The position numbers and the translations under genes are program-made. The notes beneath the pieces were generated by a model, which worked only from the letters and a program-made list of their open reading frames with translations, was not told where the DNA came from and made no database searches. A stretch of 44,367 nt of DNA from a virus, in IMG/VR virus record IMGVR_UViG_3300020185_000091, positions 1 through 44,367 of that record. The stretch is one strand, 5' to 3'. This document shows, piece by piece, positions 1 through 44,367 of the stretch; the first letter of the stretch is position 1, and every line of letters starts with the position of its first letter.

Positions 1-41
1 GGGGTGCCGGTAGATACTACATCTGCAGGGGGAAGCTTTGG

Positions 42-56
42 GTTTACACTGTAAAC
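42..56. promoter_or_regulatory. Operator-like palindrome copy 1 (central C)
   Basis: Exact GTTTACACTGTAAAC: 7-bp arms around one central base. First of 13 copies in the window. Confidence 0.8.
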
Positions 57-82
57 TTTGGGCGGTTGCTATTCATTATAAA

Positions 83-102
83 TAGGCGCGCCTACGTGTA
101 GG
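83..102. other. Overlapping palindromes TAGGCGCGCCTA and CCTACGTGTAGG
   Basis: A perfect 12-bp palindrome (83-94) overlaps a second one with 5-bp arms (91-102). Both are conserved exactly in the right terminal copy. Function unknown; a replication, end-processing or protein-binding site are possibilities. Confidence 0.5.
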
Positions 103-111
103 GCCTCATGG

Positions 112-126
112 GTTTACAGTGTAAAC
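112..126. promoter_or_regulatory. Operator-like palindrome copy 2 (central G)
   Basis: Exact GTTTACAGTGTAAAC, 70 bp after copy 1. The same spacing is kept in the right terminal copy. Confidence 0.8.
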
Positions 127-316
127 TCTGGAACCGTGTCTTTATTTGAATATTCATCTATGCGTTTTTTCTTTGGGAACCGTTAGAACATGAGGCCTAT
201 GGTTAGAACATAAAGGTTGCATATGTGTAATATATAGAGTAGTCTGTTTTTAACGGCGGGAGCAATACGTCGTTATCAACCTATAGGTGTATCAGCCACG
301 ATCACCGGAAACCAGA

Positions 317-331
317 GTTTACAGTGTAAAC
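317..331. promoter_or_regulatory. Operator-like palindrome copy 3, before first gene
   Basis: Exact GTTTACAGTGTAAAC ending 26 bp before the ATG at 358. The same placement before a start codon recurs at 1393, 3192 and 4363. Confidence 0.82.
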
Positions 332-357
332 TTTCAAACAAAGATTGGATCAAAATT

Positions 358-1137
358 ATGACTACCGAAACAAAAGCAACCGGCACCACATTGACCGTAC
401 AACGCGCTGTTAAGGCCTTTATCAAAAACAACACAACAAAGGCCGACGCTATCCTAGTGGCCGTTCAGGATCATTTGAAGATTGAAAGCAATCAAGGCGA
501 AGATCAGTTTAAAACCTTGATTGATGCTATTGGTGCCGCCGGTAAAGAGGCTTCAAAGGCCGCTGGCGCTGAAGACAAGATACCATCAAGCATTAAGCAG
601 ATGACCACAACCATACGTCGCGTATTTAATGATGATGGTTACGGTGTGCAGTACATCCTCAATGCAGATTGTATGTACAAAATCCGGCAAGCATACGGCA
701 AGATCACCGACGCTGCAAAGGCCGCAAAAGAGGCCGACAAAACAGATAAGGCCGATGCATCAAAAGAGGAAAGCACAGAATTGAAAGGCTTGAACATATC
801 TGAGGCCTTGAAAAAGCTTCAGACAACCCAAAGCTTGATCAATAAAGAGGGGTCGCGCGTCCTACAAAATGAGTTAACCGCTCAGATTGAGGCCTTAGTG
901 ACTACCTTCAATTCACGCCTAGGTAATGAGTTGACCGACGCCAAGCGCAAGCAAGATGCCACAATCGCCGCGATGGAAACCGAAAAGGCCGACGCTAAGA
1001 TTGAGGCCGCAAAGCAAGGCCCTAGCAAGCCAGCGACACGCAAGCGCCGCAAGAATGGTGCCGCGCCTAGTACTGGGTTGCTTTCTGGTATGTTCAACGC
1101 CAAGCCAGCGACAACCGCAACCGCGACGGTCAACTAA
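358..1137 (+). CDS. Lys/Ala-rich early protein of unknown function (left copy)
   Basis: A 259-residue protein that I do not recognise. It is rich in Ala, Lys, Thr and Glu, and most of residues 110-220 look helical or coiled-coil. It has a basic stretch near 228-234 (TRKRRK) and a low-complexity Ala/Thr tail, which suggests a soluble, possibly nucleic-acid-binding early protein. The ATG at 358 follows the third palindrome. A second version at 43699 runs off the right edge; over 223 shared residues only five differ (D38A, D93E, T182E, K214A, E216K) against about 48 nucleotide changes, so both copies show purifying selection and are real genes. As the first gene entering the cell in a T7-like plan, a host-takeover role is possible but not shown. 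Confidence 0.85.
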   Translation: MTTETKATGTTLTVQRAVKAFIKNNTTKADAILVAVQDHLKIESNQGEDQFKTLIDAIGAAGKEASKAAGAEDKIPSSIKQMTTTIRRVFNDDGYGVQYILNADCMYKIRQAYGKITDAAKAAKEADKTDKADASKEESTELKGLNISEALKKLQTTQSLINKEGSRVLQNELTAQIEALVTTFNSRLGNELTDAKRKQDATIAAMETEKADAKIEAAKQGPSKPATRKRRKNGAAPSTGLLSGMFNAKPATTATATVN

Positions 1138-1140
1138 TCA

Positions 1141-1257
1141 ATGGCCGCTTTCATAACTCTAGGGCTTGCGCTTTGCGCTTTCCCTTTCATGGCATTGATT
1201 GCCGAGACAAAAACAATCAAGCGATTGGTCAAGAAAATCAACGGTAGCTTTAATTAG
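1141..1257 (+). CDS. Small membrane protein, 38 aa
   Basis: The ORF starts 3 bp after the previous stop. It encodes a hydrophobic N-terminal segment (about residues 3-21) followed by a basic tail (KTIKRLVKKINGSFN), a typical single-pass membrane peptide with a positive cytoplasmic side. Its last codons form the stem of the terminator at 1244-1272. No family recognised. Tight spacing and composition support it, but size limits confidence. Confidence 0.5.
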   Translation: MAAFITLGLALCAFPFMALIAETKTIKRLVKKINGSFN

Positions 1258-1272
1258 CTACTGTTTTTTTTT
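1244..1272 (+). terminator. Rho-independent terminator of first operon
   Basis: Stem GTAGCT (1244-1249) pairs with AGCTAC (1256-1261) around a 6-nt loop, followed by nine T (1264-1272). It ends the transcript carrying the first gene and the small membrane ORF. Confidence 0.8.
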
Positions 1273-1392
1273 GTCTCTCTAAAAAAATCTATCACAGGCA
1301 AAAAGCCTATCACGAATTACCCTTCACACCCGAATTACCCTCCGAACCCTAATGATCCTCTGAGGTCATAGGCCCTAGGGGGGTGACCCAGA

Positions 1393-1407
1393 GTTTACAG
1401 TGTAAAC
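1393..1407. promoter_or_regulatory. Operator-like palindrome copy 4
   Basis: Exact GTTTACAGTGTAAAC, 27 bp before the ATG at 1435. The upstream gap (1273-1392) also has a doubled CGAATTACCCT and an imperfect inverted repeat ATGATCCTC/GAGGTCAT near 1351. Confidence 0.8.
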
Positions 1408-1434
1408 CCCGAAACACAGAGGATACCCCTTCAA

Positions 1435-1764
1435 ATGGATGCAGTTATGAATATCACACAGGCACGTACAGCCTTGAATACCGCAATATCCGTCATGCTC
1501 TCAAATGCTAATCAGGCTCAAGAGGCGGCACGGCAAACCTTGGAAGAATTACAGGCTGATATGCTTGAAGATCAGGGTTTCTACATGAACCAAAGCGATG
1601 ACCTAAAAGACGCTATTGGATATCTCAATGACGCCAATAACCTAATTACCAAAATACGTGAAGCTTACCCTTTACCCAATACAATCGCCAAAGGCATGGG
1701 ATCACCTAATAGCTTTGAGCAAGTCACCATTGAACAGATGCACGAAGCTATAGGGCAGTACTAA
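1435..1764 (+). CDS. Hypothetical early protein, 109 aa
   Basis: No family recognised. It is acidic and mostly helical in appearance (Ala/Gln/Glu-rich over residues 8-50), with no membrane segment or metal motif. The ATG at 1435 follows an AGAGGA sequence (about 1416-1421) at slightly long spacing; an in-frame ATG at 1447 is an alternative. It is preceded by a palindrome copy like the other early genes, so it probably belongs to the same repressible early set. Confidence 0.75.
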   Translation: MDAVMNITQARTALNTAISVMLSNANQAQEAARQTLEELQADMLEDQGFYMNQSDDLKDAIGYLNDANNLITKIREAYPLPNTIAKGMGSPNSFEQVTIEQMHEAIGQY

Positions 1765-1765
1765 T

Positions 1766-1828
1766 ATGACTGGCTTAGAACTTATCGCCCTAGTGCTGAT
1801 CTCATCCACGATCATCGCACTATTCTAA
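1766..1828 (+). CDS. Possible 20-aa hydrophobic peptide
   Basis: The ATG lies one base after the stop of the 109-aa gene. The peptide is almost entirely hydrophobic (core LIALVLISSTIIALF), as in short membrane peptides. There is no clear ribosome-binding site apart from coupling to the upstream stop. Tentative. Confidence 0.3.
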   Translation: MTGLELIALVLISSTIIALF

Positions 1829-1838
1829 TCACCCCAAA

Positions 1839-1853
1839 GTTTACACTGTAAAC
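1839..1853. promoter_or_regulatory. Operator-like palindrome copy 5
   Basis: Exact GTTTACACTGTAAAC, 23 bp before the ATG at 1877. Confidence 0.8.
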
Positions 1854-1876
1854 CCCAAATTAGAGGAATATTGACT

Positions 1877-2152
1877 ATGTATGACCGTAAAGAGGCGCGA
1901 CGTAAGCGTAAAGAAAAGTATGGAGGCTTTGACACCTCAAATGCCCTAAGGGTGCATTGGTACATCCAACAAAATGATGCTGTTAGAAAAGGCCTAGAGG
2001 GTGTTGCTCTGCGTCAAGGTGTACGGGATGGCGCTCAAATTGCTGCCAACGCCTTTCGGGGCTTCAAGACCAATGACGGTGCTACCTTCAATGTGTCTGC
2101 CCTTCGTGCCGCTATGCGTGGCATGGGGGAAAGGGGGAGGATTAAACCATGA
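1877..2152 (+). CDS. Hypothetical basic early protein, 91 aa
   Basis: Unrecognised. The N-terminus is strongly basic (RKEARRKRKEK, residues 4-14), suggesting nucleic-acid contact; the C-terminus also carries Arg/Gly. I prefer the ATG at 1877, which sits 9 bp after AGAGGA, over the TTG at 1871, which is too close to that site. The stop overlaps the start of the next gene (ATGA), so the two are translationally coupled. Confidence 0.7.
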   Translation: MYDRKEARRKRKEKYGGFDTSNALRVHWYIQQNDAVRKGLEGVALRQGVRDGAQIAANAFRGFKTNDGATFNVSALRAAMRGMGERGRIKP

Positions 2153-2400
2153 CTATTAGACAGATGAATATGACCCTCAACAAGGAAGCTATGAAGGATT
2201 ACCGCAAGTTTAAAAAGCTCGGTGTTATCGATGAAAGCATTGGTTGGATTTGCCGTACTGTAATGGATCAAGAGGTTGTTAGCTTCCAGACATCCAAAGG
2301 CACAATTACCTTTGATGAAGCTGACGTTGTACACCGTGGAAGTTCCTTACAGGGCTATTCCCATCACGCAAATACAAGGCTTATTAATCATGGGAAGTAA
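2149..2400 (+). CDS. Hypothetical early protein, 83 aa
   Basis: Unrecognised small soluble protein with a basic N-terminal half (MKDYRKFKKLG) and a mixed, probably beta-rich C-terminal half. Its ATG overlaps the previous stop by 4 bp and its 3' end overlaps the next gene, so it sits inside a tightly packed early operon running from about 1877 to 3114. Confidence 0.65.
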   Translation: MTIRQMNMTLNKEAMKDYRKFKKLGVIDESIGWICRTVMDQEVVSFQTSKGTITFDEADVVHRGSSLQGYSHHANTRLINHGK

Positions 2401-2803
2401 GCTTGTCGATGTGTACTGGAACTTGCACAAGTGTAAGTATAGTGTACGTGATGTTTACACTGGCAAGGTGTTTGATCACTGTAATTCCCTAGTCCTAAAG
2501 AACGCTCAGTACAAGGTAAGGGAAGGGGGTCGGCAGCGTGTACTTTCGATGGGAAAGAAAAACGTCCACGCCCACGTTAGGGGGGAGTATTACACCTCGA
2601 CACCTCTTCAGTTGGTCTTGGACACCCCTAACTTAGAGTTTCGTGAGATTACCTATGACCCTTATTGGTATAGCTCTTTTGTCTATCGGCACACGGTAGG
2701 CGAAGAGGATCAAGAGCCAGTATATGAAACCCCTTGGGTCATCATGGAAACCAAGCAAATCAATGCAATCAAATCAAAAGCACACATAGTAGGAGCATCA
2801 TAA
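2390..2803 (+). CDS. Conserved phage hypothetical protein, 137 aa
   Basis: I place the start at ATG 2390 (protein begins MGSKLVDVYWNLHKCKYSVR), which overlaps the previous gene by 11 bp; a longer in-frame reading would overlap more. The segment KVREGGRQRVLSMGKKNVHA (about residues 44-63) resembles a conserved patch in hypothetical proteins of many phages, after a WNLHK start. No enzymatic motif is evident. It is probably a small beta-rich protein of unknown role. Confidence 0.7.
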   Translation: MGSKLVDVYWNLHKCKYSVRDVYTGKVFDHCNSLVLKNAQYKVREGGRQRVLSMGKKNVHAHVRGEYYTSTPLQLVLDTPNLEFREITYDPYWYSSFVYRHTVGEEDQEPVYETPWVIMETKQINAIKSKAHIVGAS

Positions 2804-2805
2804 TA

Positions 2806-3114
2806 ATGGCCCATGTAACAATGACATCCATCCTATCAGGTACTATCAGCACTCGCCTCTTAGACATCGATGAGGATCAGTACGAATTGTGGAAGCTTAA
2901 CCGAGCCAGCGGTAAGCCCTGCAAGCTTGTACAGGATGAATTTCCACACCTAAATCCTAGTGACCGTGATTTCTTACTTATGGGTATTACCCAGCGGGAA
3001 TGGGATCATATGTATCCAGAGCCAGAGCCAGTACCTGAGGCTATGAACGCCCTCTATAATCACCGTAAATCATTTGCCGCTCACCTTGGGGAAGCCTTGG
3101 GCGTTAGAACATAA
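2806..3114 (+). CDS. Hypothetical early protein, 102 aa
   Basis: Unrecognised. The start at 2806 has AGGAG 10 bp upstream. The protein is acidic with a short Pro/Glu stretch (PEPEPVPEA, about residues 68-76). Its last codons read GTTAGAACATAA, the same 10-mer GTTAGAACAT that is doubled in the left leader. It is the last gene before promoter 3118. Confidence 0.65.
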   Translation: MAHVTMTSILSGTISTRLLDIDEDQYELWKLNRASGKPCKLVQDEFPHLNPSDRDFLLMGITQREWDHMYPEPEPVPEAMNALYNHRKSFAAHLGEALGVRT

Positions 3115-3117
3115 GCA

Positions 3118-3146
3118 TTGACAAATCCTTCCACAAGTGATATAAC
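3118..3146 (+). promoter_or_regulatory. Strong sigma70-type promoter
   Basis: TTGACA (3118-3123), a 17-bp spacer and TATAAC (3141-3146) give a near-consensus bacterial promoter reading rightwards. The spacer contains CTTCCACAAGTG, related to the palindrome at 9352. The transcript should start near 3153 and carry a hairpin (stem 3158-3163/373-3178 region: AGGGGG 3158-3163 with CCCCCT 3173-3178) and then palindrome copy 6 before the gene at 3241. Confidence 0.75.
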
Positions 3147-3157
3147 TTAGGCTACGC

Positions 3158-3178
3158 AGGGGGACAACCACACCCCCT
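3158..3178 (+). other. 5' leader hairpin AGGGGG/CCCCCT
   Basis: A 6-bp G/C stem with a 9-nt loop lies just downstream of the predicted start of transcription. No T-run follows, so it is more likely a leader structure than a terminator. Confidence 0.5.
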
Positions 3179-3191
3179 TCGTTGCCGCAGA

Positions 3192-3206
3192 GTTTACACT
3201 GTAAAC
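3192..3206. promoter_or_regulatory. Operator-like palindrome copy 6
   Basis: Exact GTTTACACTGTAAAC, 34 bp before ATG 3241 and about 40 bp downstream of the start point of promoter 3118. This position suits a roadblock as well as a classical operator. Confidence 0.82.
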
Positions 3207-3240
3207 TTTCTCCCCCCTTCAAAATAAAAGGATCAAGAAC

Positions 3241-3882
3241 ATGGGTGCTAACCCTCATTACAACTATTTCAACATCCTAGGTGTGGCGTGTATCGCTACG
3301 CCAGAGCAATTCACCAAAGGGATGAATTGGTATTCCCAGTGTCACAAGACGCTGAGTGAATTAGCCCTTCGATCCAACATCGATGACATTCATGTCGGTG
3401 CTGTGTTCTCTGCATTATCCCCCAACAACAAGATTGAGCGCAACCATGCCGATGCCGAGCGTATGTGCATGGCCTATGCTACTGGCGATGAGGATTGGCG
3501 CGAGACCACCGTTTGCACCTACAATCCCAACCGCGACAAGGCTGTAAAGATCATAGAGGAACGTCACCTCTCAGGGGTAGATGATCTCCTATCAATCCTC
3601 AATGGTCAGAAGACCCGCTCCTACTTCCTTTGCTGCATGAGTATGAATGATCACCCTGAGGCCGTCTGTATCGATGGTCACGCAAAGAATATCTACTATG
3701 GACAGCGGCACGGCCTAACCTCCGACAAAAGCAACATAGGCAAGCTTGAGTACAAGACCATCTCCAAGGCTTACCGCGAGGCCGCTGATGCCTTCTCAGA
3801 GTTGCGCCATGAGACCGTCACGGCATCCCAAATCCAAGCAATCACATGGACCGTGTGGCGTGACATCCACGGTATCCGCTGA
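3241..3882 (+). CDS. Conserved phage protein, possibly HhH-glycosylase-like (DUF7178-like)
   Basis: 213 residues. The order of short motifs, ALSPNNKIERNHADAERM (about 59-76), ILNGQKTRSYFLC (about 118-130) and VCIDGHAKN (about 141-149), matches my recollection of a widespread phage family that is distantly HhH-GPD DNA-glycosylase-like; this is recognition by pattern, not by search. If correct, it would act on DNA bases or modified DNA. It is the first gene of the transcript from promoter 3118 and lies behind a palindrome copy. No catalytic Lys/Asp can be assigned safely. Confidence 0.6.
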   Translation: MGANPHYNYFNILGVACIATPEQFTKGMNWYSQCHKTLSELALRSNIDDIHVGAVFSALSPNNKIERNHADAERMCMAYATGDEDWRETTVCTYNPNRDKAVKIIEERHLSGVDDLLSILNGQKTRSYFLCCMSMNDHPEAVCIDGHAKNIYYGQRHGLTSDKSNIGKLEYKTISKAYREAADAFSELRHETVTASQIQAITWTVWRDIHGIR

Positions 3883-3904
3883 GTTAGAGGCCTTCCTTGC
3901 TGAG

Positions 3905-4009
3905 ATGTTTAGCAGGGAAGACCCACCCACCCACAAACCACACCCCAATCCCCAGCGTGTCTCGCGGGGCTGGAAACCCACCCATCCCAAAGAGGAGCCA
4001 CCGTTTTAG
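3905..4009 (+). CDS. Possible 34-aa proline-rich peptide
   Basis: A short ATG ORF fills the gap between two genes; it is rich in Pro, His and Arg. There is no good ribosome-binding site. It may be only a leader for the gene at 4011, so treat it as tentative. Confidence 0.2.
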   Translation: MFSREDPPTHKPHPNPQRVSRGWKPTHPKEEPPF

Positions 4010-4010
4010 T

Positions 4011-4145
4011 ATGACCAGTAACAAATCAATCTACGTGAATGACCTCTTAATCTGCACCGCCCACATGAGCGACAGAACCGTTGAGGATATGATCAAGACC
4101 CTTCAGCGCAAGGGCGTCAAAAACATCACAGTAAAGGATATATGA
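4011..4145 (+). CDS. Hypothetical early protein, 44 aa
   Basis: Starts at ATG 4011 with AGGAG (3992-3996) upstream. The compact sequence ends MIKTLQRKGVKNITVKDI, a helix-strand pattern. No family recognised. Its stop overlaps the next ATG (ATGA at 4142-4145), indicating coupling. Confidence 0.55.
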   Translation: MTSNKSIYVNDLLICTAHMSDRTVEDMIKTLQRKGVKNITVKDI

Positions 4146-4357
4146 ATATGACTATGGTTGTAGCTTACCCATCTAAGAAAGAACTCAAAAGCAATGTAGG
4201 ATCACGGCTCAATTACATTGAGACCAGTATCTTTGGCCCAGAGTACAAGAGCAATGGCACCATCACGGTAGCCAATCGCCCTCACATCACTGGCCTTGGT
4301 CGTGAGTTTTTCGCCCAAGTTACCATGAAGGATGACCTGATTACCAAGGTCTCCTAA
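4142..4357 (+). CDS. Hypothetical early protein, 71 aa
   Basis: Unrecognised. It is probably a small beta-rich protein (alternating hydrophobic pattern in GTITVANRPHITG and EFFAQVTMKDDLI). It is coupled to the 44-aa gene by a 4-bp overlap, and palindrome copy 7 follows 5 bp after its stop. Confidence 0.6.
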   Translation: MNMTMVVAYPSKKELKSNVGSRLNYIETSIFGPEYKSNGTITVANRPHITGLGREFFAQVTMKDDLITKVS

Positions 4358-4362
4358 TCCGA

Positions 4363-4377
4363 GTTTACACTGTAAAC
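4363..4377. promoter_or_regulatory. Operator-like palindrome copy 7
   Basis: Exact GTTTACACTGTAAAC, 35 bp before ATG 4413 of the HTH protein. If that protein binds the palindrome, this copy would give autoregulation. Confidence 0.8.
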
Positions 4378-4412
4378 CCCAACAAAGTGCATATGCGAAA
4401 GGAAATCCTATT

Positions 4413-4667
4413 ATGCCTAGAAGAACTACTAACACCCGTATCGTTGACGCCTCTAAACTCCCTCAGAAAATACGCCTGATGCGTCACCTCAAGGCTGTGG
4501 GTCACATCAGCAATCGTGAGGCTATCCTTGACCATCACATTGTCTGCCTAGCCAAGCGTATCCAAGAGCTACGCGAAGACGGTGTTCCCATCACGTCCCA
4601 CTGGAAAAAGCATCCAGTTTCTGGGCAAAGGTACACCCGCTATGTCTTAGGTAACTTAGCTGCCTAA
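4413..4667 (+). CDS. Helix-turn-helix DNA-binding protein (HTH_39-like)
   Basis: 84 residues. Residues about 18-60 (motifs QKIRLMRHLKAVGHISNREA and RIQELREDGVPI) match the pattern of the phage winged-HTH domain in which a Leu-rich helix, 'isn.EA', then 'RI.eLR..G..I' precede a short beta wing. This family is usually annotated as a small transcriptional regulator. The start has AAAGGA upstream (about 4399-4404). Its own upstream palindrome, and its position just before the regulator-integrase operon, make it one of two candidates for the protein that reads the dispersed palindrome. Confidence 0.7.
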   Translation: MPRRTTNTRIVDASKLPQKIRLMRHLKAVGHISNREAILDHHIVCLAKRIQELREDGVPITSHWKKHPVSGQRYTRYVLGNLAA

Positions 4668-4684
4668 ACTTAAATACCATTTGG

Positions 4685-4713
4685 ACCCTAAATACCTCTT
4701 GCGTGTTTAGGGT
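4685..4713. promoter_or_regulatory. Inverted repeat ACCCTAAA / TTTAGGGT upstream of promoter
   Basis: Perfect 8-bp arms (4685-4692 and 4706-4713) separated by 13 bp overlap the -35/spacer region of the promoter whose -10 is at 4719. It could be an operator for a different regulator, or a hairpin ending the upstream HTH transcript (no T-run, so less likely). Confidence 0.5.
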
Positions 4714-4715
4714 TA

Positions 4716-4724
4716 TGTTATAAT
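4716..4724 (+). promoter_or_regulatory. Extended -10 promoter of lysogeny operon
   Basis: TGTTATAAT is an ideal extended -10 (TG-N-TATAAT). No good -35 is present, which extended -10 promoters tolerate. It would drive the genes at 4766, 4942, 5026 and integrase. The same GTTATGTTATAAT string occurs at 43212-43224. Confidence 0.6.
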
Positions 4725-4765
4725 TTAATATTGTTCCACTAATGGATTTATGGAAAGGAAATCCA

Positions 4766-4945
4766 ATGACTAAACCACAAATAAGCACACCAGCCGTTGC
4801 AGCTACAGGTGCTACGACAGTCTGGACTAATGGACCGATTGGTCCTCCAACCTCTGACCCCAAAGGAAGAGAGATAATAGATTGTACACCTCATTTAAAA
4901 AGTTCTCGATTTTTACAACAACAAGAGGACATAAGGTCCCAATGA
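4766..4945 (+). CDS. Hypothetical protein, 59 aa
   Basis: Start chosen at ATG 4766, which has AAGGAA 5 bp upstream; an ATG at 4742 in frame has none. Unrecognised; Thr/Pro-rich N-terminus (residues 1-35) and a polar C-terminus. First gene after the extended -10 promoter and apparently cotranscribed with the MarR-like regulator and integrase. Confidence 0.5.
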   Translation: MTKPQISTPAVAATGATTVWTNGPIGPPTSDPKGREIIDCTPHLKSSRFLQQQEDIRSQ

Positions 4946-5022
4946 ACCAGATTGTGTGTGTACATCACAATTCAATAGAGATAACCCTACCGAGGCTATG
5001 GCTTATCTTATCTTATGGTTGA
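4942..5022 (+). CDS. Possible 26-aa coupled peptide
   Basis: ATG overlaps the previous stop (ATGA) and the stop lies 3 bp before the MarR-like gene's ATG. Half of the peptide is hydrophobic (ITLPRLWLILSYG). It may be a genuine micropeptide or a coupling leader that brings ribosomes to the regulator, which has a weak ribosome-binding site of its own. Confidence 0.35.
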   Translation: MNQIVCVHHNSIEITLPRLWLILSYG

Positions 5023-5025
5023 AGA

Positions 5026-5361
5026 ATGGAAACAAATAAACTAAATGTAGTACTAGATTTATGTAAGGCCGTAGACGAAAGTTTTAGGATCACCACACTT
5101 CAAATATTCCTAAGTATCGCTGACAACGAGTACTTGGGTAATGATCCCTTGTCGGTCACAGACTTCACCAAACTACACCACCTCACATTAGCCTCTGCAT
5201 CACGACATTGTATGCTGCTAAGTGAGACAAGAAGACAGGGGGATAAAGGTATGAACCTAATTCAGATTACCATTAACCCCTTATCCCGAAATCAGAAGCT
5301 TTTAACTTTAACAACGAAAGGAAAACGACTGTACGACAGTATACGTGCGGTCCTAACATAA
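5026..5361 (+). CDS. MarR-like winged-helix regulator
   Basis: 111 residues. The layout fits a MarR-type winged helix: an N-terminal helix (FRITTLQIFLSIAD, about 16-29), a second DNA-binding helix (LTLASASRHCMLLSE, about 53-67), a beta wing (LIQITINPLSRNQKLLTLT, about 78-96) and the family-typical 'LTxKGKRLYDSI' end (about 94-106). MarR proteins bind palindromic operators as dimers. The gene lies 6 bp upstream of integrase, a position expected for a lysogeny regulator, making it the second candidate reader of GTTTACA-N-TGTAAAC. No CI-like repressor was recognised elsewhere. Confidence 0.65.
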   Translation: METNKLNVVLDLCKAVDESFRITTLQIFLSIADNEYLGNDPLSVTDFTKLHHLTLASASRHCMLLSETRRQGDKGMNLIQITINPLSRNQKLLTLTTKGKRLYDSIRAVLT

Positions 5362-5367
5362 ACTTAC

Positions 5368-6417
5368 ATGACTGTAACAAAGCGAGGCAAACGCTTCCAA
5401 GCCTACATCACTGTAGGCAAGGAGCGCCACCGCCGCAGCTTTGATACCAAAGTAGAAGCACTGATCTGGGAAGATCAAGTCAGGGACGCTATTACCCTTG
5501 GTAAGCCTCTTCCCAGTTCAACCCCCCAATCATCACAATCATCTAAATCTTGGTCTCTCGACAACGCTGCGTCGAGGACATGGGCTATGTATTGGGAAGG
5601 CTCTCGCTCAGAGGAGAAGGTAGCCTTTAATATGAACCGTGCTTTAAAGTACTTTGGCAAACATAAGCCTGTGGCAGACATATCGACAGAAGCTGTTGAT
5701 GATTACATCTTATTCTTGAAAGGAGAAAGATTATCCAATGCCACCATCAACCGTAACCTAGCAGCCTTGTCAAAGATGCTAACGGTATCGATGGACTACA
5801 GTAAGATCATCAAGAAGCCTAAGATCAATAGGCTAAAAGAGACCAACTGGCGTATGCGCTGGTTTACCGTTGAAGAGGTAGATCGTATCTTGCAAGTATC
5901 TAAGACCGCAGGGTATAAAGACCTCTATGACGCAGTGGCTGTTTCAGTAGACACTGGGGTTCGTCTGAACGAATTACAGGAGATCAAGGAAAAAAGCATT
6001 AGAGATGGTGGACTAATAGTCGATGGCAAAAACCACGATTGGCGGTCCATCCCCCTGACACAGAGGGCGTATGAGATACTTTCTCGCAGGGCCGAGGTGA
6101 TCAGGAATCTTGATCCTCCTGTTGACCCTACACGGCATCATGTGAGGGTGCGTCTATTCCCTGAGGGCGGGTGGTTACGCCCACAGTGGGAGCGTGTCAG
6201 GGGACTTGCCTTCTCAGAGGGTGAGCTTAACCAAGAGAAGGGTGACGATATAGTATGGCACACCATGCGTCACACCTTTGGATCACGATTGGCTCAGAAG
6301 GGTGTGACCCTTCAAGTCATCAAGGACCTAATGGGGCATAAGAGTATCCAGACCACCCTTAGATACGCAAAGCTTGCCCCTACTAATTCCAAGGATGCTA
6401 TTGCTCACTTGGAATAG
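5368..6417 (+). CDS. int: Tyrosine site-specific integrase
   Basis: 349 residues. An N-terminal arm-binding domain (about 1-45; motif KERHRRSFDTKVEA) is followed by a Ser/Gln-rich linker (about 48-62), a SAM-like core-binding domain (about 66-150) and the catalytic domain. Catalytic residues visible are R199 (TGVR), probably K221, H298 and R301 (HTMRH), H324 (MGHKS) and nucleophile Y333 (LRYAKL). It should recombine attP with a host tRNA-Leu gene. It is 6 bp downstream of the MarR-like gene, and its target region with tRNA-Leu and six arm-like repeats follows directly. The set of residues appears complete, so it is probably active. Confidence 0.95.
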   Translation: MTVTKRGKRFQAYITVGKERHRRSFDTKVEALIWEDQVRDAITLGKPLPSSTPQSSQSSKSWSLDNAASRTWAMYWEGSRSEEKVAFNMNRALKYFGKHKPVADISTEAVDDYILFLKGERLSNATINRNLAALSKMLTVSMDYSKIIKKPKINRLKETNWRMRWFTVEEVDRILQVSKTAGYKDLYDAVAVSVDTGVRLNELQEIKEKSIRDGGLIVDGKNHDWRSIPLTQRAYEILSRRAEVIRNLDPPVDPTRHHVRVRLFPEGGWLRPQWERVRGLAFSEGELNQEKGDDIVWHTMRHTFGSRLAQKGVTLQVIKDLMGHKSIQTTLRYAKLAPTNSKDAIAHLE

Positions 6418-6427
6418 TCCAGCGAGA

Positions 6428-6442
6428 GTTTACACTGTAAAC
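6428..6442. promoter_or_regulatory. Operator-like palindrome copy 8, after integrase
   Basis: Exact GTTTACACTGTAAAC, 11 bp after the integrase stop and 3 bp before the TAATAATGGACA element. Occupancy could block read-through from int toward the RNA polymerase gene. Confidence 0.8.
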
Positions 6443-6444
6443 TT

Positions 6445-6466
6445 TAATAATGGACAGTATTGTCTC
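6445..6466 (+). promoter_or_regulatory. Candidate phage promoter 1 (TAATAATGGACA type)
   Basis: TAATAATGGACAGTATTGTC followed by TC. Shares the 12-bp left half with sites at 6833, 9368 and 42949, then an inverted TGTC. The asymmetric conserved left part argues for a promoter rather than a simple operator; the TAATA start and CACTAT core of the best copy recall the T7 promoter. Confidence 0.5.
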
Positions 6467-6515
6467 TATACAACTCTTGTAGACTTTATCTTCTAGGGAT
6501 ATAGAGTAAGAAATG

Positions 6516-6552
6516 GTGGCGCGGCTGGTGGCGTAGAGCTTATCCAGTGGCG
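6516..6552. repeat. Left integrase arm-type repeats (GTGGCG x3)
   Basis: GTGGCG at 6516, 6528 and 6547, the first two within GGTGGCGCGG and GGTGGCGTAG. Same orientation as the right cluster. Confidence 0.6.
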
Positions 6553-6563
6553 CTACCCTCTAA

Positions 6564-6651
6564 GGCCTCTTGGTGGAATTTGGTATACACAAAGGACTTA
6601 AAATCCTTCGCCTTCAATGGCTTGCGGGTTCGAGTCCCGCAGAGGCTACCA
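6564..6651 (+). tRNA. tRNA-Leu (anticodon UAA)
   Basis: A full 88-nt cloverleaf can be drawn. The acceptor GGCCTCT pairs with AGAGGCT (G-U at the first pair), the D-arm is GTGG...TATACAC, the anticodon stem AAGGA/TCCTT has loop CTTAAAA (anticodon TAA), a class II variable arm has GCC/GGC stem, the T-arm is GCGGG-TTCGAGT-CCCGC, and the 3' ACCA is encoded. It lies in attP, so it probably contains the core for integration into a host tRNA-Leu gene; a complete copy would restore the host gene after integration and could also decode UUA during infection. Confidence 0.93.
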
Positions 6652-6680
6652 CTACTAAATAACTTGTCGGGAGACTTAAA

Positions 6681-6803
6681 ATGTACCGCGAACTAATTAC
6701 ACACCTGCAATCACCTAAAATTACTATAAAAATAAGGCTAATGGAGCTACTTTCTGGCATCCTTAACATAGCTTTCATATGTGCAATAGATATTGTGGCG
6801 TAG
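6681..6803 (+). CDS. Possible 40-aa small protein inside attP
   Basis: ATG with GGGAGA upstream (about 6669-6674); polar N-terminus and hydrophobic end (GILNIAFICAIDIVA). Its stop codon lies in the first right-arm repeat (GTGGCGTAG). It may be real or only fortuitously open. Confidence 0.3.
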   Translation: MYRELITHLQSPKITIKIRLMELLSGILNIAFICAIDIVA

Positions 6804-6828
6804 CTAACCCCGTGGCGCGGCGGTGGCG
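6795..6828. repeat. Right integrase arm-type repeats (GTGGCG x3)
   Basis: GTGGCG at 6795, 6812 and 6823, in the same orientation as the left cluster and with related flanks (GTGGCGTAG, GTGGCGCGG, GTGGCGTAT). Confidence 0.6.
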
Positions 6829-6832
6829 TATT

Positions 6833-6854
6833 TAATAATGGACACTCTTGTCCC
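6833..6854 (+). promoter_or_regulatory. Candidate phage promoter 2, before RNA polymerase
   Basis: TAATAATGGACACTCTTGTC then CC, 36 bp before the polymerase ATG. The palindromic part is GGACA-CTCT-TGTCC. Confidence 0.5.
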
Positions 6855-6890
6855 CCCAGACCCCCAATATACCTTACAGGATAATAATAC

Positions 6891-9341
6891 ATGACTGATC
6901 TCCTTGAGACACAGAAGCAGCTTGAGCTTGAGATGCACATGACGGGCATCGAAGGTTACAGGAAGAAGGTTAGAACAAGCATTGAGCAGGGCATTGAGAG
7001 CCGCACCCCTTACGGCCTGATGATGCTGAAGCGCAGTGTAGATGTATTGGCAGCATCTTGTGATAGATTTGTGATAGATGCACTCAGCGGGGCAGCTACC
7101 AAAAGCCCATTCTCAGCAACATTGATGAATAGCTTGGATAGTGAGGTGTGTGCATATGTATCCCTCAAAGCAGCCATTGACGGTGTATCAGGAACAACAT
7201 CACTGACCAAACTAGCTATGAAGATTGGTGGGATGCTTGAGGATCAGTTCAAGCTAGATTTCTACAAACAACAGGATCAATTCATCTTCAATAAGATTTA
7301 TAAGCGGGTCACTAATCAAACCACGAACAGGTATTACCGCCGCTACAATCTCTTGCGTGAACTTACACGCTTGGAGTTAACCTGTGCAGAGGCTTGGAAC
7401 AAGCATGAGAAGATGAGCCTAGGATGTAAGCTGATCGACTTGGTTGTACAGGAGACAGGCTTAATCAGGATCGAAACGCAGACCGTAGGCCGTAACAAGA
7501 AAATCCTAATGGTTAGGTCTACTGATAAGACACTAGCATGGATTGCCAAGGTCAATGAAAGAGGTGAGGCTCTATGCTCTTCCTTTGGGCCTTGTGTCAT
7601 CAAGCCTAAGGATTGGACTACCCCCATCGATGGTGGCTTCTACACCCCAGAGCTATTCAATGTCCCTTTGATCAAGACCAGTAACATTAACTACTTTGAG
7701 GATATGCAGCATTACCCCATGCCTGAGGAATATGCAGCCGTTAACACTCTCCAAGGTTCCAAGTTCCAGATCAACCAGCCCATCCTTGAGTTTATGCAAG
7801 AGTGTTGGGAGAGTGGATTACCTTGGGGTGGCTTGGTCAGTCGTGAGGACGCTACACTTCCACCATTCCCTTTTAGCCCTGACAAGGACACCAAGAACCT
7901 TAACGAGGCTGATGCCTTGAAGTTTAAGGATTGGAAAAAGGCAGCAACACGGGTGTATCAGTTCAATGCCCGTTCAACGTCTAAACGTCTTGCAACCATT
8001 CGGACCATACAGGTGGCTGAGAAGTACAAGGATTTCGATGAGTTCTTCTTTGTCTACCAGAATGACTTTAGGTTCAGAAAATACGTCACCAGCGCGTTTC
8101 TCAATCCTCAGGGGGCTGACCCTTCCAAAGCTCTCCTACAGTTCTCTAAGGGCCGTAGGTTGGGCGAGAGGGGTGCTTTCTGGTTAGCAGTACAGGGGGC
8201 CAACACTTATGGTGAGGATAAGATTACCCTGCAACAGCGATACGATTGGGTAAAGGAGAATAGTCCTTGGATCATCAAGTGTGCTGAAGACCCTATGGTC
8301 TACAAGGAGTGGTGTGATGCTGACAAGCCTTGGCAGTTCCTTGCCTTCTGTTTTGAATGGCAGGGGCAAAGTATTTTGGGCGAAAATTTTGAGAGCAAAC
8401 TACCAATCGCTTTAGACGGGTGTAACAACGGTATCCAGCACTTAAGCGCATTGGCTAGGGATTATCGCGGCGGTGAGGCTACTAATCTTCTGCCCAGCGC
8501 ATTACCCAACGATATCTACCAAGAGGTAGCTGATGCCTGTGTCGAGGAGCTAGAGAAACGCGATGACCCTATGGCTACCAAGTGGCTAGAGTTTGGGGTC
8601 ACCAGAAAGTGCTGTAAGCGTCCAGTAATGGTGGTGCCTTATGGTGGTCGGCTCTTTAGCTGCCGTGGGTACATCGAAGAGTACATCCACGATGTCTTAG
8701 AGGATGGTTCACCTGATCTTTTCGATGGCAAGTACTTTGAAGCAAGTAATTACCTAGCCCGTATCCTCTGGGATGCGATCAGCGAGGTGGTTGTGTCGGC
8801 CCGTAAGGTTATGGATTGGGTACAGAAAGTATCTAGCACTGTAACGAAGCAGGGATTTCCCTTGGCATGGCAGACACCAACAGGGGCCTACGTCAGTCAG
8901 AACTACGAGGCCTTTAATACCAAGAGGGTAACCACGCACATCGATGGTGTGCTTATCAAGCCCTCAGTCAGAGAAACAATAGAAGGAAAGTTAGATCGGA
9001 GAAGATCAGTTAACGGCTCTAGTCCTAATTTTATTCACAGTCTGGATGCATCTGCGATGACAAAAACCATCAACCTGTGCAGACAGAGAGGCCTAACCGA
9101 CTTCTGTATGATCCACGATAGTTATGCGGTTCATGCAGGTGAGTTATCAAACGGGAAGAATTGTACTGATGTATTGTTTGCATCATTACGCGAAGCCTTT
9201 GTTGATATGTATGTAAACAATAATCCTCTAAGTGACTTGCGAGAAAGTATCTTAGAGATCGTAGACAAAGTACCAGAGCCACCATCGATGGGGACCTTGG
9301 ATATCACTAAGGTTACTGAGAGTGAGTTCTTCTTTTCTTAG
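6891..9341 (+). CDS. T7-type single-subunit RNA polymerase
   Basis: 816 residues (T7 gp1 has 883). It transcribes the middle and late phage genes from phage-specific promoters. Catalytic residues by alignment to T7 motifs: D509 (LDGCNNGIQH), K576 and Y584 (KRPVMVVPYGG), D743 (IHDSY). The promoter-specificity region lies around residues 680-725 (segment TKRVTTHIDG), and the protein ends in FFFS, like the aromatic C-terminus of T7 RNAP. It follows the attP region and starts the block of replication genes. The N-terminal domain is shorter and more diverged than T7's, so its promoter sequence cannot be assumed to be T7-like. Confidence 0.97.
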   Translation: MTDLLETQKQLELEMHMTGIEGYRKKVRTSIEQGIESRTPYGLMMLKRSVDVLAASCDRFVIDALSGAATKSPFSATLMNSLDSEVCAYVSLKAAIDGVSGTTSLTKLAMKIGGMLEDQFKLDFYKQQDQFIFNKIYKRVTNQTTNRYYRRYNLLRELTRLELTCAEAWNKHEKMSLGCKLIDLVVQETGLIRIETQTVGRNKKILMVRSTDKTLAWIAKVNERGEALCSSFGPCVIKPKDWTTPIDGGFYTPELFNVPLIKTSNINYFEDMQHYPMPEEYAAVNTLQGSKFQINQPILEFMQECWESGLPWGGLVSREDATLPPFPFSPDKDTKNLNEADALKFKDWKKAATRVYQFNARSTSKRLATIRTIQVAEKYKDFDEFFFVYQNDFRFRKYVTSAFLNPQGADPSKALLQFSKGRRLGERGAFWLAVQGANTYGEDKITLQQRYDWVKENSPWIIKCAEDPMVYKEWCDADKPWQFLAFCFEWQGQSILGENFESKLPIALDGCNNGIQHLSALARDYRGGEATNLLPSALPNDIYQEVADACVEELEKRDDPMATKWLEFGVTRKCCKRPVMVVPYGGRLFSCRGYIEEYIHDVLEDGSPDLFDGKYFEASNYLARILWDAISEVVVSARKVMDWVQKVSSTVTKQGFPLAWQTPTGAYVSQNYEAFNTKRVTTHIDGVLIKPSVRETIEGKLDRRRSVNGSSPNFIHSLDASAMTKTINLCRQRGLTDFCMIHDSYAVHAGELSNGKNCTDVLFASLREAFVDMYVNNNPLSDLRESILEIVDKVPEPPSMGTLDITKVTESEFFFS

Positions 9342-9351
9342 TTTTCAACTC

Positions 9352-9367
9352 CTTCCACTTGTGGAAG
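9352..9367. promoter_or_regulatory. Perfect palindrome CTTCCACTTGTGGAAG
   Basis: A 16-bp perfect palindrome between the polymerase stop and candidate promoter 3. A weak terminator hairpin or a protein site is possible; related partial copies occur in the spacer of promoter 3118, at 12994-13006 and inside the RNR gene at 19154. Confidence 0.5.
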
Positions 9368-9389
9368 TAATAATGGACACTATTGTCCC
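9368..9389 (+). promoter_or_regulatory. Candidate phage promoter 3
   Basis: TAATAATGGACACTATTGTC then CC, the best copy of the series, 23 bp before ATG 9413 at the head of the replication operon. Confidence 0.55.
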
Positions 9390-9412
9390 TACAAAACTTG
9401 GAAAGGTTTAAA

Positions 9413-9586
9413 ATGAATATCGAAGCAGTAGCTGCATTGATGATCAGGCGGGGGCAACAAGTGCCTGTTGATATGATCATTAAGCTACAGGAAATGGGTC
9501 ACAATTTTGAAGCGTTTGAAAACAAACACATCAAGCATGACCGCTATACCAACAACCTAAACGATGAAACTACGAAGGATAATTAA
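9413..9586 (+). CDS. Hypothetical protein, 57 aa
   Basis: ATG 9413 has GGAAAGG 7 bp upstream. It overlaps the next gene by one base (TAATG). Small helical, polar protein with no recognised family; sits where T7 carries small host-interaction genes between gene 1 and gene 2.5. Confidence 0.65.
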   Translation: MNIEAVAALMIRRGQQVPVDMIIKLQEMGHNFEAFENKHIKHDRYTNNLNDETTKDN

Positions 9587-10200
9587 TGGCTATAACTACA
9601 CCTAAAGGCACAGCAATGTGGGCAAAGCTTTTCACACCTGATTTCAAATTCAGTGATGTTGGAGAGTACAGTGTAGCACTTACTATTGGTGCTGATAATG
9701 CCGCTGATATTGTGTCTAAGATTGACGCTCAGTTGGATTACTCTTTGCAAAAAGCACAGAAAGAAAACCCCACAAAGAAGGGTTCGATCAAACCAGCATC
9801 CCCACCTTACAAAGAAGTATTTGATGAGCAGGGTAATGCCACTGGTGAGTTTGAATTTAAATTTAAACAGAAGGCAGTAGTCCAGACCAAGAACGGTCCA
9901 CTTAAAAAGAAACCAGCCGTAGTAGATGCCAAAGGTAAACCCATCCGCGAACCCATTGAAGTAGGTAATGGCTCAGTGATGAAGGTAGCGTTTGATATGT
10001 ACCCTTACTACACCGCGATGGCTGGTGCAGGGGTATCGTTGAAACTAACGGCAGCGCAACTCATCGATGTCAAAGGTAGTTTTAAGTTCGACGTTGAGGA
10101 TGGCTATGAGTTTTCCGAAAGTGATGTGAAACAACCAGATGAAGACTTCAACAACGAAGAGGAAGCCCCCCGTCAAGCCGACGATCTTGGGGACTTCTGA
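9586..10200 (+). CDS. Single-stranded DNA-binding protein (T7 gp2.5-like)
   Basis: 204 residues, close to T7 gp2.5 (232). An OB-fold-like beta-rich body (residues 1-165) with the family's 'WAKLFTPD..F...GEYSV' start is followed by an acidic tail ending DDLGDF. The C-terminal Phe after acidic residues is the hallmark by which gp2.5 contacts polymerase and helicase. It coats single-stranded DNA during replication. It begins in a TAATG overlap with the previous gene, and its end overlaps endonuclease I by 62 bp. Confidence 0.85.
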   Translation: MAITTPKGTAMWAKLFTPDFKFSDVGEYSVALTIGADNAADIVSKIDAQLDYSLQKAQKENPTKKGSIKPASPPYKEVFDEQGNATGEFEFKFKQKAVVQTKNGPLKKKPAVVDAKGKPIREPIEVGNGSVMKVAFDMYPYYTAMAGAGVSLKLTAAQLIDVKGSFKFDVEDGYEFSESDVKQPDEDFNNEEEAPRQADDLGDF

Positions 10201-10555
10201 AGATACTAAATTTCGATCAGGATTAGAACGCAATATCGCCCGTGACTTAGACAAAATGTGTAGCGACTACACCTATGAACAAGAGCGGATACCTTACTTT
10301 GTCGAGCGCAAGTATATTGCTGACTTCATTCTACCCAACGGCATCATCATAGAAGCCAAGGGCTGGTTCAAATCTGCTGACCAGCGGAAGATGAGAAACC
10401 TCAAGGATCAACATCCAGACCGTGAATTTCGGTTCGTATTTCAGAGGCTAAATTCCAAAGTTCAAGGAAGCACAATGACTTGCGCCCAATGGTGCGAGAG
10501 ATACGGGTTCCTGTATGCAGAAACTTTTGTCCCAAAGGAGTGGGTAAACGAATGA
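10139..10555 (+). CDS. Endonuclease I, Holliday junction resolvase (T7 gp3-like)
   Basis: 138 residues (T7 149). Catalytic residues align to the T7 enzyme: E30 (SGLER), D62 (ADFILPNG), E72 and K74 (IEAKG). The C-terminal CERYG...EWV also matches. It resolves branched DNA and degrades host DNA to nucleotides. ATG 10139 lies inside the SSB gene, an overlap of 62 bp. Confidence 0.93.
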   Translation: MKTSTTKRKPPVKPTILGTSEDTKFRSGLERNIARDLDKMCSDYTYEQERIPYFVERKYIADFILPNGIIIEAKGWFKSADQRKMRNLKDQHPDREFRFVFQRLNSKVQGSTMTCAQWCERYGFLYAETFVPKEWVNE

Positions 10556-10974
10556 GAAAGATTAACCTGATTGTCATACACTGTTCAGCCACCAAAGCTG
10601 ATCAAGAATGTAACGCAGACATCATTGACAAGTGGCACCGCAAACGGGGCTGGCGAAAGATTGGATATCATTACGTCATCAACCGTAGCGGATTGCTAGA
10701 GACAGGGCGTGGCCTTGAAGAGGTTGGCGCACACGTTAAAGGCAAGAACAAGCACAGCATAGGAATTTCTATGATTGGTGGTCTTGATGCCAATGGTGAT
10801 CCTGAGTGTAACTATACAAAGGAGCAATGGAAGCAGTTGGATACTTTGGTCAGTCAGCTACAGGCTGATTACCCAGAGGCTGATGTGGATGGGCATAATA
10901 GTTTTGCCGCAAAAGCATGTCCCTGTTTCAACGTAAAAGAATGGTTGAAGAACGAGAAGAAAGCTCTTTCGTAG
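10552..10974 (+). CDS. N-acetylmuramoyl-L-alanine amidase (T7 lysozyme-like)
   Basis: 140 residues (T7 gp3.5 has 151). Zinc ligands match T7 lysozyme: H10 (VIHCSAT), H115 (GHNS) and C123 (KACPC), with a catalytic-type Tyr near 39-41 and Lys 121. It cleaves the amide between MurNAc and L-Ala in peptidoglycan. In T7 the same protein also inhibits phage RNA polymerase; that is plausible but unproven here. The start is ATG 10552, overlapping the endonuclease stop (ATGA). Confidence 0.93.
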   Translation: MRKINLIVIHCSATKADQECNADIIDKWHRKRGWRKIGYHYVINRSGLLETGRGLEEVGAHVKGKNKHSIGISMIGGLDANGDPECNYTKEQWKQLDTLVSQLQADYPEADVDGHNSFAAKACPCFNVKEWLKNEKKALS

Positions 10975-12563
10975 CGCATCAACCTTGTCCCAAATGTACA
11001 TCAAGAGATGGGTTCGCCCTCTACGATGACGGGCATGGTTACTGCTTTGTGTGTCACCATTATCAACACGGTGACGGTACTGAAATTATCCAAAAACGTG
11101 AGGTTAAAATGGCAACTACACAGCTAGTTGAGCGGGACAGCTATGTCCCTTTGAACAGACGTAGACTTAGCGAAGAGACTTGTAAGAAGTGGGACTACCA
11201 CCTCTCTGAGTTCAACGGCAAGAAGTGCCATGTCGCTAATTACAAGGACGCACAAGGACAGACCGTGGCGCAGAAGCTGCGGTTCGCTAACAAAGACTTT
11301 CTTTTCATAGGAGATACTAAGTCAGCCACCCTCTATGGACAGCACCTGTGGCCCGATGGGGGCAAGATGGTTACTGTGGTAGAGGGTGAGCTAGATGCTT
11401 TATCTCTTCAACAAACTATGAAGAGTTGGCCCGTTGTCTCAATCCCCAATGGGGCAGCGGGTGCAAAGAAATCAGTGCAGAAAAATTTGGAGTGGCTTAA
11501 CAAATTCCAAAAAGTTAATTTCTGTTTTGACAGTGATGATGCTGGTAGAAAAGCAGCCAAAGAATGTGCTTCCCTACTGCCACCATCCAAGAGCCGTATA
11601 GTTAATCTCCCCTTGAAGGATGCCAACGAAATGTTGGTAGAGAACAGGACAGATGAACTGATCAGGGCTGTCTGGGATGCCAAGGAGAATAGACCTGACG
11701 GTATCCTCAATGGCTCTGACCTATGGGATGAGATCAACCTAGCGAATGATGCTGAGAGTTGGAGCTACCCATACCACGGCCTCAACGATAAGACCCAAGG
11801 CTTACGCAAGGGTGAGATCGTTACCGTTACTGCTGGGTCTGGGATCGGCAAGAGCCAACTGTGCCGTGAGTTCTCACACCACCTGTTAACTCAGGGTGAG
11901 ACCATAGGCATCGTAGCCTTAGAGGAGAGCATCAAGAGAAGCGCCTTAGGCCTGATGGCTATAGCAGCTAACAAACCCCTTCACCTCAACGTCGAGGTCA
12001 CACCAGAGGAGAAGCTAGAGGCATTTGAAAGTACCCTAGGTACAGGCCGAGTGTTCCTGTACGATCATTGGGGGTCCACAGAGGCTGACAATCTTTTGGA
12101 CAAGATACGCTACCTAGCCAACGGCTGTGGCTGTGGCTTCATCATACTTGATCACATCTCAATCGTTGTGTCCTCAGGTATGGAAGGTGGCGATGAGCGT
12201 AAGCTGATTGACAAGTTGATGACCCTGCTACGTGGCCTGTGCGAGGAGCTAAAGATTGGCCTCATTCTTGTCAGTCACCTCAAGCGTCCAGATGGCAAGG
12301 GACATGAGGAAGGTAATGTCACAAGCTTGAGCCAACTCAGAGGCAGCGCAGCAATAGGCCAGTTGTCAGATATGGTTATTGGCTGTGAACGAAACCAACA
12401 AGATGCTGAGAACAGCAACATCACTACCGTCAGAATATTAAAGAATAGATGGACGGGAGAGACAGGCATAGCAACACACCTTGAGTACGACAAACATACA
12501 GGACGTATGAACGAGGTAACTATGCCCAGTGATGAAACCTTCGACACCAGAGAGGACTTTTAA
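10917..12563 (+). CDS. Primase-helicase (T7 gp4-like)
   Basis: 548 residues (T7 566). The zinc finger has C24, C27, C43 and C46, followed by a TOPRIM primase core (VVEGELDALS, about 157-166; DSDDAG near 202) and a RecA-like DnaB-family helicase with Walker A GSGIGKS (307-313) and Walker B-like FIILDH (about 407). The acidic C-terminus ends REDF, like the T7 tail that binds polymerase. It unwinds the fork and primes lagging-strand synthesis. The ATG at 10917 lies 58 bp inside the amidase gene and keeps the complete zinc domain. Confidence 0.95.
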   Translation: MSLFQRKRMVEEREESSFVAHQPCPKCTSRDGFALYDDGHGYCFVCHHYQHGDGTEIIQKREVKMATTQLVERDSYVPLNRRRLSEETCKKWDYHLSEFNGKKCHVANYKDAQGQTVAQKLRFANKDFLFIGDTKSATLYGQHLWPDGGKMVTVVEGELDALSLQQTMKSWPVVSIPNGAAGAKKSVQKNLEWLNKFQKVNFCFDSDDAGRKAAKECASLLPPSKSRIVNLPLKDANEMLVENRTDELIRAVWDAKENRPDGILNGSDLWDEINLANDAESWSYPYHGLNDKTQGLRKGEIVTVTAGSGIGKSQLCREFSHHLLTQGETIGIVALEESIKRSALGLMAIAANKPLHLNVEVTPEEKLEAFESTLGTGRVFLYDHWGSTEADNLLDKIRYLANGCGCGFIILDHISIVVSSGMEGGDERKLIDKLMTLLRGLCEELKIGLILVSHLKRPDGKGHEEGNVTSLSQLRGSAAIGQLSDMVIGCERNQQDAENSNITTVRILKNRWTGETGIATHLEYDKHTGRMNEVTMPSDETFDTREDF

Positions 12564-12751
12564 TGTTTGTTTACATAGTGATCTTGATCCACATGGGGGG
12601 CTACAAAGTACATGCTCCCAACGTGGTCTTCACTACTGAGAAGCACTGTGAAGTGTACAGGGAAATGGATTACCAGAGGCTGTATAACACCGCACCTGAT
12701 CCCTACGCCGAGATCGTATCCATGTGTATAAAATTACCAGAGAAGGCTTAG
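12563..12751 (+). CDS. Hypothetical protein, 62 aa
   Basis: Starts in a TAATG overlap with the primase-helicase stop. Short hydrophobic N-terminus (FVYIVILIH, 2-10), then a soluble part with two Cys (28 and 54). Unrecognised. Confidence 0.6.
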   Translation: MFVYIVILIHMGGYKVHAPNVVFTTEKHCEVYREMDYQRLYNTAPDPYAEIVSMCIKLPEKA

Positions 12752-12754
12752 TAC

Positions 12755-12991
12755 ATGAGCAATAAGGTTAGATTAGATATAGAACTAGAAGTTCTGTTTG
12801 GTGACGAGGGCGTAGAAATCTACCCTTACATCGATGGTAGTAACGATAGCGAGGATGCAATTAACTTTACTTGGGAGACCCTATATTCAGAAACTGTTAA
12901 GTCAGCATTTGACTGTGGCAGTATCGCTGACACCGCTGACAAGCTAGAGGAAATGGCAGATCGATTACGTCAGTATATTCTTGACAACTAA
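12755..12991 (+). CDS. Hypothetical acidic protein, 78 aa
   Basis: Starts 3 bp after the previous stop. Strongly acidic, with a helical C-terminus (DTADKLEEMADRLRQYI). Position between helicase and polymerase resembles T7 small genes 4.3-4.7, but no homology is claimed. Confidence 0.6.
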   Translation: MSNKVRLDIELEVLFGDEGVEIYPYIDGSNDSEDAINFTWETLYSETVKSAFDCGSIADTADKLEEMADRLRQYILDN

Positions 12992-13036
12992 AGCATCCAC
13001 TTGTGCAACAAGTTACTCCTGAGAGAGGACTAAACT

Positions 13037-14827
13037 ATGAGACTTGTGTTCGATATAGAGACCGATGGTCTTGATCCTTCTGTAATCCATTGCATCGTAG
13101 CCAAGGACGTAGACACTAAGGCTGTCTACAGGTTCTATTGGGGTATGATCCCTGATGGTGCCAAGCTACTGTCGATGGCTGAAGAACTAATAGGCCATAA
13201 CATTGTGGCATATGATATGGTGGTGATGCGTAAGTTTTTCCCTGACTTATTCGGGGAAAGTTTACAGTGTAAACTCACTGACACATTGGTCTTGTCTAGG
13301 CTTCTTTGGCCTGACAGACGAGAGAAAGACTTTAAGCTTCACAGAGAAGGCCGCTTGATCCCAAAGCTCATTGGCTCCCATAGCCTCAAGGCTTGGGGCC
13401 AGAGGTTAGGTGACCTTAAAGATAGCTTTGGTGAAAGCACCGATTGGTCAGAGTTTAGTGAAGAGATGCTAGACTACTGCGAACAGGATGTGGAACTAAA
13501 CTACCGTCTGTATCAACTATGCTTGAAGCAGAAGTGTAGTCAGGATGCTATAGACCTTGAGCATGACATACATTCCATCTGCCTAAAGCAGACTGACAAT
13601 GGATTTCCTTTGGATGAAGAGAAAGCTGTCCAGCTTTACTCCCGTCTAAGCACACGCAGACAGGAAATATACAATGAGTTAGTCGATAGCTTTGGTCAGT
13701 GGTGGGAAGGTGTAGGGGTAATCACACCCAAGCGAGACCTTAGATACAAAGATGTAACAAGGCAGTCAGTTTGGAAGGATGCACCCTACACCAAGATCAA
13801 GCGTGTCACGTTTAACCCAGCTAGTCGGTTTCACATAGCCCAGAGGCTCACCCATAAGTACGGGTGGGAGCCTGAGTTATTCACTGAGACCGATGAGCCT
13901 AGGGTGGACGATAAGGTCTTGGGGTCCTTGGAATATCCAGAGGCCCAGTTGTTAGCTGAATACTTGTTACTACAAAAAAGGATTGGGCAGATAGCAGAGG
14001 GTAACCAAGCTTGGCTCAAGCTGTCGAAGGATGGCAAGCTTCACGGTAGGGTAAACACTATGGGATGTGTGACTTCCAGATGCACCCATAGCAACCCAAA
14101 CACTGGGCAAGTTCCTAGTGTCAATGCCAAGTATGGTTGGGAGTGTCGTGAGTTGTTTCATGCGCCTAAGGGCTGGAAGCTCATGGGGTGTGATGTTTCT
14201 TCTTTGGAGTTGAGAACATTAGCCCATTACGTTTCTGCGTGGGACGATGGCAAGTATGCTGACATCCTATTGGAAGGTGACATCCACCAAGCCACGGCAG
14301 ACGCTACAGGCCTGTCGAGAAATAACGCAAAAACATTCCAGTACGCCCTACTTTATGGTGGGGGTGATGAGAAAATAGGTTCTATTATTGGTGGTGGTAA
14401 GAAGGAAGGGGCTGCGCTCAAGCGTAAGTATTTCAAAGCTACACCAGCAATCAAGAAGCTAAGGTCAGCGGTACAGGACAAGGCAAAGCAAGGGTACATC
14501 AAGGGTATCGATGGTAGGCACGTTCCTATTCGTCACTCCCATGCTGCACTCAATTCTCTCCTACAATCCTGTGGTGCAATCCTATGTAAACGGTGGGTGG
14601 TGTTGTTCCATGACCTACTAAATAAGAACGGCTTTGTTGAAGGCGTGGACTACCAACAGGTGGCCTACGTTCACGATGAGGTGCAAGTGTTAGTAAGGGA
14701 ACAAGTAGCTAATGACATTGGACTACTCTGCATCGAAGCAATTAAACTTTCTGGACAGTATTACTCCATCAGACTTCCACTCGACGGTGAGTACAAAGTC
14801 GGAGCAAACTGGGCAGAAACACACTGA
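13037..14827 (+). CDS. DNA polymerase I family replicative polymerase (T7 gp5-like)
   Basis: 596 residues (T7 gp5 704). The N-terminal 3'-5' exonuclease has D6 and E8 (FDIETDG) and HNIVAYD (about 55-61). Polymerase motif A is DVSSLELR with D386, motif B includes RNNAKTFQYALLYGG (about 432-446) and motif C is VHDEV with D547-E548. It replicates the phage genome, probably with host thioredoxin as in T7, though the thioredoxin loop cannot be judged here. The gene carries an exact palindrome copy at 13260-13274 (codons for SLQCKL). Its 3' end overlaps the PD-(D/E)XK gene. Confidence 0.96.
   Translation: MRLVFDIETDGLDPSVIHCIVAKDVDTKAVYRFYWGMIPDGAKLLSMAEELIGHNIVAYDMVVMRKFFPDLFGESLQCKLTDTLVLSRLLWPDRREKDFKLHREGRLIPKLIGSHSLKAWGQRLGDLKDSFGESTDWSEFSEEMLDYCEQDVELNYRLYQLCLKQKCSQDAIDLEHDIHSICLKQTDNGFPLDEEKAVQLYSRLSTRRQEIYNELVDSFGQWWEGVGVITPKRDLRYKDVTRQSVWKDAPYTKIKRVTFNPASRFHIAQRLTHKYGWEPELFTETDEPRVDDKVLGSLEYPEAQLLAEYLLLQKRIGQIAEGNQAWLKLSKDGKLHGRVNTMGCVTSRCTHSNPNTGQVPSVNAKYGWECRELFHAPKGWKLMGCDVSSLELRTLAHYVSAWDDGKYADILLEGDIHQATADATGLSRNNAKTFQYALLYGGGDEKIGSIIGGGKKEGAALKRKYFKATPAIKKLRSAVQDKAKQGYIKGIDGRHVPIRHSHAALNSLLQSCGAILCKRWVVLFHDLLNKNGFVEGVDYQQVAYVHDEVQVLVREQVANDIGLLCIEAIKLSGQYYSIRLPLDGEYKVGANWAETH
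13260..13274. promoter_or_regulatory. Operator-like palindrome copy 9, inside DNA polymerase gene
   Basis: Exact GTTTACAGTGTAAAC within the exonuclease coding region; the only copy inside a recognised conserved gene. Flanks (AA...TC) keep the extended RR/YY pattern. Confidence 0.75.
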
Positions 14828-15107
14828 TCCAAATGTCCTTGGGGACATAGCGGAATACTACTCAATAACCTACCTTTTGGATAAAGGACTTCATGTCTAT
14901 AGAAACGCTTGTTGCACAGGCCCCGTTGATCTTATTGCTATGGATGCCACTGGTGCAGTCACCCTCATTGATGTCAAAGCTATACGACGAGAGAGAGATT
15001 ATAATGTCGCTTCTATTCGCTCACCTCTTCAGAAAAAGTTGGGTGTTCAAATACTTGATTTCGATGTTGCGACGAGGGACTTCAGTTGGAAGAAACATCG
15101 TGACTAA
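14787..15107 (+). CDS. PD-(D/E)XK nuclease-like protein
   Basis: About 106 residues from a GTG at 14787; an in-frame ATG at 14712 would overlap the polymerase more deeply, and the start is uncertain because no clear ribosome-binding site is seen. The motif order GDIAE, then GPVDLIAMD, then IDVKAI matches a PD-(D/E)XK endonuclease core (acidic residue, D, D-x-K). Such small proteins are annotated as Holliday-junction-resolvase-like or restriction-like nucleases. It lies between polymerase and 5' exonuclease, consistent with DNA processing. Confidence 0.65.
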   Translation: MSTKSEQTGQKHTDPNVLGDIAEYYSITYLLDKGLHVYRNACCTGPVDLIAMDATGAVTLIDVKAIRRERDYNVASIRSPLQKKLGVQILDFDVATRDFSWKKHRD

Positions 15108-15146
15108 ATACTTGCATATGTGCAATAAATGGAAAGGCTCCTAAAC

Positions 15147-15302
15147 ATGGCAGCACGTAAACAACCACCACCATTGAAAGAAAAACCATGTCCAAAGTGT
15201 GAGGAACTTACCCAAGCACTAAAGGACCTTAGGCGTCTAGCAAACTTTGGTAACGATCAATTCAACATGGTTGTTCGGATGAAGATTGATGAGGTGCTAT
15301 GA
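15147..15302 (+). CDS. Hypothetical 51-aa protein with CPKC
   Basis: ATG 15147; AAAGG lies somewhat upstream (about 15133). One CPKC pair (15-18) could be half of a metal site. The rest is helical. Its stop overlaps the next ATG (ATGA, 15299-15302). A TTGCATATGTGCAA near-palindrome sits upstream at 15112. Confidence 0.5.
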   Translation: MAARKQPPPLKEKPCPKCEELTQALKDLRRLANFGNDQFNMVVRMKIDEVL

Positions 15303-15487
15303 CCATAACATTTGCACTCCACCTAATTATGACCTGTGCGTTCCTAGTCGTGTCTCTGGCCTTGAGCTTCAAGTTCATTGTCGAGGCTGTGCTTGAATAC
15401 AAACAGGTGACCAAAGGAATACAGGTAATCACTGAAAGGGATATGCGTGAAGCAGAAGACAAAGAGGACGGTTCTACTGGATGGTGA
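15299..15487 (+). CDS. Small membrane protein, 62 aa
   Basis: One clear N-terminal membrane segment (about residues 3-30) followed by an acidic/basic cytoplasmic tail. Coupled to the 51-aa gene by ATGA and overlapping the exonuclease by 41 bp. No family recognised. Confidence 0.6.
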   Translation: MTITFALHLIMTCAFLVVSLALSFKFIVEAVLEYKQVTKGIQVITERDMREAEDKEDGSTGW

Positions 15488-16220
15488 CATCCTTGTGTAC
15501 CAAGCAGCTACAGTATGTGAGGAGCCTGTAGATTGGGGTGAAGGTCTCTGGACCCTACACGCCCATGAACAGGACGCCCTAGCATCCTTCATCAGCCAGT
15601 ACCTCAACGTGTGGGAAGGTGCTAATGCTGATGAAATTAAGCTATTCATCACAGGTCCAACCAACTACAGGAAAGATGTTCTTCCAGACTACAAAGGCAA
15701 CAGGACTGACAAGCGTAAGCCCCTGCTATTGAAGTGGCTGCGCGAACATCTCCTAGAGAACTATGACGCCATAATGCTTGAGAACATTGAGGCTGATGAT
15801 GCCATAGGCCTTTATTCTGATATCCCAAACTGTGTGATTGTAAGTAAAGATAAGGACCTACTTACAATCTCAGGGATGCACTGGGATCAAGACAAAGGCT
15901 TTTTTGAGGTTACCCAAGAGGAAGCAGATTACAATCTAAATATGCAAATCTTAACGGGTGATGCGACTGACAACTACAAAGGTTGCACAGGCGTAGGACC
16001 AGTGAAGGCAGCTAAAATCTTAGCACAGGATATGGACCCTTGGGATGCCATTGTTGGTGCTTATGAGAAGGCTGGTTTGGGGGAGACTGAGGCCATCGTA
16101 CAGGCCAGATGTGCGCGTATCCTGCGCCCCCATGAATATAACTTTGACACAAACGAGGCTCAACTGTGGACACCAAAGACAACATCAACAAACCAGATCA
16201 CTACACCAGCGGTGGCATAG
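15447..16220 (+). CDS. 5'-3' exonuclease, FEN-1 family (T7 gp6-like)
   Basis: 257 residues. Metal-binding acidic residues are visible in LLDGDILVY (D12, D14), ENIEADDAIGLY (about 112-123) and VIVSKDKDLL (about 131-140), with the helix-hairpin-helix region TGDATDNYKGCTGVGPVKA (about 170-188). It degrades 5' ends, removes RNA primers and helps recombination. Start is GTG 15447 inside the preceding membrane-protein gene. The 3' end overlaps the DUF3310 gene by 55 bp. Confidence 0.92.
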   Translation: MKQKTKRTVLLDGDILVYQAATVCEEPVDWGEGLWTLHAHEQDALASFISQYLNVWEGANADEIKLFITGPTNYRKDVLPDYKGNRTDKRKPLLLKWLREHLLENYDAIMLENIEADDAIGLYSDIPNCVIVSKDKDLLTISGMHWDQDKGFFEVTQEEADYNLNMQILTGDATDNYKGCTGVGPVKAAKILAQDMDPWDAIVGAYEKAGLGETEAIVQARCARILRPHEYNFDTNEAQLWTPKTTSTNQITTPAVA

Positions 16221-16399
16221 AGTGCATCGACTACATGAAGGACAATATGTCTCCGATTATGTTCTGTGGTTATTTGGAAGGTGCCACTAAAAAGTACCTA
16301 CACAGATTTCGTTACAAGGGTAGGCCTGTCGAGGACCTTGAGAAAGCTCAGTGGTACTTGAACGCCTTAGTCAAGGAGATGCGTGGGGGCGAGGAATGA
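16166..16399 (+). CDS. DUF3310 protein (T7 gp1.7-related)
   Basis: 77 residues from GTG 16166. The pattern KPDHYTSGGIECIDYM...KYLHRFRYKG...DLEKAQWYL is the DUF3310 signature, a domain found in T7 gp1.7, a nucleotide kinase. Location among nucleotide genes fits a role in nucleotide metabolism, but short DUF3310 proteins may lack the kinase activity. Confidence 0.85.
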   Translation: MDTKDNINKPDHYTSGGIECIDYMKDNMSPIMFCGYLEGATKKYLHRFRYKGRPVEDLEKAQWYLNALVKEMRGGEE

Positions 16400-16647
16400 G
16401 CTTCACCCTTATCAGCCAAGCTGGTTGTCGGTACTGCCGCAAGGCAATCATTCACCTTCAGCACACTGAGCGCACCGTGAAGGTTTATGACATCGATGAG
16501 CTTCCTTGGCTCAAGACCCTAATAGGTCAAGCGGGTCACAAGACAGTCCCTCAAATCTTCAGCCCCACTGGTGAGTACATTGGTGGGTTTGATGAGTTGG
16601 TGGAGAGAAAAGTTAGCAGTCACATAGGAGCAGTATCATCGAAGTAA
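16396..16647 (+). CDS. Glutaredoxin-like protein
   Basis: 83 residues. Thioredoxin-fold redox protein with active site C11-R-Y-C14, cis-proline loop HKTVPQIF (about 48-55) and the GGFDEL end motif (about 63-68). It probably provides electrons for the class II RNR encoded downstream. Start ATG 16396 overlaps the preceding stop (ATGA). Confidence 0.88.
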   Translation: MSFTLISQAGCRYCRKAIIHLQHTERTVKVYDIDELPWLKTLIGQAGHKTVPQIFSPTGEYIGGFDELVERKVSSHIGAVSSK

Positions 16648-17285
16648 AATTGCTTAATTCAATGGGTGATGATCTCACTGTTTGCAATGCAGCTAGGGTA
16701 AGTTTTGGTAAGCAGTCTGAATGGAACCCTGATTGGCGTGATTACCCATACGAACCACTACTTCCAGCCGACAATAGGCTCATCAAATACCTAGCAAGGC
16801 ATGGTCACTACAGTCCTTTCGGACATTCCTTTGCCAGCTTTTACGTCAAAGCACCCATCTACGTTCATGCACAGTGTCTGAAGCATAAGTTTTTGAGAGC
16901 CAATACCATCAGCCGTAGGTACGTGGATAGTGAACCAACATTCTATGAGCCTGAGGTTTGGAGAGGCAGGGCTGCTAACGTCAAGCAGGGTAGTAGTGAT
17001 GAAGAGATTAAGGATGTGCATATCAGTACAACCCACAACGTCATCCTTGGGGTCTACAATCACCTATTAGAAAAAGGTGTTTGCCCAGAACAGGCGAGAG
17101 GCATCTTACCCCAATCCACCTACACTGAATGGTGGTGGTCTGGTTCCTTAGATGCTTGGGCTGACATGGCCCGACTGCGTTGTAAGCCTGATGCTCAAGC
17201 AGAGACTAGAAAAATAGCAGATCAAATCAGCGAAGTTATGGGGGACTTATTCCCTTGTAGCTGGGAAGCCCTAATGGAGAACTAA
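16638..17285 (+). CDS. thyX: Flavin-dependent thymidylate synthase ThyX, non-ATG start
   Basis: About 211-216 residues. Matches ThyX: NSMGDDLTVCNAARVSFGK at the N-terminus, HAQCLKHKFLRANTISRRYV (about 75-94), the place of the ThyX RHRxxS signature with KHK for RHR, and a C-terminal ARGILPQSTYTEWWWSGSL (about 151-169). It makes dTMP from dUMP using folate and FADH2. AGGAG (16626-16630) is followed only by ATC codons at 16635 and 16638, then EVKLL, which is the usual ThyX N-terminus. In-frame TTG 16650 and ATG 16662 lie too far from it. I therefore suggest an ATC start at 16638; TTG 16650 is the conservative alternative. Confidence 0.85.
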   Translation: MEVKLLNSMGDDLTVCNAARVSFGKQSEWNPDWRDYPYEPLLPADNRLIKYLARHGHYSPFGHSFASFYVKAPIYVHAQCLKHKFLRANTISRRYVDSEPTFYEPEVWRGRAANVKQGSSDEEIKDVHISTTHNVILGVYNHLLEKGVCPEQARGILPQSTYTEWWWSGSLDAWADMARLRCKPDAQAETRKIADQISEVMGDLFPCSWEALMEN

Positions 17286-17289
17286 ACTT

Positions 17290-17685
17290 TTGGCTAAATG
17301 GGATGTTAAGAAAATAGAAAAAGCGTTCAATAAAGGTACTACAATTCACCAAGATCACATAGCCCCCGCCCTAACGCTTAATGACTACCAGAACAGGGCG
17401 CACAAGACAGCAGTATACCCCGTCAACAAATCATTAGAATACCTGATCACTGGTCTCTCAGCAGAGGTTGGTGAGGTCTCAGGTAAGGTAGCCAAGTACT
17501 ACCGCAAGGACGGTGAGTTTCCAAAAGAAGCAGTGTTGGATGAACTGGGGGATGTCCTCTGGTTTGTAGCAGAACTGTCAACCCTCTTGGGGTCACCACT
17601 AAGCAAAGTAGCTATGAAAAATATTGATAAACTAGCGTCCCGCAAGGAGCGGGGCGTCCTTAAAGGTAGCGGAGATAATAGATGA
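17290..17685 (+). CDS. MazG-like nucleotide pyrophosphohydrolase
   Basis: 131 residues. It carries the MazG-type metal motif EVGEVSGKVAKYY (about 58-70) and DELGDVLWFVAEL (about 83-95). These all-alpha NTP pyrophosphatases hydrolyse dNTPs/NTPs; in phages they are proposed to adjust nucleotide or alarmone pools. Start is TTG 17290, 8 bp after GGAGAA. Its stop overlaps the RNR start (ATGA). Confidence 0.85.
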   Translation: MAKWDVKKIEKAFNKGTTIHQDHIAPALTLNDYQNRAHKTAVYPVNKSLEYLITGLSAEVGEVSGKVAKYYRKDGEFPKEAVLDELGDVLWFVAELSTLLGSPLSKVAMKNIDKLASRKERGVLKGSGDNR

Positions 17686-19637
17686 CTACAGACACACGCG
17701 CACAGGTAATAACGCGCAGAACATATAACCGCCCTTTAGATAAAGAGGGTGTTAAGTTTGAGACATGGGAAGACACTATTGACCGTGTTATCCACCACCA
17801 GCAATGGCTCTGGGAACGTGCAAAAGGTGGTGAACTTAATGTTTTTGAACACACAGAACTAGAGCAACTACGGGACTTATTCATTAAGCGTATCGGCTTG
17901 GTATCAGGTCGCACTCTATGGCTTGGGGGTACTGACGTAGCGAAGCACAGAGAGGCCTCACAGTTCAACTGTAGCTTTGCTAGAGTAGAGACCATCCACA
18001 ATGTAGTTGATGCCTTCTGGCTTCTCCTACAAGGGTGTGGGGTGGGCTTTGAGCCAATCACTGGTAATCTCAATGGCTTTACTAAGCCTGTACAGATCGA
18101 AGTCATACGATCAACCAGAGACACCCGTGGTTATGACCACAACAAAGAATATTATGTAGGAGATAGCTGGCGTTTAGAAGTTGGGGACAGCGCAGAGGCT
18201 TGGGCCAAGTCAGTAGGTAAACTATTGGCAATGAAAAAGCCTGTTAAGAAGGTCATCCTAGACTTCACCCAAATCAGACCAGCGGGTGAACGCTTATCGG
18301 GTTATGGTTGGATTAGCTCTGGGGATGATACAATCTCTGTGGCCTTCAAAGCCATTGCAGAGCTACTGAATAAACGGGTTGGGCAACTCTTAACCCGCAT
18401 GGATATCTTGGATGTGATGAACTGGTTGGGTACTTGCCTGTCCAGCCGCCGTAGTGCTGAGATTGCCTTGATGCCCTATGGTTCAGCGGAATGGCATTTG
18501 TTTGCTAGGGCCAAGAAAGACCACTGGATCGATAACCCACAGAGAGCGCAGTCAAACAACTCGCTGTTGTTCTGGGACAGGCCAAGCATAGAGGAACTAG
18601 AGGATATCTTTCAGATCATGGAAGATGCAGGGGGGTCAGAGCCAGCCTTCATTAATGCAGAGGCCGCACAACGCCGTGCGCCTTGGTTTGCTGGCGTAAA
18701 TCCTTGTGCAGAGATACTTTTAGGTAATGCAAATTTTTGCAACTTAGTAGAGTTTGACCTAAACAAAGTTAACGGTTGGTCCTTGCATGAAGTTGAAGAT
18801 GCTTTGCGTCTATTGGCCCGTGCAAACTACCGACAGACCTGTGTAAACCTAGACGATGGTATCCTGCAAAGATCATGGCATGAACTAAATGAGTTCCTAC
18901 GCTTAACAGGTGTGGGCTTAACAGGCATTGTGACATGGGAACACCATGAGAGCGGTCATCATCTACAGATGCTGCGTCAGGCTGCACAGATGGGCGCACA
19001 CTCTATGGCTGATGAACTAAATCTTCCAAGGTCCAAAGCAGTCACGACAATCAAACCAAGTGGGACCCTTTCAAAGATCATGTCAACCACTGAGGGGGTA
19101 CATAAACCCTTGGGTAAATACATCTTTAACAATGTGAGATTTAGCAAACATGATCCACTTGTGGAACTACTCAAAGCGGGTAATTACAGGGTTTGGACTG
19201 ATCCTTATAGCGATGATGCTGTGCTTGCTACCTTCCCTGTCTCTTATGATAATGTCGAGTTCACTAATGTAGATGGTAAAGAGGTCAACATGGAGACTGC
19301 GATTGACCAGCTAGAACGGTACAAGAAAATGGTTACCTACTACGTTGACCATAACTGTTCAGTAACAATCAGCTACTCACCTGATGAGGTGCCAAGCATC
19401 ATTCACTGGCTGCGTAAGAACTGGGACAGCTATGTGGGGGTGAGCTTCATCTACCGCAACGATCCTACCAAGACAGCGGAAGACCTAGGGTATCCTTATC
19501 TCCCACAGGAAGTTGTGACCAAGGAACAGTTTGATGAGTATTCAGCAACACTAAAACCAATCAACATCGATGCAGCCAACACCCTTGAAGAGTTTGAGGA
19601 TGAAGGCTGTGCAACAGGTGCTTGTCCAATCAAATGA
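17682..19637 (+). CDS. Class II (adenosylcobalamin-dependent) ribonucleotide reductase
   Basis: 651 residues, monomeric RTPR type (bacterial RTPR about 740). Key cysteines are C97 (FNCSF), the thiyl-radical Cys C342 (NPCAE), C353 (NFCNL) and C-terminal redox pair C643/C648 (CATGACPIK). The 11-residue gap from C342 to C353 and the C-x4-C tail match Lactobacillus RTPR (C408/C419, C731/C736). It reduces ribonucleoside triphosphates to dNTPs and needs vitamin B12 from the host, so the host must make or import B12. Together with glutaredoxin, ThyX and MazG it forms a nucleotide-supply block. Start ATG 17682. Confidence 0.93.
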   Translation: MTTDTRAQVITRRTYNRPLDKEGVKFETWEDTIDRVIHHQQWLWERAKGGELNVFEHTELEQLRDLFIKRIGLVSGRTLWLGGTDVAKHREASQFNCSFARVETIHNVVDAFWLLLQGCGVGFEPITGNLNGFTKPVQIEVIRSTRDTRGYDHNKEYYVGDSWRLEVGDSAEAWAKSVGKLLAMKKPVKKVILDFTQIRPAGERLSGYGWISSGDDTISVAFKAIAELLNKRVGQLLTRMDILDVMNWLGTCLSSRRSAEIALMPYGSAEWHLFARAKKDHWIDNPQRAQSNNSLLFWDRPSIEELEDIFQIMEDAGGSEPAFINAEAAQRRAPWFAGVNPCAEILLGNANFCNLVEFDLNKVNGWSLHEVEDALRLLARANYRQTCVNLDDGILQRSWHELNEFLRLTGVGLTGIVTWEHHESGHHLQMLRQAAQMGAHSMADELNLPRSKAVTTIKPSGTLSKIMSTTEGVHKPLGKYIFNNVRFSKHDPLVELLKAGNYRVWTDPYSDDAVLATFPVSYDNVEFTNVDGKEVNMETAIDQLERYKKMVTYYVDHNCSVTISYSPDEVPSIIHWLRKNWDSYVGVSFIYRNDPTKTAEDLGYPYLPQEVVTKEQFDEYSATLKPINIDAANTLEEFEDEGCATGACPIK

Positions 19638-19762
19638 CAATCTTTTCTTGGTGGCTCTCAGGGGCCTTACTGGGGGTGTGCCTAGGCTTCTTAATTGGGG
19701 TCTGGGCGCATCAACAACTTAAACCTGTTAATAAAGGACAGTATCGGATGAACGATGATTGA
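19634..19762 (+). CDS. Small membrane protein, 42 aa
   Basis: ATG overlaps the RNR stop (ATGA). One membrane segment (about residues 4-25, SWWLSGALLGVCLGFLIGVW) and a short polar tail. Unrecognised; position before the structural genes could suit an accessory lysis or envelope function, but this is a guess. Confidence 0.55.
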   Translation: MTIFSWWLSGALLGVCLGFLIGVWAHQQLKPVNKGQYRMNDD

Positions 19763-19928
19763 AAGCCAAAAGATTAATAATGCTTTGGTACTGAGGGATG
19801 AGTTAAAAAAGATATTTATAGATCATATCCCTAGGGCAGAGCTTTCCGCTTTCCAGCTTGGGCAACTCGTTGGAAGTCAACTGGTCTTAGATAAGATCGA
19901 CGAATTATTAGAAATAGAGAAAGAGTAA
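19755..19928 (+). CDS. Hypothetical protein, 57 aa
   Basis: ATG overlaps the previous stop by 8 bp. Amphipathic helical sequence rich in Leu, Lys and Glu (LRDELKKIFIDH; LDKIDELLEIEKE). No family recognised. Confidence 0.5.
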   Translation: MIESQKINNALVLRDELKKIFIDHIPRAELSAFQLGQLVGSQLVLDKIDELLEIEKE

Positions 19929-19935
19929 CCTATTC

Positions 19936-20166
19936 ATGTGCATAGGAAGAAAACCCGCATACCAGCCTGTAACCCCAAAGGTTACTGCGGCACCAGCAGC
20001 GGCACCAAAAAATAATAACCCAGAACTAGAACTAGCGTCTGTTGAAACCAACTCAGATATGAAGAAAAGGAAATCAGGCGGTAAGAGAGGTTTACGAGTA
20101 GGACTAAAACAGAATAATGTTGGCACCTCTGGTTTAGGTCCAAAAGCTATTACAATTCCAACATAA
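19936..20166 (+). CDS. Tail assembly protein-like (T7 gp7.3 position)
   Basis: 76 residues, Pro/Ala-rich then basic. The C-terminal part (MKKRKSGGKRGLRVGL, about 42-57, and a short Gly/Ile-containing end) resembles the Gly-Lys C-terminus of T7 gp7.3, which lies in the same place just before the portal gene and is a tail-associated protein. N-terminal MCIG is common in this small family of podophage proteins. Assignment is by position and composition. Confidence 0.6.
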   Translation: MCIGRKPAYQPVTPKVTAAPAAAPKNNNPELELASVETNSDMKKRKSGGKRGLRVGLKQNNVGTSGLGPKAITIPT

Positions 20167-20177
20167 AGGGAATTTGA

Positions 20178-21725
20178 TTGGTGTATAGTGATCAGAACCA
20201 GACAGTAGCTAGTCGCTATGCCCATCTTATGACAACAAGAGAAAGTTATCTAAGACGGGCGCGTGACGCCTCAAAATTAACAATACCATCCCTGATACCC
20301 CCAGAGGGTCACAGCGAGAGTACGGTGTATGACACGCCCTACCAAGCAATAGGAGCAAGGGGTGTAAATAATTTAGCCTCAAAACTTCTCATGGCTTTAC
20401 TGCCGCCTAACAGCCCCTTCTTTAGATTAACAATAGATGACTTTGACATCTTAGAGGTTGCTGGGCCAGAAGCGCGTGGACAAGTAGAAGAGGCCCTTGC
20501 CCGTATTGAAAGAACAGGGATGTCAGAGATTGAAGCTTTGGCTTTACGGGTCCCTACATTTGAACTTTTAAAACATCTCATTATTGGTGGTAATGGCTTA
20601 CTGTATATGCCCAAAAAAGGGGATGTTAAGTTCTTCCGCTTAGATCGTTACGTTGTTAAGCGTGACTACATGGGTAATGTGCTTGAGATTATTACAAAAG
20701 AGAGTGTCAGTCCTATGATGCTCCCCAAGCAAGCCCAAGAAATTATAAACAATGATGGCGATGCAGCCAAAAACATTGACCTATATACCTGTGTGAAGAG
20801 GACCGATAAAGGTTGGTATATTCACCAAGAGGTAATGGGTGAAGTTATTGAGGGTACGACAGGTACATACCCTAAAGACAAAAATCCATTTATCCCACTA
20901 CGCCTTAACCGTATTGACGGTGAAGATTATGGGCGTGGTTATGTAGAGGAATATCTTGGTGACCTAAAGAGCTTAGAGGCTCTTACACAGGCCATCGTTG
21001 AAGGCTCTGCCGCCTCTGCAAAAGTCCTGTTCATGGTAGCACCTAACGGTACAACTAAGGCCCGTGTCTTAGCTGAAAGTCCAAACGGTGCTATTGTTCA
21101 AGGCAACGCTCAAGATGTATCAACACTACAGGTTAATAAGTTCAACGATTTCAGAGTTGCCTTAGAAACCATCAACACCATTACAGAACGTCTATCGTTC
21201 AGCTTCCTGTTGAATAGCTCAGTCCAAAGAAATGCGGAGAGGGTTACAGCGGAAGAGGTACGCTATGCAGCACAGGAATTAGAAAGTGCGCTAGGTGGTG
21301 TTTATTCAATCATGAGCCAAGAGTTCCAACTCCCCTTAGTAAAGCTACTTTTAAGTAGACTTGAGACCGCTGGTAAGATGCCAAAGATGCCTAAAGATAC
21401 TGTGAAGCCACAGATTGTCACAGGCATTGAAGCCCTTGGGCGTGGACAGGACCTTAACAAACTAGCCCAGATGTTGCAGTACCTTCAGCCCCTTGGCCCA
21501 GAGGTACTACAAAAGTACATGAACGTGGGTGATTACATTGACCGACTAGCTGCCTCATTGGGCATAGATACTGGTGGGTTAATTAAGAATGAAGAACAGA
21601 TGCAGCAAGAACAGGAAGCCCAAGAACAGCAGATGATGCAACAACAAGTAATGGGTATGGCTGAGAAGGTTGCACCTCAAGTAGCAAAAGGCATGGCAGA
21701 CGCCAGCCCACAACAACAACAATAG
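20178..21725 (+). CDS. Portal (head-tail connector) protein, T7 gp8-like
   Basis: 515 residues (T7 536). Forms the dodecameric ring through which DNA enters and leaves. Typical podophage portal features: N-terminal helical 'SRYAHLMTTRESYLRRARDA', 'GARGVNNLASKLLMALLPPN' (about 57-76), 'RIDGEDYGRGYVEEYLGDL' (about 247-265), and a Gln/Met-rich coiled C-terminus. Starts at TTG 20178 (7 bp after AAAGGG) or GTG 20181. Followed by the scaffold gene as in T7. Confidence 0.95.
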   Translation: MVYSDQNQTVASRYAHLMTTRESYLRRARDASKLTIPSLIPPEGHSESTVYDTPYQAIGARGVNNLASKLLMALLPPNSPFFRLTIDDFDILEVAGPEARGQVEEALARIERTGMSEIEALALRVPTFELLKHLIIGGNGLLYMPKKGDVKFFRLDRYVVKRDYMGNVLEIITKESVSPMMLPKQAQEIINNDGDAAKNIDLYTCVKRTDKGWYIHQEVMGEVIEGTTGTYPKDKNPFIPLRLNRIDGEDYGRGYVEEYLGDLKSLEALTQAIVEGSAASAKVLFMVAPNGTTKARVLAESPNGAIVQGNAQDVSTLQVNKFNDFRVALETINTITERLSFSFLLNSSVQRNAERVTAEEVRYAAQELESALGGVYSIMSQEFQLPLVKLLLSRLETAGKMPKMPKDTVKPQIVTGIEALGRGQDLNKLAQMLQYLQPLGPEVLQKYMNVGDYIDRLAASLGIDTGGLIKNEEQMQQEQEAQEQQMMQQQVMGMAEKVAPQVAKGMADASPQQQQ

Positions 21726-21735
21726 ACAGTGGTAA

Positions 21736-22491
21736 ATGGCTGAAACTTTAAACACATTCCAACCCCAACCAGCAGAGAACCAAGATCATGTAAATGAGAT
21801 GGTTCGTAAAGCTGACAGCCTGTCGAATACTGAAACTCAGGAGGGCCGTCCAGATTGGCTCCCTGAGAAATTCAATTCGGCAGAGGATATGGCGAAAGCC
21901 TATTCACAACTAGAAAACAAAATGGCTACGCCCGATGGCGAACAATCTGATGAGGCTCCTGAGGAGCTTGCAGAGGCACGGGATGCCGTTGAAGGCTTAG
22001 GCCTTGACTTCGATGCTATGACTAATGAGTTCACAGAACAGGGTGGCTTAACAGAAGAGACATACCAAAAACTACAGGAAGCGGGTATCCCTTCAAATGT
22101 AGTAGACGCTTTCATCGACGGTCAAATGGCTGTCGCTGATAATATTAGAAATGATGCTTACGCTCTTGTTGGCGGTGAAGATAGTTACACTGGCATGATT
22201 GAGTGGGCGCAGCAAAACTTATCGGAGCAAGCCGTTGGAGCTTATAATAACGCTATTGATGGTAGTGACCCCAATGCTGCCAAGTTAGCAATCCAAGGGC
22301 TTCATGCCCAGTACCGTATGGAAACTGGCACTGAGCCTTCCCTGATTACAGGGCAAGCAGCTAGTACATCCTCAGGGGCCTACAACTCTGTAGCTGAACT
22401 GACAGCAGCTATGGGTGACCCAAGGTATGGGCGAGACCCCGCATACCGTCAGCAAGTGCAAGATCGATTAGCACGAAGCTCGGTATTCTAA
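21736..22491 (+). CDS. Scaffolding protein, T7 gp9-like
   Basis: 251 residues, strongly acidic and Gln/Glu-rich, ending with 'YGRDPAYRQQVQDRLARS', a typical podophage scaffold C-terminus that contacts the capsid protein. Located between portal and capsid genes. Directs procapsid assembly and is released on packaging. Confidence 0.92.
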   Translation: MAETLNTFQPQPAENQDHVNEMVRKADSLSNTETQEGRPDWLPEKFNSAEDMAKAYSQLENKMATPDGEQSDEAPEELAEARDAVEGLGLDFDAMTNEFTEQGGLTEETYQKLQEAGIPSNVVDAFIDGQMAVADNIRNDAYALVGGEDSYTGMIEWAQQNLSEQAVGAYNNAIDGSDPNAAKLAIQGLHAQYRMETGTEPSLITGQAASTSSGAYNSVAELTAAMGDPRYGRDPAYRQQVQDRLARSSVF

Positions 22492-22503
22492 AGAGCGGTG
22501 AGA

Positions 22504-22518
22504 GTTTACAGTGTAAAC
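22504..22518. promoter_or_regulatory. Operator-like palindrome copy 10, before capsid gene
   Basis: Exact GTTTACAGTGTAAAC, 12 bp after the scaffold stop. The only copy in the structural half. The leader that follows (to 22656) also has a small CCTC-tgcg-GAGG hairpin near 22568. Confidence 0.8.
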
Positions 22519-22656
22519 TTTTGCCCACACTAAAAAGCTATATACATCCCACCGAATAATCTTGGCCCTCTGCGGAGGACAACCTTGGTGAAAGATGTGG
22601 TGTGACTTGCTGATTAGATTTTAAATCAACAAAACACACACGAAAGTTAAAATAAA

Positions 22657-23664
22657 ATGGCATTTCCTACAGACCAAACGGTCTCACGTATAGGACAACA
22701 GAACGCTACAGGTGATGTACGTTCTTTATTCCTCAAACTGTATGCTGGTGAAGTTCTCACAGCATTTGAAGAGCGCAATATCTTTATGCCTCTTCACCGC
22801 ACACGCACGATCTCCAATGGAAAATCGGCACAATTCCCCATGACGGGAACTGCAAGTGCAAAATACCATAATCCTGGGGAATTGATCCAAGGTGATATCA
22901 TCAAGAAAGGTGAGCGCACTGTAACCGTTGACGATCTCTTGATCTCAACCCAGTTCATTGCAAACATCGATGAAGCTATGACACATTTTGATGTTCGTAG
23001 CATTTACTCCAAAGAAGCTGGTATGGCTCTGGCAAACACGGCAGATAAAAATATCGCCAAGATCATTGCCCGTGCAGCCCTTATCAACGATGGTACAGAA
23101 GCAGCAGCCGCTGGCTTGACCACGTTTGATGGTGAAGTGTTCACTAACAATGTAACTGTGGGCAACTCTGCCGCATCAGGTAATGATTTCGTTGCCGCTA
23201 TCTACGCAGCATTGGAAGAGTTCGACACCAAAGACATCACTGGTGACAAGATTTGTGTACTGCCACCCGCGCATTACTACAAACTGTTCGGTGCTGGTCA
23301 AACGGTTGGTAGCCTTGGCTACATGAACCGCGACATTGGTGGTACTGGTTCACAAGCAACTGCAACTGCACCTGTAATTGGTGGTGTTCAGATTGTTATG
23401 TCTAACCACATGCCAACAACCGATGAAAGCTCCACTAGCCTTACACCTGATCCGCTTACTTCTACCCGCGCAAGCGCATATAAAGCTGACTTCTCGTCCC
23501 TCAAGGGCTTGATCTTCAGTGCTGAAGCAGCGGCTACCGTAAAGCTTATGGACCTCGGTGTAGAGAGCGAATATCAAATTGACCGCCAAGGTACTTTGAT
23601 GGTTGCCAAGTACGCTATGGGACATAATATCCTACGCCCAGCTTGTGCAATCGCACTCGTTTAA
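22657..23664 (+). CDS. Major capsid protein, T7 gp10-like
   Basis: 335 residues (T7 gp10A 345). HK97-fold capsid subunit; recognisable podophage capsid segments include 'LFLKLYAGEVLTAFEERNIF' near residue 25 and 'FPMTGTASAKYHNPGE' (about 55-70), with a conserved C-terminal GTLMVAKYAMGHNILRPA. It has a long 165-bp leader with a palindrome copy, and a strong terminator directly after it, matching the high-level expression unit of T7 gene 10. Confidence 0.96.
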   Translation: MAFPTDQTVSRIGQQNATGDVRSLFLKLYAGEVLTAFEERNIFMPLHRTRTISNGKSAQFPMTGTASAKYHNPGELIQGDIIKKGERTVTVDDLLISTQFIANIDEAMTHFDVRSIYSKEAGMALANTADKNIAKIIARAALINDGTEAAAAGLTTFDGEVFTNNVTVGNSAASGNDFVAAIYAALEEFDTKDITGDKICVLPPAHYYKLFGAGQTVGSLGYMNRDIGGTGSQATATAPVIGGVQIVMSNHMPTTDESSTSLTPDPLTSTRASAYKADFSSLKGLIFSAEAAATVKLMDLGVESEYQIDRQGTLMVAKYAMGHNILRPACAIALV

Positions 23665-23670
23665 TTTCTC

Positions 23671-23706
23671 AAGGGGAGCCTCTTAACAGGGGTTCCCCTT
23701 TTTTTT
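23671..23706 (+). terminator. Strong rho-independent terminator after capsid gene (T-phi position)
   Basis: Stem AAGGGGAGCC (23671-23680) pairs with GGTTCCCCTT (23691-23700), one G-U, loop 10 nt, followed by a T-run (23699-23706). Same position as T7 T-phi between genes 10 and 11. Confidence 0.9.
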
Positions 23707-23722
23707 CATTTAAGGATACAGC

Positions 23723-24301
23723 ATGACTACACCAACAACTCAGTTAGAGGCTGTCAACGTGATGATGTCCTCTATTGGTGAGGCACCTGTAAGCTCCCTA
23801 AGTTCTGGGTTGATTGACGCAGAGCTTGCTGAAACCATATTGGGTAACATTAACAGGGAGGTTCAGTCCCAAGGGTGGGATTTCAATAGAGAATACAAAT
23901 ATCCTCTAGTACCCAACTCCACAACAAAAGAGATCACAGTCCCTGCAAATGCAATGCGCGTTGATGGTTCTGAAGATACAACAACAGAAATCATAACACA
24001 GCGTGGTACAAAGCTATATAACAAGGTAGCTCATAACTACACCTTTTCAGAGGCAGTAAAAGTTAACATCACTTTCCTTTTGGGTTTTGAAGAAATCCCA
24101 GAGGTAGCAAGACGCTATATAACTCTACGCGCTGCCCGTGTCTTTCAAGACAGAACAATAGGTGCCTCAGACCTTCACTCCTTTGGGCAACGTGATGAGC
24201 AAGAGGCTCTAATGGAACTAAGAGAGTTAGAGTCGGATCACGCAGACTTAAACATTTTTAACAACTCAGATGTGTACGCCACAATAAACAGGCGGGGTTA
24301 A
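23723..24301 (+). CDS. Tail tubular protein A (T7 gp11-like)
   Basis: 192 residues (T7 196). Forms the adaptor ring between portal and nozzle. Family features: 'LEAVNVMMSSIGEAPVSSL' start and 'ARRYITLRAARVFQDRTIG' (about 131-149). Located between the capsid terminator and gp12-like gene; the next start is 3 bp away. Confidence 0.94.
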   Translation: MTTPTTQLEAVNVMMSSIGEAPVSSLSSGLIDAELAETILGNINREVQSQGWDFNREYKYPLVPNSTTKEITVPANAMRVDGSEDTTTEIITQRGTKLYNKVAHNYTFSEAVKVNITFLLGFEEIPEVARRYITLRAARVFQDRTIGASDLHSFGQRDEQEALMELRELESDHADLNIFNNSDVYATINRRG

Positions 24302-24304
24302 TAA

Positions 24305-26668
24305 ATGGCACTACTTAGCGGTTCAATACCAAATTTAATTAATGGGGTATCCCAACAACCCGCCAGCTTACGCTTACCTACACAAGCTCAGACACAACAG
24401 AACGGTTTATCAGACGTTGTTAAAGGCTTACAAAAAAGACCACCTACTGAGCATATCGCTTTTGTAAACAATGTTCCAACGGCTGATTATTCGACAGCAT
24501 TTTTTCATACAATGCGATTACAGGATAGTGACGGTGTTCTACGTCCTTACTTTGTAATAATAGGTCCAGTAGGTATTAGTGTATACAACTCAACAGGTGT
24601 TCAACAGACTGTTACCGACAGTACAGGCGGTTATGGTTATTTCTCTGGTATTACAAATTTCAATAAAGACCTTTCAGCTACCTCAGTGGCTGATTATACT
24701 TTCATTCTAAATAGAACAAAGAAGATCAAAAAAGGTACAACATCAACACCCGTCTTAAAGCATGAGGGTATGATTGTTGTTAAGCAAGGTGATTATAGTA
24801 CAAATTATAGCGCATCCATAACTTATGGTGGAACCACATATACTGGTTCATATTCTACTAGAGACAGTAGTGACGTAGCCCATGAGGTTGACGCTAAAAC
24901 AGATAATATTGCATCCCAATTAATGAGCGCATTATCAGGCTCGACTACAGGTTTCACCTTTGAGCAAATTGGTAATATTATTTACGTTACGAGATCAGAC
25001 AATGCTGAGTTCTCCTTGTCGGCTACAGATAGCCACGGGGATACACACACACAGTCGATCAAAGGTGCTGTTAGCAATCTAAAAGATTTACCTAGTAATG
25101 GTAAGGCTGGTTTTATTGTTAAAGTAAATGGTGACACAGCAAAGAACCAAGATGATTACTACGTCAAACTTCAGAGCGTTAATACTGGTGGGGATACTAT
25201 ATGGAAAGAAACTGTAGGCCCTTCTGTACTGAAAGATTTTGACAACACCACAATGCCTCACAGGTTAATCAGAAATGCTGATGGTACGTTTACATTCAGT
25301 ACTGTTACTTGGGATGAGAGAGCAGCGGGGGATGATGACACAAATCCTTTCCCTTCCTTTTCAAACTACGAGGCATCAGACTACGCAAATGGTCAGTTTA
25401 CTATTAATGACATATTCTTTTACAAAAATAGACTATGCTTTTTATCTGACGAAAACCTGATTTGTAGTGAGAGCGGAAGTTTCTTTAACTTCTTTCAATC
25501 AACGGTTCTAACCGTACTAGACAATGCTCCTATTGATGTCGCGGTTAGTAACAGCACAGTCAGTATCTTGAAGTATGCAGTACCATTTAATGAAAGTCTC
25601 ATACTGTTTTCTGACCTCACACAGTTCAAGGTTACAAACACAGATATTTTCTCAAGTTCAACAATTTCAGTAGATGTTACAACCCAGTTTGAGGCCTCTT
25701 TAAACTCACGTCCCGCCGCCGCTGGTAAGTATGTATTCTTTCCAACACTAAAGGGTGTGTGGTCAGGGGTGCGTGAATATTTTGTACAAGCAGAAAATGA
25801 CACCAACGATGCTTCCGATATTACAGCCCATGTACCTGAGTACCTTACAGGTCAGGTGACACAGTTAATAGCATCATCTAATGAGGATATCTTACTGGTT
25901 CGTACATCAGGCAATAGACAGCAGTTTTACGTTTATTCCTACTACTGGCAGGGTAATGAGAAGCTTCAAGCCTCATGGTCTACTTGGACCTTTGGCTCTA
26001 ATATTCTTAACATAGAAATAGATAATTCTCTTATTTACCTGTTGGTACAGAGGGCTGAAGGAATAGCTATTGAGACTATTAACCTTAGTACCGACAATGC
26101 TTTGGCTGATACAGGCACCTTTGGTATAAACTTAGACAGACGCTTTAAAAGAACATCATCTACAGATGTATTACCTTATAGTGGTGGTACACCCGTTTCT
26201 GCCTCAGGTAATATCCTAAATGAAAATAGTGAAGTAGCTACCGTGCTTGACGGGATAACAGCGGGTGATGGAACATATACCCAATCACCTGAGGTAGTAT
26301 ATACAGGTATACCTTATACGTTTCTATATGAGTTCTCACCAGTTGTACTAAAGCAAGATGAGAAGCCAGTTAGTATTGGAAGGCTACAGTTAAAATACAT
26401 TAATGTATTATTTAGCTCTACAGCTTCCTTTGACACTAGCGTGTCCAGACAGGGGCAAACAGCTTCTGTAAAGCAGTTCACTGGTACAGCTTTAGACAGT
26501 AGTAATACTATAGGAACTATAGGTATTAAAACTGGTTCTTTCCCCATTCCCATAATGGCTGAAAGCTCAAACGTATCCGTCAAACTTTATAGCTCAACTT
26601 TTCACCCTGCCTCTTTCCAGAGTGCAGAATGGGAAGGAACATATCACCTAAGAAGTAAGAGAATATAG
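24305..26668 (+). CDS. Tail tubular protein B, nozzle (T7 gp12-like)
   Basis: 787 residues (T7 794). Beta-rich nozzle subunit with characteristic start 'GSIPNLINGVSQQPASLRLP' (about 6-25) and 'KNRLCFLSDENLICSESGSF' mid-protein (about 377-396). It closes the tail and contacts the fibres. Its stop overlaps the next GTG start by one base. Confidence 0.95.
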   Translation: MALLSGSIPNLINGVSQQPASLRLPTQAQTQQNGLSDVVKGLQKRPPTEHIAFVNNVPTADYSTAFFHTMRLQDSDGVLRPYFVIIGPVGISVYNSTGVQQTVTDSTGGYGYFSGITNFNKDLSATSVADYTFILNRTKKIKKGTTSTPVLKHEGMIVVKQGDYSTNYSASITYGGTTYTGSYSTRDSSDVAHEVDAKTDNIASQLMSALSGSTTGFTFEQIGNIIYVTRSDNAEFSLSATDSHGDTHTQSIKGAVSNLKDLPSNGKAGFIVKVNGDTAKNQDDYYVKLQSVNTGGDTIWKETVGPSVLKDFDNTTMPHRLIRNADGTFTFSTVTWDERAAGDDDTNPFPSFSNYEASDYANGQFTINDIFFYKNRLCFLSDENLICSESGSFFNFFQSTVLTVLDNAPIDVAVSNSTVSILKYAVPFNESLILFSDLTQFKVTNTDIFSSSTISVDVTTQFEASLNSRPAAAGKYVFFPTLKGVWSGVREYFVQAENDTNDASDITAHVPEYLTGQVTQLIASSNEDILLVRTSGNRQQFYVYSYYWQGNEKLQASWSTWTFGSNILNIEIDNSLIYLLVQRAEGIAIETINLSTDNALADTGTFGINLDRRFKRTSSTDVLPYSGGTPVSASGNILNENSEVATVLDGITAGDGTYTQSPEVVYTGIPYTFLYEFSPVVLKQDEKPVSIGRLQLKYINVLFSSTASFDTSVSRQGQTASVKQFTGTALDSSNTIGTIGIKTGSFPIPIMAESSNVSVKLYSSTFHPASFQSAEWEGTYHLRSKRI

Positions 26669-27126
26669 TGATTACATTTACACCATCCACATTTAGAGAT
26701 TGCCAGAAAATGGCACCCAGTATGAGGCACATAGACTTAAAAGAAGTTAAGGCATCTAGCGGTTTAGACCCCTACCAAGCCCTGATAACCTCAATAAACC
26801 TAGACGGTGTATCAGATACAATAAGAGTAAATGATGAAATAGTTGCGATGTGCGGTGTGGTGGATGGCGGGAATATAGGTGTTCCTTGGATGCTAGGGAC
26901 CTATAATTTAAGGAGAAACGCTAAGAGTTTGCTTCCTTTATCTAAGAAATGGTTAAAGGAACACGGTGATAAATATAATTTATTATTTAACTACGTTTCC
27001 TCAGATAACCTTAGTTCTATTAGGTGGCTAAAATACTTAGGTTTCTCATTAATTAGGTACATACCCCACCACGGGGTAGGCCGTTCCCCTTTTTACGAAT
27101 TTGTTAGGATAAAACAAAATGTGTGA
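26668..27126 (+). CDS. Internal virion/assembly protein (T7 gp13-like, GNAT-like)
   Basis: 152 residues from GTG 26668 (T7 gp13 138). The C-terminal pattern KYNLLFNYVSSDNLSSIRWL (about 111-130) followed by LGF matches T7 gp13 'KYD.LWNYV...N..HIRFLK..GA', which has a degenerate GNAT acetyltransferase fold and is needed for correct core assembly. No acetyltransferase activity is implied. Confidence 0.8.
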   Translation: MITFTPSTFRDCQKMAPSMRHIDLKEVKASSGLDPYQALITSINLDGVSDTIRVNDEIVAMCGVVDGGNIGVPWMLGTYNLRRNAKSLLPLSKKWLKEHGDKYNLLFNYVSSDNLSSIRWLKYLGFSLIRYIPHHGVGRSPFYEFVRIKQNV

Positions 27127-27715
27127 CCCAACGATGATGGCGGTTGCTTCCTTTGCGCTGCAAGCAGAAGCAGCCAACCAGAGCTATTACGCTCAGAAAA
27201 ACCAAGCACTACAACAACAAGAACAAAATAGAATAAATACTACTCAGGCAATCAGAGCCGCTGAAATGCAGAACCGTGGTATTAATTTAAGATTAGAACA
27301 AGAGGCTGATGCTGCCGTAGACGAGAGGATGGCAACAGTAATTGAGGCTCAAAAGTTAAAGGCAAGGACCTTAGCATCTGCGGGTGAAGCAGGTGTTTCT
27401 GGATTGGGTATTGATCACCTAGTCAGAGATATTGGTAGAACAGAAACCCAAAACCTCGGAACAACAAACACAAACCTAGCTAACTTATATATGCAGGGCC
27501 AATCCGATAAACTACAAGTTAAGGCTCAGACTGAAAGTAGAATTAACAATCTACCTAAACCTCAATTCCCAAGCCCAGCAGCCAGAAACTTGGCAATAGC
27601 GGGTGCGGCAATGAGTGCAGCAAGTGGATATTCAGACCAGACAGATGGCGGTAATTTATTTGCTGATCTGGGAAACACTTGGTCTGACTTAGGCAGTGTT
27701 GGAACAGGCGCATAA
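27119..27715 (+). CDS. Internal virion protein B (T7 gp14-like)
   Basis: 198 residues (T7 196). Gln/Ala-rich, mostly helical, with a Gly/Ala hydrophobic segment near residues 159-172 that could enter the outer membrane, as proposed for T7 gp14. Starts at ATG 27119, overlapping gp13-like by 8 bp. N-terminal MCDPTMM is typical of this small family. Confidence 0.85.
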   Translation: MCDPTMMAVASFALQAEAANQSYYAQKNQALQQQEQNRINTTQAIRAAEMQNRGINLRLEQEADAAVDERMATVIEAQKLKARTLASAGEAGVSGLGIDHLVRDIGRTETQNLGTTNTNLANLYMQGQSDKLQVKAQTESRINNLPKPQFPSPAARNLAIAGAAMSAASGYSDQTDGGNLFADLGNTWSDLGSVGTGA

Positions 27716-27735
27716 TTAAATAACAAGGAAATATA

Positions 27736-30700
27736 ATGGCACAACGTGTAGGAGTTGATACCTCTTCCCTGCGGGGCATGAACAAAGGTTTAAGGGTCGT
27801 TGCCAGACCTGTAGACACCTATAGTTCGGTAGGTAATCAAGTCGATAGAAATAGTAAGGGCCTACAGGTTGCTAATGCGTTAGCAAGCTTTGAACCTAAA
27901 TTATCAGAGTTCTTTGATGGGCAAATACAAAAGAAAAACAAAACAGATTTAGCAGAAGGTATGAGGCAGTACCTAGATGCAGACCCAGATGCCCGTGAGA
28001 ACTTCCGCAAGGCAATCAAGTCTGGTGAAATTGATCTGGTACAAAGCCCCTTCTTCATTAAGGGTCTTACGTCAGGTATTCTCAAAGAGAAGTCCCGTGA
28101 GTTTGGTTCCAAGATGGTGGAAGAGTGGAGCCAGCGAAAAGATAATGCTGGCTTTGATGTCTCAGATTTCATTGCTCAATCACAGGACCTTTTTATTACT
28201 GAGAATGGCCTAGCTGATTATGATCCAGAATTGTTTGCAGCGGAGTTCGCTCCACGGGCTGAGAACTATGCAAACATCGTAGGCCAGAGGCACTATGAGC
28301 ATAAGATTAAGAGAGCAAAGCAAGCCCGTCTTGATCTCATTCCTAGCGATATGATTGCTGCTTACGAGAGTAACTTGTCAGAGCAAGGTGAGCTACAACC
28401 CAAAGGCTATATCAAAAGTGTAAACAAAGTAATTGAGGGTGTTATCAAAGATGGTCTTAATCCAGCCGCTGCAATCGCGGGGGCCATTGACCACCTCACG
28501 GCCCTAGCAATGAGCGATGAGACTATTGCAGACACCCAGCTTTACCAAGACGCTTTAAGAGACCTAAAGGTCAAAGGTGGTACATACGGTCAAACAGGTA
28601 AGGGTTCCTTATATCTACAACAGCTAGACGATAAGGTAGATAATAAGATTGAGCGTTTGGAGAGAGAGAAAGATACTGAGGTCGAGGACGAACAAAGAAA
28701 CCAAGCCAAGACTTTCTACCAAGAATTTGTGAAGATGCATAATTCTTACAAAGGTAAGGATTTTTTCAATGATGCAGCGGTATCGGCTGAACTAGAAAAT
28801 GCACATCAAAACCCATACTTTGCACCGTACTACAACCAATTAAAAATTATAGACCAAGATCGTCGTTTAGTCACAACTGATACAGATACCTTTAACAAAC
28901 TAAGTCAAAAAGCGGAGAAGGGTACGCTTACATCACAAGATGTTTTAGATAGCAGTCACCTTTTATCGTCCCAACACTTTAACGCATTAAATGCAGCTAC
29001 AGACACAGTAAGCCGTGCTGGTTCTTTAGCGAGTGTCTTGGGTGCTGATTTTGTCGCACAGTTTGTTTCTGATGTAACACGGGTCGAAGAACCTACTAAA
29101 CTTCAACAGTTGATGATGACTGCAACAGGTAGAAGTGCATATGACCAACTAGCTGCCGATGCTCAGTTCTCAGCTAATTCTGTTTTAATGGAGCTTTTAG
29201 GTGATAAAACTTACTCTGATGGCCTAGGAAGCCGTGAGGGTAATTTATCGTTTAAAAATGAGTTATTGAAAAGACTTGAAGCGGAGCAAACAAAGAAGGG
29301 TGGGTTTAATGATCGCAGGGATGCGATTTCAAACAAAGCATCTGAAGTTCAAGCTATTGCTGATAACATTCAAATAGAAGCAGAGAGAACAACAACACTA
29401 ACAGATCAAGGAATGTCTGACGTTCAAATTCAAGATACATCCCACATTCCAGTTTTACCCCCAGAACAGGCTGCTCTTGAGGTCTCAAGACCACCTAACA
29501 AGCTTAGTTATGATGTAACTTGGAAAGAAGGGGATATTACACCCTTTAGTGATATGTCGATTGAGGAAATTCATAAAATTATGAATGAATACACTTCAGT
29601 CAAAACTGGTGAGGGTGGCACCCTACAGTCTTGGGAAACCTCTAAGGCTTGGGTGATGATGCAAGAGATGGGTCTTAATGAGACTGAGCTTGCTGCACTT
29701 TTCAGTGAGCATATTAGAGTTCAAGGTCCTATTGAGGAAGCTGAACGCATTGAAAAACTAGAAGCTGAAGCACAGCGTCAGCAAAAGGAACTTTCTGGAA
29801 CCGCACTTTCTGATCAAGATCAGGACGTAGTAGATGAGAATGAGCTAGACGCCATTGAAATGCACGGCCCAGAGAAGGTGGCACAGTACAAGTTAGACTA
29901 CCCAGACACCTACTTAGCAAAGTTGATGCTAGAAACAATGCAACCAGACTTTGTTGCGTTTGAGGCTGAACCATTTGAGCCAGCGGAGACAGATACTAGG
30001 CAAGAGAGCGGTGCTGAAGTACCCCCTAGCATCCTTATGAGGATGGTAAGCCAAGAGCAGTACGATGCCATGTCGGTAGATGCACAACAAAAGGCTGATC
30101 AGCAAGCAATAGAGGATCAAGAAGCGGAAACAGCGGCTGAAGCAGAAGCAGTAGCAAACGTAGCTAGTGAGCTAATCTACGATGCCTCTGATGAACAAAT
30201 AGAACTAATATCTGGTGTTCTATCGGGCTATGACCTCTCTGATACCAACGCTATTGCAGCACAGGTACAAAAGGTGTTCCCTGATATTAACGAGCAGCAA
30301 CTCAGAGACATCATACAGCGTGTAGGACCTAACACGGCACCAGAGGGTGTTGATATGGCTTCACCGTCTATGGTCTCCCCTACATCATCCATGCAATCTC
30401 CTAGCATGGGTAGTTCATCACCAGATGGTGCTGTGAATACTGGTGTGGCACCTAAGAGTGCGACTTCCATGATGCCAGCATCCTCTAAGGCACAACTACC
30501 TAAAGCTGGTAAGCAAGATGAAGCTGTTGCCCCAGTTTCAAGGCAAGATGAGCGTCAAATGCGGAAGGTCCTACGTGACCTGAGAATGGCAGAGGCACAA
30601 CAATTATCAGCACTAGAAGCAGACGCAGATAAAGCAGCGGCAGCGGCTGATCTTAAACGTCTTACAGCTAAAAAGAAGAAAGAGGCTTTGGCTGAAGTTG

Positions 30701-30966
30701 CAAGGCAGCGGGAACAAAGACAGCAAGAATTTTTAGAGAAACAACAGCTTGTTAGGTCTAAGACAGTAGTCAATTTCATTGCTACAAGAGCCGCAAAGTT
30801 CCCAGAGAAATTTGGTGTAACTATGTCGGATGATTTAGACAGCTACCTCGCTAAAACAAAACCTCTATGGTTCGCATTTTGGGATGGTCTTCTTCCTGAT
30901 GGTCAAGAAATCCCTGCCGTCTTCTATGAGGTTTTAAAAGAGAATATGAAAAGGATACCTAATTAA
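27736..30966 (+). CDS. Internal virion protein C (T7 gp15-like), enlarged
   Basis: 1076 residues, over 300 longer than T7 gp15 (747). Long helical protein ejected with DNA to form the trans-envelope channel. The additional length lies mainly in the C-terminal half: acidic Glu/Ala/Gln-rich region (about 670-840), Ser/Met/Pro-rich linker (about 875-930), then a strongly charged coiled coil (about 935-1005, e.g. RLTAKKKKEALAEVARQREQ). Assignment rests on position, size and composition. Stop and next ATG overlap by one base. Confidence 0.85.
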   Translation: MAQRVGVDTSSLRGMNKGLRVVARPVDTYSSVGNQVDRNSKGLQVANALASFEPKLSEFFDGQIQKKNKTDLAEGMRQYLDADPDARENFRKAIKSGEIDLVQSPFFIKGLTSGILKEKSREFGSKMVEEWSQRKDNAGFDVSDFIAQSQDLFITENGLADYDPELFAAEFAPRAENYANIVGQRHYEHKIKRAKQARLDLIPSDMIAAYESNLSEQGELQPKGYIKSVNKVIEGVIKDGLNPAAAIAGAIDHLTALAMSDETIADTQLYQDALRDLKVKGGTYGQTGKGSLYLQQLDDKVDNKIERLEREKDTEVEDEQRNQAKTFYQEFVKMHNSYKGKDFFNDAAVSAELENAHQNPYFAPYYNQLKIIDQDRRLVTTDTDTFNKLSQKAEKGTLTSQDVLDSSHLLSSQHFNALNAATDTVSRAGSLASVLGADFVAQFVSDVTRVEEPTKLQQLMMTATGRSAYDQLAADAQFSANSVLMELLGDKTYSDGLGSREGNLSFKNELLKRLEAEQTKKGGFNDRRDAISNKASEVQAIADNIQIEAERTTTLTDQGMSDVQIQDTSHIPVLPPEQAALEVSRPPNKLSYDVTWKEGDITPFSDMSIEEIHKIMNEYTSVKTGEGGTLQSWETSKAWVMMQEMGLNETELAALFSEHIRVQGPIEEAERIEKLEAEAQRQQKELSGTALSDQDQDVVDENELDAIEMHGPEKVAQYKLDYPDTYLAKLMLETMQPDFVAFEAEPFEPAETDTRQESGAEVPPSILMRMVSQEQYDAMSVDAQQKADQQAIEDQEAETAAEAEAVANVASELIYDASDEQIELISGVLSGYDLSDTNAIAAQVQKVFPDINEQQLRDIIQRVGPNTAPEGVDMASPSMVSPTSSMQSPSMGSSSPDGAVNTGVAPKSATSMMPASSKAQLPKAGKQDEAVAPVSRQDERQMRKVLRDLRMAEAQQLSALEADADKAAAAADLKRLTAKKKKEALAEVARQREQRQQEFLEKQQLVRSKTVVNFIATRAAKFPEKFGVTMSDDLDSYLAKTKPLWFAFWDGLLPDGQEIPAVFYEVLKENMKRIPN

Positions 30967-33900
30967 TGGGTTCAGAAAATAATGGCTGGTCCCTTGACGA
31001 GGACGCTCAGTCAATAATTGATAATCAAGTCACTTATAAAGGATCAGCTTCCTACTACGCAACAGATGCAGTTAAAGGTATTACATCAGGCTTTAGAGAT
31101 GCAGCGGAAGAGACTGCCCAGTTGGGCAAGAGGGGTGCTGATCTAGCAGTAGAATATATACCATTCACTGATTGGGACCTCTATGATCACACAAAACCAA
31201 GAACACCCATCATACCTAATGTTGAGAGACCTCAGACTTTGGGTGGTCAGGTTATTGAGGACATCACACAGTTTGGTGTTGGTTTTGTAGGTGCTGGTAA
31301 ACTCCGATGGGGTGGTAACTTCATTGGTAAAATCCTTATGGGTAGTGGCAAAGCAAAGGGTAAGCAGGGTGTTTTCAATGCTGCCCGACAAAGTGCCGTT
31401 GGTACTTTTATTGTGGCAAACCCTTATGAGGAACGCCTAGCTGATTTCATAGAAAGTAATGAACACCTAGCAAACCCTGTTACAGCCTTCCTAGAAGCTG
31501 ACCGCGACGATAGTTTTGCGGAAGGTAAGATGAAAGCTGCATTAGAAGATGCCTTCTTAGGTGCCTCAATAGATGTGGCCTTTCGACTTATTAAAAATGT
31601 TAAGAACTGGAAAAATAATAAGGGTGAAAAACCAGATGATCTTGAGGCAGAAAAGGCTGCTGGTGAGGCAGACCTTGATGAAGCGGTAAAAGCTGAAGAT
31701 GTTGAGATCAAAGATGCTGAACAAACTTTTGAGGCTGTAAAAGAAAACGCTAAGATTGAACTACAAGCGGGGGCCAAGGAAAGCGTACCTGATCCCACAA
31801 AGCCTAACGATATACCGCCTGTGCAGGGGCCACCCACAATGGCAAACAACCGCGCCCTTTTCAGAAGGGATATGATCAACAGGTTGAACTCTGATAAGAT
31901 CAAAGGTGACAAGGAAAAGCTCTACAAATCCATGACTGTTAAGCAGTTGAAGGAGAGAGCAGATGCAGCGGGTATCAAGTATCCTGAGGGTAACAAACGT
32001 AAGATTTACGATGCTATTGTAAATGATCTCATGGATGGCGCAGAAGATGCCTTTACAACACCCAAGCCTAAAGACAGTGTTACTGTAGAGGCTAAGATCG
32101 ATCCAGTGGGTGTTAATTTACCAAAGCACCGCAAACCTACAGTGGCTCAAGTTACTAAGGTTAAGGCTGATCCAGAAAAGCTCAGTGAAGCTTTAGACGA
32201 TGCACAGCTATACAACCCTAAAACATGGTCACCTGATGGTCTGGGTGATGACTTAGCCAATGCTGTTGGTCAGTTATCCAAGTCTATGAAATCAGCCTTA
32301 AAGGACGTTAAGGGTACTCAGTCGTGGGATGATCATACCAACCAGACAGCCGTTAGGGTAGGTGACCTATTAGGCCTAGATAATAAGGCCTTGGCTAATG
32401 TTGTTACCACCTTCTCCAAAGCTACTGAAGATGCTGCTATAGTGCTTTCTGGTGTTGAGAGTATTATGAAACAGCAATACTCCGATATCTACGATATGGT
32501 AGCGAACCCTAAATTCATCAACGACAACCAGTTCACTATGGAGACCTTAGAGCAACTAGAGAAATCTAATATGCTACTCCAAGCTGCCCAAGGTCAGGAG
32601 ACTGCCTTTGGTCGAGCGTTGAACCTTCGTAGAAAGGGTGTGGTTGATCTTGACCGTTTGAAGGCAGATGCCAACACAATTAACGGTGATACAGGTGTTG
32701 ATGTTGTAGAAATCCAATCCCTAATAAAGAGCTATGGTGATGTTGCAGAACTTCAAAAGATTAAAACAACAATTATTGCAGCGGGTCGAGGTAACTATAA
32801 AGCCATTAACCGTGCTGCTAAACAAATGGCTGAAAGCAATTCAAAAAAAGCTGGTAGGTCTTTTGTAGAGCTATTCCGCTCTATGATCCTGTTTAACACC
32901 AAGACACACATCACCAACGTAGGTGGTGGTACTATTGAAACCTTCCTTAAACCTATTGAGGGCTACTTAGGTACAAACCCGCTTGTTCCTTCAATGTTTG
33001 CAGACCCAGAGACTATCGCAGCGCGTCAGTTCTTTGGTGATCAAATAGCAGGGTTATTCGATGGTATTTCTGCATCATGGGTACAGGCTCAGAGGGCCTT
33101 TGTTCTTGAGAGAAACCTCTTGGACACCTTGGGTAAAGTTGATGACTTAGCTATGAACAAGATCAGTAGTGAGTACTGGCCTGAGGCTAAAGGTACTACT
33201 GTCGGTGGATTATTGGACAGTGTAGGAAAGGTAACTCGTGGTTCCCTGCGTTTATTAGGTGCAGAGGACGAGTTCTTTAAGCAAATAAACTACCGTTCTA
33301 AAGTCTTTGCAGAAGCCCGTGCTACCGCCCGTAGCAAAGGTCTTGAAGGCAAGGCTATGGATGACTTTGTAGCTAAAGAAATTGAGGGTGCTTTTGACGC
33401 CACAGGCGCAGCGGTCAAGGATGACAAAGGGGTATTCAAGTATTCTAAGGCTCTCCAACACGCCCGTGAGGTTACGTTTACTCAAGAGTTACGAAAAGGC
33501 TCTACTGCTAAGAAGCTGCATGAAACAATACAGAACAGCACTGCTGGTCAGTTATTGATGCCCTTTATTCGCACCCCTACAAACCTATTAGCAACTGCCG
33601 TTCAAAGAACACCTGTTCTTAACAGATTGTCTACAACGTACAGAGAAGCACTAGCAAGTAGTGATCCTGTTATTGTTGCAGAGGCCAAAGGTAAGCTGGC
33701 TACAGGTACTATGATTTATGGTACAGCTATTTCTTTGGTTGCACAGGGACGCATAACTGGTTCTGGTCCTATAGACCCCTCACAAAACCAAACATGGAGA
33801 TCAGCGGGTAATCAGCCCTACAGTGTTAAATTTGGTGATGAGTGGGTTAGCTATTTACGTCTTGATCCTAACTTCATTCCTTTTGCTCTTGTCGCAAACT

Positions 33901-34730
33901 TTAATGATGCAGTGGTACATAGAAACGTATCCCGATTAGACAGTGAAAACTATGATGCCTCAGACATTCAAGAGGTACTTATGGGGCTTGTTTTAGCATT
34001 TAGTCGTACAGTTGAAGATAAAGCTTACTTCCAAGGTATAACAAACTTGGCGGCGGGATTTACAAGTGAGAACCCAGCCCAAGCCTACTCAATGAAGAAG
34101 TTTTTTACTAACTTTGGTGGCTCCTTTGTTCCACCAGCACCCTTACAGGTCAAAGACTTTTGGGCTGAAATGGTCGAAGGGCAACCCGTTGAGGTTAAAG
34201 AGGCTGTGTCTTTAATTGATAAGATGCAAAGGCGTTGGATCACAGAGAACGAAAAACTACCAACCAAGTATAACTGGATGACGGGAAAGCCTGTAATTAA
34301 CTACGGGTCATGGTCAGGTATTCCTATTGTACAGGATGAAAAAGACCCCGTTCTTAAAGAGCTAGTAAATCTTAAAGTTGGCTTTAGAGGTCCAAGTAAA
34401 CGCTTCACTAACCTAGGCTTTGAGATGGAAGCAGAAGAGTTATCTTTCTTCCAAAAACAAACAGGTCAGGCAAAAGTAGGTGGTAGAACCTTGATGCAAA
34501 ACCTTAGCTTGTTGTTCAACTCCCCAGAATACGCACAGGCTGGTAGGTCATTTGAGATGACTGAAGACGGTCAAAATATGCAAGTGAAACTGACCCGAAA
34601 AGTTATTGCAATGCACGTTGCATTAGGAAGACAGCTAACTGTTGATAATTTCCCAAGGCTAAAACAGGAAGTTATTGCCAGAAAAATACAAGGAACTACG
34701 GGCGTTCAATTATTTGAGTTTAACAGGTAA
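30966..34730 (+). CDS. Internal virion protein D (T7 gp16-like) without obvious transglycosylase domain
   Basis: 1254 residues (T7 gp16 1318). Ejected core protein. I do not see the N-terminal lytic transglycosylase motif present in T7 gp16; the first 200 residues are unlike it. A short helix-extension-helix motif at about 323-353 (MTVKQLKERADAAGIKYPEG...KIYDAIV) resembles SAP/Rho-N nucleic-acid-binding modules. Residues about 635-1250 match the conserved podophage C-terminal half (e.g. FVELFRSMILFNTKTHITNV near 640). Any peptidoglycan-opening activity during entry must then come from elsewhere. Confidence 0.85.
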   Translation: MGSENNGWSLDEDAQSIIDNQVTYKGSASYYATDAVKGITSGFRDAAEETAQLGKRGADLAVEYIPFTDWDLYDHTKPRTPIIPNVERPQTLGGQVIEDITQFGVGFVGAGKLRWGGNFIGKILMGSGKAKGKQGVFNAARQSAVGTFIVANPYEERLADFIESNEHLANPVTAFLEADRDDSFAEGKMKAALEDAFLGASIDVAFRLIKNVKNWKNNKGEKPDDLEAEKAAGEADLDEAVKAEDVEIKDAEQTFEAVKENAKIELQAGAKESVPDPTKPNDIPPVQGPPTMANNRALFRRDMINRLNSDKIKGDKEKLYKSMTVKQLKERADAAGIKYPEGNKRKIYDAIVNDLMDGAEDAFTTPKPKDSVTVEAKIDPVGVNLPKHRKPTVAQVTKVKADPEKLSEALDDAQLYNPKTWSPDGLGDDLANAVGQLSKSMKSALKDVKGTQSWDDHTNQTAVRVGDLLGLDNKALANVVTTFSKATEDAAIVLSGVESIMKQQYSDIYDMVANPKFINDNQFTMETLEQLEKSNMLLQAAQGQETAFGRALNLRRKGVVDLDRLKADANTINGDTGVDVVEIQSLIKSYGDVAELQKIKTTIIAAGRGNYKAINRAAKQMAESNSKKAGRSFVELFRSMILFNTKTHITNVGGGTIETFLKPIEGYLGTNPLVPSMFADPETIAARQFFGDQIAGLFDGISASWVQAQRAFVLERNLLDTLGKVDDLAMNKISSEYWPEAKGTTVGGLLDSVGKVTRGSLRLLGAEDEFFKQINYRSKVFAEARATARSKGLEGKAMDDFVAKEIEGAFDATGAAVKDDKGVFKYSKALQHAREVTFTQELRKGSTAKKLHETIQNSTAGQLLMPFIRTPTNLLATAVQRTPVLNRLSTTYREALASSDPVIVAEAKGKLATGTMIYGTAISLVAQGRITGSGPIDPSQNQTWRSAGNQPYSVKFGDEWVSYLRLDPNFIPFALVANFNDAVVHRNVSRLDSENYDASDIQEVLMGLVLAFSRTVEDKAYFQGITNLAAGFTSENPAQAYSMKKFFTNFGGSFVPPAPLQVKDFWAEMVEGQPVEVKEAVSLIDKMQRRWITENEKLPTKYNWMTGKPVINYGSWSGIPIVQDEKDPVLKELVNLKVGFRGPSKRFTNLGFEMEAEELSFFQKQTGQAKVGGRTLMQNLSLLFNSPEYAQAGRSFEMTEDGQNMQVKLTRKVIAMHVALGRQLTVDNFPRLKQEVIARKIQGTTGVQLFEFNR

Positions 34731-34733
34731 ATT

Positions 34734-36071
34734 ATGACAACAATATCTACTGTTATAGGAGATGGTGCTAATACTGTTTTCACCATCCCCTTTAATTATA
34801 TGAACCAGAGTGAGGTCTTTGTTTTTGTAGCTGGTGTAGTTACAACAGATTTTACCTTCACTTCTGCAAACACAATTAACATTACTACACCACCACCTCT
34901 AGGAGCTAAAGTTACTATAGAGAGGCTGACAGCTACTACCCCCGCTGTTACGTTCCAAGAGGCTGGTTTATTAAAAGCAAGCCTTTTAAATACGGCATCC
35001 ACACAGGCTCTTTATCTAGCTGAAGAAGCTAGAGACCGTACTTTATTATCCATAAACGTATCTGGATCGACAGGGTTATGGGATGCAGAAAACAATAGGA
35101 TTTCTAATGTTGCAGACCCTGTAGATAATAATGATGTAGCTACAAAAGGATGGTCTAATACAGCATCAGCATCCAACCTAGCGGAAGCCAAATCAGTCAG
35201 AAATGAACTGTATACGCTACAGACTAGGATGAATAACTTATCCTATGGATCAACTGGTTATTCTACCTATGATGCATCAACAGGTATCTTAGATTTCTTT
35301 CTTTCAAGTGGTCCTCAAGGTGTTCAAGGTTCTACAGGCCCTACAGGTGCTACAGGCTCCCAAGGTCCCGTAGGATTAGAAGGTCCTCAAGGCCCTCAAG
35401 GTGTTCAAGGCCCTGCGGGTTCTACAGGACCTACGGGTGTTACAGGTGCTACAGGCGCACAGGGCTTAACTGGCCTACAAGGTGTTACAGGTTTACAAGG
35501 TCCTATTGGCGTCACAGGTGACCAAGGACCTACAGGTGCTACTGGTGATCAAGGACCCACAGGAGCCACAGGCCCTATTGGACCGCAAGGAACTACAGGA
35601 TTACAAGGTAGCACAGGAGCTACAGGCCCTCAGGGGCCTATAGGTGCTACAGGAGCCACAGGTTCTATTGGTCCCACGGGTGATGAAGGCCCCCAAGGTT
35701 CCACAGGCCCTCAGGGGACTATAGGTGCCGCAGGAGCCACAGGTTCTACTGGTCCTACGGGTGATGAAGGCCCCCAAGGTTCCACAGGCCCTCAAGGACC
35801 CACAGGAGCCACAGGACCTACAGGCTCCCAAGGGCCACAAGGAAACCAAGGCTTAACAGGGTCACAGGGGCCTCAGGGTATACAAGGAGAAACAGGTGTA
35901 CAAGGTTCCCAAGGACCTACGGGTAACATGGGATCAACACCTCTTGGTTTAGCTTTTGGACGCATGGGCATCACAGCCGATGGTATCCTTCAAATGGAAT
36001 ATTACGGTAGTGCAAGTGACAATGATTTTACAATCAGTTCAAATGGCTACCTTTCAGTGAGTACAGTTTAA
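34734..36071 (+). CDS. Tail fibre 1: T7-type anchor plus collagen-like shaft
   Basis: 445 residues. Residues about 1-150 carry the T7 gp17 N-terminal anchor domain (start [20 protein letters not shown], then '[18 protein letters not shown]'), which binds the tail nozzle. Residues 193-400 are 69 uninterrupted Gly-X-Y triplets, a collagen-like triple-helical shaft rich in GPQ, GAT and GPT. A short C-terminal cap (401-445; [20 protein letters not shown]) ends the protein without a receptor-binding domain, which suggests that the next gene supplies the tip. The next ATG lies 1 bp after the stop. Confidence 0.9.
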
Positions 36072-36072
36072 A

Positions 36073-37974
36073 ATGGGAACAATAAATATAGGCAGGGTAC
36101 GCATAGGTTGGCAAGGAACTTGGAGTTCCACAACAACTTATGTGTCTCAGGATGCCGTTTATCATAGCGGTGAGACATTCGTTGCTAAACAAGATGTACC
36201 AACAGGTACTGCTACAACAAACACAACATATTGGCAGAAAGTAGCACAAAAGGGAGCCGATGGTGTAGATGGAACCGATGGCTCTGACGGGGCCACAGGT
36301 CCTCAAGGTGCTACAGGAGCCACAGGACCTCAAGGTGTTGCTGGGCCTACAGGAGCCGATGGACCTCAAGGGCCTATAGGTAATACTGGTGCTGATGGAC
36401 CTACAGGCCCACAGGGTTCCACTGGGCCTACAGGAGCCGATGGACCTCAAGGGTCTACGGGCAATACTGGTGCTGATGGTGCGACAGGTCCTCAGGGTGC
36501 CGCTGGGCCTACAGGAGCCACAGGACCTCAAGGTGCTGCTGGTGACGATGGTGCTACAGGTGCGACAGGACCACAAGGCCCAGCGGGGCCTACAGGAGCC
36601 ACAGGTCCTCAAGGTGCTACAGGAGCCGATGGAGCTACAGGAGCCACGGGACCTCAAGGAACTACAGGCGCACAAGGCCCTCAGGGTGACGATGGGGCTA
36701 CTGGTGCTACAGGCCCTCAAGGAACTACAGGCGCACAAGGGCCTCAAGGAACGGCAGGGTCTACAGGACCCGCTGGTGCAGATGGGGCCACAGGACCACA
36801 GGGACCCTCAGGTGCTACTGGTGCCGCTGGCGCAGATGGTGCAGATAGTACAGTAGCTGGTCCCACTGGACCTCAAGGTCCCGCTGGTCCCTCAGGTGAT
36901 CCATTTGGTGGTGGTACGTTCACAGGTGATGTATCTTTTGGTGGACAAAGTATCACCAGCGTTGAGGATATTAGTCTTCGTGACTCAATCACTCATAATG
37001 GAGATGCAGATACCTACATGCAATTCCACAACAATGATGAATGGCGTGTAGTTGCTGGTAGCACTGAGGGATTAGAGGTTAGAAGCGGTGTTACAAACGC
37101 TGCATCTCTTGAAGTGGGGGGAACCTCTGTCATAACGGCAGCTAGGGCTTTACAGAACCTCACAGGCATAGATCAAACCACTAAGGATATGTTTTATGCA
37201 AATGATATTGGTGAAGCACCTCCTGTTGGACTGACTTTTGAACCTAATTTTGCTTCGACACCAAATGCCACAATAAGTACATCAGGCACTTTCACACGTA
37301 CTAATTATAGTGGCCTAGATGCTGACGATATTATTTGGATGTTATTAGTTGGTGGTGGTGCTGGTGGAAATTCTAGTTATTATTCGGGCAATACTTCATG
37401 GAAGTTTGGTGGTGATGGTGCTGGCTCTATGATGATTGTAGGATCGGCGGGTAGTATTGATGGAACAACCTTTACAATATCGGCAGGGCAAGGCGCTACA
37501 GGTGCGTGGCAATCGGGAGCGATGCAACCAAGCACAATAACTTTGGGCGGGAGTGTGAAAAGTACAAACACCCAATCAGACAGGACTTGCCATGTTGTAC
37601 AATCTACTGCCATTACATCGACTTCTGGACTACAAGGTAATCATTTTCAATTCTCAGCAAATAACTCAGTACCTGTTCTTACAGGTGTAACAGTTCCTGC
37701 AAATTCCTTTGGAAGTACAACTCCTAATGAACAGCGAAACGTCTGGGGTACATCAATTGGTGCTGTATCATCAAACTCCGATAACAATTATTTCTTAGAT
37801 TTTGGTGGGGGAAAGGGGTGGACATCATATGGTGGAATTGGTGCTGGTGTAGTTTCTACATACTCTGGAAACGGTGCTTCTGGTGCTGGTGGTAATGGTG
37901 CAGTTCCAGGTGGTGGCGGCTCTGGTATAGGAGGAAGCGGTGCCGCTGGAAGTCTCAGAATTTGGTGGTTATAA
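36073..37974 (+). CDS. Tail fibre 2: collagen-like adhesin with glycine-rich tip
   Basis: 633 residues. Residues about 10-57 ([30 protein letters not shown]) resemble a CBM5/12-type carbohydrate-binding motif. Residues about 62-275 are collagen-like Gly-X-Y repeats. A beta-rich region (about 280-390) leads to a Gly-rich C-terminal domain (about 430-633) ending [13 protein letters not shown], as in adhesive fibre tips with polyglycine loops. It probably forms the receptor-binding part distal to fibre 1. Such repetitive genes recombine easily. Confidence 0.85.
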
Positions 37975-37991
37975 CTTAAAAAGGCAATAAA

Positions 37992-38306
37992 TTGACTAAA
38001 ATATTTTATCACAAACTCACCCGACAAGGTATTATTGTTGAGGATGATGAACCAATAAGTAATTGGAGTGAGTATCAAGAAACAGAACCACCAATTACAC
38101 AATATGAATTGGATGAGATGTCAAAAAACTATCGAAAGCAGCGGGATAACGAATTAAAACGCACAGACTTTATGATGCTTCCAGACATGAACCCAGATCA
38201 AGATTTGATTGACTACAGACAATCTCTCAGGGATGCGACTAGTCACCCAAATTGGCCTCTAGAAACACCTGACATAGTGTTTAGGGGTAATGTATTAAAT
38301 GACTAA
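37992..38306 (+). CDS. Tail-fibre assembly chaperone-like protein
   Basis: 104 residues from TTG 37992. The C-terminal pattern YRKQRDNELKRTDFMMLPD (about 47-65) then DYRQSLRDATSHPNWPLETP (about 73-92) matches the 'R..RN.LL..tDw...D..YRq.LRD.p...nwP' module of fibre assembly proteins (DUF4376/XkdW type). Its place just after the fibre genes supports a chaperone role. It overlaps the halogenase start by 8 bp. Confidence 0.7.
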   Translation: MTKIFYHKLTRQGIIVEDDEPISNWSEYQETEPPITQYELDEMSKNYRKQRDNELKRTDFMMLPDMNPDQDLIDYRQSLRDATSHPNWPLETPDIVFRGNVLND

Positions 38307-39465
38307 AGTAGCAGTAGTAGGTAGAGGAACGGCTGGTTGTATGTCGGCAGCTTACTTCACGCAATGGTCTGGTGTTGAAGTGGATTGGTACTTTGATCCG
38401 AACATAAAACCACAGGCGGTAGGGGAGGGGTCCAACCTAACCCTACCCTCACGCTTACAACAGTGTGTTAACTTCTCACCCAGAGACTTTGATAAAGTAG
38501 ATGGGACTATTAAGACAGGTATTTACAAGCAGGGATGGGGTAAAACCAATACCCCCTTTTTGCATGACTTCCCAAGCCCAGCAACCTCTATACACTTCAA
38601 CGCTTTGAAGCTCCAAGACTATGTGGAAGATAAGATTTCAAAGAACGTAAACATTAAAAGAATGAATGTGGATGTATCAAACCTTGATGCAGATTTCATC
38701 TTAGACTGTTCTGGAAAACCAAAAGATTATGAAGACTGTAAGTTATCGCCTTACATACCAGTAAACTCTGTATATGTGACGCAGTGCTATTGGGACTTTC
38801 CAAGGTTTAACTATACACTGACCATTGCTAGACCATATGGCTGGGTATTCGGTATCCCTCTAAAGAACAGATGCTCTATCGGGTATATGTACAACAAAGA
38901 CATCAACACTTTGGAAGAGGTACAAGAGGACGTAAAACATATATTTGAACAGTACAATCTAGTGCCTAGTAAAGATACAAATGCGTTCTCATTTAAGAAC
39001 TACAAAAGGCGTGAAAATTTAAAAGGCAACATAGCTTACAATGGGAACGCTTCATTCTTTTTAGAACCGTTAGAAGCTACATCTTTTGGTAACGTAGACG
39101 CTATAAACGTACAGGCGGGTTACCACTGGTTCTCAGGACATCCGAAAGACTTAACAGAGCGGAGATACAATGCAGTAATAGATGCAACTGAAAACATCAT
39201 TATGCTTCATTACTACGCTGGCTCTGAGTTTGTTTCAGACTTTTGGGAATACGCAGAGGAAAGAGGAAGGCGGTGCGTAGAAAACGCAGACCCAAGCCTT
39301 TCATATATGATTAAAAATTCAAAGAAACCCTCAGGACTAGGTTCTTACAAAGATACCTTCAATCATCCAGATGAAATGTCTATTGAACTAGATGGTTTGT
39401 ACTATTCTTGGTGGGAGGGTTCTTTTGCACAAAACGTAGAAGGACTAGGTTTAAATTGTGGATGA
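38299..39465 (+). CDS. Flavin-dependent halogenase (tryptophan-halogenase family)
   Basis: 388 residues, shorter than typical bacterial tryptophan halogenases (about 500-540). FAD-binding GRGTAG (8-13), GEGS (42-45), the catalytic-type lysine K72 in GTIKTGIYKQGW (aligns with K79 of PrnA), GWVFGIPL (181-188, consensus GWxWxIPL with Phe for the second Trp) and FLEPLEATS (254-262) are all in order. The family uses FADH2, O2 and halide to form HOCl/HOBr/HOI, bound by the lysine, for halogenating aromatic substrates. Phage members exist, such as the marine cyanophage halogenase VirX1. Its fibre-lysis location and overlaps on both sides suggest late expression. Substrate unknown. Confidence 0.88.
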   Translation: MTKVAVVGRGTAGCMSAAYFTQWSGVEVDWYFDPNIKPQAVGEGSNLTLPSRLQQCVNFSPRDFDKVDGTIKTGIYKQGWGKTNTPFLHDFPSPATSIHFNALKLQDYVEDKISKNVNIKRMNVDVSNLDADFILDCSGKPKDYEDCKLSPYIPVNSVYVTQCYWDFPRFNYTLTIARPYGWVFGIPLKNRCSIGYMYNKDINTLEEVQEDVKHIFEQYNLVPSKDTNAFSFKNYKRRENLKGNIAYNGNASFFLEPLEATSFGNVDAINVQAGYHWFSGHPKDLTERRYNAVIDATENIIMLHYYAGSEFVSDFWEYAEERGRRCVENADPSLSYMIKNSKKPSGLGSYKDTFNHPDEMSIELDGLYYSWWEGSFAQNVEGLGLNCG

Positions 39466-39679
39466 CGTAGAAACCCGACTAGCCAAAACAGAGTGGCTAA
39501 TAGAACGACAAGATCAAAACATTAGAGAGCTATACGACACCACAGAGGACATGAAGAAATGCCTTAGGGGTATCCATGAGGTCTTAATACAAATTAAGTG
39601 GTTTGTACTTGGTGGTGCAGCTTTATTCTTTGCAGACCAAATAGGTCTAGGATACATATTTAAAATATTTGGAGTTTAA
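39458..39679 (+). CDS. Small membrane protein, holin-like
   Basis: 73 residues from GTG 39458, overlapping the halogenase by 8 bp. A charged coiled-coil N-terminus (about 1-45) leads to one C-terminal membrane segment (about 48-70; WFVLGGAALFFADQIGLGYI). The position next to the predicted holin suggests an accessory lysis role, unproven. Confidence 0.6.
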   Translation: MDDVETRLAKTEWLIERQDQNIRELYDTTEDMKKCLRGIHEVLIQIKWFVLGGAALFFADQIGLGYIFKIFGV

Positions 39680-39685
39680 TAAACA

Positions 39686-40090
39686 ATGTTGCAAGCACTA
39701 GCTACGGTGCTTCCAAACATTCTGAAGATCGTTGATAAAAGCATACCTGATAAAGCAGGGGCGGCATTAGCCAAGCAAAAGATTGAGCTTGAGCTAGTGA
39801 CCGCTGCTAACGAAGTCAACAAGATGCAAGCAGAGACCAACAAAGTAGAAGCAGCCCATAGAAGCATATGGGTTGCTGGTTGGCGTCCAGCTATTGGTTG
39901 GACATGCAGTATAGGCGTCTTCTGGGCATTTGTGGGTCACCCCTTTGCCTCATGGATCGCAGTAATGTTTGGAGTACCTTTATTTTTATTACCTGAGGTT
40001 CCTATGGACGCTCTGTTTGAGCTTGTCATGGCAATGTTGGGTCTCGCGGGTCTCAGGACCTTCGATAAGATGAAAGGCACAGCTAAATGA
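39686..40090 (+). CDS. Holin, 3-TM type
   Basis: 134 residues. N-terminal amphipathic helix and coiled coil (about 1-55), then the family signature WVAGWRPAIGWTCSIGVFWA (about 60-79), a second membrane stretch WIAVMFGVPLFLLP, and a final hydrophobic segment with LGLAGLRTFDKMKG at the end. Fits the Holin_3TMs family, which permeabilises the inner membrane to time lysis; here it would release or activate the amidase at 10552. Its stop overlaps the next ATG (ATGA). Confidence 0.82.
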   Translation: MLQALATVLPNILKIVDKSIPDKAGAALAKQKIELELVTAANEVNKMQAETNKVEAAHRSIWVAGWRPAIGWTCSIGVFWAFVGHPFASWIAVMFGVPLFLLPEVPMDALFELVMAMLGLAGLRTFDKMKGTAK

Positions 40091-40320
40091 GCCGTGACTA
40101 TAAGAAAGAATACAGAGATTACCACGGCACCCCAGAGCAGCGAAGACGCAGATCAAACCGTAACAAAGCTAGACGGTACATGATCAATCAAGGACGCGCC
40201 AAGGTGGGCGATGGAAAGCATGTAGATCACAAAAACTACAATGCTGATGACAACAGCCCTGCAAACCTGAGGGTGGTCTCAGCAAAAGATAACCTAAAAA
40301 GACAACCGAAAAGGAAATAG
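40087..40320 (+). CDS. Small HNH-like nuclease
   Basis: 77 residues. The basic N-terminus (EQRRRRSNRNKARR, about 17-30) and 'GKHVDHKNYNADDNSPANLR' (about 44-63) with a final N-x2-R give a minimal HNH pattern (D-H, N, N). Could nick or cut DNA, perhaps helping packaging since it lies near terminase, as known for HNH proteins in other phages. The full His-Asn-His triad is not certain. Confidence 0.65.
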   Translation: MSRDYKKEYRDYHGTPEQRRRRSNRNKARRYMINQGRAKVGDGKHVDHKNYNADDNSPANLRVVSAKDNLKRQPKRK

Positions 40321-40325
40321 GGTTA

Positions 40326-40562
40326 ATGAGTACAAAAAAAGCCCGATACAAAAAGGTTGGAAACAGAAGGGTAGGCTATGGTCAGGCAGGGAACGCCAAG
40401 GATGGTGGACCCCGTGTTAGACCAAACACCTCAAAGGGTGATGCGTACTGTGCGCGGTCTATGGGTCAAATGAAAGACTTTCCAAAGGCCGCAAAGGACC
40501 CCAACAGTCCCCTAAGGCTCTCTCGTAAACGCTGGCAATGCAGCGGGAGCAAGAGCGGTTAA
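40326..40562 (+). CDS. Conserved small basic protein (DUF6321-like)
   Basis: 78 residues, strongly basic. Pattern RVRPNTSKGDAYCARSMG (about 30-47) and SPLRLSRKRWQCSG (about 62-75), with two Cys, resembles a conserved small protein of marine phages; family naming is from memory. Possible DNA-binding or virion-associated role. Confidence 0.6.
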   Translation: MSTKKARYKKVGNRRVGYGQAGNAKDGGPRVRPNTSKGDAYCARSMGQMKDFPKAAKDPNSPLRLSRKRWQCSGSKSG

Positions 40563-40565
40563 CAC

Positions 40566-41021
40566 ATGGCTGTAGCGGAGATTTTAGCAGGGATCGCGCT
40601 CGTCAAAAAATCAGCAGAGATCATATCTAAGGGTCTCAATGCAGCGCAGGATATGTCTAGTTTGGCATCTCAGGTGGACGATCTTTTTGAGGGTAAAAAA
40701 CAACTCAAACATCAAGAGAGACAGGAGAGAGCCGTAGGCAAGTCTCCTACTCAAACCATAATCGATCAGAAATTGGCCGATGAGCATATTGCAGAGATAA
40801 AAGCATTAATCATAGCCAGATTTGGGTTCTATGCGTGGACCGATATTATAAAGCTCCAGAAAGAAGCTGCCTTTGAAGAAAAACAGAGGCAAGCTTTAGA
40901 ACGAAAAACCAAACAACAGAAACGAGAGGATATGCAAGAGGCCGCTGTCGTAGGTGGCAGCTTGGCTGTGGGCATAGCCTTAGTTCTCCTAGTAGGCTTT
41001 ACGGTCTGGGCCATGCAGTAA
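40566..41021 (+). CDS. Virion-associated or membrane protein with C-terminal TM, 151 aa
   Basis: Helical N-terminal half (about 1-55), a Glu/Lys/Gln coiled coil (about 95-120; QRQALERKTKQQKREDMQEA) and a C-terminal membrane segment (about 125-149). Unrecognised. Topology could suit a spanin-like or core-associated function, but there is no N-terminal signal or lipobox. Confidence 0.6.
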   Translation: MAVAEILAGIALVKKSAEIISKGLNAAQDMSSLASQVDDLFEGKKQLKHQERQERAVGKSPTQTIIDQKLADEHIAEIKALIIARFGFYAWTDIIKLQKEAAFEEKQRQALERKTKQQKREDMQEAAVVGGSLAVGIALVLLVGFTVWAMQ

Positions 41022-41041
41022 TAATTAAAGAAAGAGATACA

Positions 41042-41278
41042 ATGAGTACAAAAGCATCCTTCGATCTTTTGGATGCTTTACACAGTGCCGTTGCCCATCA
41101 GCTTTTGGATAAAATTCAAACTGGTGAGGCAACAGCCGCTGAAATCAGCGTAGCTGTAAAGTTCTTAAAAGATAACCACATTGAGGCCCTAGCGGTCCCC
41201 GATAGTCCCATTAGCAATCTGCTAGAGGCTTTGCCCTTTAGTGACGCAGAAATACAAGGTTCCCAATTCAAACAATGA
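41042..41278 (+). CDS. terS: Terminase small subunit (T7 gp18-like)
   Basis: 78 residues (T7 gp18 89). Helical protein of the podophage small terminase type (LLDALHSAVAHQLLDKIQTG; ATAAEISVAVKFLKDN). Recognises concatemeric DNA for packaging. Stop overlaps the large subunit start (ATGA). Confidence 0.85.
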   Translation: MSTKASFDLLDALHSAVAHQLLDKIQTGEATAAEISVAVKFLKDNHIEALAVPDSPISNLLEALPFSDAEIQGSQFKQ

Positions 41279-42951
41279 CAACAGAGGTCCCCGCACAACT
41301 GCGAGACTTTAGGAACTTCCTGTACCTAGTCTGGAAGCATCTCAACCTACCAGACCCCACCCCGATACAGTATGACATGGCTGACTACCTACAAGGTGGT
41401 CCTAGGCGTATGGTCATCCAAGCTTTTCGGGGGGTAGGGAAGTCCTATATCACCTGTGCCTATGTCGTTCACCAGCTTCTCCTAGACCCCGACAAGAAAT
41501 TCATGGTTGTGTCGGCCTCTAAGAGTAGAGCCGATGACTTCAGTACATTCTCACAACAAATCATAACTCAACTTCCAATATGTCAGCACCTAATAGCAAA
41601 GGACACCCAACGATGGTCAAAGATTGCCTTCGACGTTGGCCCAGCGAGAGCATCTGGGTCACCTTCAGTGAAATCCGTAGGTATATCGGGGCAATTAACA
41701 GGAAGTCGAGCAGACGTGATTATTGCAGACGATGTGGAAGTACCCAACAACTCCGCAACACAGATGATGAGGGAGAAACTTGGGGAGAGCGTCAAGGAGT
41801 TCGATGCGGTCCTCAAGCCAGATGGTCGGGTGATCTACCTTGGCACCCCACAATGCGAGATGAGCTTATATGAAGAGCTAAGAAACCGTGGATATGAACT
41901 AAGGATATGGCCTGCCCGTTACCCCTCAGAGGCCCTGAGAGGCAAGTACAGCGACAGGTTGGCTCCCTTGGTAGGGGACGCCCTAGATAATGACCAAAGC
42001 CTCCTAGGGACCCCTACAGACTCTCTCAGGTTCGATGATGAAGACCTAACTGAACGGGAGTTGAGCTATGGTCGATCAGGCTTTGCCCTACAGTTCATGT
42101 TGGACACCTCATTGTCCGATGGTGACAAGTATCCATTGAAGGTCTCAGACCTAATTGTCATGGGTGTAGATAACGACAAAGCCCCAGAGAAGGTGGTGTG
42201 GGGTAAATCAATCCCCATCCAAGACCTACCCAACCTAGCCTTGTCAGGAGACCGCTTCTACGGGCCTGTAGAGACCCTAGGAGAGTGGTTAGAGTACACA
42301 GGATCAGTCTTAGCCATTGACCCCTCAGGACGAGGACAGGATGAGACAGCCTACGCTATCGTTAAGATGCAAAACGGTATCCTATATGTTAAGGATGCAG
42401 GGGGATTAAAAGGTGGCTATGGACCCGAAACCTTACAGGCTTTGGCCTTTCTCGCTAAACAGTACAAAGTTAACTACACAATCATCGAAAGTAACTTTGG
42501 TGACGGTATGTTCACTGAACTACTCAAGCCTGTGTTTAACCGTGTGTACCCCTGCACCATTGAAGAGGTGCGTCATAGTAAACAGAAGGAACTTAGGATC
42601 ATCGATACCCTAGAGCCTGTGATGAACCAACACAGATTGGTCATCGATCCAAAGGTCCTAGAGAAGGATTGGAAGAGTGTACAACACTACCCACCTGAGA
42701 AGGCTAGTCGATACACCCTGATCCACCAGATGACTAGGATCAGCAAGGACCGTGGGGCCTTAGGACACGACGATAGACTAGATGCCCTAGCTATAGCTGT
42801 GGCCTACTGGGTCGAACAGATGGCTGCTGATGCTGACAAAGAGATGGATGTTAGAAAGAACGACATATTCATGCAGGAACTAGAGAAGTTCAAAGATACA
42901 TCATTGTTCCTCAAAGGGCCTCAGGAGCCTAAGAGCCTAACGTGGATGTAA
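41275..42951 (+). CDS. terL: Terminase large subunit (T7 gp19-like)
   Basis: 558 residues (T7 586). ATPase: Walker A FRGVGKS (51-57), Walker B VIIADD (148-153). RNase H-like nuclease domain: 'AIDPSGRGQDETAYAIVKMQ' (about 343-362) and 'DDRLDALAIAVAYWVEQM' (about 500-517) supply acidic metal ligands. Pumps DNA into procapsids and cuts concatemers. Stop TAA is the start of the TAATAATGGACA element at 42949. Confidence 0.96.
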   Translation: MTTEVPAQLRDFRNFLYLVWKHLNLPDPTPIQYDMADYLQGGPRRMVIQAFRGVGKSYITCAYVVHQLLLDPDKKFMVVSASKSRADDFSTFSQQIITQLPICQHLIAKDTQRWSKIAFDVGPARASGSPSVKSVGISGQLTGSRADVIIADDVEVPNNSATQMMREKLGESVKEFDAVLKPDGRVIYLGTPQCEMSLYEELRNRGYELRIWPARYPSEALRGKYSDRLAPLVGDALDNDQSLLGTPTDSLRFDDEDLTERELSYGRSGFALQFMLDTSLSDGDKYPLKVSDLIVMGVDNDKAPEKVVWGKSIPIQDLPNLALSGDRFYGPVETLGEWLEYTGSVLAIDPSGRGQDETAYAIVKMQNGILYVKDAGGLKGGYGPETLQALAFLAKQYKVNYTIIESNFGDGMFTELLKPVFNRVYPCTIEEVRHSKQKELRIIDTLEPVMNQHRLVIDPKVLEKDWKSVQHYPPEKASRYTLIHQMTRISKDRGALGHDDRLDALAIAVAYWVEQMAADADKEMDVRKNDIFMQELEKFKDTSLFLKGPQEPKSLTWM

Positions 42952-42966
42952 TAATGGACATTGTAG
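42949..42966 (+). promoter_or_regulatory. Partial TAATAATGGACA element (candidate 4)
   Basis: TAATAATGGACATTGTAGG keeps the 12-bp left half but lacks the central CTAT spacing. It overlaps the terminase stop. May be a degenerate promoter reading into the right end. Confidence 0.35.
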
Positions 42967-43215
42967 GAAGGACCCCAAAGTTACCTACCTATAGTTGGCT
43001 AAGAAACCAGTACTAGGTCCCTGTAGGTGGTAATGATGAGATCATTTAACATCAATAAATATTATACTAAGCTACCCTCAAGGCCTATGGGCTTTGGGGG
43101 CTATTGGTTCCACAGGTGTTACTATAGGGGATTATTTGGTCACAAAAATCCGAAAGGGTATTTATGTAATGGCTGTTGGAAAATTCCCCCATAGGGGTGT
43201 CGGATGGGCGTGTTA

Positions 43216-43224
43216 TGTTATAAT
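43216..43224 (+). promoter_or_regulatory. Extended -10 promoter before right terminal repeat
   Basis: TGTTATAAT within GTTATGTTATAAT, identical to the motif at 4712-4724. No clear -35. On a circular or concatemeric genome it would read into the first gene's leader. Confidence 0.5.
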
Positions 43225-43297
43225 GTAACGGGTGGGCGTGAGCGATTCTGCGGTGCAGCATGGATTTAATGAGATATGCGGCAATGCAGCATAGTCG

Positions 43298-43315
43298 CGC
43301 CACCAATTGCGCCAC
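43298..43315 (-). repeat. Inverted GTGGCG pair matching attP arm spacing
   Basis: CGCCAC at 43298 and 43310 (GTGGCG on the other strand), start-to-start 12 bp, exactly as for 6516/6528, with related context GGTGGCGC-N5-GGTGGCG. 27 bp before the terminal repeat. Confidence 0.5.
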
Positions 43316-43383
43316 CATGAAACCGCAAGCCTATAAGAACAAGGGGTGCCGGTAGATACTACATCTGCAGGGGGAAGCTTTGG

Positions 43384-43398
43384 GTTTACACTGTAAAC
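43384..43398. promoter_or_regulatory. Operator-like palindrome copy 11
   Basis: Exact GTTTACACTGTAAAC; counterpart of copy 1. Confidence 0.8.
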
Positions 43399-43453
43399 TT
43401 TGGGCGGTTGCTATTCATTATAAATAGGCGCGCCTACGTGTAGGGCCTCATGG

Positions 43454-43468
43454 GTTTACAGTGTAAAC
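43454..43468. promoter_or_regulatory. Operator-like palindrome copy 12
   Basis: Exact GTTTACAGTGTAAAC; counterpart of copy 2. The palindrome is intact although bases right after it (43470 and 43472) differ from the left copy. Confidence 0.8.
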
Positions 43469-43657
43469 TTTTGAACCGTGTCTTTATTTGAAATTGCATC
43501 TATGCGTTTTTTCTTTGGGAACCGTTAGAACATGAGGCCTATGGTTAGAACATAAAGGTTGCACATGTGTAATATATAGAGTAGTCTGTTTTTAACGGCG
43601 GGAGCAATACGTCGTTATCAACCTTAAGGTGATTAACCACGATCACCGCTTAACAGA

Positions 43658-43672
43658 GTTTACAGTGTAAAC
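43658..43672. promoter_or_regulatory. Operator-like palindrome copy 13
   Basis: Exact GTTTACAGTGTAAAC, 26 bp before ATG 43699; counterpart of copy 3. Intact although the 20 bp upstream are the most diverged part of the leader. Confidence 0.82.
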
Positions 43673-43698
43673 TTTCAAACAAAGATTGGATCAAGATC

Positions 43699-44367
43699 AT
43701 GACAACCGAAACAAAAGCAACCGGCACCACATTGACAGTTCAACGCGCGGTCAAGGCCTTTATCAAAAACAACACAACAAAGGCCGACGCTATCCTAGTG
43801 GCCGTTCAAGCCCATTTGAAGATTGAAAGCAATCAAGGGGAAGATCAGTTTAAAACCTTGATAGATGCCATAGGTGCCGCCGGTAAAGAGGCAAGCAAGG
43901 CCGCTGGCGCTGAAGATAAGATACCGTCAAGCATTAAGCAGATGACCACTACAATACGTCGCGTATTTAATGATGAAGGCTATGGCGTCCAGTACATCTT
44001 AAATGCAGATTGTATGTACAAAATTCGTCAAGCATACGGCAAGATCACCGACGCTGCAAAGGCCGCAAAAGAGGCCGACAAAACAGATAAGGCCGATGCA
44101 TCAAAAGAGGAAAGCACAGAATTGAAAGGCTTGAACATATCTGAGGCCTTGAAAAAGCTTCAGACAACCCAAAGCTTGATCAATAAAGAGGGGTCGCGCG
44201 TCCTGCAAAATGAGTTGACTGCTCAGATTGAGGCCTTAGTTGAGACCTTCAATTCGCGCCTAGGCAATGAGTTGACCGACGCCAAGCGCAAGCAAGATGC
44301 AACCATTGCCGCGATGGAAACCGAAAAGGCCGACGCAGCAATCAAGGCCGCAAAGCAAGGTCCAAGC
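43699..44367 (+). CDS. Lys/Ala-rich early protein, right copy (partial, runs off window)
   Basis: The first 223 codons of a second version of the gene at 358; the 3' end lies beyond the window. Five amino-acid differences against about 48 nucleotide differences. Codons about 112-168 are identical at nucleotide level, while other parts differ at many third positions, giving a mosaic pattern. Function unknown. Confidence 0.85.
   Translation, partial: MTTETKATGTTLTVQRAVKAFIKNNTTKADAILVAVQAHLKIESNQGEDQFKTLIDAIGAAGKEASKAAGAEDKIPSSIKQMTTTIRRVFNDEGYGVQYILNADCMYKIRQAYGKITDAAKAAKEADKTDKADASKEESTELKGLNISEALKKLQTTQSLINKEGSRVLQNELTAQIEALVETFNSRLGNELTDAKRKQDATIAAMETEKADAAIKAAKQGPS

Follow-up and report, generated by a model that had tools for sequence, protein, structure and literature searches.

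A compact halogenase-type gene that is exchanged together with a tail fibre tip and a tail assembly chaperone in a T7-like, integrase-bearing phage

For more than 15 years, phage "tryptophan halogenases" have figured in the literature as auxiliary metabolic genes (AMGs) for which no substrate is known. Those nearest to the gene described here form the phage family PHROG 2928 / T4-GC 212 (S-RIM4 RW110999_041, S-SSM7, S-ShM2, S-SSM5), several members of which are compact (about 360–390 aa); the phages listed are mainly T4-like myoviruses that carry the gene in varied places. Among the solved flavin-dependent halogenases (FDHs), the iodinating VirX1 of cyanophage Syn10 (PDB 6QGM) is a full-length viral enzyme of 531 aa. 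PrnA, RebH and PyrH have loops for the amino-acid part of free tryptophan. The bacterial enzymes BrvH and Xcc4156 (PDB 6FRL, 6Y1W; about 490–510 residues in the solved chains) are short in these same two regions, have an open site and do not halogenate free tryptophan; peptide substrates have been proposed for them (PMC5945002, PMC7336383). Halogenation of peptides is known for the peptidyl-Trp halogenases SrpI, which brominates a C-terminal Trp, and MibH, which acts after proline hydroxylation (PMC12615548); these FDHs resemble the peptide or protein role proposed below but differ in having small RiPP precursors as substrates and no phage or fibre context.

The gene that we describe belongs to the PHROG 2928 / T4-GC 212 family and, unlike the listed T4-like members, sits in a marine, T7-like phage with an integrase, where it is exchanged with the fibre tip. 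It was found in a 44.4-kb IMG/VR virus record, analysed over its full 44,367 nucleotides (henceforth the window), that encodes a T7-like RNA polymerase, a DNA polymerase A, a T7-type terminase, ThyX, a ribonucleotide reductase and a Xer-like tyrosine integrase followed by a tRNA-Leu. The polymerase, the integrase and the adjacent tRNA bear out the original prediction of a temperate T7-like phage. By RNA polymerase and terminase, the nearest named phages are Roseobacter phage CRP-125 (36% and 61% identity, respectively) and pelagiphages, values low enough to indicate a phage without a close cultured relative.

The halogenase open reading frame (38299–39465; this gene, its motifs and its neighbours are all on the plus strand) encodes 388 aa. 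Its ATG start codon overlaps the stop of the upstream gene by 8 nt, and the GTG of the next gene lies inside its 3′ end. The protein matches Pfam PF04820 (Trp_halogenase; E = 6.7e-28, 98.2 bits against a cut-off of 21) and PHROG 2928 "tryptophan halogenase" (E = 1.2e-67), and a sequence search of the PDB returned RebH, PrnA and VirX1; together these matches make a chance resemblance untenable. An NCBIfam search found no family. Relatives in viral contigs numbered 32 in a scan with the single protein and at least 176 in an alignment-based scan, and pairwise dN/dS against close relatives was 0.09–0.12, so this is a real gene under strong purifying selection. In GenBank, 64 phage records matched, the best being S-RIM4 (46% identity over 99% of the query). 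The 60 of these 64 that were listed are mostly T4-like cyanophages or myoviruses, alongside pelagiphage HTVC008M, Campylobacter phages and fragments of marine or faecal origin, and none of the 60 is a recognisable T7-like podovirus. Among 84,980 prokaryotic species (one genome each), scanned with two conserved peptide patterns, no close homologue was found; the only match was a distant one in Actinomadura (25%). We had considered a bacterial origin of the gene and set it aside on this single hit, with the proviso that "phage-restricted", as used here, refers to relatives that share the two motifs.

The catalytic signatures were examined over about 100 compact homologues; RebH positions come from profile alignments and were read with a tag offset of +20 that was checked at K79. 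The FAD-binding GxGxxG motif is GRGTAG (residues 8–13; 38320–38337), with G8 and G10 present in 101 of 102 homologues. K72 (38512–38514) corresponds in the profile alignment to the catalytic lysine K79 of RebH; it is Lys in 98 of 101 sequences and Arg in the other three, all second-copy paralogues. Further downstream, GWVFGIP (residues 181–187; 38839–38859) occupies the place of WxWxIP as a WxFxIP variant (W182-V-F184-G-I-P), so that the strict motif is not matched; W182 is invariant (102/102) and the Phe at 184, in place of the second Trp, is nearly so (101/102). The order of FAD motif, lysine and GWxWxIP-like motif, the short length and the Trp-to-Phe change are all as originally predicted. 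FLEPLEATS (residues 254–262; 39058–39084) holds the catalytic glutamate and the halide-loop region. E256, aligned with E346 of PrnA and E357 of RebH, is Glu in 100 of 102 homologues and Asp in two, P257 is present in all 102 and A260 in 98. The tunnel motif FX[DE]PX[EFL] is matched by FLEPLE (254–259), and Fx.Px.Sx.G only loosely (F254, P257, S262, G264). Ala260 and Ser262 stand where RebH has Ser and Gly in the profile alignment; in BrvH, which is active, the second halide-loop position is likewise a Ser. Family-wide, then, substitutions affect two FDH signature positions, F184 for Trp and A260 for the RebH Ser.

In the putative substrate pocket, HDF (residues 89–91; 38563–38571) aligns with HPF of PyrH and HAF of 9luq, a motif class described before (PMC8269204); H89 is kept in 90 and F91 in 92 of the 102 homologues. 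W371 (39409–39411), the equivalent in the profile alignment of the indole-stacking W466 of RebH, is Trp in 93 of 102. The probable aromatic stacking positions of the indole pocket, W371, H89 and F91, are therefore present.

An AlphaFold model built from a 22-sequence alignment had a pLDDT of 89.3 and a pTM of 0.88, and its best Foldseek matches in the PDB were FDHs: AbeH, PyrH, BrvH, SttH, Xcc4156, RebH, PrnA and VirX1 (E-values between 2e-23 and 1e-20, with AbeH, PyrH and BrvH at about 1e-23; TM about 0.7, TM query 0.73). As modelled, then, the protein has the FDH fold, and the original assignment to this superfamily agrees at the level of sequence, profiles and predicted structure, including the comparison with PrnA and VirX1 that had been put forward as a check. 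VirX1 shares with it a viral origin, the fold (Foldseek 1e-20) and the catalytic Lys and Glu, but with 17% identity in the fold alignment and a phmmer E of 3.9e-7 the two are remote and not close relatives. With PrnA, RebH and PyrH the protein has in common the fold, the FAD motif, the Lys and Glu and the aromatic pocket residues. It is much smaller, however, than the usual FDHs (388 aa versus about 500–550). A lid region is missing (PHROG 2928 HMM positions about 96–141 are unmatched in nearly all compact members), the C-terminal region is reduced, and its loop for holding the amino-acid portion of Trp cannot be aligned and shows little conservation in the compact family. The loops that bind Trp by its carboxylate and its amino group (RebH 156–166 and the 442–467 region; PMC7336383) are lacking. 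Sequence comparison therefore points to a compact, probably open site that keeps the aromatic-stacking positions H89, F91 and W371 and has no clamp for free Trp. BrvH and Xcc4156, among the best fold matches, have an open site and short loops as well, differing in bacterial origin and length and, for BrvH, in an intact WxWxIP.

The most conspicuous departure from the FDH pattern, F184, calls for caution because WxWxIP has been suggested to prevent monooxygenation (PMC8407142, PMC5945002). The protein might accordingly be an FAD-dependent monooxygenase or other oxidase in which halogenation has been lost, the Trp-to-Phe change letting the substrate reach the flavin for aromatic hydroxylation, and the near-universal WxFxIP of the compact homologues fits such a loss. 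Against this, the catalytic Lys and Glu, which hypohalite chemistry needs, are conserved, and WxWxIP is not strictly required, variants being found in proven halogenases such as Bmp5 and the motif being absent from some active FDHs (PMC8407142). We regard a pure oxidase as unlikely.

Upstream of the halogenase lie a proximal tail fibre with a T7 tail-fibre N-terminal domain (PF03906, 3e-33) and collagen repeats (34734–36071), a distal, Gly-rich, collagen-like fibre (PF01391; 36073–37974), whose C-terminal tip is the part that travels with the halogenase, and a Phage_tail_APC tail assembly chaperone (PF16778, 7.3e-8; tail fiber assembly PHROG 4912; 37992–38306). Downstream follow a 73-aa ORF (39458–39679) and a holin with three transmembrane segments (PF11351, 9.5e-17; PHROG 3427; 39686–40090). 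The original placement of the gene between fibre and lysis genes is thus right in outline but had overlooked the chaperone and the small ORF that intervene. The window ORFs scanned, which take in only part of the small ones, include no recognised flavin reductase; neither a biosynthetic gene nor a 2OG oxygenase was seen in the window, and candidate promoters and terminators in the halogenase region were no more frequent than in shuffled sequences.

Clustering of the neighbours of 92 halogenase loci showed that the podovirus-like ones share the same arrangement of fibre, Phage_tail_APC chaperone and, directly downstream, halogenase. After removal of sequences more than 90% identical, 18 chaperone-linked loci remained (19 with the window), with 13 different types of downstream gene. 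In a maximum-likelihood tree all 19 chaperone-linked rows, the window included, fell into one clade of 20 rows (SH-aLRT 97), the twentieth being a contig-edge case. A single clade with so many downstream contexts indicates that the linkage to the chaperone arose once and survived the turnover of what lies beyond it. A copy beside fibre genes in a temperate T7-like phage had been called uncommon at the outset; this holds for the phage type, as judged from the 60 GenBank records, but the linkage to fibre and chaperone is a feature of the whole clade.

Comparison with close relatives of the phage showed what is exchanged. A scan with the terminase identified five sister contigs (L095, L096, L097, L100 and L101) with terminases 97–99% and holins 98–100% identical to those of the window. 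In L095, L096 and L097 nucleotide identity is 91–96% from base 39459 onward, and in L100 and L101 homology begins at exactly the same base (92–94%, then 88–89%); by blastn, it is within the first bases of the 73-aa ORF that sister-phage homology resumes. The halogenase is absent from all five; where enough upstream sequence is available, the chaperone and the window-type tip are missing too, and other tip genes stand in their place. Locus L004 shows the converse: its halogenase is 93%, its chaperone 82% and its tip 66% identical to those of the window, while its core proteins reach only 25–59% (terminase 59%, holin 34%). In scans for the neighbouring proteins, relatives of the window tip (3/3), of the chaperone (6/6) and of a second tip type (5/5) all lay inside halogenase contigs; for a third tip type the halogenase accompanied 13 of 13 strong matches and none of the weaker full-length ones. 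Tip, chaperone and halogenase thus behave as one exchangeable cassette, within which the halogenase co-occurs and is co-transferred with the fibre tip and the chaperone.

The sisters have in the halogenase slot a conserved protein of 165–173 aa (MTxEETWxAFIxEWxRR...), beside a different tip protein (L097:2475–2972, L096:536–1054, L100:1245–1739, L101:179–673).

This co-transfer is circumstantial support for the modification of virion aromatics, and our preferred, tentative explanation, which we place somewhat short of probable, is that the product is a compact enzyme of the halogenase type, dependent on FADH2, that belongs to a receptor-binding cassette and modifies an aromatic group on a large target, most likely the fibre tip. 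A host flavin reductase would supply FADH2, the flavin hydroperoxide (FAD-OOH) would make hypohalite from bromide, chloride or iodide and this would be passed to K72, and a macromolecule held in the open site would receive the halogen on one of its aromatic side chains. Among possible targets the late-made tip of the fibre, or else another protein of the virion, is the most likely, and its stability or receptor binding would be altered. The fold and catalytic residues, the compact open site, the purifying selection and the transfer as a cassette all speak for this explanation. Weighing against it are the replacement by F184 of the Trp thought to block monooxygenation and by A260 of the Ser of most FDHs, the want of a recognised flavin reductase among the window ORFs scanned, the single origin of the tight chaperone link and the different location of the gene in T4-like relatives (for example beside the major head gene, talC or gp33). 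The association of tip and halogenase could also be only physical, since recombination at the ends of fibre cassettes could carry a neighbouring gene along. A more specific version is possible but doubtful, namely that the phage-restricted compact clade consists of fibre-tailoring enzymes that halogenate or hydroxylate tip aromatics during assembly, the virion then bearing post-translationally halogenated protein and relying on this chemistry for host recognition.

The linkage with the tip would also be explained if the enzyme altered an aromatic on the host surface and thereby blocked the adsorption of progeny or rival phages. In other temperate phages fibre genes and receptor-altering genes are often linked, and this phage encodes an integrase. 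The halogenase, however, lies in the late structural region and not near the integrase, inspection by eye revealed neither a signal peptide nor a membrane segment in the protein, and aromatic surface receptors are not known for such phages; we find this role quite improbable. As fibre regions recombine freely, the protein might instead be a catalytically idle passenger of these cassettes, or a partner that contributes only its fold, and the three paralogues with Arg at the catalytic Lys would be in keeping with that. A dN/dS of about 0.1 and active-site residues that are near-invariant over about 100 sequences make such idleness very improbable.

Two candidate targets among the C-terminal aromatic residues of the tips were considered and rejected. 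The aromatic run that ends the window fibre (..LRIWWL) is not conserved, relatives ending in RIYHQ, RVYWG, RIYFS, KVFFS or YRQPQ. Among full-length proteins of the third tip type, 11 of the 12 that come with a halogenase end in VRY[SA] and those without one mostly in VRIS or similar, but the Tyr near the C-terminus does not track cleanly with the enzyme: the bearers form one clade, so that the pattern amounts to one event and is not evidence for the target, and one of them, L191, ends in VRIS.

The customary reading of these genes in the literature, in which "tryptophan halogenase" is counted among cyanophage AMGs (PMC10452541), would have the enzyme halogenate a small molecule (indole, a tryptophan derivative or a pigment) to yield an antibiotic or signalling metabolite. 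Protection by an antibiotic has been suggested, and called speculative (PMC2984593), and VirX1 accepts many small aromatics (PMC8407142). A carbamoyltransferase adjoins the halogenase in L056, L057, L063, L064 and L067 and is nearby in L065, and a jumbo-cyanophage cluster with a carbamoyltransferase and 2OG oxygenases has been proposed to serve secondary-metabolite synthesis or capsule decoration (PMC7824862). In larger phages outside the chaperone-linked clade, 11 of 21 records have a 2OG-Fe(II) oxygenase within 2.5 kb of the halogenase versus 4.4 expected (about 0.001 in a rotation test in which the records are related and contigs were treated as circular). This excess could also be counted towards the oxidase alternative; a partnership of the window halogenase with such an oxygenase was nevertheless discarded, given the related records, the circular treatment and the gene content of the window, and we use the statistic as context only. 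The oxygenase and carbamoyltransferase neighbourhoods leave a metabolic role possible for those larger phages. For the window, the exchange with a fibre tip and not with metabolic genes, the want of biosynthetic genes, the missing amino-acid clamp regions and the failure of the motif-limited scan to find a close cellular homologue make a small-molecule substrate somewhat unlikely.

The superfamily and its phage members were already known, and what is new is the compact, fibre-linked clade; in the open-access literature we found no paper linking a halogenase to tail fibres or to a podovirus. Inheritance and transfer of this large, apparently phage-specific clade with a tip and a chaperone shift the question from host metabolism to the chemistry of the virion or the receptor, which can be addressed by looking in virion proteins for the isotope patterns of halogens. 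If this reading is true, virus particles would be halogenated enzymatically, and biocatalysis would gain a source of small halogenases with an open site for peptides or proteins. Our results suggest, but do not prove, that some phages chemically alter the very structures by which they recognise their hosts.

Several minor features were also observed. Some loci hold two or three paralogues of the halogenase (L030, L070, L074, L080, L086 and L089–L091, and also L045, L050, L075, L087 and L088), sometimes in tandem in the larger phages; the Arg at the catalytic lysine in the second copies of L086–L088 hints at divided or lost catalytic roles. In L081, L082, L092, L076, L031 and others the halogenases stand among 2OG-Fe(II) oxygenase-like genes, and PHROG 274, whose label "DNA endonuclease V" may be wrong, takes in proteins resembling 2OG oxygenases. 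In the window itself, the two ends (1–1026 and 43343–44367) match at 93.6% identity over 1,026 bases, which reflects either a terminal redundancy pieced together from two strains or overlapping strain variants of the metagenome. The palindrome GTTTACA[C/G]TGTAAAC occurs 13 times (positions 42, 112, 317, 1393, 1839, 3192, 4363, 6428, 13260, 22504, 43384, 43454 and 43658), mostly in the early region, and three of the copies recur through the end repeat; the motif resembles operator or stoperator sequences for a lysogeny repressor. The integrase and the full tRNA-Leu(TAA) gene that follows it (5368–6651) form a likely attachment region, and a 22-nt direct repeat (6443–6464 and 6831–6852) flanks the tRNA.
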